Shown here: positions 1 through 64,000 of the stretch, piece after piece | Numbering within the stretch: the first letter of the stretch is position 1 | Layout of the letters: every line of letters begins with the position of its first letter | NCBI GenBank assembly: GCA_017510445.1 | Contig: JAFWNF010000002.1 | Span: forward strand, 52,294-116,293 | Direction: 5' to 3' | Length of the DNA stretch: 64,000 nucleotides | Source of the DNA: Candidatus Saccharimonadota bacterium | GTDB taxonomy: Bacteria > Patescibacteriota > Saccharimonadia > Saccharimonadales > Saccharimonadaceae | The notes under the pieces: generated by a model | Told to the model about the DNA's origin: nothing | The model's database searches: none | What the model saw: only the letters and a program-made list of their open reading frames with translations | Program-made: the position numbers and the translations under genes

Positions 1-1
1 C

Positions 2-460
2 GAGAAGAAAGTTCAAACGCCCGTCATTATGCTCTCGGCACTATCTGAAGTAGAAACAAAAATTAGCCATCTCGATCACGGTGCTGATGATTATCTCGCT
101 AAACCATTTAAAACTGCTGAACTCGTTGCTCGCATAAAAGCTCTAATTCGCCGTCCAAAAACTATAGATATTTCAGAAATTACCTATGGTGATTTAGTTC
201 TAGATAAAACCAACGCAACCATAAACGGCGAACAGTTGACCGCAAAAGAATCTGAAATAATTGCAGAGCTAATGAAGTTTCCAGAAACATTGGTAAAAAA
301 AGAACATCTTCTCGCAAAAGTCTGGGGAGAAGATGGTTTTGGTGAAGATAATTATGTAGAATCCTACATGTCTAGAATTCGCAAATTACTAAAGAAAATC
401 CATAGCAAAGCCAGAATCGTTACCATTCGCGGTTTAGGATATAAATTAACGAATAAATAA
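2..460 (+). CDS. OmpR-family response regulator, 5' end outside window
   Basis: DNA-binding response regulator that should act on promoters when phosphorylated by the adjacent kinase. The reading frame is open from base 2, so the gene begins upstream of the window and the ATG at 29 is internal. What remains is the end of the receiver domain, including the conserved Lys of the KPF motif, followed by a winged-helix trans_reg_C domain ending in TIRGLGYKL, typical of OmpR/PhoB proteins. The phospho-acceptor Asp lies outside. Its stop is one base before the histidine kinase start, so the two form a classic two-component operon. Confidence 0.93.
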   Translation, partial: EKKVQTPVIMLSALSEVETKISHLDHGADDYLAKPFKTAELVARIKALIRRPKTIDISEITYGDLVLDKTNATINGEQLTAKESEIIAELMKFPETLVKKEHLLAKVWGEDGFGEDNYVESYMSRIRKLLKKIHSKARIVTIRGLGYKLTNK

Positions 461-461
461 T

Positions 462-1409
462 ATGTTTAAGAAATTAAGAAACCGAATCATTATCATCACG
501 ATGGCTGTCACAACCGCCGTCCTAGTTTTGTCTGGCGTGCTAATTATGGTTTTTTCATCAACTATGCGGCCAGAGCCAAGGCCCGAACCAGATTTTAGTA
601 TGCCAAATCCTGCATTATACGATGGCCAAGAATTGAAAGACTTTATCAAGAACGATCGAAAAGAAGGCAGCGAACGTCTTCTCGTCACTCTTTTATGTGT
701 TGGGGCAATTATTGAAGTTGCTACTTTTCTAATTGTTTACTTTACCTCACAAAAAATAGTTGAGCCAGTTAAAGACTCATATGATAAACAGAAGTTATTT
801 ATTGCTAATGCTTCCCACGAGCTAAAAACTCCACTTGCAATCATCCAAGCCAATATGGAAGCCTTGGATATTAGTAAAGAAAATGAAAAATGGAAATCTA
901 ACATTGAGGATGAAATAAGCCATGCCAACAAATTAGTACTAGATTTATTACAACTCGCCAAAATGGATGCTGGCAATATTGAAAAGGGCGCCATTGAAGA
1001 TATTAATTTAAAAACAGAAATAGAAAAACGTATGAAAATGTTTAAGCCGAAATTCACTGGCAGTATTTCTCTTAAAGATTCTTCCGATAATAAAACCATA
1101 AAACTTCCGAAACAAGACTTACTCCAAGTTTTAGATATTTTATTAGATAACGCCACAAAATACGGTGATAAAAAAATATCTATCATTTTAGATAAAAACG
1201 GTTTTGCGGTTACAAATGATGGCACGACGATATCTAAAGAAGATCAAGAAAAAATCTTTGATCGTTTCTATCAGGCAGACAAGAGTAAAGACGGTTCTGG
1301 TCTTGGCCTTGCTATCGCCAAAGCACTTTGCGAGCATAATAAATGGCAGATAAATTGCAAGAGTGGTAAAAGTTTAACTAAATTTATCGTAACCTTTCCC
1401 GGCCATTAA
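462..1409 (+). CDS. membrane sensor histidine kinase
   Basis: 315-residue sensor kinase, partner of the upstream regulator. Two membrane segments (about residues 9-31 and 73-95) flank a short, Pro/Glu-rich loop of about 40 residues, so there is little room for an extracellular ligand domain. HisKA follows with SHELKTPL (phospho-acceptor His119). The HATPase_c domain shows the N-box LLDNATKYG, FDRFYQ and GSGLGLAIAKAL. There is no recognisable HAMP domain. The 1-base gap to the regulator implies one mRNA. The signal is unknown. The small secreted protein next door could be sensed by it or controlled by it, which is inference from position only. Confidence 0.92.
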   Translation: MFKKLRNRIIIITMAVTTAVLVLSGVLIMVFSSTMRPEPRPEPDFSMPNPALYDGQELKDFIKNDRKEGSERLLVTLLCVGAIIEVATFLIVYFTSQKIVEPVKDSYDKQKLFIANASHELKTPLAIIQANMEALDISKENEKWKSNIEDEISHANKLVLDLLQLAKMDAGNIEKGAIEDINLKTEIEKRMKMFKPKFTGSISLKDSSDNKTIKLPKQDLLQVLDILLDNATKYGDKKISIILDKNGFAVTNDGTTISKEDQEKIFDRFYQADKSKDGSGLGLAIAKALCEHNKWQINCKSGKSLTKFIVTFPGH

Positions 1410-1480
1410 TAATAAAAATTCATTTTTATTTAAGTTTTGGCCGATAAAATAAAAAACACAACAGTTAAAGAAAGGATTAC

Positions 1481-1933
1481 ATGAAAGATAAGAATCATAG
1501 AAAAAAAGTTGTTGCATCCGCGCTTGTGATTGGTGCTATGGCTAGCGGAGCCGCAATGGCATCTAATCAAATGGTTAACGCCACTAGTAACGATAATGGA
1601 CAATCCGAATCTAGTGAAACTCATAAAAAGCCAGAGTTGAGCGAAGAAAAGAAAGCCGAAATCAAAGCTAAACTAGATGCCATGACTGAAGAAGAAAAGA
1701 AGGAATGGTTAGAGAGTCACAAACCAAAGGGTGGTGAAAGACCAGAACGCGGCAAAAACCGAGGAAAACCGGCCGATTTAACGGATGAAGAGTGGGAGCA
1801 GAAAAAAGCTGAACTTAAAGAAAAGCTCGACGCTATGACCGAAGAGGAAAAGAAAGAGTGGTTAGAAAACCACAGGCATAAGAAAGGCAATCGAGCAGAA
1901 GGCTCACAAGCAGAGCTTCCCGCAGAAGAATAA
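1481..1933 (+). CDS. small secreted charged protein with an internal duplication
   Basis: 150 residues, no family recognised. A basic N-terminus and hydrophobic stretch (about residues 8-30, Ala-rich with small residues before MVNAT) look like a signal peptide or signal anchor. The mature part is highly charged and contains a duplicated block: AKLDAMTEEEKKEWLESH near residues 67-84 and EKLDAMTEEEKKEWLENH near 126-143, each preceded by an LS/LT-x-E-E helix start. This gives two amphipathic helical repeats, loosely reminiscent of Spy/CpxP-type periplasmic proteins. RBS AAAGAAAGGA precedes the ATG, and a strong hairpin terminator follows directly. Adjacent to a two-component system, it may be its target. 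Confidence 0.75.
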   Translation: MKDKNHRKKVVASALVIGAMASGAAMASNQMVNATSNDNGQSESSETHKKPELSEEKKAEIKAKLDAMTEEEKKEWLESHKPKGGERPERGKNRGKPADLTDEEWEQKKAELKEKLDAMTEEEKKEWLENHRHKKGNRAEGSQAELPAEE

Positions 1934-1938
1934 TGCAA

Positions 1939-1965
1939 AAATAACCGCCCTTGGGGCGGTTATTT
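1939..1965. terminator. bidirectional intrinsic terminator
   Basis: Hairpin with an 11-bp perfect stem (AATAACCGCCC against GGGCGGTTATT) and a 3-base loop, flanked by A-rich and T-rich ends. It lies between the secreted-protein gene on + and tRNA-Lys on -, so it can end both transcripts. Confidence 0.85.
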
Positions 1966-1983
1966 GAAACATAGTTCTTCACA

Positions 1984-2060
1984 TGGTGAGTCGGGAGGGG
2001 CTCGAACCCTCGACACCGGGCTTAAAAGGCCCGTGCTCTAACCAGCTGAGCTACCGACCC
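1984..2060 (-). tRNA. tRNA-Lys (UUU)
   Basis: Cloverleaf on the minus strand: acceptor stem GGGTCGG/CCGACTC (one G-U), D-arm GCTC..GAGC, anticodon stem CGGGC/GCCCG with loop CTTTTAA giving anticodon TTT, T-arm with TTCGAGC. The 3' CCA is encoded. It is downstream of tRNA-Val(GAC) on the same strand, with a long inverted repeat between them. Confidence 0.95.
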
Positions 2061-2084
2061 AAATTGTTAAAATCCTTCTTTTTC

Positions 2085-2173
2085 ACAGAGTGTTTCAGAT
2101 TGGTAATTTCTCCGACCGAAGCGCGTCTTCTAGACGAGCGAGGGCGGAAAATTGCCGAGATGGAACATTCTGT
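2085..2173. repeat. long imperfect inverted repeat between two tRNAs
   Basis: The spacer between tRNA-Val and tRNA-Lys folds back on itself over almost its whole length. ACAGAGTGTT at 2085 pairs with the complement at the 2164-2173 end, and the arms meet at a CGTCT/AGACG tip near 2124-2135. Several arm differences are G-U compatible if the plus strand is transcribed and become A-C mismatches on the minus strand. Flanking T-rich and A-rich tracts extend the pairing. No gene is visible here. Confidence 0.7.
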
Positions 2174-2182
2174 AAAAGAAAC

Positions 2183-2259
2183 TGGTGGACGGTATAGGAC
2201 TCGAACCTATGACCTCTTCTACGTCAAAGAAACGCTCTAGCCAACTGAGCTAACCGTCC
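2183..2259 (-). tRNA. tRNA-Val (GAC)
   Basis: Minus-strand cloverleaf: acceptor GGACGGT/ACCGTCC (perfect), D-arm GCTC..GAGC, anticodon stem TTTCT/AGAAG with loop TTGACGT, so the anticodon is GAC with an unusual G at position 37. T-arm ATAGG/CCTAT with TTCGAGT. CCA is encoded. First of two tRNAs in this orientation. Confidence 0.88.
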
Positions 2260-2321
2260 GAGACCTAAACTATTCTACCACATCTTCCAGATTTTGTGAA
2301 GACCAAAATTCAAAGTCATGC

Positions 2322-2350
2322 TTGTATTTTTATGACTAAAATGGTATAAT
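2322..2350 (+). promoter_or_regulatory. typA promoter, leaderless type
   Basis: TTGTAT, 17-base spacer, TATAAT ending 8 bases before the typA ATG. Transcription is expected to begin at or within a base or two of the start codon. No Shine-Dalgarno can fit. Confidence 0.7.
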
Positions 2351-2358
2351 TTTCCCCT

Positions 2359-4170
2359 ATGGATTCACAAAAAATCAGAAACGTGGCGATTATCGCCCAT
2401 GTTGACCACGGCAAAACTACCCTTGTTGATGGGCTTTTAAAGCAGTCCCATACTTTTCGCGATAACCAAGCCGAAATGTCCCAAACTCTCATTATGGACT
2501 CAATGGATCAGGAGCACGAGCGCGGCATCACAATCACCGCAAAACAAACCTCGGTCTTTTATGACGGCTACAAAATAAATATTATTGATACTCCGGGTCA
2601 CGCTGATTTTTCTGGTGAAGTTGAACGTACTTTGAACATGGCTGATGGTGTCCTTTTGATCGTTGACGCTCAGGAAGGCCCAATGCCCCAAACGAAATTC
2701 GTCCTTCAAAAAGCTCTTGGACTAAAACTAAAACCAGTTGTTATTATTAACAAAATTGACAAACCAGCCGCTCGTATAGAAGAAGTCGAATCTGAAATCG
2801 CTGACCTTTTCCTTGAGCTTGCCACTGATGAATCTCAACTAAATTACCCAATTTACTACGCTATCGCAAGAGACGGCAAAGCCGGCAAAACTACCGACCT
2901 TGACAACGATTTACACGTCATTTTTGAGTCTATCATTAACGACATTCCAGCCCCAAAAATCGACGAGAACGACGGTAAAGGCGCTCAACTTCTCGTTGCC
3001 GCTCTCGCCGCCGATAATTATCTCGGCAAATATTGCATCGGCAAAGTTTTTCGTGGCAAATTCAAAAAAGGTACCACGGTTAAAATTCTTTCAAACGGAA
3101 CTACAAAAACAGGGAAAATCGACCAAATTTTTACCTACAAAGGTCTTGGGAAAGAAGAAGCTCTTGAGGTTTCTGCCGGCGACATCGTTTCTCTCACGGG
3201 CGTCTCAAACGCCAACATTGGCGACACTATCGCTACTGGCGACAACCCAGAAGCCCTCCCAACTATCGAACTAGAACCACCAACCCTTTCTATCTATATC
3301 GGCCCAAATACCAGCCCTCTGAAGGGTAAAGAAGGCGAATTCACCACTTCTCGCCAGATTGCCGAACGTCTCGAAAAAGAGCTCGAAACCAACATTGCGT
3401 TAAAAATCGTCCCAGATGGCCTCGGCTATAAAGTTTCTGGTCGTGGTGAGCTTCATCTCTCCGTCTTGATCGAAACCATGCGTCGTGAAGGTTATGAGCT
3501 CGAAGCTGGCCGTCCAGAGGTCGTTTATAAAGAAATTGACGGTCAAAAATGTGAGCCAGTAGAAGATCTAACTATTGAAGTTGATTCCGAATTTGTCGGC
3601 GCCGTTTCCCAAGAACTCGGTATCAGAAAAGCCGATTTAATCTCCCAAGATCTCACATCCACTGGTTCAACTCGCTTCACCTACGAAATCACAACCGCTG
3701 CTCTCATTGGCCTCAGGAATAATCTTCTCACCGCTACCAGAGGTACGGCAATTATGTCCTCCATCCCTAAAGGTTATAAACCAGTTGAAGCAAAATATAA
3801 ACCCGAGCGAAACGGTGCTTTGATCGCCTTTGAGCCAGGGGTTTCTACCGCCTATGCCCTGGATGCCGCTCAGGCTCGCGGAATTCTCTTTATTCCGCCA
3901 GGTGTTCCTGTTTATCAGGGAATGATTGTCGGTCTCTCCAATAAAAAAGACGACCTCGATATCAACATTTGCCGCGAAAAACAGCTTACCAACATGCGCA
4001 CTCACGCCTCCGATGGCGCAATCCAGCTCACCCCATATACTCAGTATTCCCTCGAACAATGCCTTGATTTTCTCCTTGATGACGAGCTCCTAGAAGTCAC
4101 TCCAAAATCCCTTCGTCTCAGAAAGCGCCAACTCGACCCAATCAAGAGAAAAAGAGAAAACCGAGTCTAA
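2359..4170 (+). CDS. typA: translational GTPase TypA/BipA
   Basis: 603-residue ribosome-binding GTPase of the EF-G/LepA superfamily, involved in late 50S assembly and stress adaptation. The G-domain motifs are all present: G1 HVDHGKTTL near residue 16, switch II DTPGHADF, NKID, with EHERGITI in switch I. EF-Tu domain 2, EF-G domains III/V and the TypA-specific C-terminus (TPYTQYSLEQCLDFL, ending in RKRQLD) follow. Length matches the usual 600-615. The start is set by a -10 hexamer 8 bases upstream, with no Shine-Dalgarno, as for other genes in this window. It is monocistronic, with a terminator just after the stop. Confidence 0.97.
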   Translation: MDSQKIRNVAIIAHVDHGKTTLVDGLLKQSHTFRDNQAEMSQTLIMDSMDQEHERGITITAKQTSVFYDGYKINIIDTPGHADFSGEVERTLNMADGVLLIVDAQEGPMPQTKFVLQKALGLKLKPVVIINKIDKPAARIEEVESEIADLFLELATDESQLNYPIYYAIARDGKAGKTTDLDNDLHVIFESIINDIPAPKIDENDGKGAQLLVAALAADNYLGKYCIGKVFRGKFKKGTTVKILSNGTTKTGKIDQIFTYKGLGKEEALEVSAGDIVSLTGVSNANIGDTIATGDNPEALPTIELEPPTLSIYIGPNTSPLKGKEGEFTTSRQIAERLEKELETNIALKIVPDGLGYKVSGRGELHLSVLIETMRREGYELEAGRPEVVYKEIDGQKCEPVEDLTIEVDSEFVGAVSQELGIRKADLISQDLTSTGSTRFTYEITTAALIGLRNNLLTATRGTAIMSSIPKGYKPVEAKYKPERNGALIAFEPGVSTAYALDAAQARGILFIPPGVPVYQGMIVGLSNKKDDLDINICREKQLTNMRTHASDGAIQLTPYTQYSLEQCLDFLLDDELLEVTPKSLRLRKRQLDPIKRKRENRV

Positions 4171-4178
4171 AAACAATA

Positions 4179-4212
4179 ACAGAGGTGCACAAAATCCCCA
4201 CCTCTGTTTTTT
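4179..4212 (+). terminator. typA terminator
   Basis: ACAGAGGTG pairs with CACCTCTGT (9 bp) around an 11-base loop, followed by a run of T. Confidence 0.85.
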
Positions 4213-4244
4213 ATTGCCAAACTGCGAAACATAGTAGAAAACCA

Positions 4245-4273
4245 TTGACTTTTTAATATGTTTATGCTATAAT
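4245..4273 (+). promoter_or_regulatory. strong consensus promoter with extended -10
   Basis: TTGACT, 17 bases, TGC-TATAAT. The same pattern recurs at 5115, 5704, 35505, 43637 and 50485, and in weaker form at 35126 and 51484. It is followed here by an untranslated leader of about 140 bases before the gene at 4422. Confidence 0.85.
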
Positions 4274-4333
4274 GAAGATGTAAATAGTTTTTAGATTATT
4301 TATGAAGTTTAATATGCGCTTAGATTGATATAT

Positions 4334-4381
4334 CTGTGGCTCATTTTGATGTCGAATACTCGTCGTTAAAATGAGCCACAG
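4334..4381 (+). promoter_or_regulatory. 14-bp perfect hairpin in the 5' leader
   Basis: CTGTGGCTCATTTT at 4334-4347 pairs perfectly with AAAATGAGCCACAG at 4368-4381 around a 20-base loop. It lies between the promoter at 4245 and the RBS at 4409, so it is in the 5' untranslated RNA. There is no T-run, so it is not a simple terminator. It could stabilise the mRNA or bind a regulator. A related hairpin (TTGGCCCATT/AATGGGCCAA) precedes the gene at 50634. Confidence 0.75.
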
Positions 4382-4421
4382 AGACGGCTCAAATTTATTA
4401 TTTTGATTGGAGCGTATTTTA

Positions 4422-5024
4422 ATGGCCGAGATGTATCTATGTTTAGATGAAGTATCTCTCAGTAGGGTTCTCGATTATAGAGAAAAAAATGAAGTTACTG
4501 TTGATGTAGGTCGTGTGTTTCTTTTTGCGAGAAACACAAACAAAGAAGAAGCCCGTAAATATATCATGGGTTACTGCGACAAATACGTTACTAAAATCGT
4601 AAGACGCACAGTAGCTTTTATAATTTACGAAGAATGGCTACCGGAACTGTATGAAGAGATGGAACATGCTGATGCTCAAGTATTGAAACGGTATAGAAAG
4701 ATGGAACGTAATTGTGTCCACATGCCTACGGAACTGTATAAAGAGATGAAAAAGGAACTGAATGAAGAGATAAAACAACATATTGATATCCACAACGTGC
4801 TCGTTAAATCAATAAAAATAGCCGAAAAATCAGAGGATACAGCATTCTATGATAATACATGGCTGGTGGAATGGTTAAAAGCTACTAGGCCACTCTATGA
4901 TGCATTCGTAGAATTTAAAGCAAAAATCGAGAAATCAGATGATATATATAAGGACATAGGTGAGATCATTTCCACTAGACTTAGACTGTCGGACGAAGAT
5001 ATAAGCTGCGAAGATGACGAATGA
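4422..5024 (+). CDS. hypothetical cytoplasmic protein, 200 aa
   Basis: No family recognised. The ATG at 4422 has a GGAG Shine-Dalgarno 9 bases upstream; an in-frame TTG at 4407 overlaps that RBS and is rejected. The protein has no membrane segment or signal peptide. It is charged and probably mostly helical, with two similar segments (ELYEEMEHADAQV and ELYKEMKKELNEE). The C-terminus is acidic. It is the first of several accessory genes at 4.2-7.0 kb, each transcribed separately. A long, hairpin-bearing leader and its own terminator suggest individually regulated expression. Confidence 0.7.
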   Translation: MAEMYLCLDEVSLSRVLDYREKNEVTVDVGRVFLFARNTNKEEARKYIMGYCDKYVTKIVRRTVAFIIYEEWLPELYEEMEHADAQVLKRYRKMERNCVHMPTELYKEMKKELNEEIKQHIDIHNVLVKSIKIAEKSEDTAFYDNTWLVEWLKATRPLYDAFVEFKAKIEKSDDIYKDIGEIISTRLRLSDEDISCEDDE

Positions 5025-5060
5025 TATAATGCACGTTAAAAAAACTGAGAGAAAAGCGCA

Positions 5061-5096
5061 AAAATCCCCTCTGGCTAAAAACCAGGGGGAATTTTT
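5061..5096 (+). terminator. intrinsic terminator
   Basis: AAATCCCC-TCTGG and CCAG-GGGGAATTTTT form a GC-rich hairpin with a T tail, 36 bases after the preceding stop codon. Confidence 0.8.
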
Positions 5097-5114
5097 ATAT
5101 CAAAACATAAAATA

Positions 5115-5170
5115 TTGACTTTTTAGATAAAGTATGCTATAATGTAAAGAGATATCCTTCCGGGGATATT
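5115..5170 (+). promoter_or_regulatory. consensus promoter followed at once by a hairpin leader
   Basis: TTGACT at 5115-5120, 17 bases, TGC-TATAAT at 5138-5143. The expected transcript begins with a hairpin at 5151-5170 (GATATCC with GGATATT), then a T-rich tract and the RBS TAAGGAGGT at 5182. The hairpin plus T-rich run resembles an attenuator placed ahead of the coding region. Confidence 0.75.
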
Positions 5171-5199
5171 GAATTTTTATTTTAAGGAGGTAAAACTTC

Positions 5200-5454
5200 A
5201 TGAATAAAAAGAAGTTTTACATTGCAGAAATCATCGCGTCAGTTGCTCTTATCGTGTTTTTCGCCATCGGACTGTTCTTGCCATACAACTACAGGCCTGA
5301 CACTACGCCGACGGATGCACTTATCACCACGGTCGGCCTAAAAACACTCTTGGTGTTTGATATTTTCTTCATGGGTTACATGATATATGATCGAGCACGG
5401 AGGATTAAGAATCCAAGATACGACTTCATTTTTAAGGACGAGGAAGGGAGGTGA
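5200..5454 (+). CDS. small membrane protein, two transmembrane segments
   Basis: 84 residues, no family recognised. Two hydrophobic segments: about residues 7-27 (IAEIIASVALIVFFAIGLFL) and 45-62. A short polar loop sits between them, and the C-terminal tail is basic then acidic (RRIKNPRYDFIF..). A near-perfect AAGGAGGT Shine-Dalgarno 9 bases before the ATG fixes the start and predicts high translation. Its stop codon overlaps the RBS of the next membrane protein, so the two are co-transcribed and probably translationally coupled. Confidence 0.75.
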   Translation: MNKKKFYIAEIIASVALIVFFAIGLFLPYNYRPDTTPTDALITTVGLKTLLVFDIFFMGYMIYDRARRIKNPRYDFIFKDEEGR

Positions 5455-5460
5455 AATGAG

Positions 5461-5646
5461 ATGAAACCGGTATGTTGTATAACCATGCTTATAGCCGCAG
5501 TAGCATCTGCAATAATCCTTATGATGGGCACCACAGCAGTCCCGAGATGGGCGCTGTTGGCTTTCTGTCTGTTCTCTTTTATATCATTTATCGTTTTTGC
5601 GATTAGTTTCGTAAAATGGTTTATAAGAGAGCGTAACATAAAATAA
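5461..5646 (+). CDS. small membrane protein, two transmembrane segments
   Basis: 61 residues, almost entirely membrane-embedded: segments at about residues 5-24 (ITMLIAAVASAIILMMGTTA) and 29-52, ending in the basic tail WFIRERNIK. The RBS GGGAGGTGA overlaps the end of the upstream gene, giving a coupled pair of small membrane proteins. Toxin-like holins have a similar layout (two helices and a charged tail), but nothing identifies it as one. A GC-rich terminator follows. Confidence 0.7.
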   Translation: MKPVCCITMLIAAVASAIILMMGTTAVPRWALLAFCLFSFISFIVFAISFVKWFIRERNIK

Positions 5647-5656
5647 AGCACACCAC

Positions 5657-5684
5657 GCCCGCCGGCATTGCCGACGGGCTTTTG
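5657..5684 (+). terminator. GC-rich terminator, copy 1 of 2
   Basis: GCCCGCCGGC, loop ATT, GCCGACGGGC, then TTTTG. The same hairpin sequence, including the flanking CCAC, recurs at 5937, so the two neighbouring units share a duplicated terminator. Confidence 0.9.
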
Positions 5685-5703
5685 CTATCGAAATATAACT
5701 AGA

Positions 5704-5760
5704 TTGACTTAATTCGTATAGCGTGCTATAACTAATTTGTACCCCTTGGGTACAAATTTT
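5704..5760 (+). promoter_or_regulatory. consensus promoter followed by a terminator-like leader hairpin
   Basis: TTGACT at 5704-5709, 17 bases, TGC-TATAAC at 5727-5732. Immediately after comes TTTGTACCC/GGGTACAAA (9-bp stem, 3-base loop, 5736-5756), then TTTTTATTTT and the RBS GGAGG. Hairpin plus T-run between promoter and RBS has the form of an attenuator. Confidence 0.75.
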
Positions 5761-5779
5761 TATTTTGGAGGGCTCGACC

Positions 5780-5929
5780 ATGAAATGGCTAATTATTTTC
5801 GGTAGTCTAATATTTGTCGCCATCGTGACGATTTTAATTCTTCTCGAGCAAAGGGATAAGAAACAAAAACAAATCTACCGTGTTTCTATCAAAAACGGCA
5901 AAGTTGAGCCGTTCAAAGACCATTTCTAA
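5780..5929 (+). CDS. 49-aa single-pass membrane protein
   Basis: Start ATG at 5780 follows TTTTGGAGGG, and the stop is TAA at 5927-5929. The protein starts MKWLIIFGSLIFVAIV and has one transmembrane helix (about residues 3-22), a basic patch (EQRDKKQKQ) and a short polar C-terminal domain ending KVEPFKDHF. No family recognised. The complete unit of promoter, hairpin leader, strong RBS and terminator argues that this tiny gene is real. It sits among similar small membrane-protein genes. Confidence 0.75.
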   Translation: MKWLIIFGSLIFVAIVTILILLEQRDKKQKQIYRVSIKNGKVEPFKDHF

Positions 5930-5936
5930 CCCCCAC

Positions 5937-5965
5937 GCCCGCCGGCATTGCCGACGGGTTATTTC
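5937..5965 (+). terminator. GC-rich terminator, copy 2 of 2
   Basis: CCCGCCGGC, ATT, GCCGACGGG, then TTATTTC. Near-identical to the terminator at 5657, pointing to duplication of a small-gene module. Confidence 0.85.
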
Positions 5966-6020
5966 TATGTTAAAATGTCTAACATTATCTCAAAGATCGA
6001 ACCTTAAAGGTGGTGAAATT

Positions 6021-6413
6021 ATGAAAAAACCTTATTGCATCCCAGAACTTTGCCTCTCGCTTTTGACATTTTTTGGTTTTAGCTACGGGCTCGTTGCTGT
6101 CTTTAGAGATTCTAGTCTAGAGGGTGGAGCGCGAATTTTTGTTTTCTCGATAGGTTTAGCTGGATTCCTTGCCTCGCTTTATGTGATTGGCTATATCATT
6201 CGGAAGAACCTCCAGAAAGAAACAGAAATCGACGAGGCCGAAAAGGACAGAATACGCGAAGAGGCTTATAGAGAGTGGCAAATGGCTCTCGCCGAAGCCG
6301 AGAAAAAGTGTGAGGAAGCTCAAGAAAAATGGGAAGAATTCCAAAAGTTGTCCGAAGAAACCCCAGAAAACCCTAGCAATTTCGAGCTCAAAATCGAAAC
6401 GGAGCCCGAATAA
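6021..6413 (+). CDS. membrane protein with acidic coiled-coil tail
   Basis: 130 residues. The ATG at 6021 has AAAGGTGGTGA about 6 bases upstream; the frame is open further upstream but crosses the previous terminator, so that extension is not credible. Two transmembrane segments at about residues 8-27 and 40-62, then a long cytoplasmic helix rich in Glu/Lys (about 65-115) likely to form a coiled coil. The C-terminus is acidic. No family recognised. A terminator follows 10 bases after the stop. Confidence 0.75.
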   Translation: MKKPYCIPELCLSLLTFFGFSYGLVAVFRDSSLEGGARIFVFSIGLAGFLASLYVIGYIIRKNLQKETEIDEAEKDRIREEAYREWQMALAEAEKKCEEAQEKWEEFQKLSEETPENPSNFELKIETEPE

Positions 6414-6423
6414 TCACCGCGCA

Positions 6424-6447
6424 CCCGACTTTCGAGTCGGGTTTTTG
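6424..6447 (+). terminator. intrinsic terminator
   Basis: CCCGACT, loop TTCG, AGTCGGG, then TTTTTG. A stable UUCG tetraloop hairpin. Confidence 0.9.
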
Positions 6448-6519
6448 TTGCCTATATCAGTAAAAAGTGATAACATAAACAAACAGTTCAAAAGAAGTAC
6501 ATTAAAGGAGGTGACTGGC

Positions 6520-6972
6520 GTGAGAGTCCGCGTTCACGACAAAATTTTTGTCCAGAACTATGATCTCGGGTTTATTGTTAATAATATTAGATTATATCCG
6601 AGCGAAATTCGCGAAAAGATTCAAGAAAGCCAGTCATCATCAGATTCATATTCTGGAAAAAGTGAATTTTGTTTTGACTACTTTTTCGAATCGGAAGAGG
6701 CTATAGGCTGGCTCGAAAACCAATGTTGGCTTCTTGACGCGAAAGAAATGTCCGAAAAAGGCGAAAAAGAAATCAAAAAAGAATTGAAAAGGATAAAAAA
6801 CGAAAATAAAAAACTCCTAAAACAATTCTTTAAAAGGGAAGACTTTTTAAACGACGACGCGTGTCACTTTTTAATCTCTTCCATGAGAACCCAAAAACAC
6901 ATCATTTTCTCTTTAGAACTGACGTATAGAAACCGCAAAATTCCGCTTTTCTCCTTACCGAAAGACGCCTGA
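6520..6972 (+). CDS. hypothetical cytoplasmic protein, 150 aa
   Basis: GTG start at 6520, 8 bases after AAAGGAGG; the frame is open upstream but runs back through the terminator at 6424, so the start is set by the RBS. It begins VRVRVHDKIFVQNYDLGF. A charged middle (EKGEKEIKKELKRIKNENKK) suggests a helix. No signal peptide, membrane segment or known motif. The stop codon lies inside the loop of the terminator hairpin. Last of the accessory run at 4.2-7.0 kb. Confidence 0.7.
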   Translation: MRVRVHDKIFVQNYDLGFIVNNIRLYPSEIREKIQESQSSSDSYSGKSEFCFDYFFESEEAIGWLENQCWLLDAKEMSEKGEKEIKKELKRIKNENKKLLKQFFKREDFLNDDACHFLISSMRTQKHIIFSLELTYRNRKIPLFSLPKDA

Positions 6973-6987
6973 ACTGGCGTCTTTTTT
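6961..6987 (+). terminator. terminator overlapping the stop codon
   Basis: AAAGACGCC and GGCGTCTTT pair (9 bp) around TGAACT, whose TGA is the stop of the preceding gene. A T-run follows. Confidence 0.85.
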
Positions 6988-7005
6988 CGTGCTATAATCA
7001 TGAAT

Positions 7006-7767
7006 ATGAATTATTTGATTGATTCACATTGTCATCTTCACGATCGCGAATTTTTCGAGGCTGAACAGGCTGAGAAAATGCTTGAAAATGCGAAGAAAAA
7101 CGGCGTAGAACAGATTGTTTGTATTGGTACAGGTATTGAAGATTCGATTGAAGCAAAAAAATTCGCGAAAAGACACAAAAATGTTTTTTGGACCTTTGGA
7201 ATTCATCCTGAATATGCAAAAAATCTAGAAGATTTCTCTTCTATCCTTAAAGATAATACCGACAAAAACCTTGTCGCAATCGGCGAAGTAGGCCTTGATT
7301 ATCATTACGAACCGTTTGATAAAAATGCCCAGATAAGACTTTTTGAAGAAATGTTGCAACTCGCAAAAGATAATAATCTCCCAGTTTGTTTTCATATCCG
7401 TGAGGCGTTTGAAGACTTTTTCGGAGTTATTGCTAATTTCCCCGAAATAAAGGGTGTTGTCCATTCTTTTACAGACAGCAAAAAAGTGTTGAAAAAGATT
7501 CTAGAAACGACAGATTTTTATGTCGGCGTCAACGGCCTTGCGACCTATTCTACCCTCCCTTTACCGCCCCTAGAGCGAATTATCCTAGAAACAGATGCTC
7601 CCTTCTTGACACCTGTGCCAAATCGTGGTAAAATAAACGAGTCAGCATATATCAAAGATATTGCCGATTGGTTATCAACAAAATTAGGAGTCTCTAGCGA
7701 CGAAGTCGCAGAAAAAACCACGAAAAATGTCCAGAAACTCTACAGACTTCCAAATCCCGAACTATGA
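7006..7767 (+). CDS. tatD: TatD-family metal-dependent deoxyribonuclease
   Basis: About 253 residues; TIM-barrel hydrolase of the TatD family (3'-5' DNase in characterised members). Metal ligands are visible: N-terminal DSHCHLHD, IGEVGLDYHYE, FHIREAF, VVHSFT and ETDAPFL. TATAAT ends at 6998, so an ATG at 7000 is too close to be transcribed from this promoter, and the second ATG at 7006 fits a leaderless start. The 3' end overlaps a possible small ORF (7727). The protein is at the short end of the family. Confidence 0.93.
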   Translation: MNYLIDSHCHLHDREFFEAEQAEKMLENAKKNGVEQIVCIGTGIEDSIEAKKFAKRHKNVFWTFGIHPEYAKNLEDFSSILKDNTDKNLVAIGEVGLDYHYEPFDKNAQIRLFEEMLQLAKDNNLPVCFHIREAFEDFFGVIANFPEIKGVVHSFTDSKKVLKKILETTDFYVGVNGLATYSTLPLPPLERIILETDAPFLTPVPNRGKINESAYIKDIADWLSTKLGVSSDEVAEKTTKNVQKLYRLPNPEL

Positions 7768-7861
7768 AATTGAGGAAAAACCTCAACCATTCGAGCTTTT
7801 TGATGAATTGAATGCTATTTCTGAGGAGATTGAATTATGCCGTCTCAAAGCAATCGGCTAA
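7727..7861 (+). CDS. possible small acidic protein overlapping two genes
   Basis: 44-codon frame from ATG at 7727 to TAA at 7859-7861. It overlaps the last 41 bases of tatD and the first 25 of the next gene. The product begins MSRNSTDFQIP and is acidic (EIEEKPQPFELFDEL, AISEEIELC). Composition looks protein-like and it bridges an otherwise empty 70-base gap, but there is no clear RBS. Possibly a coupling peptide, or chance. Confidence 0.35.
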   Translation: MSRNSTDFQIPNYEIEEKPQPFELFDELNAISEEIELCRLKAIG

Positions 7862-8277
7862 AAAATACCAGATCTTCAATCGATAAAACCCTTTTTCTCC
7901 CACTTGAGAAATTAAGGCTTAAATTTGAACAGTCAAATTTTCCATTATTCAAAAATCCTACCGTAAAACGTCCAACGATTATGCGCGATGACTTAATTAA
8001 CGCGGAATCTGAACTTGGACGTACAATTTTTGGCCCAGTTCCTGTCGGCCATCAACGTGAATTTTTCCAGTATACTAAAAATGTTTGGATGTGGCACGAA
8101 AACTGGACCGATCTCGGTAAAAGATACGAAATAACAATTCGTTACGAAGTTAGAAAAGACGGTGTCTATAAAAAGATCCAAGGCCACGGCTACCAAAAAA
8201 TCTCTGGCTCTGAACTTGAAAATTTCCGCAAAGCTCTTCATGCTTATCTCAAACTCGTCAAAGAAAAATTATATTAG
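7837..8277 (+). CDS. conserved hypothetical protein, 146 aa
   Basis: RBS GAGGAGA 8 bases before the ATG. Cytoplasmic and basic, with a distinctive core: SELGRTIFGPVPVGHQREFF followed by W-x-W-H-E-N-W and YEITIRYEVR-x-G-V-K. I recall similar proteins from Saccharibacteria genomes, but no function is known to me. Placed between tatD and the cysteine desulfurase and probably co-transcribed with tatD. Confidence 0.7.
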   Translation: MPSQSNRLKNTRSSIDKTLFLPLEKLRLKFEQSNFPLFKNPTVKRPTIMRDDLINAESELGRTIFGPVPVGHQREFFQYTKNVWMWHENWTDLGKRYEITIRYEVRKDGVYKKIQGHGYQKISGSELENFRKALHAYLKLVKEKLY

Positions 8278-8291
8278 GTTATAATAACAAT

Positions 8292-9431
8292 ATGATTTAT
8301 CTTGATCATGCTTCCGCCACGCCAGTTTCGAAAAAGGTTCTCGATTCGATGTTGCCTTTCTTTTCTGACGAGTTTTTTAACCCTTCTGCGCCTTATATTT
8401 CAGCTAAAAAAGTCCAAGGACTTTATGAAGAAGCAAAAAGCAAAATTGCGCACGCAATCGGCGCAAAATCTCCTGATCTTGTGATTACTTCTGGAGCAAC
8501 CGAAGCGACAAATTTAGCTTTCACCGCCGTATCGAAAAAAGTTTTGGTTCTCGAAACTGAACATCAATCCGTGCTTGAGACGGCAAAAAACTACGATTTT
8601 GAAACAATCAAAGTTGATCATACAGGACTCATTGACCTAGATGATTTGCGAAAAAAACTCGACGAAAATGTTGAGCTAGTATCAGTTTCTCTCGCCAACA
8701 ACGAAATCGGCACAATCCAACCAATTGCCGAAATTTCCGAAATAATCCGCGCCGAGCGTCAAAATCGTCTCAAAAACGGCATAAAAACACCACTATATCT
8801 TCATTCTGATGCTTCTCAGGCTCTAAATCTTATCGACATTAATGTCGCCCGTCTCGGTGTTGACCTTTTGACAATTAATTCCGCGAAGATTTATGGCCCG
8901 AAGGGCGTAGGTGCGCTTTATGTCGCACATGGTGTAAAACTTAAACCGATCGTCTATGGAGGCGGTCAAGAAAACGGTCTGCGTTCAGGCACGGAAAACG
9001 TGCCGGCCGTGATTGGTTTTGCGACTGCGATTGAGGAAGCGAAAAAACATTTGAACGGTAATAAAAAACTCTACACAGAATTCTCTAACCTTTTCCAAAA
9101 AGAAATTAAAGACGCAGAAATTGAACCGATTTTTCTCGGTAATAAAAAACATCGCCTTATGAACTTTTGCTCAGTTTCGTTTCCGGGGATTGATGCCGAA
9201 AGGCTGATTTATAAACTCGAGGACAAAGAAATTTATCTTTCGACTGGCGCCGCTTGTGCAGCATCAAAAGGCAAAAAATCTCACGTTCTAAAAGCAATTG
9301 GTTTGTCTGATGAAGAAATCGCCGGTTCGCTCCGCATATCTTTTGGCGCTCTAAATTCTAAAGAAGATATCAAAATCGCCGTAAAAGAAATCAAACAAGC
9401 TATAAAAGAAGAAATCGAAAGACAAAAATAA
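8292..9431 (+). CDS. cysteine desulfurase (NifS/IscS family)
   Basis: 379-residue PLP enzyme that takes sulfur from cysteine as a persulfide. Motifs: YLDHASATPVS at the N-terminus, TSGATEATNLA, ETEHQSVL (His stacking on PLP), SDASQA, the PLP lysine in NSAKIYGPKGVGALYV, RSGTENVPA, and the mobile catalytic Cys in STGAACAASKGKKSHVL. With MnmA at 10748 it can supply sulfur for 2-thiouridine in tRNA; no IscU or Fe-S scaffold is nearby. A TATAAT ends 6 bases before the ATG, so it is leaderless. Confidence 0.95.
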   Translation: MIYLDHASATPVSKKVLDSMLPFFSDEFFNPSAPYISAKKVQGLYEEAKSKIAHAIGAKSPDLVITSGATEATNLAFTAVSKKVLVLETEHQSVLETAKNYDFETIKVDHTGLIDLDDLRKKLDENVELVSVSLANNEIGTIQPIAEISEIIRAERQNRLKNGIKTPLYLHSDASQALNLIDINVARLGVDLLTINSAKIYGPKGVGALYVAHGVKLKPIVYGGGQENGLRSGTENVPAVIGFATAIEEAKKHLNGNKKLYTEFSNLFQKEIKDAEIEPIFLGNKKHRLMNFCSVSFPGIDAERLIYKLEDKEIYLSTGAACAASKGKKSHVLKAIGLSDEEIAGSLRISFGALNSKEDIKIAVKEIKQAIKEEIERQK

Positions 9432-9458
9432 CTCCCCAAAGCTGGGGAGATATTTTTT
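9432..9458. terminator. terminator between convergent genes
   Basis: CTCCCC, AAAGCT, GGGGAG then ATATTTTTT. It starts right after the desulfurase stop and touches the 3' end of the convergent kinase gene. Confidence 0.85.
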
Positions 9459-10614
9459 AAAGGAGCATTTTTGCGTGTTCAAGCATGACTTCCGTTTCGT
9501 TTGTTCGGATGACGAAAACAGCTTTCGAGCCGGGTCCTGCTATATTTGCGACGCCGTGGGAATAATGATAGGATTCATTTTTCCCGTCTTCGATGCAAAA
9601 TCCGAGGAAACCAAGTCCGAACACAAGGTCTTTTCTGAACTTATAGTTTCTCTCAGAAATTGTTGCCGTCAGAACGAGCGCATCTACACCGCCCATTGAG
9701 GCTGACATTTTTCCGACTTCCTGCTGAATACGATAGATAAATTTTTCGTAGGCGAAAGCCGAATAAACATCCGAAAAGCGACCAACGTCAATGTCTCGAA
9801 AATCATTAGAGCCGGCGATGCCGAGCAGTCCACATTCTTGATTCAGCCATTTTTCCATTTCCTCGTCAGAAAAGCCCTTGGCGCGTTTTAACGCGAAAAC
9901 AGCAGACGGATCAATATCTCCGCACCGAGTCGCCATCAAGACGCCCTCAAGCGGGGTATAACCCATCGTCGTTTCAACGCTTCTGCCGTTTTTGATTGCG
10001 GTAACAGAAACACCCGAACCGATATGACAAACAACCAGTTTGTCAGGCAACATGCCTATTCTTTTCAGTTGCTGAACGACTGATTCGTTCGAAAGTCCGT
10101 GCGCGCCATAGCGTTTAATCTGATGCGCATCAGCGAATTCGAGCGAGAATCCATAATACTTTGAAACATCAGGACGGCTAGCATGGAATTTTGAATCGGA
10201 AATTAACGCGATTTTTACGTCAGGGAACGCATTTCTTAGAGTGTTAATTTCGTGCAGAGTAATCGGAGCATGAAGCGGAGTACGCGCGCCGTCTCTTTCG
10301 AGCATTCTGATACATTCGTCGTCGACAATATGATCTTCAACAAAATAGTCGCCAGTTGCGACGATTCGAATCAGAATCATGTCGACTTCAAGCGAGGGAT
10401 CAATTTCCTTCAAAATATGCTGAAGGGCGTTTCCGGAATTTTCCATTTCACAATATTTTCCGTGGAATAATCTTTCTTTGCCAGTAGTATCAGTTACGGC
10501 GCAATAGGGGATTCCGCCATTAGGGTCGAAGAAAAAACTCAAAATTTCTTTGTCTTGGTGAAAAAGTGAGTATTTTCTGGAATTTGACCCTGGATTTGAA
10601 ACAAGGACAAACAC
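9457..10614 (-). CDS. divergent acetate kinase family protein
   Basis: 385 residues of the ASKHA acetate/butyrate kinase family; acetate kinase would yield ATP from acetyl phosphate. Recognisable: N-terminal VSNPGSNSRKYSLF, APLHAPITL, DSKFHA (equivalent of DTAFH), YGAHGLS, VCHIGSGVSV and TTMGYTPLEGVLMATRCGDIDP with its catalytic Arg. The RVVHGG motif is reduced to RIVATG and the FTAGIGEN region is unrecognisable (ATISERN), so substrate or activity may have shifted. GTG start after AAGGAGGTG. Promoter TTTACT-17-TATAAT at 10684-10656. Confidence 0.8.
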   Translation of the reverse strand: MFVLVSNPGSNSRKYSLFHQDKEILSFFFDPNGGIPYCAVTDTTGKERLFHGKYCEMENSGNALQHILKEIDPSLEVDMILIRIVATGDYFVEDHIVDDECIRMLERDGARTPLHAPITLHEINTLRNAFPDVKIALISDSKFHASRPDVSKYYGFSLEFADAHQIKRYGAHGLSNESVVQQLKRIGMLPDKLVVCHIGSGVSVTAIKNGRSVETTMGYTPLEGVLMATRCGDIDPSAVFALKRAKGFSDEEMEKWLNQECGLLGIAGSNDFRDIDVGRFSDVYSAFAYEKFIYRIQQEVGKMSASMGGVDALVLTATISERNYKFRKDLVFGLGFLGFCIEDGKNESYHYSHGVANIAGPGSKAVFVIRTNETEVMLEHAKMLL

Positions 10615-10655
10615 ACTTTACACCTCCTTTTTAAATTTCGTGTGTGAGCTTTTAA

Positions 10656-10684
10656 ATTATAACAAAAAACTGATAAAAAGTAAA
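10656..10684 (-). promoter_or_regulatory. promoter of the acetate kinase-like gene
   Basis: On the minus strand TTTACT, 17 bases, TATAAT, followed by a leader of about 35 bases and an AAGGAGGTG Shine-Dalgarno. Unlike most neighbours this gene has a conventional leader. Confidence 0.65.
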
Positions 10685-10747
10685 TTATAACTCTAGAAAA
10701 ACGCACTAAAGTCAACAATTAATTAATAATTATGGTATAATAAAAAC

Positions 10748-11773
10748 ATGAAAACTGTGTATCTTGGTATGTCTGGCGGTGTCGATTCTTCCGTTTCGGC
10801 TGTACTTTTGAAGGAGCAGGGCTATAACGTCGTTGGCGTTTATATGAAAAACTGGTCCAAAGACCTCCCAGGAATGAAATGCCCTTGGGCGGAGGACCTC
10901 GCTGACGCGAAACGTGTTGCCGTGAAACTCGGTATTGATTTTAAAGTTTTTGATTTCGAAAAAGACTACAAACAAAAAGTCGTGGACTATATGCTCTCTG
11001 AATTCAAAAAAGGCCGCACCCCAAACCCTGACATCATGTGCAACCAAGAAATAAAGTTTAAACTCTTCTACGAAGTCGCCCGCGAACAAGGCGCCGACCT
11101 TATTGCTACCGGCCATTACGCAAGAACCGACGGGAAAAACCTTCTTCGTGCCGTGGACGAAAATAAGGACCAAACCTACTTCCTTTATAGAATCAGCGAA
11201 GAAGCTCTCGCTCACACGCTTTTCCCAATCGGCGACATGAAAAAACCAGACGTCAAAAAGCTAGCCGAAGAAAAAGGCTTAAAGAATGCCTATAAAAAAG
11301 AGTCCATGGGTGTTTGCTTTGTTGGCGACGTTGGCATGAAAGATTTCCTGCGCGAATATATCGAAGAAAAACCAGGCGAAATTCGCGAAATCGAAACCGA
11401 AAAAATTCTTGGTTTTCATGACGGCGCGATTTTCTATACCATCGGCCAACGCCACGGTTTGAACGTCGGCGGAGGTTTGCCTTATTATGTCGTGAAAAAA
11501 GATTTAGAAAAGAATATCGTCTATGTTTCAAAAAATCTCAACGAAAAAAATCTCTGGGTAGACGAAATCGAACTCGAAGATTTATTTATTCGCGGGGAAT
11601 TGCCAAAGACTGGCGAAATTGAAATCCGCATTCGCCATCGCGCTCCGCTTATCCCAGCTAAATTCGACGAAGGAAGAGTGATTCTAAAAGAAAAAATCAA
11701 ACGCCCAGCCTCCGGCCAATCCATCGTCTTCTATTCCGGTGACACCTGCCTCGGCGGTGGAATCGTGAAATAA
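10748..11773 (+). CDS. mnmA: tRNA-specific 2-thiouridylase MnmA
   Basis: 341 residues. ATP-dependent thiolation of U34 in Lys, Glu and Gln tRNAs; tRNA-Lys(UUU) in this window is a substrate class. P-loop GMSGGVDSSVSAVLL at residue 7, catalytic Cys pair in NPDIMCNQEIKF and SMGVCFVG, ATGHYAR, and the beta-barrel C-terminal domain (RHRAPLIPA). Slightly short (usual 360-370). TATAAT ends 6 bases before the ATG, predicting a leaderless mRNA. Sulfur probably comes from the desulfurase at 8292. Confidence 0.96.
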   Translation: MKTVYLGMSGGVDSSVSAVLLKEQGYNVVGVYMKNWSKDLPGMKCPWAEDLADAKRVAVKLGIDFKVFDFEKDYKQKVVDYMLSEFKKGRTPNPDIMCNQEIKFKLFYEVAREQGADLIATGHYARTDGKNLLRAVDENKDQTYFLYRISEEALAHTLFPIGDMKKPDVKKLAEEKGLKNAYKKESMGVCFVGDVGMKDFLREYIEEKPGEIREIETEKILGFHDGAIFYTIGQRHGLNVGGGLPYYVVKKDLEKNIVYVSKNLNEKNLWVDEIELEDLFIRGELPKTGEIEIRIRHRAPLIPAKFDEGRVILKEKIKRPASGQSIVFYSGDTCLGGGIVK

Positions 11774-11788
11774 AACAACAAGTCCCCA

Positions 11789-11845
11789 CCCCTTCAAAGA
11801 AGGGGTTTATCTTCCCATTATACCACAAGCTTTTTAATTTGTCAA
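11789..11845 (-). promoter_or_regulatory. orphan promoter-hairpin element (copy K)
   Basis: Read on the minus strand: TTGACA (11845-11840), 17 bases, TATAAT (11822-11817), GGGAAGATAA, then CCCCTT/AAGGGG hairpin at 11805-11789. It points into the 3' end of mnmA with no gene in front, and on the plus strand the hairpin can end mnmA. It closely resembles a segment inside rluB at 20641-20700. Confidence 0.65.
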
Positions 11846-11873
11846 GTAGGGTGCATTTTTTTAGCATATATGA

Positions 11874-12050
11874 TACAATTTAAATGTCCAATTACAATTT
11901 ATATTTTTGTGCAAACAGCGCGAAATAGCCTAGAAGCAGGCACTGACCGGCTCATAAGGCTGTTTCTGAAAAGATATGGATTGTGAATTGGACACCGCGT
12001 CGGTGTCTGCTTTTATTATTGGGACTCCGATGATAAAAAAGGAGCTCTCT
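11874..12050 (+). promoter_or_regulatory. structured leader with terminator, riboswitch-like
   Basis: Extended -10 TGA-TACAAT at 11874-11879. The RNA expected from about 11886 starts with GTCCAATT-ACAAT, complementary to ATTGT-g-AATTGGAC at 11980-11993 (13 bp with one bulge). Inside are AAACAGC/GCTGTTT (11913-11919 with 11959-11965) and GCCT/AGGC. The 3' strand of the long stem overlaps the 5' arm of a terminator: GACACCG-CGT-CGGTGTC (11991-12007) then TGCTTTTATTATT. The two folds are mutually exclusive at three bases. The RBS AAAGGAG follows. I match no known aptamer. Confidence 0.6.
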
Positions 12051-15000
12051 ATGGTAAGAAAAAAAATAATATCAATCTCCAGAATACTTGTTGCAGTATT
12101 TCTTTTATTGGAAACAGTGTTTCCAATTTTTAATATACGAAGCCACGAAACAAACGCTGCTTGTGCTGGTCTATGCCTTTTTTTGGGTATAGAAAATAAC
12201 GAAATACAACAAGGTAATAAAACGATAAGATTGGACAATGGTATTTTTGTCATAGATGATTCGCCTGAGCCAATTAGTGCGACGCTAACTGTTCGCTCTG
12301 GTATGTATGATTCGCCGAAGATTTATATATTCGGCGCAACCGAACAGATTGAGCTCATTCCGACAACAGAAGAAATCCAAATTCCAGTTACGATTATCCC
12401 TGAGTTAAAAAATGGCCACTATTCAGCAATTATATCAGTCGGCGCGGACGGAGAATATGAGGAAGGCGCATATTTTTATTTTATAAGTCAACAAATAGCA
12501 GACGGATTAGATTTAACCAGTGATGGTTTTAAGTTATCTGTAGGACCAAATGCAATTCTAAATAATGAAACGCATGCTGTAAGGAAATATGACCACGCCA
12601 ATGATATTTATTATTATGAGGTAGAAAGCTTTGCTGATTTATACGCAACATACGTAGGCTTATACCTGTGCGACCAAGATAATCAATGTAGTAATGAAGA
12701 CGATGGATATACATATACATTGAATACAAATGGTTATAGCTCAGAGTTTAGTAATTTAGACGGATATAGAAGTGACACCACGATACAATTAAGTCCAACC
12801 CTAGACAACGACTTTCTTTCTAATTTGGGTTATTATTCTGTGTCCTTTTCAGTTCTCAGAGATGGTAACGTCGATATACCTTTTTGGGCACTTAATAGAA
12901 TAAGCACACTAAATCACCAACTTACCAAACAATCGCAGCTTGCTTTTAAACTCAAAGACTCAATCGAGCCGAATTATGTAGATAAAAACACGGTTAATCT
13001 TAACTCGGTTCAACTTCTTAGAAACGACGAGGAAATTGCTGGGGAGAATGGGATTTATTTCCTAAATGACTTGCAAGATTATAATTCTTTCACCGTTCGT
13101 TTTAACTATGACTGTGGAGAGGAAAACCTTTATTGCGACGGAATTGGTTCTTACATAGTTGTTGAATCTGAAGATAGGAATGAAGACGTTTATTATGGAA
13201 ATAACGATGGCGATTGGTTAGGGTTTAACCCAGACGAAATGACATTAAATTTTGAAACTGGCTTCGCTGACTATACCTATACAACAAATTTAAAGTATAA
13301 AACCTTTGAATATAACTCAGAAACAAATCAATGGGATATTCCTGTGAGCTCAGAAATTTTAGCAACTAGAACTATTACTATTCGAACGACAATCGAAGCC
13401 CTACTAAATGCGGGGCTTTTGAGAGAACAATTTAATATCGTTTCAGTTTCTCAGGGAGGCGAAGTTCTTGAACGAAAATATGATGAAACGAATGACTTAT
13501 ATTATTATGAGACTCCAAAAAGCGGAGCAATAGTTCAAGTCGAAGTTGGTGTGAATTTTCTTAAAGGCGGTCATATATACACAATAGACAGTGACGAAAC
13601 GAAACAGCAATTCACTTCAGAAGACAACGGAAAAAGCAAAATCGTTGAAATGTCTCCATATTTCTCTTCCGGTGATCAATATTCGGATCTAGGATACCAA
13701 AGAATGTACCTCTCATTCTATAGGGATAATTATGAAGAATGGTTCGGTATAAATTTAGATAAGCAAGTATTTTTAAAGCCAATAAGTGTTGCGTCTGATA
13801 AAATCGAGATTATTTCTATTAGCCAAAACGGAGAAGAACTAGAATATTCTAATGGAAAATATAAGACCCCTATCTATTCCGAGCAGATTCTAATAACATA
13901 TAAATTGACCGGACTAGAAATCGGAAAAAAATATGAAAGCCATGCGTTTGTTGATAGCTACAACGGGCCAACCGATTCATTTACCGCTGATGCGACAGAA
14001 AAAACTCTAACAAAACAAATTACACTAAACAATATTAAAAAACAAAATAACATTTCAATTACAGCCTCAGAAGTAGATGACTATGGGGAAGGGAATTATT
14101 ATCAATGGTTGACGATTCCAACAGAAATCATTGATCCGAATTTCATTGAACTCGGGACAATCATAATCGACAGCGTAAGGCAGAATGGAACAGAGATTAT
14201 ACCGACATTAACGGGTGAATATGATTGGGAAAAAGGATACTCTTTTGAATTAAATGATGTTGAAGACTATGAAATTAGCTTCCATACCGACCAAGCTATG
14301 GATGATCTTGAATACCAAATCGGTTTCACACTTGATTTCAACAATAAAAAAATAACCGCGAGTGGCAGTGAATTAAAAAGTGGCATAACATTCTCGAACG
14401 AGCCAATTTACAACGATTCGGAGAGCAGACGATTATATATTGGGGCATATTATGAAGTTAATAATATGAATACGATCAACTTAGAATACGAATATAATGA
14501 CGTCGACACAGTGTACTTCAATTTTATCGAAGATGAAACTTTGCCGAGATTTAATATAAATCTAAAGTACTTTAATCAATCGAGTCTTGAAGCATGGAAA
14601 ATCAGTCCTAAATACCATAATGAGAATAATCCCCTGATCCTTAATATCTCCGGCGCACACTATAACGACAACGAGAACTACAACGTAAGTATAAAAATCC
14701 ACAAAGCTGGACAAGAAATTTATTCGAAAGATGTTTCCATAAGCGGTAGGGATTTGAACAATGGTAAAGATATTACCCTAGAGAATTTTGTTATGCAACT
14801 TCCGATGCTAGACGAAATATTAGGCTACGAGAATGGAGATAGTCGTATCGGATACTATTTTGATGTCGAAATTGACGGTAACACTCATTCGATAGAAGGA
14901 ATGGCTGGTTATGATGGTTGGATAAAAACTGCTACGATACACGAAAATGGCGAATTCAATGCAATAGGATTTGGCGGAGGTGCCGGCGGACCGAATATGC

Positions 15001-16130
15001 AATTTCAGGGTATGTCTCTAAGTGAAACGGCATTTAATAATAAGTCTATCACGATGTACTATGTAACTGAAGATTATGACGATCAAAAAACTTACGGATA
15101 TGAATTATACTATGGGCAGGGAGAGACATCTGTTTTAGAGACATCGGCGATGATCCAAAACGGCGAAAAAATCGCTGAAGGTACTATGACCGGCGAAGAA
15201 CTGAATAATGGCGTTTTGAAATTTAACGTAAAGAACACCAGAAGCTATGATACGCCGATGTATGTTTTAGTACTTAAAGAAAACGATAAAATAGCTAATA
15301 TTGTTGCGACTACTTACACTCTTTGGGATGGTGCCGGAGTTTATTCTGTTCTTCCAAAGGGAACCAAAGATCTTTATCTTGGTCAAATTGAGAGTTGGTA
15401 TATATCGCCAAAAGAAAACGATATAGACATAAAGCTTACAGGTGTGAATTTCGAGGATGATAAACAGTACATAATTGAAGCCGCTATTAACGGTTCAAAA
15501 GACGGAAGTTCGTGGCCTAGATGTTTTGATGAAGACATTATAAAAACGAAACAAATCAAAGGGTCCGAGTTAAATTCAGGCATTGACGCTATAGAGATCA
15601 AATATAATGAAGTAAAAACTTGTGACGATGTCTATATTAATATTCGCGTTACGGATTCTGACCAAAATAGATATCAAGGGACCTATGTCGATATAAGTTT
15701 CCAAGACATCAACGATTATTTCGAAACAGAGAACGGAATTGTTATTAATAACGGCAGGAGCAGAATAAAAAGTATAGTTACTAGCGTTAAGAACTTGATT
15801 CAAAAGAATAAAATTATAAATGACGGTCTGCTAAAAGTATTTAAAGATGGCGAGGAATTTACTGGGAATGTCGGAACTGGCATGGTTGCAAGGATCCTTG
15901 ACAAGTTTGGTCGCGCAATTGTTGATATGGACATGGTTGTTCAGGGCGATGCAAATGGTGATGGCATTATGGGCATTATAGACTATATCAAAATAAAGAA
16001 AGATATTATGGATACAGAAAAGTTTACAGATGGCAGTGTTTTCTTTGAGGCTGCCGATATGAATGAAAATAACAAAATTGATATTCTAGACTACATAAAA
16101 ATTAGAAAAGCAATTATGGAGGAAGAATAA
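12051..16130 (+). CDS. giant secreted surface protein with C-terminal dockerin-like repeats
   Basis: 1359 residues. ATG at 12051, with GGAG 6 bases upstream, gives a clean signal peptide (VRKKIISISRILVAVFLLLETVFPIF). The long body is acidic, rich in Tyr/Asn/Asp, and built of repeated beta-sandwich-like modules; several contain SVSQGG-E or SISQNGEEL turns and YYYE strands. At the C-terminus are two calcium-loop repeats typical of dockerin: GDANGDGIMGIIDYIKIKKDIM and AADMNENNKIDILDYIKIRKAIM. No enzymatic motif seen. Co-transcribed with the anchored protein 1 base downstream, which may be its surface partner. Confidence 0.8.
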   Translation: MVRKKIISISRILVAVFLLLETVFPIFNIRSHETNAACAGLCLFLGIENNEIQQGNKTIRLDNGIFVIDDSPEPISATLTVRSGMYDSPKIYIFGATEQIELIPTTEEIQIPVTIIPELKNGHYSAIISVGADGEYEEGAYFYFISQQIADGLDLTSDGFKLSVGPNAILNNETHAVRKYDHANDIYYYEVESFADLYATYVGLYLCDQDNQCSNEDDGYTYTLNTNGYSSEFSNLDGYRSDTTIQLSPTLDNDFLSNLGYYSVSFSVLRDGNVDIPFWALNRISTLNHQLTKQSQLAFKLKDSIEPNYVDKNTVNLNSVQLLRNDEEIAGENGIYFLNDLQDYNSFTVRFNYDCGEENLYCDGIGSYIVVESEDRNEDVYYGNNDGDWLGFNPDEMTLNFETGFADYTYTTNLKYKTFEYNSETNQWDIPVSSEILATRTITIRTTIEALLNAGLLREQFNIVSVSQGGEVLERKYDETNDLYYYETPKSGAIVQVEVGVNFLKGGHIYTIDSDETKQQFTSEDNGKSKIVEMSPYFSSGDQYSDLGYQRMYLSFYRDNYEEWFGINLDKQVFLKPISVASDKIEIISISQNGEELEYSNGKYKTPIYSEQILITYKLTGLEIGKKYESHAFVDSYNGPTDSFTADATEKTLTKQITLNNIKKQNNISITASEVDDYGEGNYYQWLTIPTEIIDPNFIELGTIIIDSVRQNGTEIIPTLTGEYDWEKGYSFELNDVEDYEISFHTDQAMDDLEYQIGFTLDFNNKKITASGSELKSGITFSNEPIYNDSESRRLYIGAYYEVNNMNTINLEYEYNDVDTVYFNFIEDETLPRFNINLKYFNQSSLEAWKISPKYHNENNPLILNISGAHYNDNENYNVSIKIHKAGQEIYSKDVSISGRDLNNGKDITLENFVMQLPMLDEILGYENGDSRIGYYFDVEIDGNTHSIEGMAGYDGWIKTATIHENGEFNAIGFGGGAGGPNMQFQGMSLSETAFNNKSITMYYVTEDYDDQKTYGYELYYGQGETSVLETSAMIQNGEKIAEGTMTGEELNNGVLKFNVKNTRSYDTPMYVLVLKENDKIANIVATTYTLWDGAGVYSVLPKGTKDLYLGQIESWYISPKENDIDIKLTGVNFEDDKQYIIEAAINGSKDGSSWPRCFDEDIIKTKQIKGSELNSGIDAIEIKYNEVKTCDDVYINIRVTDSDQNRYQGTYVDISFQDINDYFETENGIVINNGRSRIKSIVTSVKNLIQKNKIINDGLLKVFKDGEEFTGNVGTGMVARILDKFGRAIVDMDMVVQGDANGDGIMGIIDYIKIKKDIMDTEKFTDGSVFFEAADMNENNKIDILDYIKIRKAIMEEE

Positions 16131-16131
16131 A

Positions 16132-17109
16132 ATGAAAAAAATAAAAGCGTTAATAATTGCAGTAATATTTGGGTTTTTGATACCTACTAACACATTCGCC
16201 AGCGGTGGATTTAGCGTTTCTACCGGGTCAATTAGTATGTATGTTGGCGAATCTTCGACGTTTTCGATTAGCGCTTCTAACTCCGCTGGGAAACTAACAA
16301 TTTCCTCGTCAAATCCAGGCGTCGCAAGTGTTAATAAAAGTGCAACTTTTCTAGATCTAAATTCCGATAGCGTTACTGTCACGGGCAAATCTGCAGGAAC
16401 CGCGACAATTAGCGTTGTGGCAACGAGCGACTACGCAACGTATGATGAGGAAATACTTGCCGGTCAAACGCGAACGGTTACGGTAACTGTGAATAAAAAA
16501 CCTGAACCAAAGCCATCAAGTGAGACTAATAATTCAGGAAGCTCCAGTCAGTCATCTAATTCTAACAATAAGCCAAGTTCAAGCAGTAGTTCAAGTAAAC
16601 CATCAAACAACCCAACATCAAATTCAAACTCATCTAAACCCACAGAGCAATCTAACAACGAAGAAGAAAAAACAGAAGAAGAGAAATCTTCAAACACTAA
16701 CCTAAAAGAAATTAATGTCGAAGGCTTTGAGCTGGAAAAAGACGGTGATACTTATGTTTTGGATGTAGATAATCAAACGAAAGAGATAGACATTTTAGCG
16801 GAAGCTGAAAGCAGCAAGGCGAGTGTTGAAGGTTCTGGAAAAAAAGAACTAGAAGTGGGTGAAAATATTTTCATAATCAAGATTAAAGCAGAAGATGGAA
16901 CCGAAAAAGAATATAAGCTGATTGTTAATAGAGCAAAACCAATTTGTGACTATGACGAAAAAGCCGAAGGAGTGTCTGGATGGGGTATATTCCTCGCTGT
17001 GTTCTCTGGTATATTAGGCACACTAATAATAGAAGCAATCATAATTTTCATTATGAAAAAAAGAAAAAACAACAAAAATAGCAAAAAAGAGAAAAAGAAA
17101 GAAGAATAA
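16132..17109 (+). CDS. membrane-anchored surface protein, Big2 and cadherin-like domains
   Basis: 325 residues. Signal peptide at 1-22 (IKALIIAVIFGFLIPTNTFA), then a bacterial Ig-like Big2 domain (about 25-120, with SNPGVASVN and GKSAGTATISV). A low-complexity Ser/Asn/Pro linker (about 125-180) and a cadherin-like beta-sandwich (about 188-270, with GENIFIIKIKAEDGTEKEYKLIV) follow. A C-terminal transmembrane helix (about 283-306) ends in a polylysine tail. The RBS GGAGG lies inside the end of the upstream gene, so translation is coupled. The layout suits a cell-surface scaffold or adhesin; no cohesin domain is recognisable by eye. Confidence 0.8.
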   Translation: MKKIKALIIAVIFGFLIPTNTFASGGFSVSTGSISMYVGESSTFSISASNSAGKLTISSSNPGVASVNKSATFLDLNSDSVTVTGKSAGTATISVVATSDYATYDEEILAGQTRTVTVTVNKKPEPKPSSETNNSGSSSQSSNSNNKPSSSSSSSKPSNNPTSNSNSSKPTEQSNNEEEKTEEEKSSNTNLKEINVEGFELEKDGDTYVLDVDNQTKEIDILAEAESSKASVEGSGKKELEVGENIFIIKIKAEDGTEKEYKLIVNRAKPICDYDEKAEGVSGWGIFLAVFSGILGTLIIEAIIIFIMKKRKNNKNSKKEKKKEE

Positions 17110-17197
17110 TACTTCTTCAGAATGCTCCTGTAAACAACGTATTCGTAATTATATAATAAGAAGCATAAATTGTCAATATGTGGTATAATAACCAGAT

Positions 17198-19078
17198 ATG
17201 AACGCAAGCGAAATTAGACAAAAATATTTAGAATTTCAAGAGAAAAAAGGTCACAAAGTAATTGCCCCGGCACCTTTAGTTCTTGAAAACGATCCGACCA
17301 CACTTTTTACTGGCTCTGGCATGCAGCCACTACTTCGATTTTTGCTCGGCGAAACACACCCAGACGGCACTCGCCTTACCGATTCCCAACCATGTCTCCG
17401 CTTGCAAGACATTGACGACGTTGGCGATCCGCGCCACACCACTGTTTTTGAAATGCTCGGAAACTGGTCGCTTGGCGATTATTTCAAAGAAGAACAAATC
17501 AGAAATTGTTTCGAATTTTTAACTAAAGAAATTGGCTTAAACCCAGAAAAAATCTACGTCACTTGCTTTATTGGCAACGAAAAATATGGCATTCCGCGTG
17601 ACGACCAAGCAGCGAAAATTTGGCAAGAAGTGTTTAAAGAAGCCGGTATCGAAGCAAAAATTGCCGAAATCGGCGAAGCTAAAATCGGTGACGAGCGTGG
17701 CATTAAAGAAGGCGAACGTATTTTCTTCTACAACGACAAAGAAAACTGGTGGAGCCGTGGCGGTGGCATTGAATCAACACCAATCGGCGACCCATGCGGC
17801 CCAGATTCAGAAATTTTCTATGACTTTGGCGAAGACAAACAAGATGTCGAAAAATTCGGCAAGTCTCACCCAGCTTCCGACGGCGCTCGCTTTATGGAAA
17901 TCGGCAACCAGGTTTTCATGCAATACAAGAGGAATGAAGACGGCACTTTTTCCGAACTCGAAAAGAAAAATGTCGACTTTGGCGCCGGACTCGAGCGCGT
18001 CGCCGCGGCAGCAATTGATAGTTTTGACGTTTTCAAAATTTCTCTCCTTCGCCCAATTATCGAAAAATTAGAAGAGTTATCTGGCAAAACTTACGACAAC
18101 AACACCGACGAAATGCGCATCATTGCTGACCATCTGCGCGGAGCTTATCTCCTTGCATCCCAAGGTCTCGCTCCATCCAACAAAGCTCAGGGCTATGCGC
18201 TTCGTCGTTTGATTCGTCGCGCAATTCTAAAAGCCTTAGATCTTGGCATCGCCCAAGATTTTATGCGCGAAACCATTTCAACTATCGAAAAAGAATATAA
18301 TTCACTCCCAGATTCAATTCTCACGAATCGCGAAAACGCGCTTTCGATTCTCGAAAAAGAAGAACATACTTTCCGCCAAACTCTAAACAAAGGCCTAAAA
18401 GAACTTCAAAAACTAACCAATAAATCCGAAGAACTAACTGGCCACGATCTTTTCAAACTCCAAGACACCTATGGCTTCCCATTCGAAATCTCCGTCGAAG
18501 AAGCCTTCCGCCAAAACATCAAACTTTCAAAAGACTATAAAAAAGAATTCGAAGAAGCTCTTGAGGAGCAAAGAAATCGTAGCAAAACCGCTTCAAAAGG
18601 TATGTTCAAAGGCGGGCTTGAAGACCACGGCGAACAAACCACGAAATATCACACCGCTACTCACCTGCTTCTCGCGGCTCTCCAAAAACACATTGACAGC
18701 TCAATCTGCCAAAAGGGAAGCAACATCACCGCCGATCGTCTGCGTTTTGATTTTAATCTTGACCACAAAATGACACCAGAAGAAATAAAAACCGTTGAAG
18801 ATCAAGTTAATAAATGGATTAAGGCGGATCTTCCAGTTTCCTTTGATGAATACGACAAAGACTACGCTAAAAACACTTTGAAAGCCCACGGCCAGTTCTG
18901 GGAAAAATATCCAGATAAACTCAAAGTCTACACCGTTGGCGATTTCGATAATCCAACTTCCCGCGAAGTTTGTGGTGGCCCACATGTTGAACATACTGGC
19001 GTGCTCGGCACGTTCAAAATCAAAAAAGAAGAATCATCCTCTGCCGGCGTCCGCCGAATTAAAGCTGTATTAGAATAA
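17198..19078 (+). CDS. alaS: alanyl-tRNA synthetase, short form lacking the C-terminal region
   Basis: 626 residues against about 870 usual. The class II catalytic core (FTGSGMQPLLRFL, RLQDIDDVGDPRHTTVFEMLGNWSLGDYFKEE), the tRNA-recognition helices and the editing domain with its zinc ligands HTATH (about residue 485) and CGGPH (about 591) are present. It then ends at RRIKAVLE, without the DHHA1/C-Ala region that normally links editing to the tRNA elbow. No frame continues after the stop, and a promoter follows directly, so this is a natural short form. TATAAT ends 8 bases before the ATG. Confidence 0.95.
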   Translation: MNASEIRQKYLEFQEKKGHKVIAPAPLVLENDPTTLFTGSGMQPLLRFLLGETHPDGTRLTDSQPCLRLQDIDDVGDPRHTTVFEMLGNWSLGDYFKEEQIRNCFEFLTKEIGLNPEKIYVTCFIGNEKYGIPRDDQAAKIWQEVFKEAGIEAKIAEIGEAKIGDERGIKEGERIFFYNDKENWWSRGGGIESTPIGDPCGPDSEIFYDFGEDKQDVEKFGKSHPASDGARFMEIGNQVFMQYKRNEDGTFSELEKKNVDFGAGLERVAAAAIDSFDVFKISLLRPIIEKLEELSGKTYDNNTDEMRIIADHLRGAYLLASQGLAPSNKAQGYALRRLIRRAILKALDLGIAQDFMRETISTIEKEYNSLPDSILTNRENALSILEKEEHTFRQTLNKGLKELQKLTNKSEELTGHDLFKLQDTYGFPFEISVEEAFRQNIKLSKDYKKEFEEALEEQRNRSKTASKGMFKGGLEDHGEQTTKYHTATHLLLAALQKHIDSSICQKGSNITADRLRFDFNLDHKMTPEEIKTVEDQVNKWIKADLPVSFDEYDKDYAKNTLKAHGQFWEKYPDKLKVYTVGDFDNPTSREVCGGPHVEHTGVLGTFKIKKEESSSAGVRRIKAVLE

Positions 19079-19099
19079 AACTTGTGCTATAATTTAGGT

Positions 19100-20152
19100 A
19101 TGAGTCGCTTTTCAAAAAATTTGATTTTAGGTCTTGATATCGGGACCAATTTTACAAAAGCCTTAATCGCTAGCGAAACCGAAGATGGAGGAATTGAAAT
19201 TCTCGGGACTAGCCGTGTCGAACAAACATCTGGCGCGATGCGCGCAGGTGAAATTCTCGACACTGTCGCAGTGACTGAAACCTGTGACAAAGCCATCTCG
19301 AAAGCCGAAGAAGAAGCTGACGCTTCTGTTCAAAAAGTTGTTATTGGTATCGCTGGTGAACTTGTTAAAAGCGCAGTATCACGCATCCATTATCGTCGTT
19401 CCGATGGAGAACGAATTATCACTGAAGAGGAACTTGACGCTGTTATTAATAAAATCGAAACTGCAAACGGAGAAAAAGCAAAAAAAGAGATAGCTTTCGA
19501 AACCGACAATCCCCACGCAGAAGCCGAACTTCTCGACTCAATGCTCGTTTCTGCCACGATTGACGGTAAAGCAGTCGATGACCCAGTCGGTCATGAAGGG
19601 GCCGATGTTGTAATCGAATATTATACTTCTTTTGCTCCCAGCGCCCACATCCGCACACTCGAAAATATCTGCTCTGAACTGAAACTTGAACTTGTTTCTG
19701 TCTCAGTCGATCCGTTCGCCGTCTATCGTGCAATTATTGGCGACGAAGACAAAAAGGAAACAGCTGTCATTTTTGATATTGGCAACGAAAATACAAACAT
19801 CACAGTTCTCGACGAAGGGAATTTGCGCGGAACAGAAACCTTTAGCATCGGTACAAAAAGTCTTGCGAAAGATTTAGATATCTGGGTTTCTGGCCTGAAG
19901 ATTGCGCTTTCGAGCTTACCTCATGTCCCAATCCTCCCCCCAAAAATCATTCTTTGTGGCGGTGGCGCTGAGAGTTTTGAACTCCAAGAATTCCTCGCGC
20001 TCGGCAACTGGTTTGAGGACCTTGCTTTTGACCGTCGCCCAGTCGTCCAGACCCTAGAAAAAACCGACCTCCCTGGCGTGGAAGGCGATTTTGAACTATC
20101 TTTTTCAGTAGCAGTTGGACTCGCTAGGATTGGTTTTGAGAGTCAAGATTAA
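19100..20152 (+). CDS. FtsA/PilM-like actin-fold ATPase
   Basis: 350 residues. Starts MSRFSKNLILGLDIGTNFTKALIA, the phosphate-1 motif of the FtsA/PilM group; phosphate-2 is FDIGNENTNITVLD and the adenosine motif IILCGGGAESFEL. An SHS2-like insertion with QKVVIGIAGELV sits near residue 80, as in FtsA. No amphipathic C-terminal membrane helix is obvious. TATAAT ends 6 bases before ATG 19100, so an in-frame ATG at 19082 (upstream of the -10) is rejected. FtsA (division) and PilM (type IV pilus) cannot be separated here: neither ftsZ nor pil genes are adjacent. Confidence 0.75.
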   Translation: MSRFSKNLILGLDIGTNFTKALIASETEDGGIEILGTSRVEQTSGAMRAGEILDTVAVTETCDKAISKAEEEADASVQKVVIGIAGELVKSAVSRIHYRRSDGERIITEEELDAVINKIETANGEKAKKEIAFETDNPHAEAELLDSMLVSATIDGKAVDDPVGHEGADVVIEYYTSFAPSAHIRTLENICSELKLELVSVSVDPFAVYRAIIGDEDKKETAVIFDIGNENTNITVLDEGNLRGTETFSIGTKSLAKDLDIWVSGLKIALSSLPHVPILPPKIILCGGGAESFELQEFLALGNWFEDLAFDRRPVVQTLEKTDLPGVEGDFELSFSVAVGLARIGFESQD

Positions 20153-20837
20153 TCTCTGTATATTCTCCTGAACCTAAACCGGAAAGTTGGAATTTTCCGA
20201 AAGTTTTTCGGTGAAGGTTTTTGACGGAATAACCGAGTGCTTGGAAAGTGCGACGAATTTGGCGATTCCGCCCTTCACTCATTGTTACTTCAAATTTTGT
20301 TCGCTCGTCATTCAGTTTCAAAAGCCCAAGCTTCGAAACACCATCACCAATTTCAATCCCAAAGTCGGAAATCATCTGCTGGTGGAGTGGTTCTAGTGCG
20401 TGATCGAGCTCGACTTCATAAACTTTTGTTTTTACAAATTTCGGATGTGTCATTTGAAACGCAAAATCCCCATCATTCGTTAGTAGGATTAAGCCAGACG
20501 AATCTTTATCTAGTCGGCCAACAGTTTTTAGCATCTGATATCTAGCAGGTAAAAGTTCATAAATCGTCGGCGCGTCTCCCTGTTTTCTTCGAGAACAGAC
20601 ATAACCTGCCGGTTTATTTAGAGCCACATACAAGAATTCCCCTCCTCTTTCAAAGGGGATTATCTTTCCATTATAGCACACTTTTGAAGATTTGTCAATA
20701 CGCTGACCTAAAACTGCCGGTTTCCCATCGACAGAAACAATTCCCGAGACAATCAAATCATCAGCTTCACGCCTAGAAATACCGATTGCCTGAGCAAGAA
20801 ATTTATTAAGCCTGAGGGGTTCCATTTTGAATATCAT
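20124..20837 (-). CDS. RsuA/RluB-family 16S/23S rRNA pseudouridine synthase
   Basis: 237 residues: N-terminal S4 RNA-binding domain (LNKFLAQAIGISRREADDLIVSGIVSVDG), then the catalytic domain with GRLDKDSSGLILLTNDGD (catalytic Asp in RLD), KVYEVEL and EGRNRQIRR. Convergent overlap of 29 bases with the FtsA-like gene; its 5' end overlaps the response regulator by about 30 bases. The start may be ATG 20837 or ATG 20825 (MEPLRL). The coding sequence around 20641-20700 contains a full consensus promoter and RBS on the coding strand, near-identical to an element at 11789. Confidence 0.88.
   Translation of the reverse strand: MIFKMEPLRLNKFLAQAIGISRREADDLIVSGIVSVDGKPAVLGQRIDKSSKVCYNGKIIPFERGGEFLYVALNKPAGYVCSRRKQGDAPTIYELLPARYQMLKTVGRLDKDSSGLILLTNDGDFAFQMTHPKFVKTKVYEVELDHALEPLHQQMISDFGIEIGDGVSKLGLLKLNDERTKFEVTMSEGRNRQIRRTFQALGYSVKNLHRKTFGKFQLSGLGSGEYTEINLDSQNQS
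20631..20700 (-). promoter_or_regulatory. consensus promoter and RBS inside rluB (copy L)
   Basis: On the minus strand: TTGACA (20700-20695), 17 bases, TGC-TATAAT (20677-20672), GGAAAGATAATCCCCTTT, then AGAGGAGGGG and a TTG at 20633. A transcript from here could express the catalytic domain without S4. The resemblance to the intergenic element at 11789-11845 extends through the leader, beyond promoter consensus. Confidence 0.5.
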
Positions 20838-21468
20838 TTTCTGGGGCTGGTGCTACTGGTGCGGCTGGGGCCGGAGCTGGAGCTGGGGCTGGCGCTGGTG
20901 TGATTGGTTCAGCTGGAGCTACTGGCGCTGGAGCTGGTGCTGGTGCGACGGACGCAGGTGCGGGTGCTGGAGCTGGTGTTGGGGCAGGAGCCGGAGCTGG
21001 CGCCGGCGCAGGTTGATTTAGAACATCAGCCTGGAAAGCTGGTGCGGCTGGAGCTTCTGGCGTAGCAGGTGCTGGCGCTGGAGCGGAAGTTGCGACTTCC
21101 TTATCGCCAAGAGTTTCGTGAATTGCATTTATAACATCTTCAATTCCAACTTGAGACTTTACGAGGTATTTATCGGCGCCAAGGCCTTCGCCTCTTGCTC
21201 TTTGGTCTTCGGAGGAAAGCGCGGTCATCATGATAACCTTGATGTCTTTTGTTTCTGGAGTTTGGCGCAAGATATCAAGCATATCAAAACCAGAAATTTT
21301 TGGCATCATCACATCGGACAAAATTAAATCTGGTTTTTCGCGCACAGCAACGGCCAAAGCTTCTTCACCGTCACCCGCCGAAACGACTTCATAGCCCTCG
21401 GCAGTTAATCTGATACTGTAGATTTCTCTTAGACTATTATCGTCTTCAACAACCATTACTTTTGACAT
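20806..21468 (-). CDS. single-receiver response regulator with Ala/Pro tail
   Basis: 220 residues. Receiver domain at 1-122: acidic pocket VEDD, phospho-acceptor Asp52 in LILSDVMMP, MMTALSS, and conserved Lys104 in YLVKSQ. No output domain; instead about 95 residues of AP/APAP repeats (roughly 123-215) form an extended, disordered tail. It must act through protein contacts. RBS GGAGGAAATTAA precedes ATG. It follows the soluble histidine kinase by 20 bases, so the two form an operon. Confidence 0.9.
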   Translation of the reverse strand: MSKVMVVEDDNSLREIYSIRLTAEGYEVVSAGDGEEALAVAVREKPDLILSDVMMPKISGFDMLDILRQTPETKDIKVIMMTALSSEDQRARGEGLGADKYLVKSQVGIEDVINAIHETLGDKEVATSAPAPAPATPEAPAAPAFQADVLNQPAPAPAPAPAPTPAPAPAPASVAPAPAPAPVAPAEPITPAPAPAPAPAPAAPVAPAPENDIQNGTPQA

Positions 21469-21488
21469 TTAATTTCCTCCATTTTTTA

Positions 21489-23048
21489 TTATTGTATTAT
21501 ATTTTGATTGTTTTGGGTAGAATTTGGGGGCGAAATTGGCATTTGAGCAGGCGGAGCGGTTGGTTGAGGCTGGGCTGGTTGGGCTACGGGAGCCTGTTGT
21601 TGTGGCATTTGAGGAGCAGGCTGAGATGTCCCAGTTGGTGCAGCCTGCACATACTGAGGCTGGGCTACTGGGGCTTGTTGGATAGCGGGTTGAGGCGTAG
21701 GCGTTGCTGATTGGGGAGTCTGTTGAGTAGCTGGTTGGGGAGCCTGACCAAGATTTACTTGTGCGGCCATCGTTGCCTCTTGGTATTGTTTCATCTGTTG
21801 AGCTTTTTGCAGTTGCATCTCATTTGCAAGCGCGATTTGACGTTTTTCATATTCGTCTTGGGAAAGCTTCGGGAAGGAAACAAAGAATGTTGAACCTTGA
21901 CCGTAAACACTCTCTGCCCAGACGGTTCCATTCATCGCCTCAGTGCGCTGTTTTACAATGTAAAGTCCAAGACCAGTACCACCAATTTCGCGAGTTTGGG
22001 AATTATCGGCGCGATAGAATTTTTGGAAAATATGTTGTAAGTCGGCGCCAGTGATACCAATACCGGCATCCTGAACAACAACCACCCCGCGGTCCTTATC
22101 GTTTTTCGTGCTGACACGAATGGTTTTGCCAGAAGGTGTGTATTTTATGGCATTATCTATCAAATTCGAAACGATTTCGTTCAAAAAGTCGATATCAACA
22201 AAAACATAAATTGGCTGTTCAATGGTTCGCATCATGCGGCTCGAAGCTGGATCGTCATAAATCAACTGTACATTTTTTGCACGTGCTTTCTCAACAAAAT
22301 TATCGGTGATTTGTTTTATATAATCGGGAAGAACGATTGGGCGAAAATGAGGCTGTATTTTTCGATCATCGAGTTTTGTTACGTCAAGAAGATCTTGGAA
22401 AAGTTTCCCGAGATGTTGGCTAGCGTTGTGGGCAGCCTCGAGATAAGTTTTGGCGCGGTTGTCGATTGTCGCGGTTTGGGGATTTAAGGCTAGGCCTAGA
22501 TAGCCTTCAATCGAAGCAACAGGAGTACGCATTTCGTGGCTAGCGGTCGAGATGAACTCGGACTGAGCATCTTCTTCGCGTTTCTCCTTCGTAATGTCGC
22601 GAATTGTTACTATTCTGTCAGACTCTGGTCCGCCAGTTGGGATGACAAAAATTTCAACGGGGTATTTTTTTCCGTTGTCTTTTGAAACTAAAACTAAATT
22701 TGTCGACTCGAAAGCTTGGTTTGTCGAAATAGCGTGAAGTACTGGATTTTGTTCGTCAGCGATTTTGTTACCATTATCGTCTTCAAGCTGAATTGAAAGC
22801 GCGGCATCCATCCCAACAACCAAATCAACATCAATATCGCCAGTCAGTCGGATTCCAGCAGGGTTAATCAAGCGAATTAATCTCTGGCTATCAACAATCA
22901 TCACGCCGTCTTTAATTGCGGAAAGAGCGATATGCGCAAGCGAAGCAGAATCGGCAACTTGCGCGGTTGGAGCGACAGTTGGCACTGAAGATAATGAAGA
23001 GGCGACGGGCTGTTGCTTCTTTTCGTTTTTCTTTCCAAACAAAGCCAT
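21489..23048 (-). CDS. soluble PAS histidine kinase with Pro/Gln-rich tail
   Basis: 519 residues and no transmembrane segment, unusual for a kinase of this form. N-terminal basic/Gln stretch, PAS domain (about 38-155), HisKA with STASHEMRTPVASIEGY (His171), HATPase_c with LIDNAIKYTPSG, VQDAGIGI, FYRADNSQTREIGGTGLGLYIV. After about residue 400 comes a long disordered tail rich in Gln, Pro and Ala (QQAP, PQPA). Its partner downstream carries an equally low-complexity AP tail. A minus-strand TAAAAT sits 9 bases before the ATG. Probably senses an internal signal through PAS. Confidence 0.9.
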   Translation of the reverse strand: MALFGKKNEKKQQPVASSLSSVPTVAPTAQVADSASLAHIALSAIKDGVMIVDSQRLIRLINPAGIRLTGDIDVDLVVGMDAALSIQLEDDNGNKIADEQNPVLHAISTNQAFESTNLVLVSKDNGKKYPVEIFVIPTGGPESDRIVTIRDITKEKREEDAQSEFISTASHEMRTPVASIEGYLGLALNPQTATIDNRAKTYLEAAHNASQHLGKLFQDLLDVTKLDDRKIQPHFRPIVLPDYIKQITDNFVEKARAKNVQLIYDDPASSRMMRTIEQPIYVFVDIDFLNEIVSNLIDNAIKYTPSGKTIRVSTKNDKDRGVVVVQDAGIGITGADLQHIFQKFYRADNSQTREIGGTGLGLYIVKQRTEAMNGTVWAESVYGQGSTFFVSFPKLSQDEYEKRQIALANEMQLQKAQQMKQYQEATMAAQVNLGQAPQPATQQTPQSATPTPQPAIQQAPVAQPQYVQAAPTGTSQPAPQMPQQQAPVAQPAQPQPTAPPAQMPISPPNSTQNNQNIIQ

Positions 23049-23099
23049 TATGCTTATATTTTAACACAAGCTAGAAAAAATGTGTTATATTAAATGTAT

Positions 23100-24800
23100 A
23101 TGAATAAAGACGTTATTTCTATTACCCCAGAGGATGATATTACAGACGTCATTGCTCAGATTAAGGCATCGGAAAAAAAGATCGTCGCTATCATTCCTCC
23201 CCAACCTGCTGGAATTCTCCGCAGTGTGGTTAATATTAAATTAATTGCAAAAGTCTCTGAAGAAGCCGAAAAAGTTCCAGTGCTTGTCACTTCTGATCCC
23301 GCAGTTTTGAAACTCGCGCACGAAATTCGTATTCCGGTCGCAGAAGATTTAAATTCTCGCCCACACGTGCCGACCCTAGAAGGTTTGAAGAAGCATGCTT
23401 CATCTGAAGATGAAAAAGCTGAAATTGCTGAAGATTTTGTTGCTCCAATCAAAAAAGATAAGGACGAAGAGGAAGATGACGAAGAGAAAGAAGAAAAGAA
23501 GAAAAAAAGCGACAAAAAATCCAAAAAAGATAAGAAAAAGAAAGTCAGCAAACTAGCACAGAAATTCCCATGGATCGCGGGTAAAGAAAAAATTATCTTG
23601 GCCGTAGCGATCCTAATCGTTCTTTTGGTTGGATTTTTGGTTTGGGCGCTCGTAATTGCTCCGTTTGTTGACATCTATATTAAGGTATCGGTCAACAACG
23701 AAAATAATTTCTCCCAGTCTGTAACCTTTACTGAAGACGAAAACGCCGAAGATGTTTCAGCAGGGAAGTTTTATCTTCAAACAGCCACCAAAGATTTTAA
23801 ACAAAGAATGAACTTTACTGCGACAGGGAAGAAAGACCTTGGCGATACTGCATCTGGCGAAGTTAGCGTCGCTTTGTTCTTTGACGATGACTACGAAGAG
23901 GATGGTGCAACAGTTAAAATTCCTTCTGGCACCCAATTTTCACTTGGCGAACTCAAATATGTTTCGACGAAGGAAGTTATTTTCGGATATGACGAAGAAA
24001 CTGAATGTGAAAATCTCGAAGGTCTAAGTGGCAATACGGCAAAAAGAGCTTTGAAAGATGAGGGTTGTCAAGTTACAAAAACCATCCCAATTTCTGCGTC
24101 TGAACCTGGTGAAAAATATAATATCGATGAGACTAAGGATACCTGGAGCGTTGCTCTTAACAAAGAGACAATTGTAGGATATGCGATTTTTAATGCAGGC
24201 AAGATTACTGGTGGAACCTCAAAGATTGTCACAATCGTCCTACAATCTGATGTCGATAAAGTCAAAGGTGATTTGTCGAATATAACAGAAACTGATGGCA
24301 AAAACGAACTATTTGAATCAATTTCTGATTCAAACATCATACTAGATACAACTTTTAAAGCCGAAGAGCCAACTTTTGAAGTCGCCCCAGCTGTTGGAGA
24401 AGAAGTCAAAGAAGGCACGACTCCTGTAGTAGTCGCCACAAGACAATTTTCTGTCAATACGATTGACGTCGCAAGAATTGAAGAATTTATCAAAGACAAT
24501 ATTAAACTTCCAGAAGATCAGAAAATCTATTCCTACGGTGAAAAATATATTGAGTACTTCTCAAAGACGGACGATGGTTATTCTGGAAAATTAAAAACAA
24601 CATATAAAACTGGCCCAAATATCTCTGAAGACATTATATTTGATAAGATTGCAGGTAGAAAAGTCGGTGATGCTCAATCAATCATTCGCTCTATCCAGGG
24701 AATAGATTCGTATGATGTAAAAATTGATACATCGATCCTTCTCAACACCGTTCCTACAGAAAAGGAACGTGTCAAAATAACGATTGATTTTAAGGAATAA
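23100..24800 (+). CDS. single-pass membrane protein with baseplate-J-like beta domains
   Basis: About 566 residues. N-terminal cytoplasmic alpha/beta domain (1-110; ITPEDDITDVIAQIKASEKKIVAIIPP), then a Lys/Glu/Asp low-complexity linker and one transmembrane helix (about 163-187). The large extracytoplasmic part includes DTASGEVSVALFF..IPSGTQFSL..SASEPGEKYNID, a pattern seen in baseplate J/gp47-like beta-sandwiches. A -10-like TATATT favours ATG 23100 over 23094. Start of a run 23.1-27.5 kb whose members overlap or abut, so it is probably co-transcribed with ruvX-mltG and the CHAP protein. Function unknown. Confidence 0.7.
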   Translation: MNKDVISITPEDDITDVIAQIKASEKKIVAIIPPQPAGILRSVVNIKLIAKVSEEAEKVPVLVTSDPAVLKLAHEIRIPVAEDLNSRPHVPTLEGLKKHASSEDEKAEIAEDFVAPIKKDKDEEEDDEEKEEKKKKSDKKSKKDKKKKVSKLAQKFPWIAGKEKIILAVAILIVLLVGFLVWALVIAPFVDIYIKVSVNNENNFSQSVTFTEDENAEDVSAGKFYLQTATKDFKQRMNFTATGKKDLGDTASGEVSVALFFDDDYEEDGATVKIPSGTQFSLGELKYVSTKEVIFGYDEETECENLEGLSGNTAKRALKDEGCQVTKTIPISASEPGEKYNIDETKDTWSVALNKETIVGYAIFNAGKITGGTSKIVTIVLQSDVDKVKGDLSNITETDGKNELFESISDSNIILDTTFKAEEPTFEVAPAVGEEVKEGTTPVVVATRQFSVNTIDVARIEEFIKDNIKLPEDQKIYSYGEKYIEYFSKTDDGYSGKLKTTYKTGPNISEDIIFDKIAGRKVGDAQSIIRSIQGIDSYDVKIDTSILLNTVPTEKERVKITIDFKE

Positions 24801-24801
24801 A

Positions 24802-26346
24802 GTGAAAATCATTGGACTCGATGTCGGCACCAAACGTATTGGTGTCGCGCGTGCCGATTCTTCTGTCAAAATCGCCATACCACAAGTTACAATTGAAGTG
24901 GACGGTACAGAATTTGAGCAAATAAAGCGAATCGCTCGTATCCAAGGCGCAAGTTTCTTCGTTATTGGGCTCCCACGTAACCTACAAGGCGAAGAAACTG
25001 CCCAAAGCCGTTATAGTCGTGAATTTGCGAAAAAACTCAAGAAAGAGCTAAAAGAAGCTAAAGTCGCATTCCAAGATGAGTCTCTGACTTCTATTGAGGC
25101 CGAAAATAATCTTAAGAATCGCAAAAAACCAATAAAAAAAGGCGATATTGATACAGAAGCTGCGACTTTAATCCTTCAAGATTTTTTAGAAAATTTTAAA
25201 GAAAATGATAATTTTTTAGAAGAAGAGAGTAAAATAGACAACATGGAATCAGATAAAAAAAAACCTAAACGCAAACACGCAACCCTAACAATTCTTATAA
25301 TATTTTTTATCGCTGGTTTATTTGGTGTCTTGATAATGTTTATGTATAACGGCTCTCTTACGGCCGTTGCTCAGTCGGACTGCGATAACCCGTCTTTTGT
25401 AGAGAATGAAGCATGCAAAATACAGGAAATCGTTATAGAGAACGGGATGTCGACTTCCGATATTGCGTCGGCTCTAAAAGAAAAAGAGCTTATTCAGAAC
25501 CCGCTCACTTTCCAAATCTATACGAAAATTAATGATTATTCTGACAAATTACAGGCTGGCATATATGGTTTCAACAAAACAATGTCCGTCCAGAAAATTA
25601 TTTCCATGATGGTGAACGGAGAGGTGATTGATGATTCTGTATATATAACCACATTGCCAGGCGGAACTTTGGCTGATTTTAAAGCGATTCTAATGAAAAA
25701 TGGTTTTTCTAGCACGGAGATAGACGAAGGTTTTCTTGCCGTCCAAAGCCATCCTGTTCTAGCTACGAAGCCACCTGAAGCTTCTCTAGAAGGGTATATT
25801 TTTGGCGAAACAATTGAATTTGATAAAGATGCAACAGTTGAAGAGATTACTTCTGCTTTTCTTGATGAACTTTACGATTTCGTTATGAAAAACAATCTTG
25901 AGGAGAAATTCGCTGAACGTGGATTAAGTTTGCATGATGGTGTAATTTTGGCGTCAATTATTCAAAAAGAGTCTCACGCTCAAGACATGAAGAACGTAGC
26001 TAGCGTTTTTTATAATAGGCTTAACGCGGGAATGAATCTCGGAAGTGACGTGACTGCTTCTTATGCAGTTGATCTTGTCGACCCAGGTAGAGATGTGTAT
26101 TCCGATAATGCATCCGTGCTTGCAATTGATTCTTGCTACAACACTAGAGTAAACGCTGGTCTACCTTGCGGGCCAATTTCAAACCCAGGGATAGATGCCC
26201 TTTTAGCCGTTGCTGAGCCAACCGATACCCCTTATCTTTACTTCTTGACAGGAGACGATGGTTTGATGTATTATGGTATTACAGAGTCTGACCATCAGTC
26301 AAACATTTCTGCCCACTGTCAGGAACTCTGTAATATTCAATTATGA
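24802..26346 (+). CDS. RuvX (YqgF) fused in frame to MltG endolytic transglycosylase
   Basis: 514 codons from GTG 24802 (RBS AAGGA, 1 base after the upstream stop). Residues 1-137 are YqgF/RuvX: IIGLDVGTKRIGVA, IGLPRNLQGEE, FQDESLTSIEA and DTEAATLILQDFL. After an acidic linker come a basic stretch, a transmembrane helix (about 165-188) and the YceG/MltG domain with GMSTSDIASAL, LEGYIFGETIEF, catalytic Glu in ASIIQKES, NPGIDALLA and YFLTGDDG. An internal ATG at 25243 is preceded by TAAAAT-7 bases-ATG and begins MESDKKKPKRK, so MltG may also be made alone. Confidence 0.85.
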   Translation: MKIIGLDVGTKRIGVARADSSVKIAIPQVTIEVDGTEFEQIKRIARIQGASFFVIGLPRNLQGEETAQSRYSREFAKKLKKELKEAKVAFQDESLTSIEAENNLKNRKKPIKKGDIDTEAATLILQDFLENFKENDNFLEEESKIDNMESDKKKPKRKHATLTILIIFFIAGLFGVLIMFMYNGSLTAVAQSDCDNPSFVENEACKIQEIVIENGMSTSDIASALKEKELIQNPLTFQIYTKINDYSDKLQAGIYGFNKTMSVQKIISMMVNGEVIDDSVYITTLPGGTLADFKAILMKNGFSSTEIDEGFLAVQSHPVLATKPPEASLEGYIFGETIEFDKDATVEEITSAFLDELYDFVMKNNLEEKFAERGLSLHDGVILASIIQKESHAQDMKNVASVFYNRLNAGMNLGSDVTASYAVDLVDPGRDVYSDNASVLAIDSCYNTRVNAGLPCGPISNPGIDALLAVAEPTDTPYLYFLTGDDGLMYYGITESDHQSNISAHCQELCNIQL

Positions 26347-27461
26347 CGAAAAAAACTCAAAATTCTACAAAAAATTCCTTTTTTAGGTCTTTTTTGCCAT
26401 ATTTCCTTACTCTAATTGTGATTGTAGGGGCAGTTTTTGTTAGTTCTAAAAATAAATCTCTTATCAGCGATAGTTCATTGAGTCTTGAATCGCTTGCCAA
26501 CAATAATTTTGATACTGTAACAACCGATCAGTTATCTGAATTTTATGTAGTCGCATCTCTATCCGATTCTATGAACCTTGCCTCTACTGACGCAGTGTCG
26601 TCAAATTATGTCCGAGTTAAAGTTATGGATGAGGCTGGTCAAAGCTCAACTACTAAGCTTGAGAAAAAAGTTGTTACAGATACGTCGCATCTAAATCGCT
26701 GTGGTGTAAATTCCTACCCTGTTGCAAACGGCGATTCTATGGACTCTATCGCTGAGAAATTCAAAGTCACCACAGATCAGATTCGATGGAGTAACGGTCT
26801 AAAAACCACAGACGTTTCTGTCGGCCAAACCTTGCTTATACCGGGTACGTCAGGTATCGTATACAAGGTCAAAACAGGTGATAGTGTAGATTCACTTGCT
26901 TCGAAATACGGTTCAAATGCTGAGAAGATTATCGCTTGTAATGATCTAGAAAAGGATGCTACGTTGGCTGAAGGAACACAAATCGTTCTCCCTGATGGCT
27001 CTCTCCCCGAAACGGAGCGTCCTGAATATGTTGCGCCAGTTGTATATACTTACTCTTATTCATATATTGGTAATACTTCCGAGCGAAAAAACCTTAGAGT
27101 AATTCAGTCTGGATTCGGCTCATATGGCGGTTACGGATGGGGGCAGTGTACTAGTTATGCTTACTGGTATCGTTCTGTTAGTGGTCAATCACCACTAAGG
27201 GCCATTCCATCTAGCTGGGGCAATGCTAGAACCTGGGCTTCGTATGCTTCGAGCGCCGGATATGTCGTCAATCATACACCAGAAGTAGGTGCTGTATTCC
27301 AAACAACATCAGGATACTATGGACATGTCGGCGTCGTTGTAGGTATTAATGCCGATGGTTCAATTGTCGTTCGTGAGGCAAACTATCTATATATGACAGG
27401 ACGTATTTCTGAATCCACAATTCCAGCATCAAGCGTTGGCAATTTCAACTATATTCATTAG
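26343..27461 (+). CDS. LysM-CHAP peptidoglycan hydrolase
   Basis: 372 residues. Signal-anchor helix at about 15-34, Ser/Asp-rich spacer, two LysM repeats (about 120-167 and 171-217, with GDSMDSIAEKF and GDSVDSLASKY), and a C-terminal CHAP domain with catalytic Cys in WGQCTSYAYWY and His in GYYGHVGVVVGI. Expected to bind and cleave peptidoglycan at the outer face of the membrane. Its ATG overlaps the mltG stop (ATGA), so a transglycosylase and an amidase/endopeptidase are coupled. In an epibiont this could serve its own growth or act on the host wall. Confidence 0.92.
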   Translation: MTKKTQNSTKNSFFRSFLPYFLTLIVIVGAVFVSSKNKSLISDSSLSLESLANNNFDTVTTDQLSEFYVVASLSDSMNLASTDAVSSNYVRVKVMDEAGQSSTTKLEKKVVTDTSHLNRCGVNSYPVANGDSMDSIAEKFKVTTDQIRWSNGLKTTDVSVGQTLLIPGTSGIVYKVKTGDSVDSLASKYGSNAEKIIACNDLEKDATLAEGTQIVLPDGSLPETERPEYVAPVVYTYSYSYIGNTSERKNLRVIQSGFGSYGGYGWGQCTSYAYWYRSVSGQSPLRAIPSSWGNARTWASYASSAGYVVNHTPEVGAVFQTTSGYYGHVGVVVGINADGSIVVREANYLYMTGRISESTIPASSVGNFNYIH

Positions 27462-27495
27462 TTGAATTCCCCTGAAAAAATGATATAATATAGAT

Positions 27496-28782
27496 ATGCA
27501 ATTTGTCGATAAAGTAAAAGTTAGCTTAAAAGCCGGGAAAGGCGGTGATGGTGCTGTTTCGTTTCGTCACGAAATCTATATTCCTAAAGGTGGACCAGAT
27601 GGCGGTGATGGCGGAAAAGGCGGTTCGATTATTTTTCGTGCCGACAAAGATACCGGTTCGCTTTTAGATCTCCGTTTTACGCCAGAATTAAAGGCCGAAG
27701 ATGGAAAAAATGGCTCAGGTACTCGTTCCGCTGGTCGTAGTGGCAAAGATTTGATTATCGAAGTACCAATCGGCACAATTTGTAAAAAAGATGGCAAAAT
27801 CGTTGCTGATTTGACAAAAGACGGGGAAGAAGCTGTTGTAGCTAAGGGTGGCGACGGCGGTTTCGGCAATGCTCATTTTAAATCAAGCGTACGCCAAACC
27901 CCAATGATTGCCGAAGTTGGTGAGCCCGGGGAAGAGTATGAGGCGGAAGTTGAATTAAAGCTTCTCGCCGATGTTGGACTTGTTGGTCTTCCGAATGCCG
28001 GAAAATCCACTTTTCTCTCTGTTGTATCGAATGCAAAACCTGAAATTGCTGACTACCCCTTCACGACAATCGTCCCAAACCTAGGTGTCGCTACGATTGA
28101 CAAAAAAGACATTCTTATCGCTGATATTCCGGGCCTCATCGAAGGCGCATCCGAAGGTAAAGGACTCGGTCATGAATTTCTACGTCATGTTGACCGTACA
28201 TCTGTTCTGCTCCATCTTATTGATGCTTACGCTGAAGATGCTGGGGAAAGCTATAAAATTATTCGCAACGAACTCGATAAATATTCCGATTTAAAAGATC
28301 GTCCTGAAGTTGTTGCCTTAACAAAATGCGAAGGATTAGATGGCGAAATCATCGAAATGCAAAAAAACGCGATTTTAAGAGAAAACAAGAATGTAAAGAT
28401 TTTCATTATCTCTTCTTCAGCGCATCAAGGACTTGAGGAGCTTCTTCGCGAATTGAAAACCGTCGTTGAAGCCAAAAAGGCAAAAAATGAGGAATCAAAA
28501 GAAGCGATAAGCGAAGAAATCCCAACCATTTCTCTTAAAGCTTCAGATTATGAAGAATCATTTAATGTCGAACAAAGAGAAGACGGTGTATTTGTTGTGA
28601 AAGGCGAAAAGATAGAAAAGTTTGCTAGAAGAACGGATTTAGAGAACTACGCCTCTGTTAATCGTTTACGCGATATTATGAAAAAAATGGGTATTAGAGG
28701 GGAACTAACCTCAATGGGGGCAAAACCAGACTCGATTATCGAGATATCCGGAAAACAGTTTACTTTGGTCGAAGATTGGTAA
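27496..28782 (+). CDS. obg: Obg-family GTPase (ribosome assembly)
   Basis: 428 residues. Gly-rich Obg fold (GGDGGKGGSIIF, GKDLIIEVPIGT), GTPase domain with GLPNAGKSTFLSVV at about 168, DYPFTTIVPNLG, DIPGLIEGASEGKGLG, and a C-terminal OCT domain (VVKGEKIEKFARRTDLENYASVNRL, then GMRG-like MGIRGELTSMGAKPDSIIEISG). Needed for large-subunit maturation. TATAAT ends 6 bases before ATG. The copy-1 palindrome hairpin lies about 20 bases after the stop and may end transcription. Confidence 0.97.
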   Translation: MQFVDKVKVSLKAGKGGDGAVSFRHEIYIPKGGPDGGDGGKGGSIIFRADKDTGSLLDLRFTPELKAEDGKNGSGTRSAGRSGKDLIIEVPIGTICKKDGKIVADLTKDGEEAVVAKGGDGGFGNAHFKSSVRQTPMIAEVGEPGEEYEAEVELKLLADVGLVGLPNAGKSTFLSVVSNAKPEIADYPFTTIVPNLGVATIDKKDILIADIPGLIEGASEGKGLGHEFLRHVDRTSVLLHLIDAYAEDAGESYKIIRNELDKYSDLKDRPEVVALTKCEGLDGEIIEMQKNAILRENKNVKIFIISSSAHQGLEELLRELKTVVEAKKAKNEESKEAISEEIPTISLKASDYEESFNVEQREDGVFVVKGEKIEKFARRTDLENYASVNRLRDIMKKMGIRGELTSMGAKPDSIIEISGKQFTLVEDW

Positions 28783-28796
28783 GTTACCCCCGTTAG

Positions 28797-28826
28797 AAAA
28801 ATGTTGTAAAAATTACAACATTTTTT
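28797..28826. repeat. palindrome TGTTGTAAAAATTACAACA, copy 1
   Basis: The 19-base core lies at 28802-28820. Here the arms extend to 13 bp (AAAAATGTTGTAA / TTACAACATTTTT, loop AAA) and end in T, so this copy could act as an A/U-only terminator after obg. Confidence 0.8.
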
Positions 28827-28838
28827 GTTGTTTAATAC

Positions 28839-28867
28839 TTGACAAAACGCTTATTTTTTTCTAATAT
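28839..28867 (+). promoter_or_regulatory. promoter of the small RNA
   Basis: TTGACA, 17 bases, TAATAT. Consensus-grade and free-standing, 57 bases after the obg stop. No open frame with an RBS follows; a structured RNA and terminator do. Confidence 0.8.
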
Positions 28868-28873
28868 AAACAT

Positions 28874-29012
28874 AAGCTGATACGCTTCACAGGGTTCCAC
28901 TGACAAGTTAGTGGAGTGTGGAGACTTTAAAAACAAACAGCGGATTAAAACAAACCAATGTGCCCTAGGGTGGGCGCGCATCAGCAAAAAATCGGCCTCT
29001 CGGCCGATTTTT
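28874..29012 (+). ncRNA. unassigned small structured RNA, about 139 nt
   Basis: Transcript inferred from promoter at 28839 to the terminator AAAATCGGCC-TCTC-GGCCGATTTTT at 28987-29012. Predicted fold: closing stem GCTGATACGC (28876-28885) with GCGCATCAGC (28976-28985), one A-C mismatch. Inside are hairpin 1, CTTCACA/TGTGGAG continued by TCCACT/AGTGGA, an A-rich unpaired linker of about 35 bases, and hairpin 2, GTGCCC/GGGCGC. This gives a three-way junction. It lacks SRP RNA, RNase P, tmRNA or tRNA hallmarks. A diverged 6S RNA is possible by size but the open-bubble shape is not evident. Confidence 0.7.
28987..29012. terminator. bidirectional terminator between small RNA and C39-like gene
   Basis: Stem ATCGGCC/GGCCGAT extended by A/T pairs with loop TCTC. 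A-run on one side and T-run on the other let it serve the small RNA on + and the uvrB operon on -. Confidence 0.9.
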
Positions 29013-29021
29013 AAGTTACGT

Positions 29022-29597
29022 TCAATGCTTGTTGAATAAAACACATTCTCGTTTTTCGATTGGCCCGAGAGCAAAGTCCTTATGCGATTCGGAGAAAAAG
29101 CGCTTCATTGAGACGACACGATTATAGGAAAACGGCTTATTAAAAACCATTCTTACATCTCGGTCATTGCGATAGTGATCTTTTCTCATATAGTATGGGT
29201 CAAAGATATAAACCTTTTTCTTTGTTATTTTTGTCACGATAATATAATGTTCGACTTCTTGCCATAATCTCACTAGAACTACCCCTTTTTGCTCTAGGCA
29301 TTTTGCGATTTTTTCTCTAGTTACATCTTCACTTTCTAACATCTCGCAGACAAGATTAAATCTATGCTCCGAAGAGAAATCATTCAGCCACTCAGTGATT
29401 TTTTCGACGGCTCGTTCACTCGTTCCGCCGTTGCCTTGATTTCCGCTTTTGTCGGAACGATCCAGCGCATATCTATAGATCTTTTTGACTAGAATTGCCG
29501 GAATCTCTTCTCTGTCAAAGAGAAAGCTCAAGCAATTCAGCAGTGATACTGCACCGCAATCAAATTCGGTAATTTGGAACCTTAACGGAATTTTCAT
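29022..29597 (-). CDS. stand-alone C39-like papain-fold cysteine protease
   Basis: 191 residues. N-terminal [16 protein letters not shown] (Cys14) matches the C39 peptidase start; EHYIIVTKI (His117) and YIFDP (Asp133) supply the other catalytic residues. There is no ABC transporter fused or adjacent, no membrane helix and no signal peptide, so it is not a standard bacteriocin exporter. Its ATG overlaps the uvrB stop, so it is translated as the second cistron of uvrB. Substrate unknown. A related non-peptidase C39-like role is possible. Confidence 0.7.
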
Positions 29598-31588
29598 TTT
29601 GTTTCCTTTTTTATCCTTTCAATTTCATCGCGAATCGCGGCGGCTTTTTCAAATTCAAGATTTGCGGCTGCAAGTTGCATCTCTGACGAGAGCTGTTTAA
29701 TAAGATTTGGAATCTCTTCTTTTGGAACCTTTTTGAGATTTAGCTTTGATACTTTTTCTTTTTCTGGGATAATCGCCCGAAGGCCCATCGAAATTTCCTT
29801 AGCGACTGATTTCGGCGTGATATGATGCTTTTCATTGTATTCTTGCTGAATTTCGCGACGACGGTTTGTCTCAGAAATCGCTTTTTCCATCGACTCAGTA
29901 ATAAAATCCGCATACATAATTACTCGTCCCTCGACATGTCTTGCTGCGCGACCAATTGTCTGAATTAAAGCGGATTCTGAACGAAGAAACCCCTCTTTAT
30001 CTGCATCTAAAATTGCAACAAGCGATACTTCGGGAAGATCAAGGCCCTCGCGCAGTAGGTTGATCCCGACTAAAACATCATAAACCCCTGACCTTAGATC
30101 ACGGATAATATCTCCGCGCTCAAGTGTGTCAACATCTGAATGAATATAGGCAGTTTTTACCCCACGCTCCTTTAAGTGATCTGTCAGATCTTCTGCCATT
30201 CTTTTAGTGAGTGTGGTCACCAGAGTCCTTTGGCCTTTCGCAATTCGCTTATCAATCTCTTCCATCAAGTTATCAATCTGCCCTTCCGTTTTTCGTACTT
30301 CAATTTCTGGATCAAGTAGTCCGGTCGGGCGGATAACTTGCTCTGCTGGCTCTGGCGAATGTGACAACTCATAATCTCCAGGCGTAGCGGAAACATAAAT
30401 GGCGTGCTTGATATGTTTATTAAATTCGTTAAACGTTAAAGGCCGATTATCTAGCGCGCTTGGAAGACGAAATCCATATTCGACCAAGGTTTCTTTTCTT
30501 GAATGATCGCCGTTATACATTCCGCGCACCTGTGGCAAAGTCATGTGCGATTCGTCAACAAGAAGCAGGAAGTCTTCAGGGAAGAAGTCGAGAAGCGTAG
30601 AAGGTGGCTCGCCCGCCTTTCTTCCTTCGAGATGACGAGAATAGTTTTCGATTCCTTTAACAAAACCCGTTTCTCTAAGCATTTCGAGATCATATTTTGT
30701 CCTTTGAGATAAACGCTGAGCCTCAAGAAACTTATTTTCTTTTTCAAAATACGAAAGACGTTCTTTAAATTCTTTCTCGATTTTTCCCAGAGCTCGTTCA
30801 AGGTCCTCTTTCGGCGTCGCGTAATGAGTATTAGGAAAAATATGTAAAAACTCCGGCTTTTCTCTTACCTCTGCCGTTAGTGGGTCGATTATCTTTACGA
30901 CTTCCAAATTATCGAAACCAAATTCAAAACGATAGGCCCATTCGCCACTTGCTGGGAATAAATCAATCGTATCGCCCATTACTCGGAAATTTCCTCTTTC
31001 GAAAGCAATGTCGTTACGATGATACTGAATGTCTACTAATTCTCGCATAAAATCACTTTGGAGAATTGGTTTTTTATCACCCAACTTTACCCAAACACCA
31101 TTTTTATGCTTCAAAGGAATTGACATTTCTGTATAGTGCGCTGGCGAACCAATGCCGTAAATACAAGAAACCGACGCAACGACAATCACATCCGATCGAG
31201 TCAAAAGCGCCTCTGTTGCACCATGTCTCAAGCGGTCAATTTCATCATTTATCATCGAATCCTTTTCGATATAAGTGTCTGTCGAAGCAATATATGCTTC
31301 AGGCTGATAATAATCAAAGTAGGAAACAAAATAATGCACTTCATTTTTTGGGAAGAATTCCCTAAATTCGGAATAAAGCTGAGCTGCGAGAGTTTTATTA
31401 TGGGCAAGAACCAAAGTTGGTTTTTGGAAATTTTGGATTAAATTCGCCATCGTAAAGGTCTTTCCTGAACCAGTAACGCCAAGCAAGGTCTGTTCACGAA
31501 CACCCTTTTTCAATCCGTCAAAAAGAACGCGGATTGCTTCAGGCTGGTCTCCAGTAGGCTGATATTTGCTTTTCAGCTCAAAATTCAT
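29594..31588 (-). CDS. uvrB: excinuclease ABC subunit B
   Basis: 664 residues. Helicase-like damage-verification subunit of nucleotide excision repair. Walker [11 protein letters not shown], beta-hairpin region [12 protein letters not shown] box ([10 protein letters not shown]), motif [11 protein letters not shown], and a C-terminal UVR domain ([23 protein letters not shown]) for UvrC contact. Minus-strand TATAAT is followed by ATGCTT and then ATG; the ATG 6 bases after the hexamer (31588) suits a leaderless start better than 31594. Divergent from gatC across about 50 bases. Downstream cistron is a C39-like protease. Confidence 0.97.
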
Positions 31589-31638
31589 AAGCATATTATA
31601 GCATACAAAAAAATCGAAGTTGTGGTATAATATTCAGG

Positions 31639-31926
31639 ATGAAAACCACTCGCGAGGAAATTAAACACTTAGCTCAGCTCTCTAATTTTTCTGTTACAGA
31701 AGAAGAGGCCGAAGGGCTCACTAAAGATATCGACAACATTCTCAAATACATATCAAAGATTGAAGAGCTTGATACGAAAGACGTTAAGCCAACTTTTCAG
31801 TGTATCGAAATGCAAAACGTCTGGCGACCTGACGAAATTCTTCCCCAAGACGCCAACAGAGAAGAGCTTCTCGCTTTAACCAAAGAAGAAAAAGATAACC
31901 AAATTAAAGTACCAAAGGTTTTATAG
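31639..31926 (+). CDS. gatC: Asp-tRNA(Asn)/Glu-tRNA(Gln) amidotransferase subunit C
   Basis: 95 residues, usual length. Small subunit that wraps GatA and GatB in the GatCAB amidotransferase. Start ITREEIKHLAQLSNFSVTEEEAEGL-like and core DIDNILKYISKIEELDTKDVKPTF are typical, ending WRPDEILP. TATAAT ends 7 bases before the ATG. First gene of gatC-gatA-HEPN-like-gatB; the stop abuts the gatA ATG. Confidence 0.95.
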   Translation: MKTTREEIKHLAQLSNFSVTEEEAEGLTKDIDNILKYISKIEELDTKDVKPTFQCIEMQNVWRPDEILPQDANREELLALTKEEKDNQIKVPKVL

Positions 31927-33297
31927 ATGAAAATTGCAACGAAAGACAACCCTGCTCTAAAAATGGTCCAAGAATCTCTTGAAAAGGCCAAATGTTGTAA
32001 AAATTACAACATTTTTGTCTCTCTGTTTGAAAAAGAGGCTCTAGAGAAAGCAAAAGAGATTGATGAGAAGATTAAAAATGGCGAAAAAGTTGGCCGTCTT
32101 GCAGGTGTTCCTTATGCACTCAAAGACAATTACCTTACTAAAATTGGCACCACCACTGCTTCGGCCCATATCCTCGAACCTTTTGAAGCTCCACTCGATG
32201 CGACTATCGTTAAACAACTCGAAGCAGAAGGTGCGATTTTAATCGGGAAAGTCAACCTTGATTCCTTTGCTCACGGTGGTTCAACTGAAAACTCTTATTT
32301 TGGCCCAACTTTGAACTCAAAGGACCAGACTCGCGTTGCTGGTGGTTCGTCTGGCGGTTCTGCTGTTGTTGTTGCGCTTGATATTGTCCAGTTCGCAACC
32401 GGCTCTGATACTGGTGGCTCAATTCGCCAACCTGCTTCTTTCAACGGTGTTTTTGGTCTGAAACCGACTTATGGCGCAACTAGCCGTTATGGCGTTGTTG
32501 CTATGGCTTCCTCGCTAGATTGTATGGGCTTTTTCACTAAAACTGCTGATGATCTAAATCTTCTCATGGAAATTTGCGCTAAAAACGATCCGAAGGATCT
32601 GACCTCGCTCCCTGATTTTTATGACGGAGCCGCCTCTAAAGTGAAAAAAGTTGGCATCATCAAGAATTTTGACAATGATTCCGTTAATCTCGACGTTCGT
32701 AAAGCCGTTAAATCTGCAACAGAAACTTTGAAAAAGAAAGGCTATGAAATCGTTGAACTTGAAATGCCAGTTGTCGAAAACTATGCTCTCGCAGTTTACT
32801 ACGTTATCCAGCCAGCCGAAGTGGCCAGTAATCTTTCTCGCTATGATGGAATTCGTTACGGTTTTCGCTCGAAAAATTCAGAACGCCTAGACGATTTGTT
32901 TAGTAACACGCGCGATGAAGGTTTTATGAAAGAAAACAAGCGCCGTATTATGATTGGCAACTTCGTTCTATCTAGTGGTTCTTATGATGCTTATTTCCTT
33001 AAAGCCGCAAAGGCTCGCACGATGATTATTAAAGAATATGAAGATGCCTTCAAAAAATGTGATGTAATTATGACACCCGTTGCTCCGAACCCTGCCTTTA
33101 AACTCGGCGAAAAAGTTAATGATCCAGTTGCGATGTATCTTGAAGACATTATGACCGTTCCAGTTAATTTGGCCGGGCTTCCAGGTTTATCTGTGCCATT
33201 TTCCGAATCAAAAGAAGGCCTCCCAATCGGTATTCAGCTTATCGGTCCTCGTCGTAGCGACAAAACATTAATTGAATTTTCAAAGGAGCTAAACTAA
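31927..33297 (+). CDS. gatA: glutamyl-tRNA(Gln) amidotransferase subunit A
   Basis: 456 residues, amidase-signature enzyme that frees ammonia from glutamine. Catalytic Lys in GVPYALKDN, the Ser-rich stretch GGSSGGSAVVVAL, and the nucleophile region GSDTGGSIRQPASFNG are intact. Near the N-terminus residues about 23-28 (CCKNYN) are encoded by a copy of the palindrome TGTTGTAAAAATTACAACA, which also occurs in three intergenic sites. Reading frame and length remain normal. The stop overlaps the next ATG. Confidence 0.97.
   Translation: MKIATKDNPALKMVQESLEKAKCCKNYNIFVSLFEKEALEKAKEIDEKIKNGEKVGRLAGVPYALKDNYLTKIGTTTASAHILEPFEAPLDATIVKQLEAEGAILIGKVNLDSFAHGGSTENSYFGPTLNSKDQTRVAGGSSGGSAVVVALDIVQFATGSDTGGSIRQPASFNGVFGLKPTYGATSRYGVVAMASSLDCMGFFTKTADDLNLLMEICAKNDPKDLTSLPDFYDGAASKVKKVGIIKNFDNDSVNLDVRKAVKSATETLKKKGYEIVELEMPVVENYALAVYYVIQPAEVASNLSRYDGIRYGFRSKNSERLDDLFSNTRDEGFMKENKRRIMIGNFVLSSGSYDAYFLKAAKARTMIIKEYEDAFKKCDVIMTPVAPNPAFKLGEKVNDPVAMYLEDIMTVPVNLAGLPGLSVPFSESKEGLPIGIQLIGPRRSDKTLIEFSKELN
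31993..32011. repeat. palindrome TGTTGTAAAAATTACAACA, copy 2 inside gatA
   Basis: Exact 19-base copy within the gatA coding sequence, read as C-C-K-N-Y-N. It is in the N-terminal helical region, outside the catalytic motifs. Confidence 0.9.
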
Positions 33298-33716
33298 TGG
33301 ATTTTTCAGTAGTAATTTTTGCTATCGCCGTCGTGATTGTTGGTGCACTCGTTTTTATTGCTATTCTTCTTACTAACAAAAAAGCTTACTCGTTCAACAA
33401 AGAAGATTACCAATCCGACTTTTTGTTGATTGAGAATAAACTCGCAAAAGATAACCCGATGAGTTATAACGTCGTTGTTGTTGAAGCTGATAAACTACTC
33501 GACAAAGCACTCTGTGAAATGGGCGTTCAGGGAAAAACAATGGGTGACCGCTTGAAGCGCTCTAGCGAAAGATTTTCTCAGCTCAACTCTGTTTGGTATG
33601 CCCATAAACTACGCAATCAAATTGCCCATGAACATGGCTTTAAACTTGAATACAACCAATCCCGTCATGCTCTCGAAACTTATAAACAAGCCTTAAAAGA
33701 CCTAGGAGCTATCTAA
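33297..33716 (+). CDS. membrane-anchored protein with HEPN-like motif, in the gat operon
   Basis: 139 residues. N-terminal membrane anchor (about 3-26), short linker, then an all-helical domain. The helix HKLRNQIAHEHGF carries R106-x4-H111, the RNQxAH form typical of HEPN proteins, many of which are ribonucleases. It overlaps gatA by one base and its stop overlaps the gatB ATG, so translation is coupled to GatCAB. I recall similar proteins in the same place in other Saccharibacteria. Whether it cuts RNA or is only a structural HEPN fold is open. Confidence 0.7.
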   Translation: MDFSVVIFAIAVVIVGALVFIAILLTNKKAYSFNKEDYQSDFLLIENKLAKDNPMSYNVVVVEADKLLDKALCEMGVQGKTMGDRLKRSSERFSQLNSVWYAHKLRNQIAHEHGFKLEYNQSRHALETYKQALKDLGAI

Positions 33717-35128
33717 TGAAATACACCTCAACTATCGGTATTGAATGCCACGTTCAGCTCGCCACAAAAACCAAACTTTTTTCCGAAGTTGATAACGACG
33801 CCCGTGACAAAGAGCCGAACTCCTGTGTCTCGCCAGTTGATTATGCGCTTCCGGGTATGCTTCCGCGCTTAAACGGCGAAGCTGTAAAACTAGCCGTTCG
33901 CGCCGGTTTTGCCATGAATTGCGAAATCAACCAAAAATCTCGCTTTGACAGAAAACACTACTTTTACCCAGATTCTCCGAAAGGATATCAAATCACCCAG
34001 TTTTTCTCGCCGATTATTGGCGCCGGTTTCGTTGAGCTTCCTGATGGCGAAAAAATTCGCATCGAACATGCCCATCTCGAAGGCGATGCTGGCAAACTAT
34101 CCCATTTTGATGATTATTCTCTTGTTGACTTGAACCGTGTTGATACTCCATTGATCGAAATCGTATCCATGCCTGACATTCACTCCGCCACACACGCTCG
34201 CGACTATTGCAAGGAACTTTGGCGGCTAATGACTTTTTCTGGCGTTAGCTACGGAGATCTTTATAACGGCAATATGCGTTTTGATGTCAATATTTCTCTT
34301 GCTCCAGAAGATGCAAAAGAACTCGGCACGCGTGCCGAAATAAAGAACTTGAACAGCTTCCGTTCGGTTGAGCGAGCTGTCGAGTACGAAATCAAACGTC
34401 AATCGAAAATTCTCGATAAAGGCGAAAAAGTGAAGCAAGAGACTCGTGGTTGGAGCGACGCTACCGGTGAAACAATCGCCCAACGTTCGAAAGAAGTCGC
34501 CGCGGATTATCGTTATATGCCAGAGCCAGATTTGCCGCCACTCAGCCTATCAGATGAATTCATCGAAGAAGAACGAAAAAAATTGCCACTTTTGCCAAAA
34601 GACTATCGTGAAAAATTTAAAGCTAAAATTCCAGTTGATATTCTAGAGATCCTGCTTGACTATAAGGAATTGATTAAAAAACTTGCGGAGATTGATGAAA
34701 AAGCCTTGAAACGTACCGCAAATCTTTTTGCTTCTGTTCTTCTCGCAGAAGAAAAATCAGCAGAAATGCTTGAACATTTGCCAAGCGCATCCCAGCTTAG
34801 CGAACTCTCTGAAATGGCCGATAAAAAAGAACTTTCCTCTACTGCAACAAAAGAAGTTTTCTTGAGATTCTTCGACCCTGATATGAAACAAAAATCTGCT
34901 CGTGAAATTGCAAAAGAATTAAATCTTCTCCAAGAAAATGACCTTGGTGCTCTCGAAAAAATCGTTGATGAAGTTCTTGCAATGCCAGAGACGAAGAAGG
35001 CCCAAGAAGAATTTAAGGCCGGCTCCGAAAAAGTTCTTGGTTTTCTTGTTGGCCAGGTTATGAAAGCATCAAAGGGAAAAGCCAATCCTTCTTCCGCTCA
35101 GGAAATCCTCCGTAAAAAACTTAGCTAG
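33716..35128 (+). CDS. gatB: Asp/Glu-tRNA amidotransferase subunit B
   Basis: 470 residues. Kinase-like tRNA-binding subunit of GatCAB. IGIECHVQLATKTKLFS at the N-terminus, GMLPRLNGEAVKLAVRAG, RKHYFYPDSPKGYQITQ, RIEHAHLEGDAGKL, NLNSFRSVERA, YRYMPEPDLPPL, and a C-terminal YqeY-like domain ending VGQVMKASKGKANP. Lys/Glu content is normal. The TAG stop forms the first bases of the -35 of the next transcription unit. Confidence 0.97.
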   Translation: MKYTSTIGIECHVQLATKTKLFSEVDNDARDKEPNSCVSPVDYALPGMLPRLNGEAVKLAVRAGFAMNCEINQKSRFDRKHYFYPDSPKGYQITQFFSPIIGAGFVELPDGEKIRIEHAHLEGDAGKLSHFDDYSLVDLNRVDTPLIEIVSMPDIHSATHARDYCKELWRLMTFSGVSYGDLYNGNMRFDVNISLAPEDAKELGTRAEIKNLNSFRSVERAVEYEIKRQSKILDKGEKVKQETRGWSDATGETIAQRSKEVAADYRYMPEPDLPPLSLSDEFIEEERKKLPLLPKDYREKFKAKIPVDILEILLDYKELIKKLAEIDEKALKRTANLFASVLLAEEKSAEMLEHLPSASQLSELSEMADKKELSSTATKEVFLRFFDPDMKQKSAREIAKELNLLQENDLGALEKIVDEVLAMPETKKAQEEFKAGSEKVLGFLVGQVMKASKGKANPSSAQEILRKKLS

Positions 35129-35187
35129 ACTTTTCATAAAAATATGATATAATAAAAGTACCTACAAATTTTTGTAGAGTACTTTTT
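35126..35187 (+). promoter_or_regulatory. promoter overlapping the gatB stop, with hairpin leader
   Basis: TAGACT at 35126-35131 (including the gatB stop), 16 bases, TGA-TATAAT at 35148-35153. The leader starts with a hairpin, AGTAC-CTACAAA paired with TTTGTAG-A-GTACT (35157-35183), then TTTTT and the RBS CGGAGGTG. Again a hairpin plus T-run stands before the RBS. Confidence 0.7.
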
Positions 35188-35202
35188 CGGAGGTGTAATC
35201 TG

Positions 35203-35454
35203 TTGGTTATAGCAGAATATGATGTCAAAGAGTGGCTAAGCAGAGAAGATGTTGATACGATAAAAAAAGGCACAATATTTGAATTCACAATCAACGACAA
35301 TCCCGAACCATATAAAGCGATTGTATATAGAGCAGATAAACGGCTCAGCACATACCACTTCTTTGCGGTCATAACAGAAGGCATAAATGCCGGCTATAAA
35401 CTCCATGTCCAGTATAACGGCGTAAACCAAAGTGCCCACATAAAAATTTACTGA
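35203..35454 (+). CDS. hypothetical small protein, 83 aa
   Basis: TTG start at 35203, 8 bases after CGGAGGTG; no ATG is available nearby. The protein (MVIAEYDVKEWLSRED..) is soluble, probably alpha plus beta, rich in aromatic residues (YHFFAV, YKLHVQYNG). No family recognised. Monocistronic, with a GC-rich terminator 5 bases after the stop. Part of the set of small genes with consensus promoters and hairpin leaders. Confidence 0.6.
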   Translation: MVIAEYDVKEWLSREDVDTIKKGTIFEFTINDNPEPYKAIVYRADKRLSTYHFFAVITEGINAGYKLHVQYNGVNQSAHIKIY

Positions 35455-35458
35455 ACAA

Positions 35459-35480
35459 AGCCCGCGCTCGTCGCGGGTTC
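35459..35480 (+). terminator. intrinsic terminator
   Basis: CCCGCG, CTCGT, CGCGGG then TT. GC-rich stem with a short T tail. Confidence 0.75.
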
Positions 35481-35504
35481 AAACCTCTAGAAAACTGTTT
35501 ATAC

Positions 35505-35533
35505 TTGACTTTTTTAAATAAGTGTGATATAAT
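35505..35533 (+). promoter_or_regulatory. consensus promoter
   Basis: TTGACT, 17 bases, TGA-TATAAT. The leader of about 55 bases contains a short inverted repeat, TTGGCTATTTATAGCTAA, and ends with AAGGAG before the gene at 35597. Confidence 0.85.
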
Positions 35534-35596
35534 GGTGAAATTGGCTATTTATAGCTAAAATTTGCCTACGGGCTGAACTTTAAGGAGCGTGTTTAT

Positions 35597-35917
35597 ATGA
35601 AAGCTACAATAGTAAAATCGGCTGACTTACCCAGAGATATTGCCTTAACGGTTTTTGAAATGTTAAATGTAGACAGGGAAGGCAAACATCACGTTAAGGT
35701 AATTAGACCCGGCGATGATGGATATTGCACTAGACACAGAATCGTAACAGATCGTGAACCAGCAGACTTGGTTTATCCGGATGGATGGTACTACGCGAAA
35801 GGGAACTTTCGTAACAAGCATAATTCATCAACCGGATTCTATAGCGAAGTCCCTATGTACAATGAAAAAGGAGTTCGCTGGGACAATCTCGGCGCTAATT
35901 ATTGTACGCAGGAATGA
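35597..35917 (+). CDS. hypothetical protein, 106 aa
   Basis: RBS AAGGAG 9 bases before ATG. Soluble, no signal peptide; contains YPDGWYYAKGNFRNKH and ends VRWDNLGANYCTQE. No family recognised. Own consensus promoter, own terminator, TGA stop. It belongs to the same class of individually transcribed small genes as those at 4.4-6.9 kb and 35.2 kb. Confidence 0.6.
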   Translation: MKATIVKSADLPRDIALTVFEMLNVDREGKHHVKVIRPGDDGYCTRHRIVTDREPADLVYPDGWYYAKGNFRNKHNSSTGFYSEVPMYNEKGVRWDNLGANYCTQE

Positions 35918-35922
35918 TGCTC

Positions 35923-35950
35923 AAACCGTCACCACAAGGTGGCGGTTTTT
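35923..35950 (+). terminator. intrinsic terminator
   Basis: AAACCGTCACC pairs with GGTGGCGGTTT (11 bp, one G-T) around ACAA, followed by TT. Confidence 0.9.
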
Positions 35951-35975
35951 CATGCGGAAGTGTTATAATTCTTCT

Positions 35976-36623
35976 ATGCATGATTCTTGGAAAACTTTTC
36001 TAAACTCAGAATTCGAAAAACCCTATTTTAAAGAACTTTCCGAATTTCTCTCTAAGGAATATAACGAAAAGACCATTTTTCCGAAAAAAACCCAAGTTTT
36101 TTCCGCTTTTACTACCGATTTGAACAACGTAAAAGTCGTTATTCTTGGTCAAGATCCATATCATACGCCTGGAGCCGCGCACGGTCTGGCTTTTTCTGTT
36201 CCGCCGACTGAGAAAATTCCACCTTCTCTTCTAAACATTTATAAAGAAATCGACAGCGACATCGGCCATCATGCGAATAAAACCGGTAATTTGAAAAGTT
36301 GGCAAGAACAAGGCGTCTTGCTTCTTAATAATGTTCTTACTGTCGAAGCCCACAAAGCTGGTTCTCACCGCGGAAGAGGCTGGGAGATTTTTACTGAAGC
36401 GACAATTAAATATTTAAACGAAAAATGTGACCATCTCGTTTTTCTTCTCTGGGGACGAGACGCAAGAAATAAAAAAGCTTTGATTGACACGAAAAAACAT
36501 CTCGTTCTTGAAGCGCCTCACCCATCTCCACTTTCGGCCTATAGCGGATTTTTCGGTTGTAAACATTTCAGTAAAACCAATGTTCAGCTCGAAAAATGGG
36601 GAAAAGAAAAAATTGTCTGGTAA
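35976..36623 (+). CDS. ung: uracil-DNA glycosylase, family 1
   Basis: 215 residues. Removes uracil from DNA. Water-activating loop VVILGQDPYHTPGAAHGLAFS, LLLNNVLTVEAHKAGSHRGRGWE, LLWGRDA, and the minor-groove intercalation loop APHPSPLSAYSGFFG. Usual length. TATAAT ends 6 bases before ATG 35976, so the gene is leaderless; the longer open frame upstream overlaps another gene and a terminator. Confidence 0.97.
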   Translation: MHDSWKTFLNSEFEKPYFKELSEFLSKEYNEKTIFPKKTQVFSAFTTDLNNVKVVILGQDPYHTPGAAHGLAFSVPPTEKIPPSLLNIYKEIDSDIGHHANKTGNLKSWQEQGVLLLNNVLTVEAHKAGSHRGRGWEIFTEATIKYLNEKCDHLVFLLWGRDARNKKALIDTKKHLVLEAPHPSPLSAYSGFFGCKHFSKTNVQLEKWGKEKIVW

Positions 36624-36652
36624 AAATTGGTAAAAACTTTTAAAATAGATTT

Positions 36653-38449
36653 ATGAAAAGTGGAGAAAATTTTAACTATAGCCCAAAAGACTATAAGTTC
36701 GACCCAGAAGGCTATAATGTCGATAACGAATTCGAGAGAATATTAAGAGAAGCCGGCGTAAAAATGACCGACAACGACAAAAAGATTGGAGATAAAAAAT
36801 TTAATCCACCCACAATTTCTTCAGAGCCATTTTCTGCATCTAAAGATAATCTAAATATTCCTAACTTTAATAAAAAATCGCCAGCCTCAGAATTTAATTC
36901 TCCCGAAAACACATTCAAGATTCCAGATCTTTCTAGAAAAACAACATCAGAACATCCCGAAGTACCTAATTTTGCAAAAAAAGTATCATCTGAAGCTCAG
37001 GACGATTATCGTGAACGAAAAGATACTAATGAGCATGAAAAGAATATTAAAGACAGACAATTTGGACAGAGGATTGAGGAGGTTCACGATTTTACTCAGA
37101 AATTTAATCGTGCCATGAAGATTCATCTAAGAAACACAAAAAGAGAAATGTCAGATAGACTATCAGAGAAAGCAGAGGAGCTTTCTGAAAAGATAAAATC
37201 TGCTTTCTCGAGTATTAGAGAAAGACTAGGCGATAAAAAAGAAGATTTTAAAAAAGTTGGGAAAAATGCATTTGCCGTTACATTAGCCTTGACTACTGTA
37301 GTAGGAATTGGTATCGGAAGTAGACAACTCAAAAAAGGCGGAACAACTGTTGAGGAAACAACACTTGGATACGAAGGTGATGCAATTATCCACGACAAAG
37401 AGCTTCAAGACGAGGTTGGCGAAAAAACGGGTGAAAAAATTGAAGAAATCAGAGTTGATAATGAAGGAAACGTTGTTTTTGTCGCGAATGAAAAGAAGGA
37501 AGAAGAACTATCTTCTACGCACGATAATGAAGAAGGAGAAACTCATCTCAGCCCAAGTGAAGACGATATAGCAGGAGAACCAATAACTAGCAAGCCGGAA
37601 AATATACCAGAGAGCGATACTAGTATTCCTTCTGTTCAAGAAGAAGCAACTCAGGAATCAACAAATTCCGAGACAGAAACATCACCAACCGAAGAGGCTA
37701 TTGAAAACGAAACTCAAGAATCTTTTTCTGAGTCTCGTGCAGAAAAACTCACCTTCGCAAAAGAAAACATTTCACCAAAAGAAGCGTATAGCAATATTCA
37801 AAGTTTTATCGACAACAAAGAATACTTGAACATAGAAGGTGAATGTACAGCAGATTATGTGGCATATGTTCTCAGTAAAACTGGCCATTCAGCCGTCCAA
37901 ACGGCTGCCTATCTTGGAAATATGGCGAAGGAGTCAAAAATTTGTGCACTTTTGTATGAAGTTGGAGGGGATGGATATGGTTTATTCCAATATACAGCCG
38001 CAAATCGACATGGAATTAAAGGAAAAATATATCCAGGCAATATCTACCCATGCGAACACGACGGCTATGAAGTATGGATAGAAAAAAATGATGCCGATGT
38101 TTATAGGTATGAATTTGAAAAGAATCCATTTGCCAATGTGAAATATGATATAAATGCTGAAAAAACCGAAAAAATTCTTGAAGAAACAGGAACAAGGAAT
38201 CTATATAAGAAAGCTATAGCGAGACAAATACAATATTTCTATTATGGACTAGCAAGTAGTAATTGGGAAAGACAACAATTTGACAAGGCTAATTCTGCAA
38301 CAGATGCGTCGACTTATGCAAAACTTTTTGAAAAACATGTGGAACGCCCGGCGAGCACAAGCGATGCGGAAAAAAGAGCATCTGTAGCACGTGAAGCCTA
38401 CCGACTACTGACAGGCGGCGAATCATTATATGATTTAAAAATTGGTTAA
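36653..38449 (+). CDS. membrane-anchored protein with phage-tail-lysozyme-like domain
   Basis: 598 residues. A disordered, charged, cytoplasmic N-terminal half (1-200; Pro/Lys/Glu-rich, with SEKAEELSEKIKSAF) is followed by one transmembrane helix (about 203-225), an acidic extracellular linker (to about 380) and a C-terminal domain. The latter contains AAYLGNMAKESKICALLYEVGGDGYGLFQYTAANR, matching the Phage_lysozyme2 pattern of goslin-type tail lysozymes, with Glu in NMAKES as likely catalytic residue. Could remodel its own wall or the wall of a host cell. TAAAAT ends 6 bases before ATG. Confidence 0.75.
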   Translation: MKSGENFNYSPKDYKFDPEGYNVDNEFERILREAGVKMTDNDKKIGDKKFNPPTISSEPFSASKDNLNIPNFNKKSPASEFNSPENTFKIPDLSRKTTSEHPEVPNFAKKVSSEAQDDYRERKDTNEHEKNIKDRQFGQRIEEVHDFTQKFNRAMKIHLRNTKREMSDRLSEKAEELSEKIKSAFSSIRERLGDKKEDFKKVGKNAFAVTLALTTVVGIGIGSRQLKKGGTTVEETTLGYEGDAIIHDKELQDEVGEKTGEKIEEIRVDNEGNVVFVANEKKEEELSSTHDNEEGETHLSPSEDDIAGEPITSKPENIPESDTSIPSVQEEATQESTNSETETSPTEEAIENETQESFSESRAEKLTFAKENISPKEAYSNIQSFIDNKEYLNIEGECTADYVAYVLSKTGHSAVQTAAYLGNMAKESKICALLYEVGGDGYGLFQYTAANRHGIKGKIYPGNIYPCEHDGYEVWIEKNDADVYRYEFEKNPFANVKYDINAEKTEKILEETGTRNLYKKAIARQIQYFYYGLASSNWERQQFDKANSATDASTYAKLFEKHVERPASTSDAEKRASVAREAYRLLTGGESLYDLKIG

Positions 38450-38484
38450 AACCTTAGAAAACATAAAAATCTTTAAAATCCCTC

Positions 38485-38513
38485 TTGAAATTATTCTTAT
38501 TCTGTGCTACACT
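38485..38513 (+). promoter_or_regulatory. infA promoter
   Basis: TTGAAA, 17 bases, TGC-TACACT. Ends 13 bases before the infA ATG, leaving a leader of only about 6-7 bases without a Shine-Dalgarno. Confidence 0.65.
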
Positions 38514-38526
38514 TGGCTAGTAATTT

Positions 38527-38751
38527 ATGGCTAGTCAAAAGGAAGTGATTAAACTCACCGGCAAAGTCGTTGAGGCTCTGCCGAATACCCAGTTTCGGGT
38601 TGAACTCGAGAATGGTCATATTATCATTGCGCACATGAGCGGAAAAATGCGCAAAAACTTTATCCGTCTTGTGCCTGGTGATAAGGTAGAAGTTGAGTTA
38701 ACCCCTTACGATCTTACAAAGGGCAGAATCAGCTTCCGCCTCAAAGATTAA
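38527..38751 (+). CDS. infA: translation initiation factor IF-1
   Basis: 74-residue OB-fold protein binding the 30S A-site. Sequence [69 protein letters not shown] is close to the family consensus (split here only by inspection). It heads the infA-rpmJ-rpsM-rpsK-rpsD-rpoA-rplQ cluster, separated from rpmJ by a 167-base region with several hairpins. Confidence 0.97.
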
Positions 38752-38752
38752 T

Positions 38753-38846
38753 CTCTGAATTGATTTTCTTTCAGAGGTTTCTGGGTTTTACCAGATTGGA
38801 GGAAAATGTTGTAATTTTTACAACATTTTATCCGCTCAACCTCCAA
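38753..38846 (+). promoter_or_regulatory. three-hairpin leader upstream of rpmJ, containing palindrome copy 3
   Basis: CTCTGAA/TTCAGAG (38753-38776), TCTGG/CCAGA (38780-38795), then TTGGAGG/CCTCCAA (38796-38802 with 38840-38846) enclosing the palindrome TGTTGTAATTTTTACAACA at 38807-38825. The hairpins lie directly end to end. It may be an autoregulatory ribosomal-protein leader, or a processing/termination site after infA. Confidence 0.6.
38807..38825. repeat. palindrome TGTTGTAAAAATTACAACA, copy 3 (reverse)
   Basis: Exact reverse complement of the other copies. Extended arms AAAATGTTGTAA / TTACAACATTTT, nested inside a 7-bp GC-rich outer stem. Confidence 0.9.
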
Positions 38847-38918
38847 AATCTCCGATTTTTCTGAAAATTACAGGGAAAATCATCAATAACAACCATAATT
38901 AGGAAAGGATTTTGACAC

Positions 38919-39035
38919 ATGAAAGTACGTGCAAGTGTGAAAAAAATCTCCCCTGATGACATTATCGTACGCAGAAAAGGCGTTTTACGTGTCATCAACA
39001 AGAAAAAACCTAAAAATAAGCAAAGGCAGGGTTAA
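38919..39035 (+). CDS. rpmJ: 50S ribosomal protein L36, zinc-free form
   Basis: 38 residues, ATG at 38919 after [19 protein letters not shown]...[22 protein letters not shown] is clear L36, but the C-x2-C-x12-C-x4-H zinc ligands are replaced by non-cysteine residues, so this is the C-minus paralog type. Five bases upstream of rpsM. Confidence 0.95.
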
Positions 39036-39040
39036 AAAAT

Positions 39041-39427
39041 ATGGCTAGAATTGCCAGCGTTGTTATCCCTTCCGAAAAACAAGTGTGGATTGCCCTCACT
39101 TATGTTTACGGAATCGGACGTACAACCAGTAAAAAAATCCTTGCGGAGGCTAAAATCGAGCCTACCACTCGGGTGAAAGATCTCACCGAGGCTGAAGAAC
39201 AGAAAATCAACGATATTATTTCTAATAAATATTCCGTTGAAGGGGATCTGAAACGCCTCGTGACAAACAATATTAAACGCTTAAAGGATATTAATTCCTA
39301 CAAGGGAATCCGCCACAAGGCTAAATTACCAGTCAACGGCCAACGTACCCGTACAAACGCACGTACACGTAAGGGTAAGGCGATCGCGGTCGGTGGTGCA
39401 CAACCGAAGGCAGCAAGTAAAACATAG
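39041..39427 (+). CDS. rpsM: 30S ribosomal protein S13
   Basis: 128 residues. Head protein contacting P-site tRNA and the 50S bridge. [38 protein letters not shown], a helix-two-turn-helix core, and C-terminal [24 protein letters not shown] are typical. Part of the alpha-type ribosomal operon; 9 bases separate it from rpsK. Confidence 0.97.
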
Positions 39428-39436
39428 GAGTAAATT

Positions 39437-39874
39437 ATGGCAGAAGAAGAAATCAGAACTGAAACAGAAGCTCCTGTGGTTGAAGCTAAAGCCACTAAAG
39501 CTAAAGGTAAAAAAGGTAAGAAAATCGTCCCAGCTGGCGAAGTTCATATCAAAGCAACCTTTAACAACACCATCATTAGCGTTTCCGATAAAACCGGTGG
39601 AATTCTTGCTCAATCTTCCGCTGGTGCTAACGGTTTCCGCGGTTCCAAAAAAGGAACTGCCTACGCCGCAGGTATCGCCGCTGAAAAAGCACTTGAAATC
39701 GCTAAAAAAGAACACGGTTTGAACCGCGTTGACGTTTTCGTCAAAGGGATTGGTCTTGGTCGCGATAGCGCCATTCGTGCCGTCTCCACTGTCGGTATCA
39801 AAATCGATTCAATTACTGACGTAACCCCAATCGCTCACGGTGGTGTGCGACCTAAGGGAGAAAGGAAACCATAA
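39437..39874 (+). CDS. rpsK: 30S ribosomal protein S11
   Basis: 145 residues. Platform protein. An acidic/Lys-Ala N-terminal extension (about 30 residues) precedes GEVHIKATFNNTIISVSDKTGG and GFRGSKKGTAYAAGIAAEKA; C-terminus DVTPIAHGGVRPKGERKP. RBS AGGAGTAAATT. Its stop overlaps the rpsD ATG by one base. Confidence 0.97.
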   Translation: MAEEEIRTETEAPVVEAKATKAKGKKGKKIVPAGEVHIKATFNNTIISVSDKTGGILAQSSAGANGFRGSKKGTAYAAGIAAEKALEIAKKEHGLNRVDVFVKGIGLGRDSAIRAVSTVGIKIDSITDVTPIAHGGVRPKGERKP

Positions 39875-40491
39875 TGGCACGCGATAAATCTCCAATTGTC
39901 AAACAAAGTCGTCGCGAAGGTTATGCTCTCGCGCCAAAAGCTCATAAAGTTATGGCAAAAAAGACCGGAATTCCTGGTCAACACGCTGATATGCGCGTTC
40001 GTGGTGGTAGTCTTTATTTGACTCAGCTCCGCGAAAAACAGAAAGTTCGCCGTCTTTATGGTCTTCTTGAAAAACAGTTCGCCAAAGTTATGCACGAAGC
40101 TCAAAAAGCCGACGGCCTAACTGGTGAAAAATTGCTTGAATATCTCGAACGCCGTGCAGATAACGCCGTTTATCGTGCTGGTTTTGCGACTACTCGTCGT
40201 CAAGCTCGCCAACTCGTTTCTCACGGACACTTCACCTTAAACGGACGCCGAATCGATGTTCCATCAATCCGTCTTAAACCAGGTGACGTTCTCGAGGTTC
40301 GTGCAAAATCTCAAAAATCTGAATATTTCAAAAATCTTCCAAACGTTATCGCTGCTTCCAACCAAAGTCCTTTGAGTTGGCAAAAAGCTGACGCCAAGAA
40401 GATGAAAATCGAAATCATCGGACTACCAAAGCGTGAAGAAGCTGAGGTGGGCATTAATGAACAATTAATCGTTGAGTATTACTCACGCTAA
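39874..40491 (+). CDS. rpsD: 30S ribosomal protein S4
   Basis: 205 residues. Primary 16S binder and assembly protein. S4 domain at about 95-160 (RADNAVYRAGFATTRRQARQLVSHGHFTLNGRRIDVPS), C-terminal SWLxxD-type region (LSWQKADAKKMK). The N-terminal zinc cysteines found in many S4 proteins are absent, parallel to the zinc-free L36. Confidence 0.97.
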   Translation: MARDKSPIVKQSRREGYALAPKAHKVMAKKTGIPGQHADMRVRGGSLYLTQLREKQKVRRLYGLLEKQFAKVMHEAQKADGLTGEKLLEYLERRADNAVYRAGFATTRRQARQLVSHGHFTLNGRRIDVPSIRLKPGDVLEVRAKSQKSEYFKNLPNVIAASNQSPLSWQKADAKKMKIEIIGLPKREEAEVGINEQLIVEYYSR

Positions 40492-40507
40492 AAAGGAGAG
40501 AAAATAA

Positions 40508-41458
40508 ATGACAACAAAAGCTATTCACGAAGCAAATCTCGCCGAAATTAACGAAATTAGCGAAACAAGCGCCGAATTCGTTATCAAGCCACTTTATTAT
40601 GGCTACGGCAACACTCTCGGAAATTCTCTCCGTCGTGTTTTGCTTTCTAGCATCAAAGGCGCAGCAATTACTGCGTTTAGCATTGAAGGCACAACTCATG
40701 AATACTCTGCAATCCCAGGCATTCGCGAAGATGTCGTCGACATCATGTTGAATTTGAAAAATATTCGTTTCAAATGCCACACTGACGCTCCAGTCGAACT
40801 TACTCTTGAAATGAAAGGTTCTGACCAAAGCAAGAAAGATGGCGAAGGACGTGTTGTTGCTGGCGACATTAAATTGCCTGCAGACGTTGAGGTTTCAAAC
40901 CCAAATCAAGTTATCTGCCACATTGACGATCCAAAATTCGTTCTCAAAATGCATTTTATCGTCGAAACTGGTCGCGGATATCTTACTATTGAAAAAGCTG
41001 GCGAAAACCGTGTTCACAGTGACATGATTGCTCTTGACGCAGTCTTTTCACCAGTTCTTCGTGTTCGCTACAAAGTAGAGAACACACGTGTCGGACAAGA
41101 CACAAATCTTCAACAGCTAACTATTACTGTTGACACTGACGGAACCATTACTCCTCACGAAGCTTTCAATGAGGCCGCTGCAATTCTCGTCAATCAATAC
41201 ACCGCGCTAGCAGAAGGCGCTTCTCTTGAACGCGTTCCTGCTCCAGGTGTAAATGACGCTGGAGATGATACTGGTCTCAGCCTTCCAATTGAGGAACTTG
41301 GACTTTCCGCCCGCACCGCTAATGCTCTTATTAATAATGACATCCATAATCTCGATGAGCTCATTCACTTAACTGATTCTGAACTCAAAGAACTCAAAGG
41401 ATTTGGTTCTAAGGCATTAGAGGAAGTTAAAGAAAAAATAACGGAGTTAACTAAATAA
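40508..41458 (+). CDS. rpoA: RNA polymerase alpha subunit
   Basis: 316 residues. NTD dimerisation and assembly domain (YGYGNTLGNSLRRVLLSSIKGAAITAF, VEDVVDIMLNLK-like, GYLTIEKAGENR), linker, and C-terminal alpha-CTD (IEELGLSARTANALINNDIHNLDELIHLTDSELKELKGFGSKALEEV) that can contact UP elements and activators. RBS AAAGGAGAG. Stop overlaps the rplQ ATG. Confidence 0.98.
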   Translation: MTTKAIHEANLAEINEISETSAEFVIKPLYYGYGNTLGNSLRRVLLSSIKGAAITAFSIEGTTHEYSAIPGIREDVVDIMLNLKNIRFKCHTDAPVELTLEMKGSDQSKKDGEGRVVAGDIKLPADVEVSNPNQVICHIDDPKFVLKMHFIVETGRGYLTIEKAGENRVHSDMIALDAVFSPVLRVRYKVENTRVGQDTNLQQLTITVDTDGTITPHEAFNEAAAILVNQYTALAEGASLERVPAPGVNDAGDDTGLSLPIEELGLSARTANALINNDIHNLDELIHLTDSELKELKGFGSKALEEVKEKITELTK

Positions 41459-41844
41459 TGCATCGCCACGGATATAAAGGCCGCAAATTCGGCCGAGAAA
41501 CCGACCAGAGGAAAGCGCTCAAACGTGGGCTGATGTGCTCTCTAGTCAAATACCAATCAATAACTACCACTCTCGCTCGTGCTAAAGAAATTCGTCGCGA
41601 AGCAGAGAAATTAATTACCATTGCCAAAAAAGGCGGGCTAGCAAATCGCCGTATTCTTATTGCTCGTTTGGATGATATTGAGACTGCTGATTTCCTTATG
41701 GATGTCATCGCTCCTCAAATCAAACGCGATTCTGGCTACCTTCGCATTGAGCATGCTGGTTACCGTAAAGGTGATCACTCAGAAATGGGAACAATTTCCT
41801 TCGTTGACGACATTGATGTCGAGGCAGGAAAGGAGAAGAAATAA
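41458..41844 (+). CDS. rplQ: 50S ribosomal protein L17
   Basis: 128 residues. Starts MHRHGYKGRKFGRETDQRKALKRGL, the L17 signature, followed by MCSLVKYQSITTTLARAKEIRREAEKLIT. C-terminus slightly extended and acidic-basic. Overlaps both neighbours by one base, so translation of rpoA-rplQ-rplM-rpsI is chained. Confidence 0.97.
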   Translation: MHRHGYKGRKFGRETDQRKALKRGLMCSLVKYQSITTTLARAKEIRREAEKLITIAKKGGLANRRILIARLDDIETADFLMDVIAPQIKRDSGYLRIEHAGYRKGDHSEMGTISFVDDIDVEAGKEKK

Positions 41845-42269
41845 TGAAAACTTATTCTCAAAAATCCTCCGAAATCAAACGCGAATGGTATCTAATCGAC
41901 GCTTCAAGCCTACCTCTTGGTAAACTTGCCGTCGTTATCGCTGACAAATTAATGGGAAAAAGCAAAGTTACTTACACCCCACACATCGATAACGGTGATT
42001 ATGTCGTCGTCATTAACGCTAAAAACCTTAAAGTTACTGGCAACAAAATGACCGACAAAAAATATTACCGTCACAGTGGATTTCCAGGTGGACTAACTGA
42101 GCTTAAACTCGAAGAAGTAATCGAAAAAGACCCTTCAGTCGCAATTAGAGAAGCCGTTAAAGGCATGCTCCCAAAGAACAAACTTGCTGCTGAACGTCTT
42201 GCTCGCCTTCGCGTCTTCGACGGTGCTGAGCACGCTCACACTGCCCAAACCCCAAAGGAGATTAAATAA
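41844..42269 (+). CDS. rplM: 50S ribosomal protein L13
   Basis: 141 residues. REWYLIDASSLPLGKLAVVIADKLMGKSKVTYTPHIDNGDYVVVINAKNLKVTGNK, KKYYRHSGFPGGL and AVKGMLPKNKLAAERLARLRVF are family-typical. One-base overlaps at both ends. Confidence 0.98.
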   Translation: MKTYSQKSSEIKREWYLIDASSLPLGKLAVVIADKLMGKSKVTYTPHIDNGDYVVVINAKNLKVTGNKMTDKKYYRHSGFPGGLTELKLEEVIEKDPSVAIREAVKGMLPKNKLAAERLARLRVFDGAEHAHTAQTPKEIK

Positions 42270-42673
42270 TGACAGCTACTAAAACAACATACGTTTATGG
42301 TCTTGGTCGCCGAAAAGCTGCCACAGCTCGTGCTCGCCTCTTCAAAGGCAAAGGTGAAATCACCATTAACGATAAACCTGCCCTAGAATATCTTTCTGGC
42401 AACAAAACCTATCTTGCCGAGATTACTGATCCTTTGGCACTCGCTCAAAAACAAAAGGATTTCAATATCACCATCAAAGTTTCTGGTGGCGGTCTCGCTG
42501 GCCAAGTTGATGCAATTAAACTTGCCATCTCAAAAGCCCTCGTTACCGAGTTCCCAGATCTTCGTCCAGTTCTCAAAAAAGCTGGTTTCGTGAAACGCGA
42601 TCCTCGCGAAAAAGAGCGCAAAAAATACGGACTTCGTTCTGCTCGCAAGAAAGAACAGTTCTCAAAGCGTTAA
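42269..42673 (+). CDS. rpsI: 30S ribosomal protein S9
   Basis: 134 residues. YVYGLGRRKAATARARLFKGKGEITIN, SGGGLAGQVDAIKLAISKAL and the C-terminal DPREKERKKYGLRSARKKEQFSKR whose tail reaches P-site tRNA. Last gene of the operon; terminator follows. Confidence 0.98.
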   Translation: MTATKTTYVYGLGRRKAATARARLFKGKGEITINDKPALEYLSGNKTYLAEITDPLALAQKQKDFNITIKVSGGGLAGQVDAIKLAISKALVTEFPDLRPVLKKAGFVKRDPREKERKKYGLRSARKKEQFSKR

Positions 42674-42687
42674 TTTGTTCGCTTACC

Positions 42688-42714
42688 AAAAAATCCCCAT
42701 CACGGGGATTTTTT
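42688..42714 (+). terminator. ribosomal operon terminator
   Basis: AAATCCCC, ATCAC, GGGGATTT within A and T runs. Confidence 0.9.
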
Positions 42715-42723
42715 GTGTACATC

Positions 42724-42747
42724 AAAAAACCTCCCCGAAAGGAGGCT
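42724..42747 (-). terminator. terminator of the DUF4190-type gene
   Basis: On the minus strand CCTCC, TTTCGG, GGAGG followed by TTTTTTG. Confidence 0.85.
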
Positions 42748-42762
42748 CTTTTGAAATATTCT

Positions 42763-43404
42763 TTACATGTTTTCCATATAGAGATCAACGATTGCATCCT
42801 CAAATTCGTCAGAACATTCCTCGACGGCTTCATCAACATCATCTTCATCTTCGAGAGCATAAACGTCATCCATTGAACTAATTTTTATGCCAGCCTTATC
42901 AAGACAAACTAGATAATCGCTAATTGCACCCTTCATATCATCTTCTGGAACTGCCTCAGCATCTTCATCTTCTGCTGTAAGCTCTTCATAAATATCGTCA
43001 ACGAGTTTGCTGTTATTTGAGCTTGGAGTTGGCGTTGGCGTTGGAGCAGGTGTTGGATTATTGTTAACAGACTGACCATTAATAGTAACGTTACAGCTCG
43101 GATCGTCCTTACATGCGTCGATAGCTCCCCCAAAGAACGATACTAGCGCACCAGTAGCAAGCGAAATAATAACTGCTGGAATTAATCCAATAGCACCACA
43201 AACCAGACCGGCAATTGCCATACCTTTTTGATTTTTCTTAACAAGCGCCACAATACCTAGAATAACGCCAACCAGACAACAAATTAGTCCAAAGAATGGT
43301 GCCCAGCAAGAAATAATACCTAAAATACCAAACACTAACGCAACGATTGACAACGCTTTTTTCTCATTTGTTTTTCCAGCATCAGCTGAAGATGTTTTGT
43401 CCAT
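42763..43404 (-). CDS. DUF4190-type membrane protein, paralog 1
   Basis: 213 residues. Short Lys/Glu N-terminus, then two or three hydrophobic helices (about 16-75) with the DUF4190-like pattern ALSIVALVFGILGIISC..GLICCLVGVILGIVALVKK, followed by GMAIAGLVCGAIGLIPA. A Cys-containing segment (DACKDDPSCNVTING), a Pro/Thr linker and an acidic C-terminal domain (DYLVCLDKAGIKISS). RBS AAGGAGTTATT. Paralogous to the gene at 44345. Function unknown. Confidence 0.8.
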   Translation of the reverse strand: MDKTSSADAGKTNEKKALSIVALVFGILGIISCWAPFFGLICCLVGVILGIVALVKKNQKGMAIAGLVCGAIGLIPAVIISLATGALVSFFGGAIDACKDDPSCNVTINGQSVNNNPTPAPTPTPTPSSNNSKLVDDIYEELTAEDEDAEAVPEDDMKGAISDYLVCLDKAGIKISSMDDVYALEDEDDVDEAVEECSDEFEDAIVDLYMENM

Positions 43405-43495
43405 AATAACTCCTTATTTTTTTATTATTATCTTTATAATACACAAAAAATAAGCAGATTGCAACAAAAAATGCCTGATTAAACGGCATCCTAGT

Positions 43496-43582
43496 TGGTG
43501 GGCGGGAAGGGAATCGAACCCTTACGACCTTGCGGTCACCAGATTTTGAGTCTAGCGCGTCTACCAGTTCCGCCACTCGCCC
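43496..43582 (-). tRNA. tRNA-Leu (CAA)
   Basis: 87-nt type II tRNA on the minus strand: acceptor GGGCGAG/CCCGCCC (one A-C mismatch), loop CTCAAAA with anticodon CAA, long variable arm (TGACCGCAAGGTCG), T-arm AAGGG-TTCGATT-CCCTT, encoded CCA. Confidence 0.93.
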
Positions 43583-43636
43583 TCAGGATAATTATAGCAC
43601 TTTTTACAGAAAATAAAACCCTAAGGACGCTTATGC

Positions 43637-43665
43637 TTGACATTTTTGACAAAGTGTGCTATAAT
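43637..43665 (+). promoter_or_regulatory. consensus promoter with no gene in front
   Basis: TTGACA, 17 bases, TGC-TATAAT. The first terminator is 37 bases downstream (43702), so the expected RNA is only about 55 bases long and has no RBS or open frame. Either a very short RNA or a decayed hairpin-leader gene unit. Confidence 0.7.
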
Positions 43666-43701
43666 GTAATAAAATAGAGAGACTTATATCTTTTCCATCA
43701 A

Positions 43702-43730
43702 AAAACCTCCCTTCAGGGAGGTTTTGGTTT
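43702..43730. terminator. bidirectional terminator
   Basis: AAAACCTCCC, TTCA, GGGAGGTTTT (10 bp) with T and A runs on both sides. Serves the orphan + promoter and the - gene at 43731. Confidence 0.9.
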
Positions 43731-44246
43731 TTAGAAGCTAGTTTTGACACATTCATCATAAGCGGCTTTTTCGGATTCGGCCAAATCATCATAATCTATA
43801 TCGTAGTCAATACCTTTTTCTTCGATACAGGCTTTCAATTTTTCCCCAGTTTCTTCAATCAACGAGGCATCTTCTTGCGAATCTGCTTCAACTTCCTGAC
43901 AATTCTTCATACCTATTTCGCTACTGCAATCATAGCTAAATTCAACTTCTTCTACACCCCAACCAAAGGTCGCTCTCATTGCTTCGACGGTGATTATTCC
44001 GCCAAATATCGCTCCAGCTAAACCAGCTAAGATTGCTAGAACTGCGAAAATTTTTCCGCTAAGTTTTTTTATCAGAACTACGACGCCCATAATAATCGCA
44101 ATCAACGCGCAAATTAATCCAACATATTCAACGATCGCAAAAATCATGACAACGCTTGCAATTGCAAAACAGAGCGCAATCAGAGAAACTAAATTCTTAA
44201 AAAAGAACGATTTTTCAGAATCATTTGATTCAATTTTTTCTTGCAT
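43731..44246 (-). CDS. DUF4190-like membrane protein, paralog 2 (short)
   Basis: 171 residues. Three hydrophobic helices (about 16-95; LIALCFAIASVVMIFAIVEYVGLICALIAIIMGVVVLIKK, shown in part) share the layout of its neighbours, followed by an acidic extracellular domain with three Cys (DCSSEIGMKNCQ, LKACIEEKGIDYDIDYDD, DECVKTSF). The Pro/Thr linker is missing. RBS AAGGAGTTTTT. Function unknown. Confidence 0.75.
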   Translation of the reverse strand: MQEKIESNDSEKSFFFKNLVSLIALCFAIASVVMIFAIVEYVGLICALIAIIMGVVVLIKKLSGKIFAVLAILAGLAGAIFGGIITVEAMRATFGWGVEEVEFSYDCSSEIGMKNCQEVEADSQEDASLIEETGEKLKACIEEKGIDYDIDYDDLAESEKAAYDECVKTSF

Positions 44247-44315
44247 AAAAACTCCTTATAATCTTTATGCTTTTAATTATAGCAAAAGAAAAATAAAAAT
44301 AAAGACTTTCAATCA

Positions 44316-44340
44316 AAAAACCTCCCGAAGGAGGTTTTTG
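44316..44340 (-). terminator. terminator of DUF4190-type paralog 3
   Basis: AAAAACCTCC, CGAA (TTCG on minus), GGAGGTTTTT. Confidence 0.9.
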
Positions 44341-44344
44341 TAAG

Positions 44345-45151
44345 CTATAGGTCAAGATCGATATCAGAATCAACATCTTCTGTCGCTTTAGATAACGCCA
44401 TTGCACAGCCCATAAGTCCCAATGCCTGGTCCATCGTCATATCGTCTGTGTCGTCGCTAAGGCTTTCAAACTCTTTCCAAGAGCTTATTTTAAATCCTTC
44501 ATCAGCTAAGCAAACTTCAAAATCTTTAAAAGCATCAATATATTCTTGCGGCACATCCGAAATCTTTCCGCCTTTTTCTTCGGCAAGCTCCTTCAGATAA
44601 TCGTAGGTCCAACCCGTAGCTGAGCTAGTACTATTTTTGTTCGTGTTATCGGTGTCAGTTTTTTTTGTATTGTCCGTATCCGTCTTTTTTGTATTATCCG
44701 TATCTGTTTTCTTTGTGTCGTCAGTGTTGTCTTTTTTTGTATCAGATGAATCATCTTTTTTAGAATCTTTATTTAGATCATAATCAATAGATTTTCCGTT
44801 TATAGTCATACTACAGCTTGGATCATCTTTGCAGGCATCAATGCCTTGGCCAATAAGTGAAGCTAAGCCACCCCATAAGAAAGAAAATAGTAAAGCAGGA
44901 ATAATGCCAACAGCACCACAAACCAGACCGGCAATTGCCATTCCTTTCTGCTGTTTCTTTACAAGTGCGACGATACCGCAAATAACACCAACAAGACAAA
45001 GTACGAGCGCAATAGGACCACCAGCGCAAGAGATGAGACCCAAAATACCGAATACGAGCGCAACGATAGATAATGCTTTTTTTGGATTAGATGTTGTTTT
45101 TTCCGCACCATTTTCGCTAGCGGGTGCTTCTTTTGATGGGTTTTCGTCCAT
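44345..45151 (-). CDS. DUF4190-type membrane protein, paralog 3, with 8-residue tandem repeat
   Basis: 268 residues from ATG 45151 (RBS AAGGAGTTATTT); a longer upstream frame crosses the -10 region and is rejected. KALSIVALVFGILGLISC..LCLVGVICGIVALVKKQQKGMAIAGLVCGAVG is nearly the same as in paralog 1, and both share DACKDDPSCS/N-x-TINGxS. A Thr/Lys/Asp linker contains tandem TKKTDTDN repeats (DNA about 44650-44740), then an acidic C-terminal domain with FEVCLADEGFKISSW, matching paralog 1. Promoter TTGCTA-17-TATATT is similar to that of paralog 1. Confidence 0.8.
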   Translation of the reverse strand: MDENPSKEAPASENGAEKTTSNPKKALSIVALVFGILGLISCAGGPIALVLCLVGVICGIVALVKKQQKGMAIAGLVCGAVGIIPALLFSFLWGGLASLIGQGIDACKDDPSCSMTINGKSIDYDLNKDSKKDDSSDTKKDNTDDTKKTDTDNTKKTDTDNTKKTDTDNTNKNSTSSATGWTYDYLKELAEEKGGKISDVPQEYIDAFKDFEVCLADEGFKISSWKEFESLSDDTDDMTMDQALGLMGCAMALSKATEDVDSDIDLDL

Positions 45152-45254
45152 AAATAACTCCTTATAAATTTGTATCTGGCCTAAATATAGCAAAAAATAA
45201 GCATGATAGCAAGAAAGGTTTAATAAAAAGAAAAAATGTTATATAATAAACAGT

Positions 45255-46370
45255 ATGAATCCAGAAAATGGTGGGCTATCTAGTGAAGATCGTCAGAGGC
45301 AGACTGCGTCCGAAATTGCACGTAGGCGTGTTTTGGCTGCCTACGAAAATACTGGGAAACTGAAAGACAGTCCAGTTTCAAAAACTACTGGGCCAATGAT
45401 TTCTAACGAAGAATGGAAAAAATATCATTCTGCCTGGCAAAACTATTACCAGAAATACTACAGCGAATATTATTCTAACGCTGCCAAACAATATGTTGCA
45501 AAGGAAAAATTAAAAGCCGAACGCGACCACGCAGAAAAGAAATCGGCGCTTGAAGAATTGTCGCAAAAGAGTCATGGAACTGAGTCTGAATCCGAATCAA
45601 TTTTGAGAAAAAAGATTCGTAAAAAAGCCTCAGACTCTGCAGTGAAAATTCGCCACCGAAAAAAACTAATTCCTATATTCGCGGGCTTTTTCGTAGTTCT
45701 TTTAGTGCTATTTCTACAATATAACCGTCTGATTTTTGCACCGATTGCTGCCTATGTTTCTCCTGGCGAAGTTCCTGATAGCGAACTCGTTGCAGTTGAT
45801 CCCACAATTTCGACTGGCGTTTCAGCTGACCCAAAACTTATTATCCCGAAACTTAATATTGATGTTCCGGTCCATTTTGGTATTTCTCTCGATGAAGTAG
45901 ATAGTGCAATGACGAACGGTGTAGCTCATTATCGAATTAGAGGAGCAAGTGCTTTTCCAGGCGAGATTGGTAACACTGTGATTACTGGCCACTCCGCAGG
46001 CGACGTTTATAGCAACAACCAATATAAATTTATTTTTTCAGGTCTAGAAAGACTCGAAACTGGAGATTTGATTTATATTAATTATAATTCGACACGCTAC
46101 ACCTATCGCATGACTGGTAGTCAAGTTATCGAGCCGACTGATGTGGAGGCTTTGAGAGTTACTACAGATAAACCAATTCTTACCTTAATTACCTGCACTC
46201 CCCTTGGGACTTCAAGATATCGCCTCTTGATTTTTGCTGAACAAATTTCGCCAAATCCAGATGGGCAAACAGCGTCCGAGCCAGAACATACCGAAAATAA
46301 TGATGATCTTCCAGCCAATGAGCCTTCAATGTTTGAAAAATTCTGGAACTGGCTAACAGGTAATAATTAA
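45255..46370 (+). CDS. sortase family transpeptidase
   Basis: 371 residues. Long charged cytoplasmic N-terminus (1-135, with a Tyr-rich stretch), transmembrane helix (about 137-156), sortase domain with KLIIPKLNIDVPVHFG, catalytic His in ITGHSAG (about 244), Cys in LTLITCTPLGTSRYRL (about 313) and the following Arg. Acidic, disordered tail after about 335. The TLITCTP motif is common to class D/E and CPR sortases. No LPxTG substrate or pilin is adjacent. TATAAT ends 7 bases before ATG. Confidence 0.92.
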   Translation: MNPENGGLSSEDRQRQTASEIARRRVLAAYENTGKLKDSPVSKTTGPMISNEEWKKYHSAWQNYYQKYYSEYYSNAAKQYVAKEKLKAERDHAEKKSALEELSQKSHGTESESESILRKKIRKKASDSAVKIRHRKKLIPIFAGFFVVLLVLFLQYNRLIFAPIAAYVSPGEVPDSELVAVDPTISTGVSADPKLIIPKLNIDVPVHFGISLDEVDSAMTNGVAHYRIRGASAFPGEIGNTVITGHSAGDVYSNNQYKFIFSGLERLETGDLIYINYNSTRYTYRMTGSQVIEPTDVEALRVTTDKPILTLITCTPLGTSRYRLLIFAEQISPNPDGQTASEPEHTENNDDLPANEPSMFEKFWNWLTGNN

Positions 46371-46375
46371 ACTAA

Positions 46376-46402
46376 TTAGCACTCTTGACCGGCGAGTGCT
46401 AA
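46376..46402 (+). promoter_or_regulatory. CIRCE operator (HrcA site) on the clpC promoter
   Basis: Perfect TTAGCACTC, 9-base spacer, GAGTGCTAA. The -35 TTGACC (46385) lies in the spacer, and TATTAT (46408-46413) follows after 17 bases, 8 bases before the clpC ATG. HrcA bound here would block RNA polymerase directly. Confidence 0.96.
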
Positions 46403-46421
46403 TGGTATATTATAGATTCAT

Positions 46422-48902
46422 ATGCAAGATGAATTTACGGAAATTATGAATCATTTATCTGAAAACGCACGCTTTGCGCTTCAGAAAGCTGATTATTTTA
46501 GCAAAAGATATAACAAAGGCTATATGGGCACCGAGCATTTACTTATGGGGATTCTATCCCAAGACGTTTCGACTGGTGCGCGAATGTTGATTGAAGAAGG
46601 CGTAGATTTAGAAAAAATTGAAAAAGGATTGAACCGCCCAGCTGTAGACGTTCCAGGTTCTCAGATGGCAATGATGTCACTATCCGAAGCTTGTGTTTTG
46701 ACTCTACGCATGGCCGCAAATTTTGTTAAAGAGCAAGGTCTAGATACGATAGGTACCGAGCACATTCTTTATGCTCTTATTTCTCAGCCCAACTCTCGCG
46801 CATCTACTATTTTAACTAACGAAAAAATTGATCTTGATGCACTTGCGGATAGAATTGAAGAGCTAGCGGAAAAACAGGCCGAAACAGCGAAACTTAAACG
46901 AGAAAAGCTAAAATATACAAGGAATAATCGTGCAAACCTAAAGTTTTTGAATCGCTTTGGCACTGATTTGACTGAAATGGCGCGTCAAGGAAAACTCGAT
47001 ACGGTCATTGGCCGTGATAACGAGATTGAAAGAACCGTGACAGTTCTTTGTCGTCGCACCAAATCTAACCCAGTTCTGATTGGCGAAGCTGGCGTTGGAA
47101 AAACTGCTATTGTCGAAGGTCTAGCAACGAAAATCGTAAAAAATGATGTACCGGGGTCACTAATCGGCAAACATATTTACCAAGTTGATCTTTCTAGCAT
47201 GGTTGCTGGAACAAAGTTCCGCGGTGAATTTGAGGAAAGGATTAAGGGCGTAATTGACGAAGCCTGCTCTGACGACTCGATTATTCTCTTCATCGATGAG
47301 CTTCATCTCCTTTCTGGCGCAGGTTCATCTGAAGGTTCCATGGATGCCGCGAATATTTTAAAGCCTGCTCTTGCGCGTGGCAAAATTCATCTTATTGGTG
47401 CAACAACTTTAGACGAATATCGTAAAAACATTGAAAAAGATAAAGCCCTTTCTCGTCGTTTCCAGACAGTTATCGTTGAAGAGCCTTCGAAAACCGTGAC
47501 GATTCGAATTCTGAAAGGTATTAAAGGGCATTACGAAAAACATCATGGCGTGACAATTCCGGATTCAATTCTGGAGACAGCTTACGTGATGTCGAATCGC
47601 TATATTAACGACCGCTTTATGCCAGATAAGGTTATTGATGTGCTTGACGAAGCATGTGCAATCGCCAAAGTCGCCACCGAGAAAAAAGACGGCGGAAAAT
47701 ATAAGAAACTCAAAATTGAAAAAGAAGAACTTGAAGGAAAAATTGAAGAATTCGCTGAAAAAGAAGACTATGAAAAAGCAGCGCTTTTAAAAACTCAACT
47801 CGTTCGTCTCGAAGATGAGTTAAAGAAGCTTGAAAAATCTGGCGCAGGCAAAGAAAAAACACCAAAACTTACGGAAGAAAACCTTGCTACAGCTATTTCG
47901 CTAAAGACGGGCATTCCAGTCTCGAAAGTTCACGGCAGTGAAATGGAGCTTTTAGTTAATCTTGATGCTCATCTTAAAAAATCGATTATCGGCCAAGATG
48001 AAGCTGTCGAAGCCGTTTCGAAAGCCATTCGTCGCGGTCGTAGTGGTATTTCGAATCCGAATCGCCCAATCGGTAGCTTTATCTTTATGGGCCCGACCGG
48101 TGTTGGAAAAACCGAGTTAGCTAGAGTGATCGCACGCGAAGTTTTTGGCGGTGATAATTCTCTAATCAAGATTGATATGTCCGAATTTGGCGAAAAACAC
48201 AACGTCTCGCGTCTCGTCGGCGCCCCAGCTGGTTATGTTGGTTATGACGATGGTGGTAAACTAACCGAAGCTGTTCGTCGTCATCCTTATTCTGTTGTTC
48301 TCTTTGATGAGATAGAAAAAGCCCATCCAGACGTCTTTAATATGCTTCTCCAGATTCTTGAAGATGGAATTCTAACTGATGGTCAAGGGAATAAAATTAA
48401 ATTTAATAACACGATTGTTATTTTGACCAGCAATCTCGGCTCCGAAGACATGCATCGCGAGTCGGAACTTGGTTTCACAGCAAAAACACCAAAAGATAAA
48501 AAGGAATTGAAAGCCGAATATGAAGAGAACAAAGCTTCTGCAAAGCGTGCTTTAGAGAAAACAATGCGCCCAGAATTGATAAATCGTCTTGATTCAATTC
48601 AAGTATTCCACGCTTTGACGCGTAAAAATGTTGAGAAAATCTTTGATAACATGATCGAAGACTTAAGGAAACGTCTTGGGAATCAAAACCTTGGCCTTAA
48701 AATTGACGAAAAAGTTAAGGAACATTTGATTTCTGTTGGCTTCGATCCAAAAAACGGCGCCCGTCCGCTTCGTCGCGCGATTGAGGATGAGCTCGAATCG
48801 ATAATCTCCGATGCAATCATTAAGGGTGATTTGAAAAAAGGCCAAATTGCTACTGTAAAAATGGATAAAAATCATCTAAAATTAAAGGTGGAAAATGAAT
48901 AA
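46422..48902 (+). CDS. clpC: ClpC-type AAA+ unfoldase
   Basis: 826 residues. Clp_N double repeat ([28 protein letters not shown] and the second [10 protein letters not shown]), AAA1 with GEAGVGKT (about 222) and FIDELH, a UVR-containing middle region ([25 protein letters not shown]), AAA2 with GPTGVGKTE (about 555), [11 protein letters not shown] and the C-terminal D2 small domain. The short UVR middle domain marks ClpC rather than ClpB. Works with ClpP, two genes downstream. Heat-shock control by CIRCE; leaderless. Confidence 0.95.
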
Positions 48903-49869
48903 AAGAAACATTATTAAAACAATTATTTGGCTAATTTTTCTCGGGGCCGTTGCGTTTGCGATTATTAACTTTCAGGCTCTGAAAGACACTTATTTCGCAA
49001 TGACTTTTTCTCCGTCAAACGAGATTTCAGAAATTGAAAAGAGCTTAGAGTTGACCGATAAAGGCCACAGAATATTCTTTGCTTCATCTCCAGTAATTAA
49101 TACAGCCGACGATTTTAACCAAAACTGTAAATCCGCTGGAGAAGACGTATCAACACTTGGCTGTTATAACGGTCAGAGAATCTACATTTACAATATCGAT
49201 TCTGAAGAGCTAAAAGGAATCAAAGAATCAACTGCAGCGCACGAATTGCTCCATGCAGTCTGGCAAAGACTCTCGACCGCTGATAGAGAAAATCTTATTC
49301 CAACTCTCGAGAGCGTCTATGAAAAAAGTAGTGAAGATTTTAAAAAGACATTAAAAACCTATGACGAATCCGCAAAAACTGAAGAAATTTATGTTCGTTC
49401 CGCAACCCAAATCAAATCTCTCCCTGAAAACCTAGAAAAACACTATGCTGAAATTTTCGAAGATCAAGACAGAATTGTTGATTTTTACGAATCCTACATC
49501 GCTCCCTTTAATGCCATTGAGCAAGAAACTGAAGCGCTCCATGCCGAACTAGATGAAATTATGGCAAGAATCGAACAGGGCCGTGCGGATTATGATGTCC
49601 GTTCGACTAACTTTTCTACTGCCGTTACGGAGTTTAATGATTGTGCCTCTGTTGCCGGCTGTTTTGCTTCAAATTACGCTTTTTCTACCCGCCGTTCAGA
49701 ACTACTCGCCGAACAATCTTCTCTAAACGACCTCTTAAATTCTATAAATGCAGATATCGACCTCTATAACTCAAAAGCCGAGCTCTATAATTCCAAAGTC
49801 ATCCATGGTCGCGAGTTAAATAGTATTATTAATTCAAAGCAACCCGAAATCGAGCAAATTGCAGAGTAA
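48895..49869 (+). CDS. membrane-anchored HExxH protein (putative metalloprotease)
   Basis: 324 residues. N-terminal transmembrane helix (about 7-26), then an extracytoplasmic region. [15 protein letters not shown] contains HELLH at 116-120, the zinc-protease signature; a third ligand is not obvious. The rest is helical with coiled-coil character (about 190-320), with Cys pairs ([23 protein letters not shown]). It overlaps the clpC end by 8 bases and ends 13 bases before the clpP start, so it is translated between the two Clp components. A quality-control role is inference. Confidence 0.7.
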
Positions 49870-49882
49870 AGAAAGGAAAATT

Positions 49883-50473
49883 ATGAAAAATACCAAAAAT
49901 TATCTAGTTCCAACCGTCATCGAAGAGAATAATAGGGGTGAGCGTGCCTTTGATATCTATTCGCGCCTCCTTAAAGATCGCATTGTTTTTCTCGGTGAAG
50001 AAGTAAATTCTCATACCGCGAACCTTGTTGTTGCTCAGCTTCTCTATCTAGCTCATGAAGACCCGAAAAAACCCATTAAACTCTATATCAACTCCCCTGG
50101 TGGCAGTGTTTATGACGGTCTCGCCATCATCGACACAATGAACTATATTGAGCCAGATGTCGAAACTATCGGGATTGGTCTTCAAGCTTCGATGGGCGCG
50201 ATGCTTCTCTCTTGTGGCGCAAAAGGGAAAAGGTTTGTTCTCCCTAATGCAAGAATTATGATTCATCAGCCTTCCTCTGGTACCGAAGGAAAGATTACTG
50301 ACCAAGAAATCGCTCTAAAAGAAGGAATTTATCTAAAAAAGCGTCTTGCTGAGATTTTCGCCAAGAATACAGGGAAAAAGCTCGAACAAGTTGAAAAAGA
50401 TATGGACAGAGATAACTGGATGTCTGCCGAAGAAGCCGTAAAATACGGAATAATTGACAAAATTATCAAATAA
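49883..50473 (+). CDS. clpP: ClpP serine protease
   Basis: 196 residues from ATG 49883 after AGAAAGGAAAATT. Ser in [12 protein letters not shown], His in [10 protein letters not shown], Asp in [19 protein letters not shown]-like N-terminus ([23 protein letters not shown]). Forms the proteolytic chamber for ClpC. Belongs to the CIRCE-controlled clpC operon. Confidence 0.97.
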
Positions 50474-50484
50474 CAGATATACAC

Positions 50485-50513
50485 TTGACTTTTTAAAGCG
50501 GTTGTGCTATAAT
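50485..50513 (+). promoter_or_regulatory. consensus promoter
   Basis: TTGACT, 17 bases, TGC-TATAAT, 12 bases after the clpP stop. It starts a leader of about 115 bases. Confidence 0.85.
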
Positions 50514-50555
50514 AGACATGTAGGCCATGAAATATTGACCTAAGATTTTGAGTGT

Positions 50556-50603
50556 TTGGCCCATTCTGGCTATATTCTCTGGAAAATGGTCAAAATGGGC
50601 CAA
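50556..50603 (+). promoter_or_regulatory. 10-bp perfect hairpin in the leader
   Basis: TTGGCCCATT at 50556-50565 pairs with AATGGGCCAA at 50594-50603. The RBS GGAG lies 18 bases further. Similar in position and arm sequence to the 4334-4381 leader hairpin. Confidence 0.7.
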
Positions 50604-50633
50604 GCCCAAAATTTAAAAGTTGGAGTGATATTT

Positions 50634-51434
50634 TTGAAGAAGCAACTATCTCTGTATGTTGTAATCGGTATAGTCGTTATCCTTCTGATAGGAGCAATCA
50701 TCGGCACTGTCGTGAAAAATCGAAAAGTAGCCGAAGAGACGACGGTGACAGAAACGGGAATCGCAATTCCCGTAGAAGTCACATTGAAAAACGACTTTGA
50801 TGAACTTTTCGCCGACAGAAATGTCGACGAAACGCGGATTAGAATCTTAGTCAAAGACGGGAGTAATCCCGCGCTGAGATCTGAACCGCGTATTTCTGAC
50901 GAAACTCGCCTCGGTTCTATTGAGGCCGGTCAGTCTTTTTACGTCAAAAAGGCTTACACGGCCCAAGACGAAGATGGGAAGGCCTGGATTGGTCTCAAGT
51001 TCTCGGACATGTCACTTTCTAGCAAGTATAAACTGGAAAAAACAATCCGCCAAGAAAAAATAATATGGGTAAGCGGTGACTATATGACCGCTAAACTCAT
51101 AGACCACGACCCGGGTTCTTCTGGAGGCAATACGCCGGAAAAAGACTATTATGTCCGTTATACCGGCGGGCGATTTCGCGTAGACATTGAGGAGTGCAAA
51201 CTCCGTTCCGCCCCAGATAGCACCGACGATAGTAATATCTATGGTGACTATTCCGGAACGTCTACAGGCGTTTTCACCAACATTGTTTACGAAAACAACG
51301 TAAATACCTTCTATGGTATACCTGCGGAATCCGTAAACAATTATTGGCTTAGAAACCGCGTTGGCGATGTCAGCTCTGACCCTGACGGCATAGTCTGGGT
51401 TTCGGCAAAGTATGCCAAAGTCGTCAAACTTTAA
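50634..51434 (+). CDS. membrane-anchored protein with SH3-like domains
   Basis: 266 residues from TTG 50634 (GGAG 8 bases upstream); the frame is open further upstream but through the leader hairpin. Transmembrane anchor at about 5-28 (LYVVIGIVVILLIGAIIGTVV). Two extracytoplasmic modules: about 50-130 (RIRILVKDGSNPALRSEPRISDETRLGSIEAGQSFYVKKAY) and about 165-265 (EECKLRSAPDSTDDSNIYGDY, ending VWVSAKYAKVV). Both have the LRSxP...W-V/I pattern of bacterial SH3b domains, often wall-binding. Own promoter and terminator. Confidence 0.7.
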   Translation: MKKQLSLYVVIGIVVILLIGAIIGTVVKNRKVAEETTVTETGIAIPVEVTLKNDFDELFADRNVDETRIRILVKDGSNPALRSEPRISDETRLGSIEAGQSFYVKKAYTAQDEDGKAWIGLKFSDMSLSSKYKLEKTIRQEKIIWVSGDYMTAKLIDHDPGSSGGNTPEKDYYVRYTGGRFRVDIEECKLRSAPDSTDDSNIYGDYSGTSTGVFTNIVYENNVNTFYGIPAESVNNYWLRNRVGDVSSDPDGIVWVSAKYAKVVKL

Positions 51435-51449
51435 ACTCCAAGCACATTT

Positions 51450-51485
51450 TAAGCCTCTTACAGCCAGTAAGGGGCTTAATTTTTT
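51450..51485 (+). terminator. intrinsic terminator
   Basis: AAGCC-TCTTAC paired with GTAAG-GGGCTT around AGCCA, then AATTTTTT, whose end overlaps the next -35. Confidence 0.8.
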
Positions 51486-51511
51486 GAAAAAATTTAGATT
51501 CGTGTTATAAT
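51484..51511 (+). promoter_or_regulatory. promoter with hairpin leader
   Basis: TTGAAA, 16 bases, TATAAT (51506-51511). The leader begins with TAGGC-AAAA-GCCTA and ends with AAGGAGTGG before the TTG at 51557. Confidence 0.7.
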
Positions 51512-51556
51512 AAAAATGTAGGCAAAAGCCTAAGAATCTTGTAAGGAGTGGTTATA

Positions 51557-51664
51557 TTGAAAACTTGGTGGAGCACTAGAGATCCAGAAGAAAAAGTAGT
51601 CTTTATCTTTTGTGTACTGACGCTTGTCCTTGTTGCAATTGTGGCAGGAGTACATTATTTGTAA
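51557..51664 (+). CDS. 35-aa single-pass membrane protein
   Basis: TTG start 51557 after AAGGAGTGG (spacing about 7), TAA stop at 51662-51664. Begins MKTWWSTRDPEEKVV, then one transmembrane helix (about 14-33, VFIFCVLTLVLVAIVAGV). It has its own promoter, hairpin leader and RBS, the same architecture as the 49-aa gene at 5780. No family recognised. Confidence 0.65.
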   Translation: MKTWWSTRDPEEKVVFIFCVLTLVLVAIVAGVHYL

Positions 51665-51712
51665 AATCTTCTCTGTGTTTTTTTCATCTCCTTTCTTTTT
51701 TACCCCTCGCAC

Positions 51713-51746
51713 CGACCTCCATGTCCCACATGGGGGTCATTTTTAT
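51713..51746 (+). terminator. intrinsic terminator
   Basis: GACCTCCATGT, CCC, ACATGGGGGTC (two mismatched bases) followed by ATTTTTA. Confidence 0.85.
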
Positions 51747-51760
51747 GCTATAATTTCACT

Positions 51761-52174
51761 ATGAAAAAGAAAAAACCATCCGATAATGTGACCGTAAACC
51801 GTCGCGCTAGATTCGACTACGAACTTGGCGACGAGCTTTCTGTTGGGATGGTGCTTTCTGGCCCAGACGTACGCAAAATCCGCGACCACCACGTTCAACT
51901 TAAAGGTAGTTTCGTCACAATCCGAAACGATGAACTTTGGCTCAACAATCTAACCCTTGGTGCTGAAACTGCCGAAAATATCAAACTTCTCGCAACCAGA
52001 AAACAGATTGAAAGTTTAAAAAAAGAAAAAGTTGCTGGTTCGACAATTGTCCCCGTCAAACTCCTTGGTGGCGCCAGACATATCAAGCTAGTTATCGCCA
52101 TCGGTCGAGGTAAGAAAAAGTACGATAAACGTGAAACAATCAAGCGTCGCGATATTGATCGGGGGAGATTCTAA
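51761..52174 (+). CDS. smpB: SsrA-binding protein SmpB
   Basis: 137 residues. Partner of tmRNA in ribosome rescue. NRRARFDYELGDELSVGMVLSGPDVRKIRDHHVQLKGSFV, LLGGARHIKLVIAIGRGKKKYDKRETIKRRDIDR match; family-typical length is about 150, so the basic tail is a little short. No ssrA gene is visible in the window. TATAAT ends 6 bases before ATG (leaderless). Stop overlaps the xth start. Confidence 0.95.
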   Translation: MKKKKPSDNVTVNRRARFDYELGDELSVGMVLSGPDVRKIRDHHVQLKGSFVTIRNDELWLNNLTLGAETAENIKLLATRKQIESLKKEKVAGSTIVPVKLLGGARHIKLVIAIGRGKKKYDKRETIKRRDIDRGRF

Positions 52175-52956
52175 TGAAGCTTTACTCCTGGAACGTAAAC
52201 GGTCTTCGTGCGGTTTTAAGAAGAGGCGCGTTTGACACTTTTCTTGAGAAAGAAAAACCAGATATAATTTGTCTTCAAGAAGTAAAATCAAAAAAAGACC
52301 AAGTTGAAGTCGATTTTAAAGATTTTGAGGAGATTTGGAATCCAGCAGAGCGACCAGGTTATGCCGGAACGGCAATTTTTGTAAAAAAAGGTATAAAATT
52401 TGAGCGTCTGAACCTAGAGCCTTTTGATTGTAGAGATAGCTACGGTGACTTAAATACCGAAGGGCGAATCGTAGCGCTCGAATTTGAGAAATTTATTCTA
52501 GTTAATGTCTATACTCCAAATTCAAAACCAGACCTAAGTCGTCTAAAGCTTCGCGAGGAAAACTGGGATAAAAATTACTTGAAGCTTCTAAAAACACTTG
52601 AGAAAAAGAAACCAGTCGTAACTTGTGGCGATTTTAACTGTGCTCACGAAGAAATCGATATTGCTCGCCCAAAAACTAACCATCATTCTGCTGGTTTTAC
52701 CGATGAAGAGCGTAAAGGTTTTTCAAATTACCTTTCCGCTGGATTTATTGATACTTTTCGGGATAAACACCCAGATTCCGTCAGATATACTTGGTGGTCG
52801 CACTGGGGTCACGCGCGCGAAAATAATGTCGGCTGGCGTATTGACTATTTCTTGATTTCATCGGAACTTTCACCCGCGCTCGAATCAGCCGAAATCCATG
52901 AAGATATTCTCGGCTCCGATCACTGCCCCGTTTCAATCAATTTGGAGCTAAACTAA
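52174..52956 (+). CDS. xth: exodeoxyribonuclease III / AP endonuclease
   Basis: 260 residues of the EEP family. SWNVNGLRAVLRRG (metal Asn), CLQEVKS (Glu), GYAGTAIFVKKG, GDFNCAHEEIDIARPK, WRIDYFLISSEL and SDHCPVSINLEL (Asp-His) are all intact. Repairs abasic sites, so together with ung in this window it supports base excision repair. One-base overlaps with smpB and the next gene. Confidence 0.96.
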   Translation: MKLYSWNVNGLRAVLRRGAFDTFLEKEKPDIICLQEVKSKKDQVEVDFKDFEEIWNPAERPGYAGTAIFVKKGIKFERLNLEPFDCRDSYGDLNTEGRIVALEFEKFILVNVYTPNSKPDLSRLKLREENWDKNYLKLLKTLEKKKPVVTCGDFNCAHEEIDIARPKTNHHSAGFTDEERKGFSNYLSAGFIDTFRDKHPDSVRYTWWSHWGHARENNVGWRIDYFLISSELSPALESAEIHEDILGSDHCPVSINLELN

Positions 52957-53750
52957 TGGAAATTCCAAGTTTCTGGCAAAAACAAGAAAAACCACTTTTT
53001 CCTGACCTTGAATGGAATTTTCCCGAAAAAAAGCAGGGTACCGTATCTGTTATTGGCGGAAATTCCCAAAACTTTTCTAGTGTTAATTTTGTTTCAGGAA
53101 AAATGGCGCAAAATTTTCCAATCGAAAACGTCGTTTCAATTCTTCCAGACGCCTTAAAAAAGAAGATTCCGCCAGTTCCTGGAGTTGAATTTATGCCATC
53201 AACCGACAGTGGCTCTTTCAAAAAATCATCGGAACTTTCATCCGCGCTTGCTTCAGCCGATTTTAATCTGTTAATTGGCGATTTTTCCAAAAATTCAGAA
53301 ACCGCCGTAGCAGTATCTGAAGCCATAAAAAAATCGGAAAAACCAATTCTACTCACAAGGGATACGATTGACCTTGTTCTAAACGACGCGCAAGATTTTA
53401 TCGAAAAAGAAAATCTTTTCTTCGTGGGCTCAATGGCTCAGATTCAGAAACTTTTCCGCGCTGTTTACTATCCAAAGGTTCTTTTGCTTTCAATGCCGAT
53501 TATCCCAGTTGTCGAAGCGCTTCATAAATTCACAATCACTTATCCCTGTACGATTTTGACATTTCATGAGGGTCAAATTCTTGTCGCTAGCCACGGCGAA
53601 ATTATCTCTACGCCTCTAGAAAAGACTCCATATTCGCCTTTGACGCTTTGGAGTGGGGAACTTGCAGCGAGAATCGTCGCCTTTAATCTTTTCAACCAGA
53701 AAAAACCTTTAGAAGCGACAGTTTCAGCAATTCCGTTCAGAAAGTCTTAA
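52956..53750 (+). CDS. ribokinase-like protein, resembles NAD(P)HX dehydratase fold
   Basis: 264 residues, cytoplasmic. QGTVSVIGGNSQNFSS near residue 27 and the weak LIGDFSKNSET and ILTFHEGQILVASHGEI segments recall the YjeF C-terminal (NnrD) carbohydrate-kinase fold. The GAGD-type catalytic motif is not visible. Probably a diverged or non-catalytic member. Translationally coupled to xth; convergent with prmC by 14 bases. Confidence 0.5.
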   Translation: MEIPSFWQKQEKPLFPDLEWNFPEKKQGTVSVIGGNSQNFSSVNFVSGKMAQNFPIENVVSILPDALKKKIPPVPGVEFMPSTDSGSFKKSSELSSALASADFNLLIGDFSKNSETAVAVSEAIKKSEKPILLTRDTIDLVLNDAQDFIEKENLFFVGSMAQIQKLFRAVYYPKVLLLSMPIIPVVEALHKFTITYPCTILTFHEGQILVASHGEIISTPLEKTPYSPLTLWSGELAARIVAFNLFNQKKPLEATVSAIPFRKS

Positions 53751-54525
53751 AAACAGTTATAAAATCATCTTTTCGAGCCAGACTAAAACCAAACTCTTTT
53801 GCGTATTCAATTATTTCTTCTTGTTGTGAAGTATCAGATTCGAGAACTAAGTATTTTGTACGCCCCTTAGCTTGGTGAATCAACTTTTTAATTAGAAAAA
53901 GCCCGCCATCTTCCGCATAAAGCGCTTCTTTTGGCTCGTACTTTAGCGTCTTTTTATCGAGCCAGTCCCAATCTTCATCCACATACGGAAGATTTGCCAC
54001 AATCAAATCAAAATTTCCGTCAATACTATCTAGCAAATCTGACTGGATAAACTTTACATCTGTACCTAGATTTTTCGCATTTTCTTTTGCGAGTTCTAAT
54101 ACACCCTGCGAAAAATCACTCGCCAGCACTTCCACTTCCGGATTTTCTAATTTTAGAGTTATCGCGATACAGCCGCTCCCAGTACCAATGTCTAAAATTT
54201 TTCTCGGTGCAGGCTTTAAAGTTTTTGCCATTTCAATAATGCTTTCCGTCTCTGTTCTCGGAATTAGCGAGCGCGCTCCCTTCTCGACTAAAAAATCTCT
54301 CCCATAAAACTCTTTATAGCCCAAAATATAAGCCAGCGGTTCTCCCGAGGCCCGCCTCTCTAAAAATTCATTTGCCTTTTTTAGTTCTTCCTCGGCTAAT
54401 TTTTTGTCCTCATGAAGTGTCAAAAATGAACGATCTTTTTCGCCAATAGTATTTAAAAGAATCAATTCCGCATCAAGCGCATTAATCTTTCTTTTGGCTA
54501 TCGTCAGCCATGAGCTCACGTTCAT
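53737..54525 (-). CDS. prmC: release factor glutamine methyltransferase
   Basis: 262 residues. Methylates the GGQ glutamine of RF1. N-terminal helical domain ([19 protein letters not shown]), [21 protein letters not shown] motif [15 protein letters not shown], and [11 protein letters not shown], where the usual NPPY is NLPY. Start lies 44 bases inside prfA, and the N-terminus aligns with the family, so the overlap is real. Confidence 0.93.
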
Positions 54526-55540
54526 TTTTTGCTAGCTCCTCAATCAAATCATCAATATCGCCATCCATTGCTTGGGCAATACTCGAGCGGGAATAGTGAA
54601 TCCGGTGGTCGGTAATACGGTCTTGCGGAAAATTATAGGTGCGAATTTTTTCGCTTCGATCACCAGTGCCAATCAGAGATTTTCTAGCTTCACTGGCATT
54701 TTTCATTTCTTCTTCACGCTTCTTTTCGAGCAGTCTCGAACGCAAAATGTTCATCGCCTTTACGCGGTTTTGCTGTTGGCTACGCTCATCCTGCATCGCC
54801 ACAACCAAACCTGTTGGGAGGTGGGTAATGCGAACAGCGGAGTCAGTCGTGTTTACACCTTGACCGCCATGCCCGCCCGAACGATAAATATCGATGCGCA
54901 AATCCTCTGGTTTAATTTCAAGATCAGTTTCGCTCGCTTCAGGAAGTGCCGCCACGGTTACAGTGGAAGTGTGAATTCTTCCTTGCGATTCCGTCACTGG
55001 CACACGTTGAACACGGTGCACTCCGCCTTCGAATTTCAGCTTTCCGTAAGGTCTATCGCCCGTGAATTTTACAATCACTTCTTTCATCCCGCCAGCCTCG
55101 TTCTCGTTCTTAGAAATTAGCTCAGCTTTAAGCCCGTGATTTTCGCCATATTTCAGATACATGCGATAAAGCTCACCAGCAAAAAGAGAAGCTTCATCAC
55201 CGCCAGCTCCAGCACGAATTTCTAGAATTGCCGGTTTATCGTCATTAGGATCTCGTGGAATCAAAAGTTCATCTAGCTCCGCCTGAGTTTCTGCGATTTT
55301 CTTAGTCAAACTTTCAACATCTTCTCGTGCCATCTCGCCGAGTTCTGGATCATCAACTAGAGATTTTGCCTCTTTTAAACTCTCAGAAAACTGCTCGAGT
55401 TTCTTATTCAGCTCCAAAATATTTTCAATCTCAGAAAGCCTACGTGATTTATTGGCAAAATCAGGATCAGAATAAGCCTCTGGCTTCGCCAGAAAGTCGT
55501 TTATCTCTTTTTTCTCTTGCTCTAATTTCTCAAAATTCAT
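54482..55540 (-). CDS. prfA: peptide chain release factor 1
   Basis: 352 residues. Stop-codon recognition motif PVT in [17 protein letters not shown] (PxT is RF1-type), catalytic GGQ in [18 protein letters not shown], and acidic N-terminal domain. Start ATG 55540 lies 6 bases after a minus-strand TATAAT; an ATG at 55558 would be upstream of it. Operon prfA-prmC. Confidence 0.96.
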
Positions 55541-55555
55541 GGTATAATTATACCA
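55540..55555. promoter_or_regulatory. palindromic -10 shared by prfA and tRNA-Val
   Basis: TGGTATAATTATACCA is a perfect palindrome offering TATAAT on both strands, 6 bases before the prfA ATG on minus and 12 bases before the tRNA-Val 5' end on plus. The two promoters must compete. Confidence 0.65.
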
Positions 55556-55560
55556 CATCT

Positions 55561-55637
55561 GGATCTTTAGCTCAGTTGGCTAGAGCGTACGATTCACATT
55601 CGTAAGGTCACTGGTTCGAGCCCAGTAAGATCCACCA
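55561..55637 (+). tRNA. tRNA-Val (CAC)
   Basis: Acceptor GGATCTT/AAGATCC, D-arm GCTC..GAGC, anticodon stem TACGA/TCGTA with loop TTCACAT (anticodon CAC), T-arm ACTGG-TTCGAGC-CCAGT, encoded CCA. Confidence 0.95.
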
Positions 55638-55644
55638 GTCTTAT

Positions 55645-55670
55645 AAACGCGCTTGCGTTTCTTTTTTTTT
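55645..55670 (+). terminator. tRNA-Val terminator
   Basis: AAACGC, GCTT, GCGTTT then C and nine T. Confidence 0.92.
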
Positions 55671-55713
55671 GGTATTATACTAAATAATAGAAACGATAGA
55701 GGAAAGGAATTTT

Positions 55714-56175
55714 ATGGAAAATATCCAGAATCACGAAAACGACCATGACGAGATTAGTCTAGAGGATCTCTCAAAACTCGAGCCAGAAGATTTCAGTAAA
55801 CTAGATTTTGAAGTGGTACAAGAAAAAATTCGCGAAGAAACAAACGATATGATACAAAGTAGAAATAGCAGATTGGAAAGCCTACAACAAGATGCTTACT
55901 GGACTAAAGATATGCCACACGACGCCGACAAATCTGAGTATCTTCTCACAAATCCAGAATCAAGAAAAGAGATAAAAGAAATATTAAACATAGACAATAA
56001 ACGACTAACTTTAAATCAGATTTTGCTTGAAACAAGGCGTCTATCCAAAATAACAGAGCCGTCAGGGAACTTAAGATCCGGAGCAGCATCAGTTTTATGT
56101 GATTTATATAAAAATGTATTACCAAGCTTATCGGAAGAAGAATTATCAAAGTGGTATAGCAGGCACAACGGCTAA
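55714..56175 (+). CDS. hypothetical acidic protein, 153 aa
   Basis: RBS GAGGAAAGGA before ATG. Soluble, acidic in the first 50 residues (ISLEDLSKLEPEDFSKLDFEVV), helical throughout, ending SLSEEELSKWYSRHNG. No family recognised. The last 30 bases overlap the 3' end of a convergent methyltransferase gene. Confidence 0.6.
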   Translation: MENIQNHENDHDEISLEDLSKLEPEDFSKLDFEVVQEKIREETNDMIQSRNSRLESLQQDAYWTKDMPHDADKSEYLLTNPESRKEIKEILNIDNKRLTLNQILLETRRLSKITEPSGNLRSGAASVLCDLYKNVLPSLSEEELSKWYSRHNG

Positions 56176-56838
56176 CGACTTTCTAATCAACACATGAAAG
56201 TGAAACGAGCTAAATGTTTTATCGTTTTTAGTATAGAAATCTTCAATATGAAAAATATCAACAATTTCAAAATCTTTGAATAGTTCCAAAATTAAATCAT
56301 AGTCAGCATAAAAATGCGGAATGCCGTTTTCTGGTCCATCCTCAACACGGATTTTAGTATTTTCATCTACTACCGGCCAATTTTGCTGAAATCCCCAAGT
56401 TTGTTTTGAACCTAAAGTTAAATAGCACTCACCGTCTTTCTTCAATACTCTTTTAAGCTCAGAAACAATTCTTTTCATTCCGGCAGTGTCCGTATGGGAA
56501 ATTACGTTGCGGCAATAAATACAATCAAATCTTTTATCAGGATAGGGAAGATCAAGCATATCACCCACTTTTAGATCAACCTGAACGCCAGATTCTTTGG
56601 CGTACTCTTCCGTTTTTTCAATTGAAGTTTCACTTAAATCAAACCCCGAAGTAGAAAAGCCAGCTTTCGCGAATTGAATCGTGTGTCTCCCGAGCCCACA
56701 ACCTAAATCTAAAAAATCCTTCTTATCTTGTTTTTGCCATCGATTTATTAAATAATAAGACTCCACCGCTGGTTCTTGCCAATATTTCTCGTGTTCTCCT
56801 TTTACAATATCCCAATTCCAAGCTTTTGATTTAACCAT
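56146..56838 (-). CDS. class I SAM-dependent methyltransferase
   Basis: 230 residues. SAM-binding motif I FLDLGCGLGRHTIQFAKAG, FDLSETSIEKTEEYA, GDMLDLPYPDKRFDCIYCRNVISHTD and VLKKDGECYLTL give a Methyltransf_11/UbiE-type fold. C-terminal half (HFYADYDLILELFKDFEIVDI) is typical of small-molecule methyltransferases; substrate unknown. RBS AAAGGAGG. Confidence 0.85.
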   Translation of the reverse strand: MVKSKAWNWDIVKGEHEKYWQEPAVESYYLINRWQKQDKKDFLDLGCGLGRHTIQFAKAGFSTSGFDLSETSIEKTEEYAKESGVQVDLKVGDMLDLPYPDKRFDCIYCRNVISHTDTAGMKRIVSELKRVLKKDGECYLTLGSKQTWGFQQNWPVVDENTKIRVEDGPENGIPHFYADYDLILELFKDFEIVDIFHIEDFYTKNDKTFSSFHFHVLIRKSLAVVPAIPL

Positions 56839-56878
56839 TTTCCTCCTTTAAAAAATTATATCATGTATCAATGAAGCA

Positions 56879-56900
56879 GGCGCGCTCGAAACTTCCGAAA
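56879..56900. repeat. 22-base dispersed motif, copy 1
   Basis: GGCGCGCTC-GAAAC-TTCCGAAA. Constant ends GCGCGCTC and TTCCGAAA with a 5-base variable middle. Lies between divergent genes, 27 bases before an ATG. Confidence 0.6.
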
Positions 56901-56926
56901 CGATTATGTTATAATCATTAAAAGAT

Positions 56927-57478
56927 ATGTTTTTACTTGAAAGACAGCCAGTTATCGTAATTGTTCTTCAGATTCTTGAAATTTTATTCGGCTATCTTGG
57001 CTCCTATTCGATAAAAAAGAGAAACATTTTTATCTTTTATGCGATTTCAGTCATTTTTACAATCTTAATGTTCTGGAGCGTTGGAAAGACGGCAGCTATT
57101 TTGCCTGTAGCAACAACCGGTATCAGATATTTTATTTTCATTTTTAGGAAAAAGTATAAAACAAATCTCCCCTTATATTTTTGTCTACTGCTTCATGTAA
57201 TTTCGTTAGTTTTATCTATCGGATCATCATTTGAGGATTTAATCCCGTCTGTTTTAGTTCTTGCCGGATGTCTAATTTACTGGTTTTTGGATGGCTCGAA
57301 ACTGAAAGGAAGTATTTTCGCCCTCAATATTCCTTGGATTATCTATTATCTCATATGTGGTCTTTACGTTGTGGCGATAAACACCGTGATCCAAAACGCA
57401 CTTGTAGGCATTGCATACTTTAGGCTAAAAAGAAAAGAAAATGCTAAGCATAAAAACATAAAAGAAAAGAGGCGATAG
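56927..57478 (+). CDS. polytopic membrane protein, YgjV-like
   Basis: 183 residues, about six membrane helices. RxxxxxFYAISVIFTILMFWSVGKTAAILPVATTGIRYFIFIFRKK (seen in parts) and a basic C-tail are like the YgjV/Imp-YgjV inner-membrane family, whose role is unknown. TATAAT ends 11 bases before ATG. Assignment tentative. Confidence 0.5.
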   Translation: MFLLERQPVIVIVLQILEILFGYLGSYSIKKRNIFIFYAISVIFTILMFWSVGKTAAILPVATTGIRYFIFIFRKKYKTNLPLYFCLLLHVISLVLSIGSSFEDLIPSVLVLAGCLIYWFLDGSKLKGSIFALNIPWIIYYLICGLYVVAINTVIQNALVGIAYFRLKRKENAKHKNIKEKRR

Positions 57479-57487
57479 TTTTTTGTA

Positions 57488-57509
57488 GGCGCGCTCAAAA
57501 CTTCCGAAA
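57488..57509. repeat. 22-base dispersed motif, copy 2
   Basis: GGCGCGCTC-AAAAC-TTCCGAAA, one base different from copy 1. Between the YgjV-like gene and the ATPase gene. Confidence 0.6.
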
Positions 57510-57566
57510 ATTATTATATTTTTATCTTGAAATATGCTAAAATTAAACCATAAGCGAATTATTTTT

Positions 57567-60098
57567 ATGTCAGAATTTTATAACGAATCAGTTAAAGATG
57601 TTTTAGAGAAATTCCATGTCAATCCAGACAAAGGATTATCTGCTGAAGAAGTAAAAAAACGCCAGAAAAAATATGGCAAAAATATTTTAAATATCAAAAA
57701 AGTACCACTTTGGCGAAAACTCATCGAGCCTTTTTGTGACCTTTTTATGGTCATTTTGATTATCGCTCTCATTCTCGCAATTATTCAGGGCTCAACCTCA
57801 GAAATCATTATTATCGCAATTGATATTATCTGCGATGCGGGGATTTTCTATTTTCAGCAGTTTTCCACTGAACGTGTCTTGAGAAATCTTAAGAAAAAGA
57901 CTGTTCATCCTGTAAAAGTATTAAGGGGGGGCAAAGAAGTCGAGGTTGATTCTTCCGACCTTGTCCCAGGCGACATCGTTTTTCTTGTTGAAGGCGAGAA
58001 AATCCCAGCTGATGGTCGCGTGATTCTTGAAACAGGCGTCCTTACAAACGAATCGATGCTTACAGGCGAATCCGATTCAGTCATCAAAGACGCCCGCGCG
58101 ATTGCCGGTCAAAAGAAAGTCTTTGAACAAAAGAATATGGTTTTCTCCGGATCATTCGTTATCACCGGGACTGGAAAAATGGTAGTCGTCAAAACCGGAA
58201 ACGACACAGAATATGGCCATATCGCTTCCCTCGCTTCCGGCACAGAAGATATCAGCCCAATCCAAGAGAAAATCAACAAACTTGTTGTAAAAATCGCCAT
58301 AGCAGTTTTAGTTTCAGCCGTGATAGTATTTATCATCCAACTAATCAACGGCTTTAGTTTCTTCCAATCTGCCGAATTCACCCTTGCGATCGTCGTGTCC
58401 GCCGTTCCTGAAGATCTACCGATTGCTACTGCTGTCATTCTCGCTATTGGCGCGTCGAAAATGGCGAAGAAAAAGGCCCTTGTTAAAGAACTCCGTGCGA
58501 TTGAATCAATTGGCGTTGTCACGACCGTCGCATCAGATAAAACTGGCACTTTAACTGAAAATCGTCTATCGCTCCAAAAAATGTGGTTTAAAAAGTCGAC
58601 TACCCACCCAGAGGATTTTATTGCAAAAACCGCCCTGCCAATTTCCGAATCTGGCGACCCGATGGACAATTGTCTCTGGAAATTTCTTTCATCGAAAAAA
58701 ATCGAAGCCGATTGCGAACCAGCCCATTCTTACGCTTTTGACCAAGACATTCGTATGTCAGGGAATCTTTTCGAAGATAAAAATGGTAAACTGAAAATCT
58801 ATCTCAAAGGTGCTCCAGAAACGATTATTCGTCGCTCTAAACTCTCTCAAAAAGAATTGGAAGAAGTCGAGATGCGCCTTTCCCAATTTACAGATTTCGG
58901 TTACAAAGTTCTTGCACTCGCCACAATTACACCTAAACATGCGATTAACGAACTCTCACGCTTAGAAAAAGATGAAAAATTAGAATTTGTTGGTTTTCTT
59001 GCCGTCTCAGATACAATTCGCAAAGAGGCTAAAAACTCAATTTTAGAAGCAGAAAACATTGGTGTAAAGATAAAAATGGTAACTGGCGATCATGCTGGTA
59101 CGGCGTTTGCGATCGGTAAACAGCTAGGCCTAGCAAAAAAACCAGACGAAGTTCTTGACTGCTCTAAACTCGGCCAAATTGATGATGAAACTCTCGCCGA
59201 AAAGGTTAAACAATCAACAGTTTTTGCACGTGTTACTCCAGAAGATAAATTCCGTATCCTCGAGATCATCAAAAAGTCAGAAGTTGTTGCGATGACGGGC
59301 GACGGGGTGAACGACGTGCCGGCGCTTACGAACGCTCACATCGGTATTGCCATGGGTGACGGACCTTCGATTGTCGGCGATGCTGGTGATATAGTTCTTG
59401 TTGATAATAATTTCAAAAATATTGTTGACGCCATCAAAGAGGGCCGAATAATTCTGACAAACATTCGTCGTATGCTCGTATATCTTCTCGCGACAAACGC
59501 TGGCGAAGTGCTTACAATGATTTTTGCTTTGATTTTTGGACAAGGTCAGCTTCTTCTGCCAATCCAAATTCTCTGGGTTAATCTTGTAACAGATTCATTG
59601 ATGGTTCTACCGATTGGTCTCGAGCCAGCTGAACGTCGCGTTCTGGCCGAGAAACCCGAAAGAAAAGATGCACCAATCCTTCAGCGCGTTTTGGTCGAAA
59701 GAATCGTTATCATCGCAATATCGATGGCAACAATCACGCTTTCTGTTTATTATCTCGCTAGCCTATTCTTTACCCACGAACAGTCCAATACGCTTGCCTT
59801 TATTTCCCTAGTTGTTATGCAGTGGTCAAACGCCTTCACTACGCGTGGCATTTTCGAATCCTGCTTAAAACGTCTGAAAGTTAAAAACATACTTTTTGTG
59901 CTCGCCTTAGTGCTTGCAATTTTTCTCCAAGTCTTAGCGACCTTCGGTCCGCTTAGAGATTTCGTATCTGTTGTTTCGGTTCCAATCGTCGCAATTATCT
60001 TTACGGTGGTTGTTGCATTTCTCTTTCCGATCTATACAGTTGAGCTTCATAAAATCCTATATCAACGTAAAAAACGCAAAAAACAGAGTGCAAAATAG
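57567..60098 (+). CDS. cation-transporting P-type ATPase (P2-like)
   Basis: 843 residues from MSEFYNESVKDVL (57567); an ATG at 57534 lies on the -10-like sequence. Cation_ATPase_N, actuator loop with TGES, phosphorylation site SDKTGTLTEN (Asp about 324), KGAPE, MVTGDHAGTA and MTGDGVNDVPAL, about ten helices. Helix M4 reads VVSAVPEDLPIA, where Ca pumps have PEGLP, so ion specificity (Ca, Mn or other) is uncertain. The stop is followed after 1 base by palindrome copy 4. Confidence 0.92.
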   Translation: MSEFYNESVKDVLEKFHVNPDKGLSAEEVKKRQKKYGKNILNIKKVPLWRKLIEPFCDLFMVILIIALILAIIQGSTSEIIIIAIDIICDAGIFYFQQFSTERVLRNLKKKTVHPVKVLRGGKEVEVDSSDLVPGDIVFLVEGEKIPADGRVILETGVLTNESMLTGESDSVIKDARAIAGQKKVFEQKNMVFSGSFVITGTGKMVVVKTGNDTEYGHIASLASGTEDISPIQEKINKLVVKIAIAVLVSAVIVFIIQLINGFSFFQSAEFTLAIVVSAVPEDLPIATAVILAIGASKMAKKKALVKELRAIESIGVVTTVASDKTGTLTENRLSLQKMWFKKSTTHPEDFIAKTALPISESGDPMDNCLWKFLSSKKIEADCEPAHSYAFDQDIRMSGNLFEDKNGKLKIYLKGAPETIIRRSKLSQKELEEVEMRLSQFTDFGYKVLALATITPKHAINELSRLEKDEKLEFVGFLAVSDTIRKEAKNSILEAENIGVKIKMVTGDHAGTAFAIGKQLGLAKKPDEVLDCSKLGQIDDETLAEKVKQSTVFARVTPEDKFRILEIIKKSEVVAMTGDGVNDVPALTNAHIGIAMGDGPSIVGDAGDIVLVDNNFKNIVDAIKEGRIILTNIRRMLVYLLATNAGEVLTMIFALIFGQGQLLLPIQILWVNLVTDSLMVLPIGLEPAERRVLAEKPERKDAPILQRVLVERIVIIAISMATITLSVYYLASLFFTHEQSNTLAFISLVVMQWSNAFTTRGIFESCLKRLKVKNILFVLALVLAIFLQVLATFGPLRDFVSVVSVPIVAIIFTVVVAFLFPIYTVELHKILYQRKKRKKQSAK

Positions 60099-60099
60099 A

Positions 60100-60118
60100 T
60101 GTTGTAAAAATTACAACA
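60100..60118. repeat. palindrome TGTTGTAAAAATTACAACA, copy 4
   Basis: Exact copy between the P-type ATPase stop and the nrdD promoter, 20 bases before the -35. No T tail here. Confidence 0.9.
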
Positions 60119-60137
60119 TAAAAATAAGCATTTTCTA

Positions 60138-60191
60138 TTGACACGCCATATGTAGTGCTATATTATATCTGCAAGACACTAAATATAGCGT
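60138..60191 (+). promoter_or_regulatory. nrdD promoter with two probable NrdR boxes
   Basis: TTGACA (60138-60143), 17 bases, TATTAT (60161-60166). Box 1 ACGCCATATGTAGTGC at 60143-60158 fits the NrdR consensus (acaCwAtATaTwGtgt) at 12 of 16 positions and lies between -35 and -10. Box 2 ACACTAAATATAGCGT at 60176-60191 fits at 14 of 16 and lies just past the start site. Spacing 33 bases start to start, about three helical turns. Confidence 0.75.
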
Positions 60192-60250
60192 CAGAAATTT
60201 CCAAAAAATAAAAAAAATATGTAGAAATATTTTAAGGAGGTAATTTTTCT

Positions 60251-62593
60251 ATGTTCAAAAAAATCGTTAAACGTGACGGTAAAATTGTTGATTTTAAGCC
60301 GGAAAAAATCGCAGAAGCAATCGAAAAAGCGGGTGTCGCGACAGGCGAATTTAAATCTGATCGCGCTAAAGCTCTCGCCGAAAAAGTAGTAAAACGCCTA
60401 GAAGAGACAACCACAAAACGCACTCCATCCGTTGAGCAAGTCCAAGACACTGTCGAACAGGTTTTGATGGAATCTGCTTTTAAAAAGACCGCTAAAGCCT
60501 ATATCATGTATCGCCAAGAGCGCAACAAGGCTCGTGAAGCTGAAAGCGATCTCATGAAAGTCTATCGCACAATTTCAATTTCTGATGCCTCTGAAGATTC
60601 CGATGTTAAACGCGGAAATGCTAACGTTGATGGTAACTCCGCAATGGGCAAAATGCTCCAATTTGGTGCTGAAGGCTCAAAAGTTTTTGCTAAAGAAGTT
60701 CTCCTCCGTCCAGACATCGCTTTTGCACACGATAACGGCGATATTCATATTCACGACCTTGATTTTTACGCCACTGGAACTTTAACCTGCTGTCAATCAG
60801 ATCCATTTGTCCTTTTCGAAAATGGAGGCTTTAACACCGGCCATGGTCATCTTCGCACCCCGAATTCAATTGGTTCTTATGCCGCTCTCGCAGCTATTAT
60901 GCTCCAAGCCAACCAAAACGAGCAACACGGTGGCCAATCTATTCCGAACTTCGATTACGCAATGGCTCCAGGCGTTAACAAATCCTTCCGCAAAGCCCTA
61001 AAGACCAACCTAGAAAAATACAATGAGTTTACAGATAAGAAAATTACCGCCAAAATCGCCGACGATATTGAACTTGGCGATGATAAGAAACTAATCAAAG
61101 CAAAAGTGCCAAAAGCCGTTATTGAAGCTTCCGTAAAAGACGTTGAACGCCAAACCATGCAAGCTATGGAAGGCTTCGTCCATAATCTCAACACAATGCA
61201 CTCCCGCGCTGGTGCTCAGGTTCCGTTTACTTCTATTAACTTCGGTACTGATACCACTCCAGCTGGTCGCTTAGTCAGTAAATATCTCCTTGAAGCTACA
61301 GATGCTGGTCTTGGTCACGGTGAGACCCCAATTTTTCCAATTTCTATCTTTAAGGTTAAAGAAGGTGTGAACTATAATCCAGGCGATCCAAACTACGATC
61401 TCTTCAAACGTTCCATGGAAGTTTCCGCCAAACGCCTCTTCCCAAATTTCTGTTTCATCGATGCTCCATATAATCTCAAATATTACAAGCCAGGTGACTA
61501 TCGCACTGAAATTGCAACTATGGGCTGCCGCACCCGCGTCTTCGCCAGCGTCTTCCCGGAATCCGACGGTATCGTTACTGGCCGTGGCAACCTCAGCTTC
61601 ACAACTCTAAACCTCGTTCGTCTCGGCATTAAACATGGTATCGCCACTGGCGAACGCAAAGAAGCTGACTGGCAAGCCTTCTACAAAGATCTTGATCGCG
61701 TCATGGATCTTATTCGCGATGAGCTTCTCGACCGCTTCGAATTCCAAGCCAACCAACACGTTCGCAACTTCCCATTCCTTATGGGGCAAGGCAACTGGTT
61801 CGGCAGTGAAAAACTTGGTCCAAACGATACTCTTCGCGACGTCATCAAGCACGGTACATTGTCCATTGGCTTCATCGGCCTTGCTGAAACTCTCGTCGCC
61901 ATGACTGGCAAACACCACGGTGAAGACGAAACTGCTCGCGAACTCGGCCTCGATATCGTTTCTCATATGCGTGAAAAATGTGATGAATATTCAAAGAAAT
62001 ATCATTTGAACTTCTCACTTCTCGCAACCCCAGCCGAAGGTCTCGCCGGACGCTTCACTAGAATGGACAGAAAAGAATACGGCAAAATCAAAGGTGTTAC
62101 CGACCGCGAATTCTACACAAATTCCTTCCACGTTCCTGTCTACTATCCAATTTCTGCCTTCGAGAAAATCGAAATTGAAGCTCCATACCACGAACTTTGT
62201 AACGCCGGGCACATCACCTACATTGAGCTTGATGGCGACCCAACCAACAACATCGAAGCTTTCGAAGCTGTTATTCGCAAAATGCACGATTGCGGTATCG
62301 GTTACGGCTCAGTCAACCATCCAGTCGACAGCGACCCTGTTTGTGGCTTTACTGGCATCATCGCTGGCGATCGTTGTCCATCCTGTGGCCGTCTTGAAGG
62401 AGACATCCCATTCGAACGTCTTCGCCGTATTACTGGCTATCTTGTCGGCACTTTGGATCGCTGGAACGACGCTAAAAAAGCTGAAGAAAAGGCTCGCGTA
62501 AAGCACAATGTCGCTGGCGTTTACAATAAAGAAGAAAAATCCGCTCGTGAAAAAGCAAAGAAAACTCAGAAAAAAGCACTAGGAAAAAGCTAA
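60251..62593 (+). CDS. nrdD: anaerobic ribonucleoside-triphosphate reductase (class III)
   Basis: 780 residues. N-terminal ATP-cone (KRDGKIVDFKPEKIAEAIEKA), catalytic barrel with CCQSDPF and NFGTDTTPAGR, CNAGHITYIE-like LCNAGHITYIELDGD, zinc Cys4 (VCGFTGIIAGDRCPSCGRLEG) and the glycyl-radical site in RRITGYLVGT near the C-terminus. Makes dNTPs only without oxygen, activated by NrdG. AAGGAGGTAA RBS; regulated by NrdR boxes. Length normal. Confidence 0.97.
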   Translation: MFKKIVKRDGKIVDFKPEKIAEAIEKAGVATGEFKSDRAKALAEKVVKRLEETTTKRTPSVEQVQDTVEQVLMESAFKKTAKAYIMYRQERNKAREAESDLMKVYRTISISDASEDSDVKRGNANVDGNSAMGKMLQFGAEGSKVFAKEVLLRPDIAFAHDNGDIHIHDLDFYATGTLTCCQSDPFVLFENGGFNTGHGHLRTPNSIGSYAALAAIMLQANQNEQHGGQSIPNFDYAMAPGVNKSFRKALKTNLEKYNEFTDKKITAKIADDIELGDDKKLIKAKVPKAVIEASVKDVERQTMQAMEGFVHNLNTMHSRAGAQVPFTSINFGTDTTPAGRLVSKYLLEATDAGLGHGETPIFPISIFKVKEGVNYNPGDPNYDLFKRSMEVSAKRLFPNFCFIDAPYNLKYYKPGDYRTEIATMGCRTRVFASVFPESDGIVTGRGNLSFTTLNLVRLGIKHGIATGERKEADWQAFYKDLDRVMDLIRDELLDRFEFQANQHVRNFPFLMGQGNWFGSEKLGPNDTLRDVIKHGTLSIGFIGLAETLVAMTGKHHGEDETARELGLDIVSHMREKCDEYSKKYHLNFSLLATPAEGLAGRFTRMDRKEYGKIKGVTDREFYTNSFHVPVYYPISAFEKIEIEAPYHELCNAGHITYIELDGDPTNNIEAFEAVIRKMHDCGIGYGSVNHPVDSDPVCGFTGIIAGDRCPSCGRLEGDIPFERLRRITGYLVGTLDRWNDAKKAEEKARVKHNVAGVYNKEEKSAREKAKKTQKKALGKS

Positions 62594-62594
62594 A

Positions 62595-63086
62595 ATGCAA
62601 ATTCGCCTTTCTGGTCCACTAGAACACGACAGCATTGTTAACGGGTACGGCCTTCGCGCCGTACTCTGGACTCAAGGTTGCCCAAACCATTGCAAAGGTT
62701 GCCAAAATCCAGAAACTTGGGATTTTAATGGTGGCGTGCTTGTCGATGTTGAGGAAATCAAAAAAGAACTAAAGACTTTTAAAGGCCAAACTGGCATCAC
62801 TTTTTGCGGTGGAGAACCGTTCGTCCAGCCCGAAGCCTGCAAAGAAATCGCGGATTTTTGTCGCAATGAGCTTGGCTGGAACGTTTGGTCTTTTTCTGGT
62901 TTTACCTATGAAAAAATCAAAGAACATGGTGGATCTGCATGGGAATTTCTGAAATCCCTAGATGCCCTAATTGACGGACCGTTTATTCTTGAACAACGCG
63001 ACCTTACTCTGAAATTCCGTGGCTCAAAAAATCAACGCCTTCTCCATCTCGAATACGGCACTGGCAAAATCCTCAAAATCGAATAA
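62595..63086 (+). CDS. nrdG: anaerobic RNR-activating protein (radical SAM)
   Basis: 163 residues. Installs the glycyl radical on NrdD. CPNHCKGCQNPETWDF carries the CxxxCxxC 4Fe-4S motif; GITFCGGEPFVQPE and the short C-terminus are family-typical. One base after the nrdD stop, so cotranscribed. Confidence 0.96.
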   Translation: MQIRLSGPLEHDSIVNGYGLRAVLWTQGCPNHCKGCQNPETWDFNGGVLVDVEEIKKELKTFKGQTGITFCGGEPFVQPEACKEIADFCRNELGWNVWSFSGFTYEKIKEHGGSAWEFLKSLDALIDGPFILEQRDLTLKFRGSKNQRLLHLEYGTGKILKIE

Positions 63087-63108
63087 ACCCCTGTTGTTTT
63101 CTATAATA

Positions 63109-63130
63109 AGCGCGCTCGCTGGTTCCGAAA
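63109..63130. repeat. 22-base dispersed motif, copy 3
   Basis: AGCGCGCTC-GCTGG-TTCCGAAA. Ends constant with copies 1 and 2. Between nrdG and a convergent gene, with no clear terminator otherwise. Confidence 0.55.
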
Positions 63131-63132
63131 AA

Positions 63133-63933
63133 TTATGGGCGATTTTGTAATTTATCGACAACATCTTTCGTTAATTTGTTCTCTAATAATAAAGTTACAA
63201 AGTTATTGATTTCCAAAAAAAATTCAATTGTTTCATGTGCGAATTTTCTAGGATTTGAAACAGATACAAGAGATCGTCGTCGCTCAAATATAAAACACAA
63301 CTCATCATTTAAGATATAATATTTTAAACCTTCTGGTAAGATTTTATTATACATAACATCCTCCGGTTTTTTATCTATGATTTTTATTTTAACTATATAA
63401 CCAGTAAAATCTAAGATATATCCATTCCCTTCATCTATAGGTTCACGTTGGTAACTGTATAAATCTAAATCCGCTATCTCAATTATTTTATTTTCTACAC
63501 TAATTGTGGCAACAGATTTCGAGAATGATTTTTTCAAATTAATTGATAGATTGCTAGCTACTTCCGTTACTTCTGCATCGCTTAGTCCACCATTTATATC
63601 ATAGTTAAAAAAAATTAACTTATTCTTTAAAATAGGCTCAATTATTTCCTTCCGAATCAGATTCTCATCATTTTTTATATTTTTTTCAATTGGTAAGTTT
63701 CGACTCATAAAAATATAATTAGCAACAATAAGAAACACAATGAGAACAATAAGAATAAAATAGTAGATTGACCTGAAAATTGTATTTGCAGGAAAGAGAA
63801 ATGAAAATTTGTCGGCAACAAAACTAAAGATTAAAGCGAAAACGAAAGCAAATAAAAATTTTTTTGTTCTTTGTGGGATTTTTTTACTATTATTTTTAAA
63901 TAACTCATCAATCTCTCTATCTAAATCGTCCAT
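63133..63933 (-). CDS. uncharacterised membrane protein, 266 aa
   Basis: Short acidic N-terminus (DDLDREIDELF), basic turn, two membrane helices (about 27-47 and 54-78), then a cytoplasmic domain of about 185 residues, probably alpha/beta, with LDFTGYIVKIKI and HETIEFFLEINNF. The layout resembles DUF3137-type proteins, without a firm match. Its minus-strand -10-like TATTAT is about 11 bases before ATG. A+T content is higher than in its neighbours. Confidence 0.6.
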   Translation of the reverse strand: MDDLDREIDELFKNNSKKIPQRTKKFLFAFVFALIFSFVADKFSFLFPANTIFRSIYYFILIVLIVFLIVANYIFMSRNLPIEKNIKNDENLIRKEIIEPILKNKLIFFNYDINGGLSDAEVTEVASNLSINLKKSFSKSVATISVENKIIEIADLDLYSYQREPIDEGNGYILDFTGYIVKIKIIDKKPEDVMYNKILPEGLKYYILNDELCFIFERRRSLVSVSNPRKFAHETIEFFLEINNFVTLLLENKLTKDVVDKLQNRP

Positions 63934-64000
63934 AATTTAATTCTATAATAAAAATCGACACGGCACAATAAACATAATCATTTGTTGTTAAAAGGTTTAT

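Follow-up and report, generated by a model that had tools for sequence, protein, structure and literature searches.

Among described bacterial RNAs, raiA and Ms1 are free-standing and lineage-restricted, belong to the abundant-RNA style, and have functions that were found late or are unknown. The H-type pseudoknot RNAs, such as preQ1-II and SAM-II, possess A-rich loops and reside in mRNA leaders. Here we describe an RNA gene of the Saccharibacteria (order Saccharimonadales), very small epibiotic bacteria that form a large group and have lost much else from their genomes. The gene lies in a 64-kb stretch of DNA, hereafter the window. On comparative sequence evidence, it is a predicted new class of free-standing non-coding RNA, near-universal and single-copy among the tested members of the order.

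An RNA gene with its own promoter and terminator

The gene unit occupies positions 28839 to 29012 on the + strand and, as read from the sequence, comprises a predicted promoter, a 112-nt core, and a terminator. The TTGACA-17-TAATAT promoter of the original prediction is present as described, with its −35 element (TTGACA) at 28839-28844, a 17-nt spacer, and its −10 element (TAATAT) at 28862-28867. The strong terminator that had been claimed was likewise located at 28986-29012; an automated terminator scan missed it, and it is visible in the sequence itself. The features of the locus are the following:

about 28797-28827, +, terminator of obg, AAAAATGTTGTAAAAATTACAACATTTTTTG, read directly from the sequence; it insulates the RNA gene
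28839-28867, +, predicted sigma-70 promoter, conserved in position across homologs
28874-28985, +, 112-nt core from the sequence, start approximate
28876-28885, +, 5′ strand of the closing helix P1, GCUGAUACGC; compensatory changes, with position 7 A-U versus G-C
28886-28890, +, putative 5′ strand of P2, UUCAC, pairing with 28918-28922; from fold and alignment, window's family only
28891-28897, +, 5′ strand of the pseudoknot helix P4, AGGGUUC; compensatory pairs in the family and in other families
28898-28913, +, apical hairpin P2b, CACUG...UAGUG; from fold and alignment, long form only
28918-28922, +, putative 3′ strand of P2, GUGGA; from fold and alignment
28929-28955, +, A-rich single-stranded linker carrying AAAAACAAACA and AAAACAAAC in tandem; enriched in AAAYAAA
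28960-28966, +, 3′ strand of P4, GUGCCCU; compensatory pairs
28968-28975, +, unpaired signature GGGUGGGC between P4 and P1, conserved across families of the order
28976-28985, +, 3′ strand of P1, GCGCAUCAGC; compensatory changes
28986-29012, +, intrinsic terminator, AAAAAATCGGCCTCTCGGCCGATTTTT

Among 184 distinct homologous loci, a terminator lies 3′ of the RNA in 175, versus 40 when shuffled, and the mean promoter score is 10.0 versus 7.5 in shuffled sequence. Within the window's family, the −10 element most often ends 8 nt 5′ of P1 and the spacer is mostly 17 nt. The folding energy is −52.8 kcal/mol versus −33.9 ± 3.8 kcal/mol for 200 shuffles (z, −4.9). A protein-coding reading was rejected: linker and core lengths differ by single bases among close relatives, and the stop-free frames that are present, of 43 amino acids or fewer, are unconserved. 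The marks of an independent sRNA gene, namely a promoter and a terminator of its own and no conserved reading frame, are all found in the Saccharimonadales RNA. By comparison across homologs it is a predicted independent transcription unit, in line with the original description of a free-standing non-coding gene.

The placement of the gene between obg and the uvrB operon is correct for this genome, in which a convergent gene at 29022-29597 (weak peptidase-C39 match) and then uvrB lie downstream. It fails as a general setting, for what lies downstream differs among relatives in both gene identity and strand. Upstream, obg is the usual neighbor in two genera, that of the window and one other; neighbors on this side shift between clades, and ligA was seen at the locus itself or close by in several loci of other families. 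Elsewhere in the window, one open frame at 24784-26346, read from its translation, joins a RuvX/YqgF domain to a following MltG-like transglycosylase and is a possible fusion.

A predicted frame of two covarying helices

Comparison shows P1 and P4 to be the predicted conserved frame of the RNA, with P4 probably forming a pseudoknot with the P2 hairpin in the window's family. P1 corresponds to the closing stem that had been proposed and is strongly covarying. For P1 and P4 together, 91.5% of the cells in 42 distinct alignment rows are paired, versus 75.4% when shuffled, and both sides have changed in 15 of 16 pairs (0 of 500 shuffles), although these cells count sequences and not independent events; sliding the partners abolishes the signal. 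Since the P4 strands of rows from outside the family were picked by best complementarity, the fair controls are a partner swap test and a count restricted to the family. In the family-only rows, which were not fitted to P4 and whose strands were taken by sequence motif, five pairs have changed on both sides (0 of 500 shuffles). In the swap test, the P4 strands of 31 homologs from other families scored 17.9 with their own partners versus 14.4 with swapped ones (SD, 0.56; highest of 200 swaps, 15.9). Swaps within the window's family alone are uninformative for P4 because the helix is almost invariant there.

Versions of P4 within the family include GGGG/CCCC, AGGG/CCCU, and CGGG/CCCG, the end pair being mostly G-C, with A-U in six distinct sequences including that of the window and C-G in one; GGGAC/GUCCC and CGGGUUU/AAACCCG are further versions. 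Other families have GCGGC/GCCGC, GGCUCUU/AAGAGCC, GGCUCG/CGAGCC, and more. In the window, P4 consists only of AGGGU/GCCCU plus one C-G pair past a U-U mismatch, and pseudoknot-free folding of this RNA favors a competing hairpin over it. The 5′ strand of P4 is enclosed by P2 in the window, which makes P4 a pseudoknot there; in families seemingly without P2, it is nested in the ordinary way. P2b is an extra stem of the long form, which occurs in the window's genus and genera close to it, and is missing from short-form relatives.

The original prediction had drawn a three-way junction, for whose three stems compensatory changes were to be sought among homologs. The closing stem passed, and the second hairpin, GUGCCC/GGGCGC, did not: it shows zero compensatory changes, fails in several rows from other families, and is absent in other families. 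Its GUGCCC strand pairs instead with the AGGG of the first hairpin, so that P4 takes the place of the second hairpin. A different pairing, CACC/GGUG around the 3′ strand of P4 (in L209, L218, L271, and other homologs from other families), could form a second hairpin, competing or kissing; it is weakly supported, 18 of 500 swaps reaching the observed value.

Two unpaired elements keep their sequence while the helices change theirs. The first, GGGUGGGC, separates P4 from P1 in nearly every homolog; part of the analysis used it as an anchor, which makes it look slightly more invariant than it is, but the covariance-model matches did not require it. The second is the tandem AAAYAAA loop, part of the A-rich single-stranded linker that had been predicted and that is borne out at 28929-28955. 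AAAYAAA occurs on average 1.6 to 1.9 times per linker versus 0.13 to 0.17 times when shuffled, in the window's family and in other families alike.

Distribution and novelty

An initial DNA search gave strong matches throughout the window's genus and further. Covariance models were built from the window's family (R1), from the short forms of that family (R2), and from other families only (R3). With R1, a match, as a rule a single one, turned up in 98 of the 104 genomes of the window's genus; across the family, almost every genus sampled gave matches, mostly one per genome. A model built from the window's family alone detects other families, and R2 and R3 extend the matches to most other sampled families of the Saccharimonadales. 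R3, which holds no sequence from the window's family, recovers the family's short-form loci at the coordinates given by R2, and this agreement on the same loci constitutes reciprocal evidence of homology. In support of orthology across families, many short forms and other families have tRNA-Ala downstream of the RNA. Oral relatives, for example TM7 HOT-348 (L091), have the RNA as well.

Outside the order, the best E value was 7e-4, in one of about 350 genomes, which is chance level; with uneven sampling and rough E values, the restriction to the order is an absence within the sample and not a proof. A match to a genome from a different order within the class (G210, L277; E value, 0.0013) was rejected, as it has no P4 next to the signature and no promoter and apparently lies within coding sequence. 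A P1-like stem with the GGGUGGGC signature, found around position 1500 of L279 (G234) without P4 or linker, is either a remnant or a chance match. For the 80 loci that were listed when GTDB genomes were scanned with an exact pattern, the titles nearly always read Saccharibacteria or Saccharimonadia. A few are generic (Patescibacteria, bacterium) and two name Nomurabacteria, and the contigs of these match genomes placed in the window's family. No exact pattern match was found in viral contigs. A lineage-specific RNA had been one of two options offered originally, and the covariance models bear it out with an order-wide range.

No Rfam 15 family reached its gathering threshold in the window, in 7 homologous loci, or in 20 diverse homologous loci. 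The best sub-threshold matches in the window are at chance level, and in the 27 homologous loci meaningful scores were obtained only for tRNA and tmRNA genes, with none at the RNA. No Rfam match to tmRNA, RNase P, or tRNA fell on the locus. The covariance search against Rfam that had been suggested as a check thus agrees with the original statement that the RNA, without SRP, RNase P, tmRNA, or tRNA signatures, belongs to no recognized family, and no description of it was found in the open-access literature searched. The RNA is categorically new in that it lies outside every family tested and is unmatched in Rfam and in the papers searched; its broad type, the lineage-specific structured RNA, has precedents. 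The class is almost certainly real and distinct.

Proposed function and alternatives

A near-universal single copy, an own promoter, and matched base changes over an entire order make the RNA very likely important to Saccharibacteria. Our best explanation as a whole is a new Saccharimonadales RNA class that acts in trans as a protein-binding RNA (probability, roughly 0.45). Its mechanistic part, protein binding, is tentative, and we would put it somewhat short of even odds. Helices P1 and P4 would hold GGGUGGGC and the AAAYAAA loop out for one or more proteins, and the RNA would scaffold or sequester the bound proteins, much as 6S or CsrB-type RNAs do. Where a clade has a divergent small RRM gene next door, the RRM protein would be the candidate partner; in the window's genus, apparently without this gene, the role would have to fall to a different protein that binds A-rich sequence or to an internal tertiary contact.

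The two conserved unpaired elements might just as well act as seeds for base pairing, and pairing with mRNAs is the main rival to protein binding. A trans-acting sRNA with GGGUGGGC or the A-rich loop as its seed would suit two elements that are both unpaired and conserved in an RNA with its own promoter and terminator. Tandem A-rich motifs are unusual for seeds, however, and the near-absolute conservation across families exceeds that of most sRNA seeds. Moreover, sites in the 64-kb window that are perfectly complementary to GGGUGGGC show no excess over chance once the gene's own other strand is set aside. We regard base pairing as unlikely, if still deserving of serious attention.

A narrower form of protein binding, in which the tandem AAAYAAA loop binds and titrates the neighboring RRM protein as in CsrB-like systems, appears improbable. 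At 41 of 59 short-form loci of the family, the upstream gene is divergent and encodes an RRM protein (RRM_1 domain; E value, 9.7e-25), and the RNA offers tandem A-rich sites. Against titration, the gene is absent from all five window-genus genomes tested, in which the RNA and its A-rich loop persist, and no RRM gene was found beside the RNA in other families, so that the RRM protein cannot be the general partner. A divergent pair can also persist through inheritance alone. The protein is small and single-copy, has a Gly/Arg-rich tail, and was seen in most genera of the family (L039, L044, L049, and about 40 other loci).

Control in cis is very improbable. A riboswitch or attenuator, that is, an aptamer and terminator controlling the next gene, would account for the terminator directly 3′ of the structure and for the tRNA-Ala often found downstream in short forms and other families. 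In the window, however, the next gene is convergent; the downstream genes differ in kind and strand among relatives instead of including a conserved same-strand gene, and in some relatives a TATAAT box stands between the terminator and the tRNA.

The second option offered originally, a very diverged 6S RNA, can be set aside with little hesitation. The size and free-standing nature of the gene suit it, as does the lack of any match over the cut-off to Rfam 6S in the order. It is refuted by the coexistence, in genomes that carry this RNA (G029, G222, G233, and G245), of separate 6S candidates at other loci, where RF00013 gives E values of 4e-5 to 6e-4, below the Rfam cut-off, and the typical GGGAGC...GAGGGCACCCACCU pattern is seen. 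RF00013 has no match at the locus of this RNA, whose architecture also differs: the frame is P1, P4, and a large A-rich loop of 40 nt, and no long helix with a central promoter-mimicking bubble was found. The candidates in L078, L252, L253, L254, and L255 are likely true Saccharimonadales 6S RNAs (26 to 32 bits versus a cut-off of 46.4); one directly adjoins rpmB on its upstream side, and another is no more than about 1 kb from that gene.

A stand-in for SRP RNA, a thought invited by the lack of recognizable SRP RNA in the order (none in 15 relatives), is scarcely credible, because the SRP RNA-binding M domain of Ffh was found in none of these 15 genomes, against 14 of 14 controls, which leaves no SRP protein to bind, and the sequence holds no S-domain motif. 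Both SRP RNA and the Ffh M domain seem to be entirely absent from Saccharimonadales (G000 and 14 relatives); for Parcubacteria, loss of SRP has already been published (PMC4508563).

Returning to protein binding, a further proposal is that the RNA is the core, of an unseen class, of an order-wide Saccharibacteria ribonucleoprotein with a housekeeping or global regulatory role; this is speculative, and we would sooner bet against it. If true, such a ribonucleoprotein would serve streamlined epibionts that appear to have lost SRP. The RNA gene is invisible to standard annotation, and its predicted structure is now specific enough for direct testing.

Comparison with known systems

Like bacterial SRP RNA (RF00169, RF01854), the gene specifies a small, housekeeping-like RNA; it differs in lacking a match to either model and an S-domain motif, and neither RNA match nor Ffh partner was found in the 15 relatives. 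With 6S RNA (RF00013) it shares a free-standing, single-copy, structured nature, a closing stem, and broad conservation within a lineage, but not sequence or model matches, having instead a short P1 and P4 with the 40-nt A-rich loop and occurring together with 6S candidates. The H-type pseudoknot RNAs resemble it in that a helix is formed with a hairpin loop and the joining A-rich strand could occupy a groove; in contrast to them, this RNA is free-standing, and its pseudoknot needs P2, seemingly missing in other families.

CsrB/RsmY-type RNAs likewise have their own promoter and terminator and repeat a single-stranded motif that is a potential protein site, and the tandem AAAYAAA is such a putative binding site here. 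The motif is AAAYAAA and not GGA, however, with only two copies, and the candidate partner is an RRM protein that does not occur in all clades: a partner in every RNA-bearing genome was not found, given its absence from the five window-genus genomes. With raiA, Ms1, and similar RNAs, none of which gave an Rfam match, the gene shares the abundant-RNA style and confinement to one lineage.
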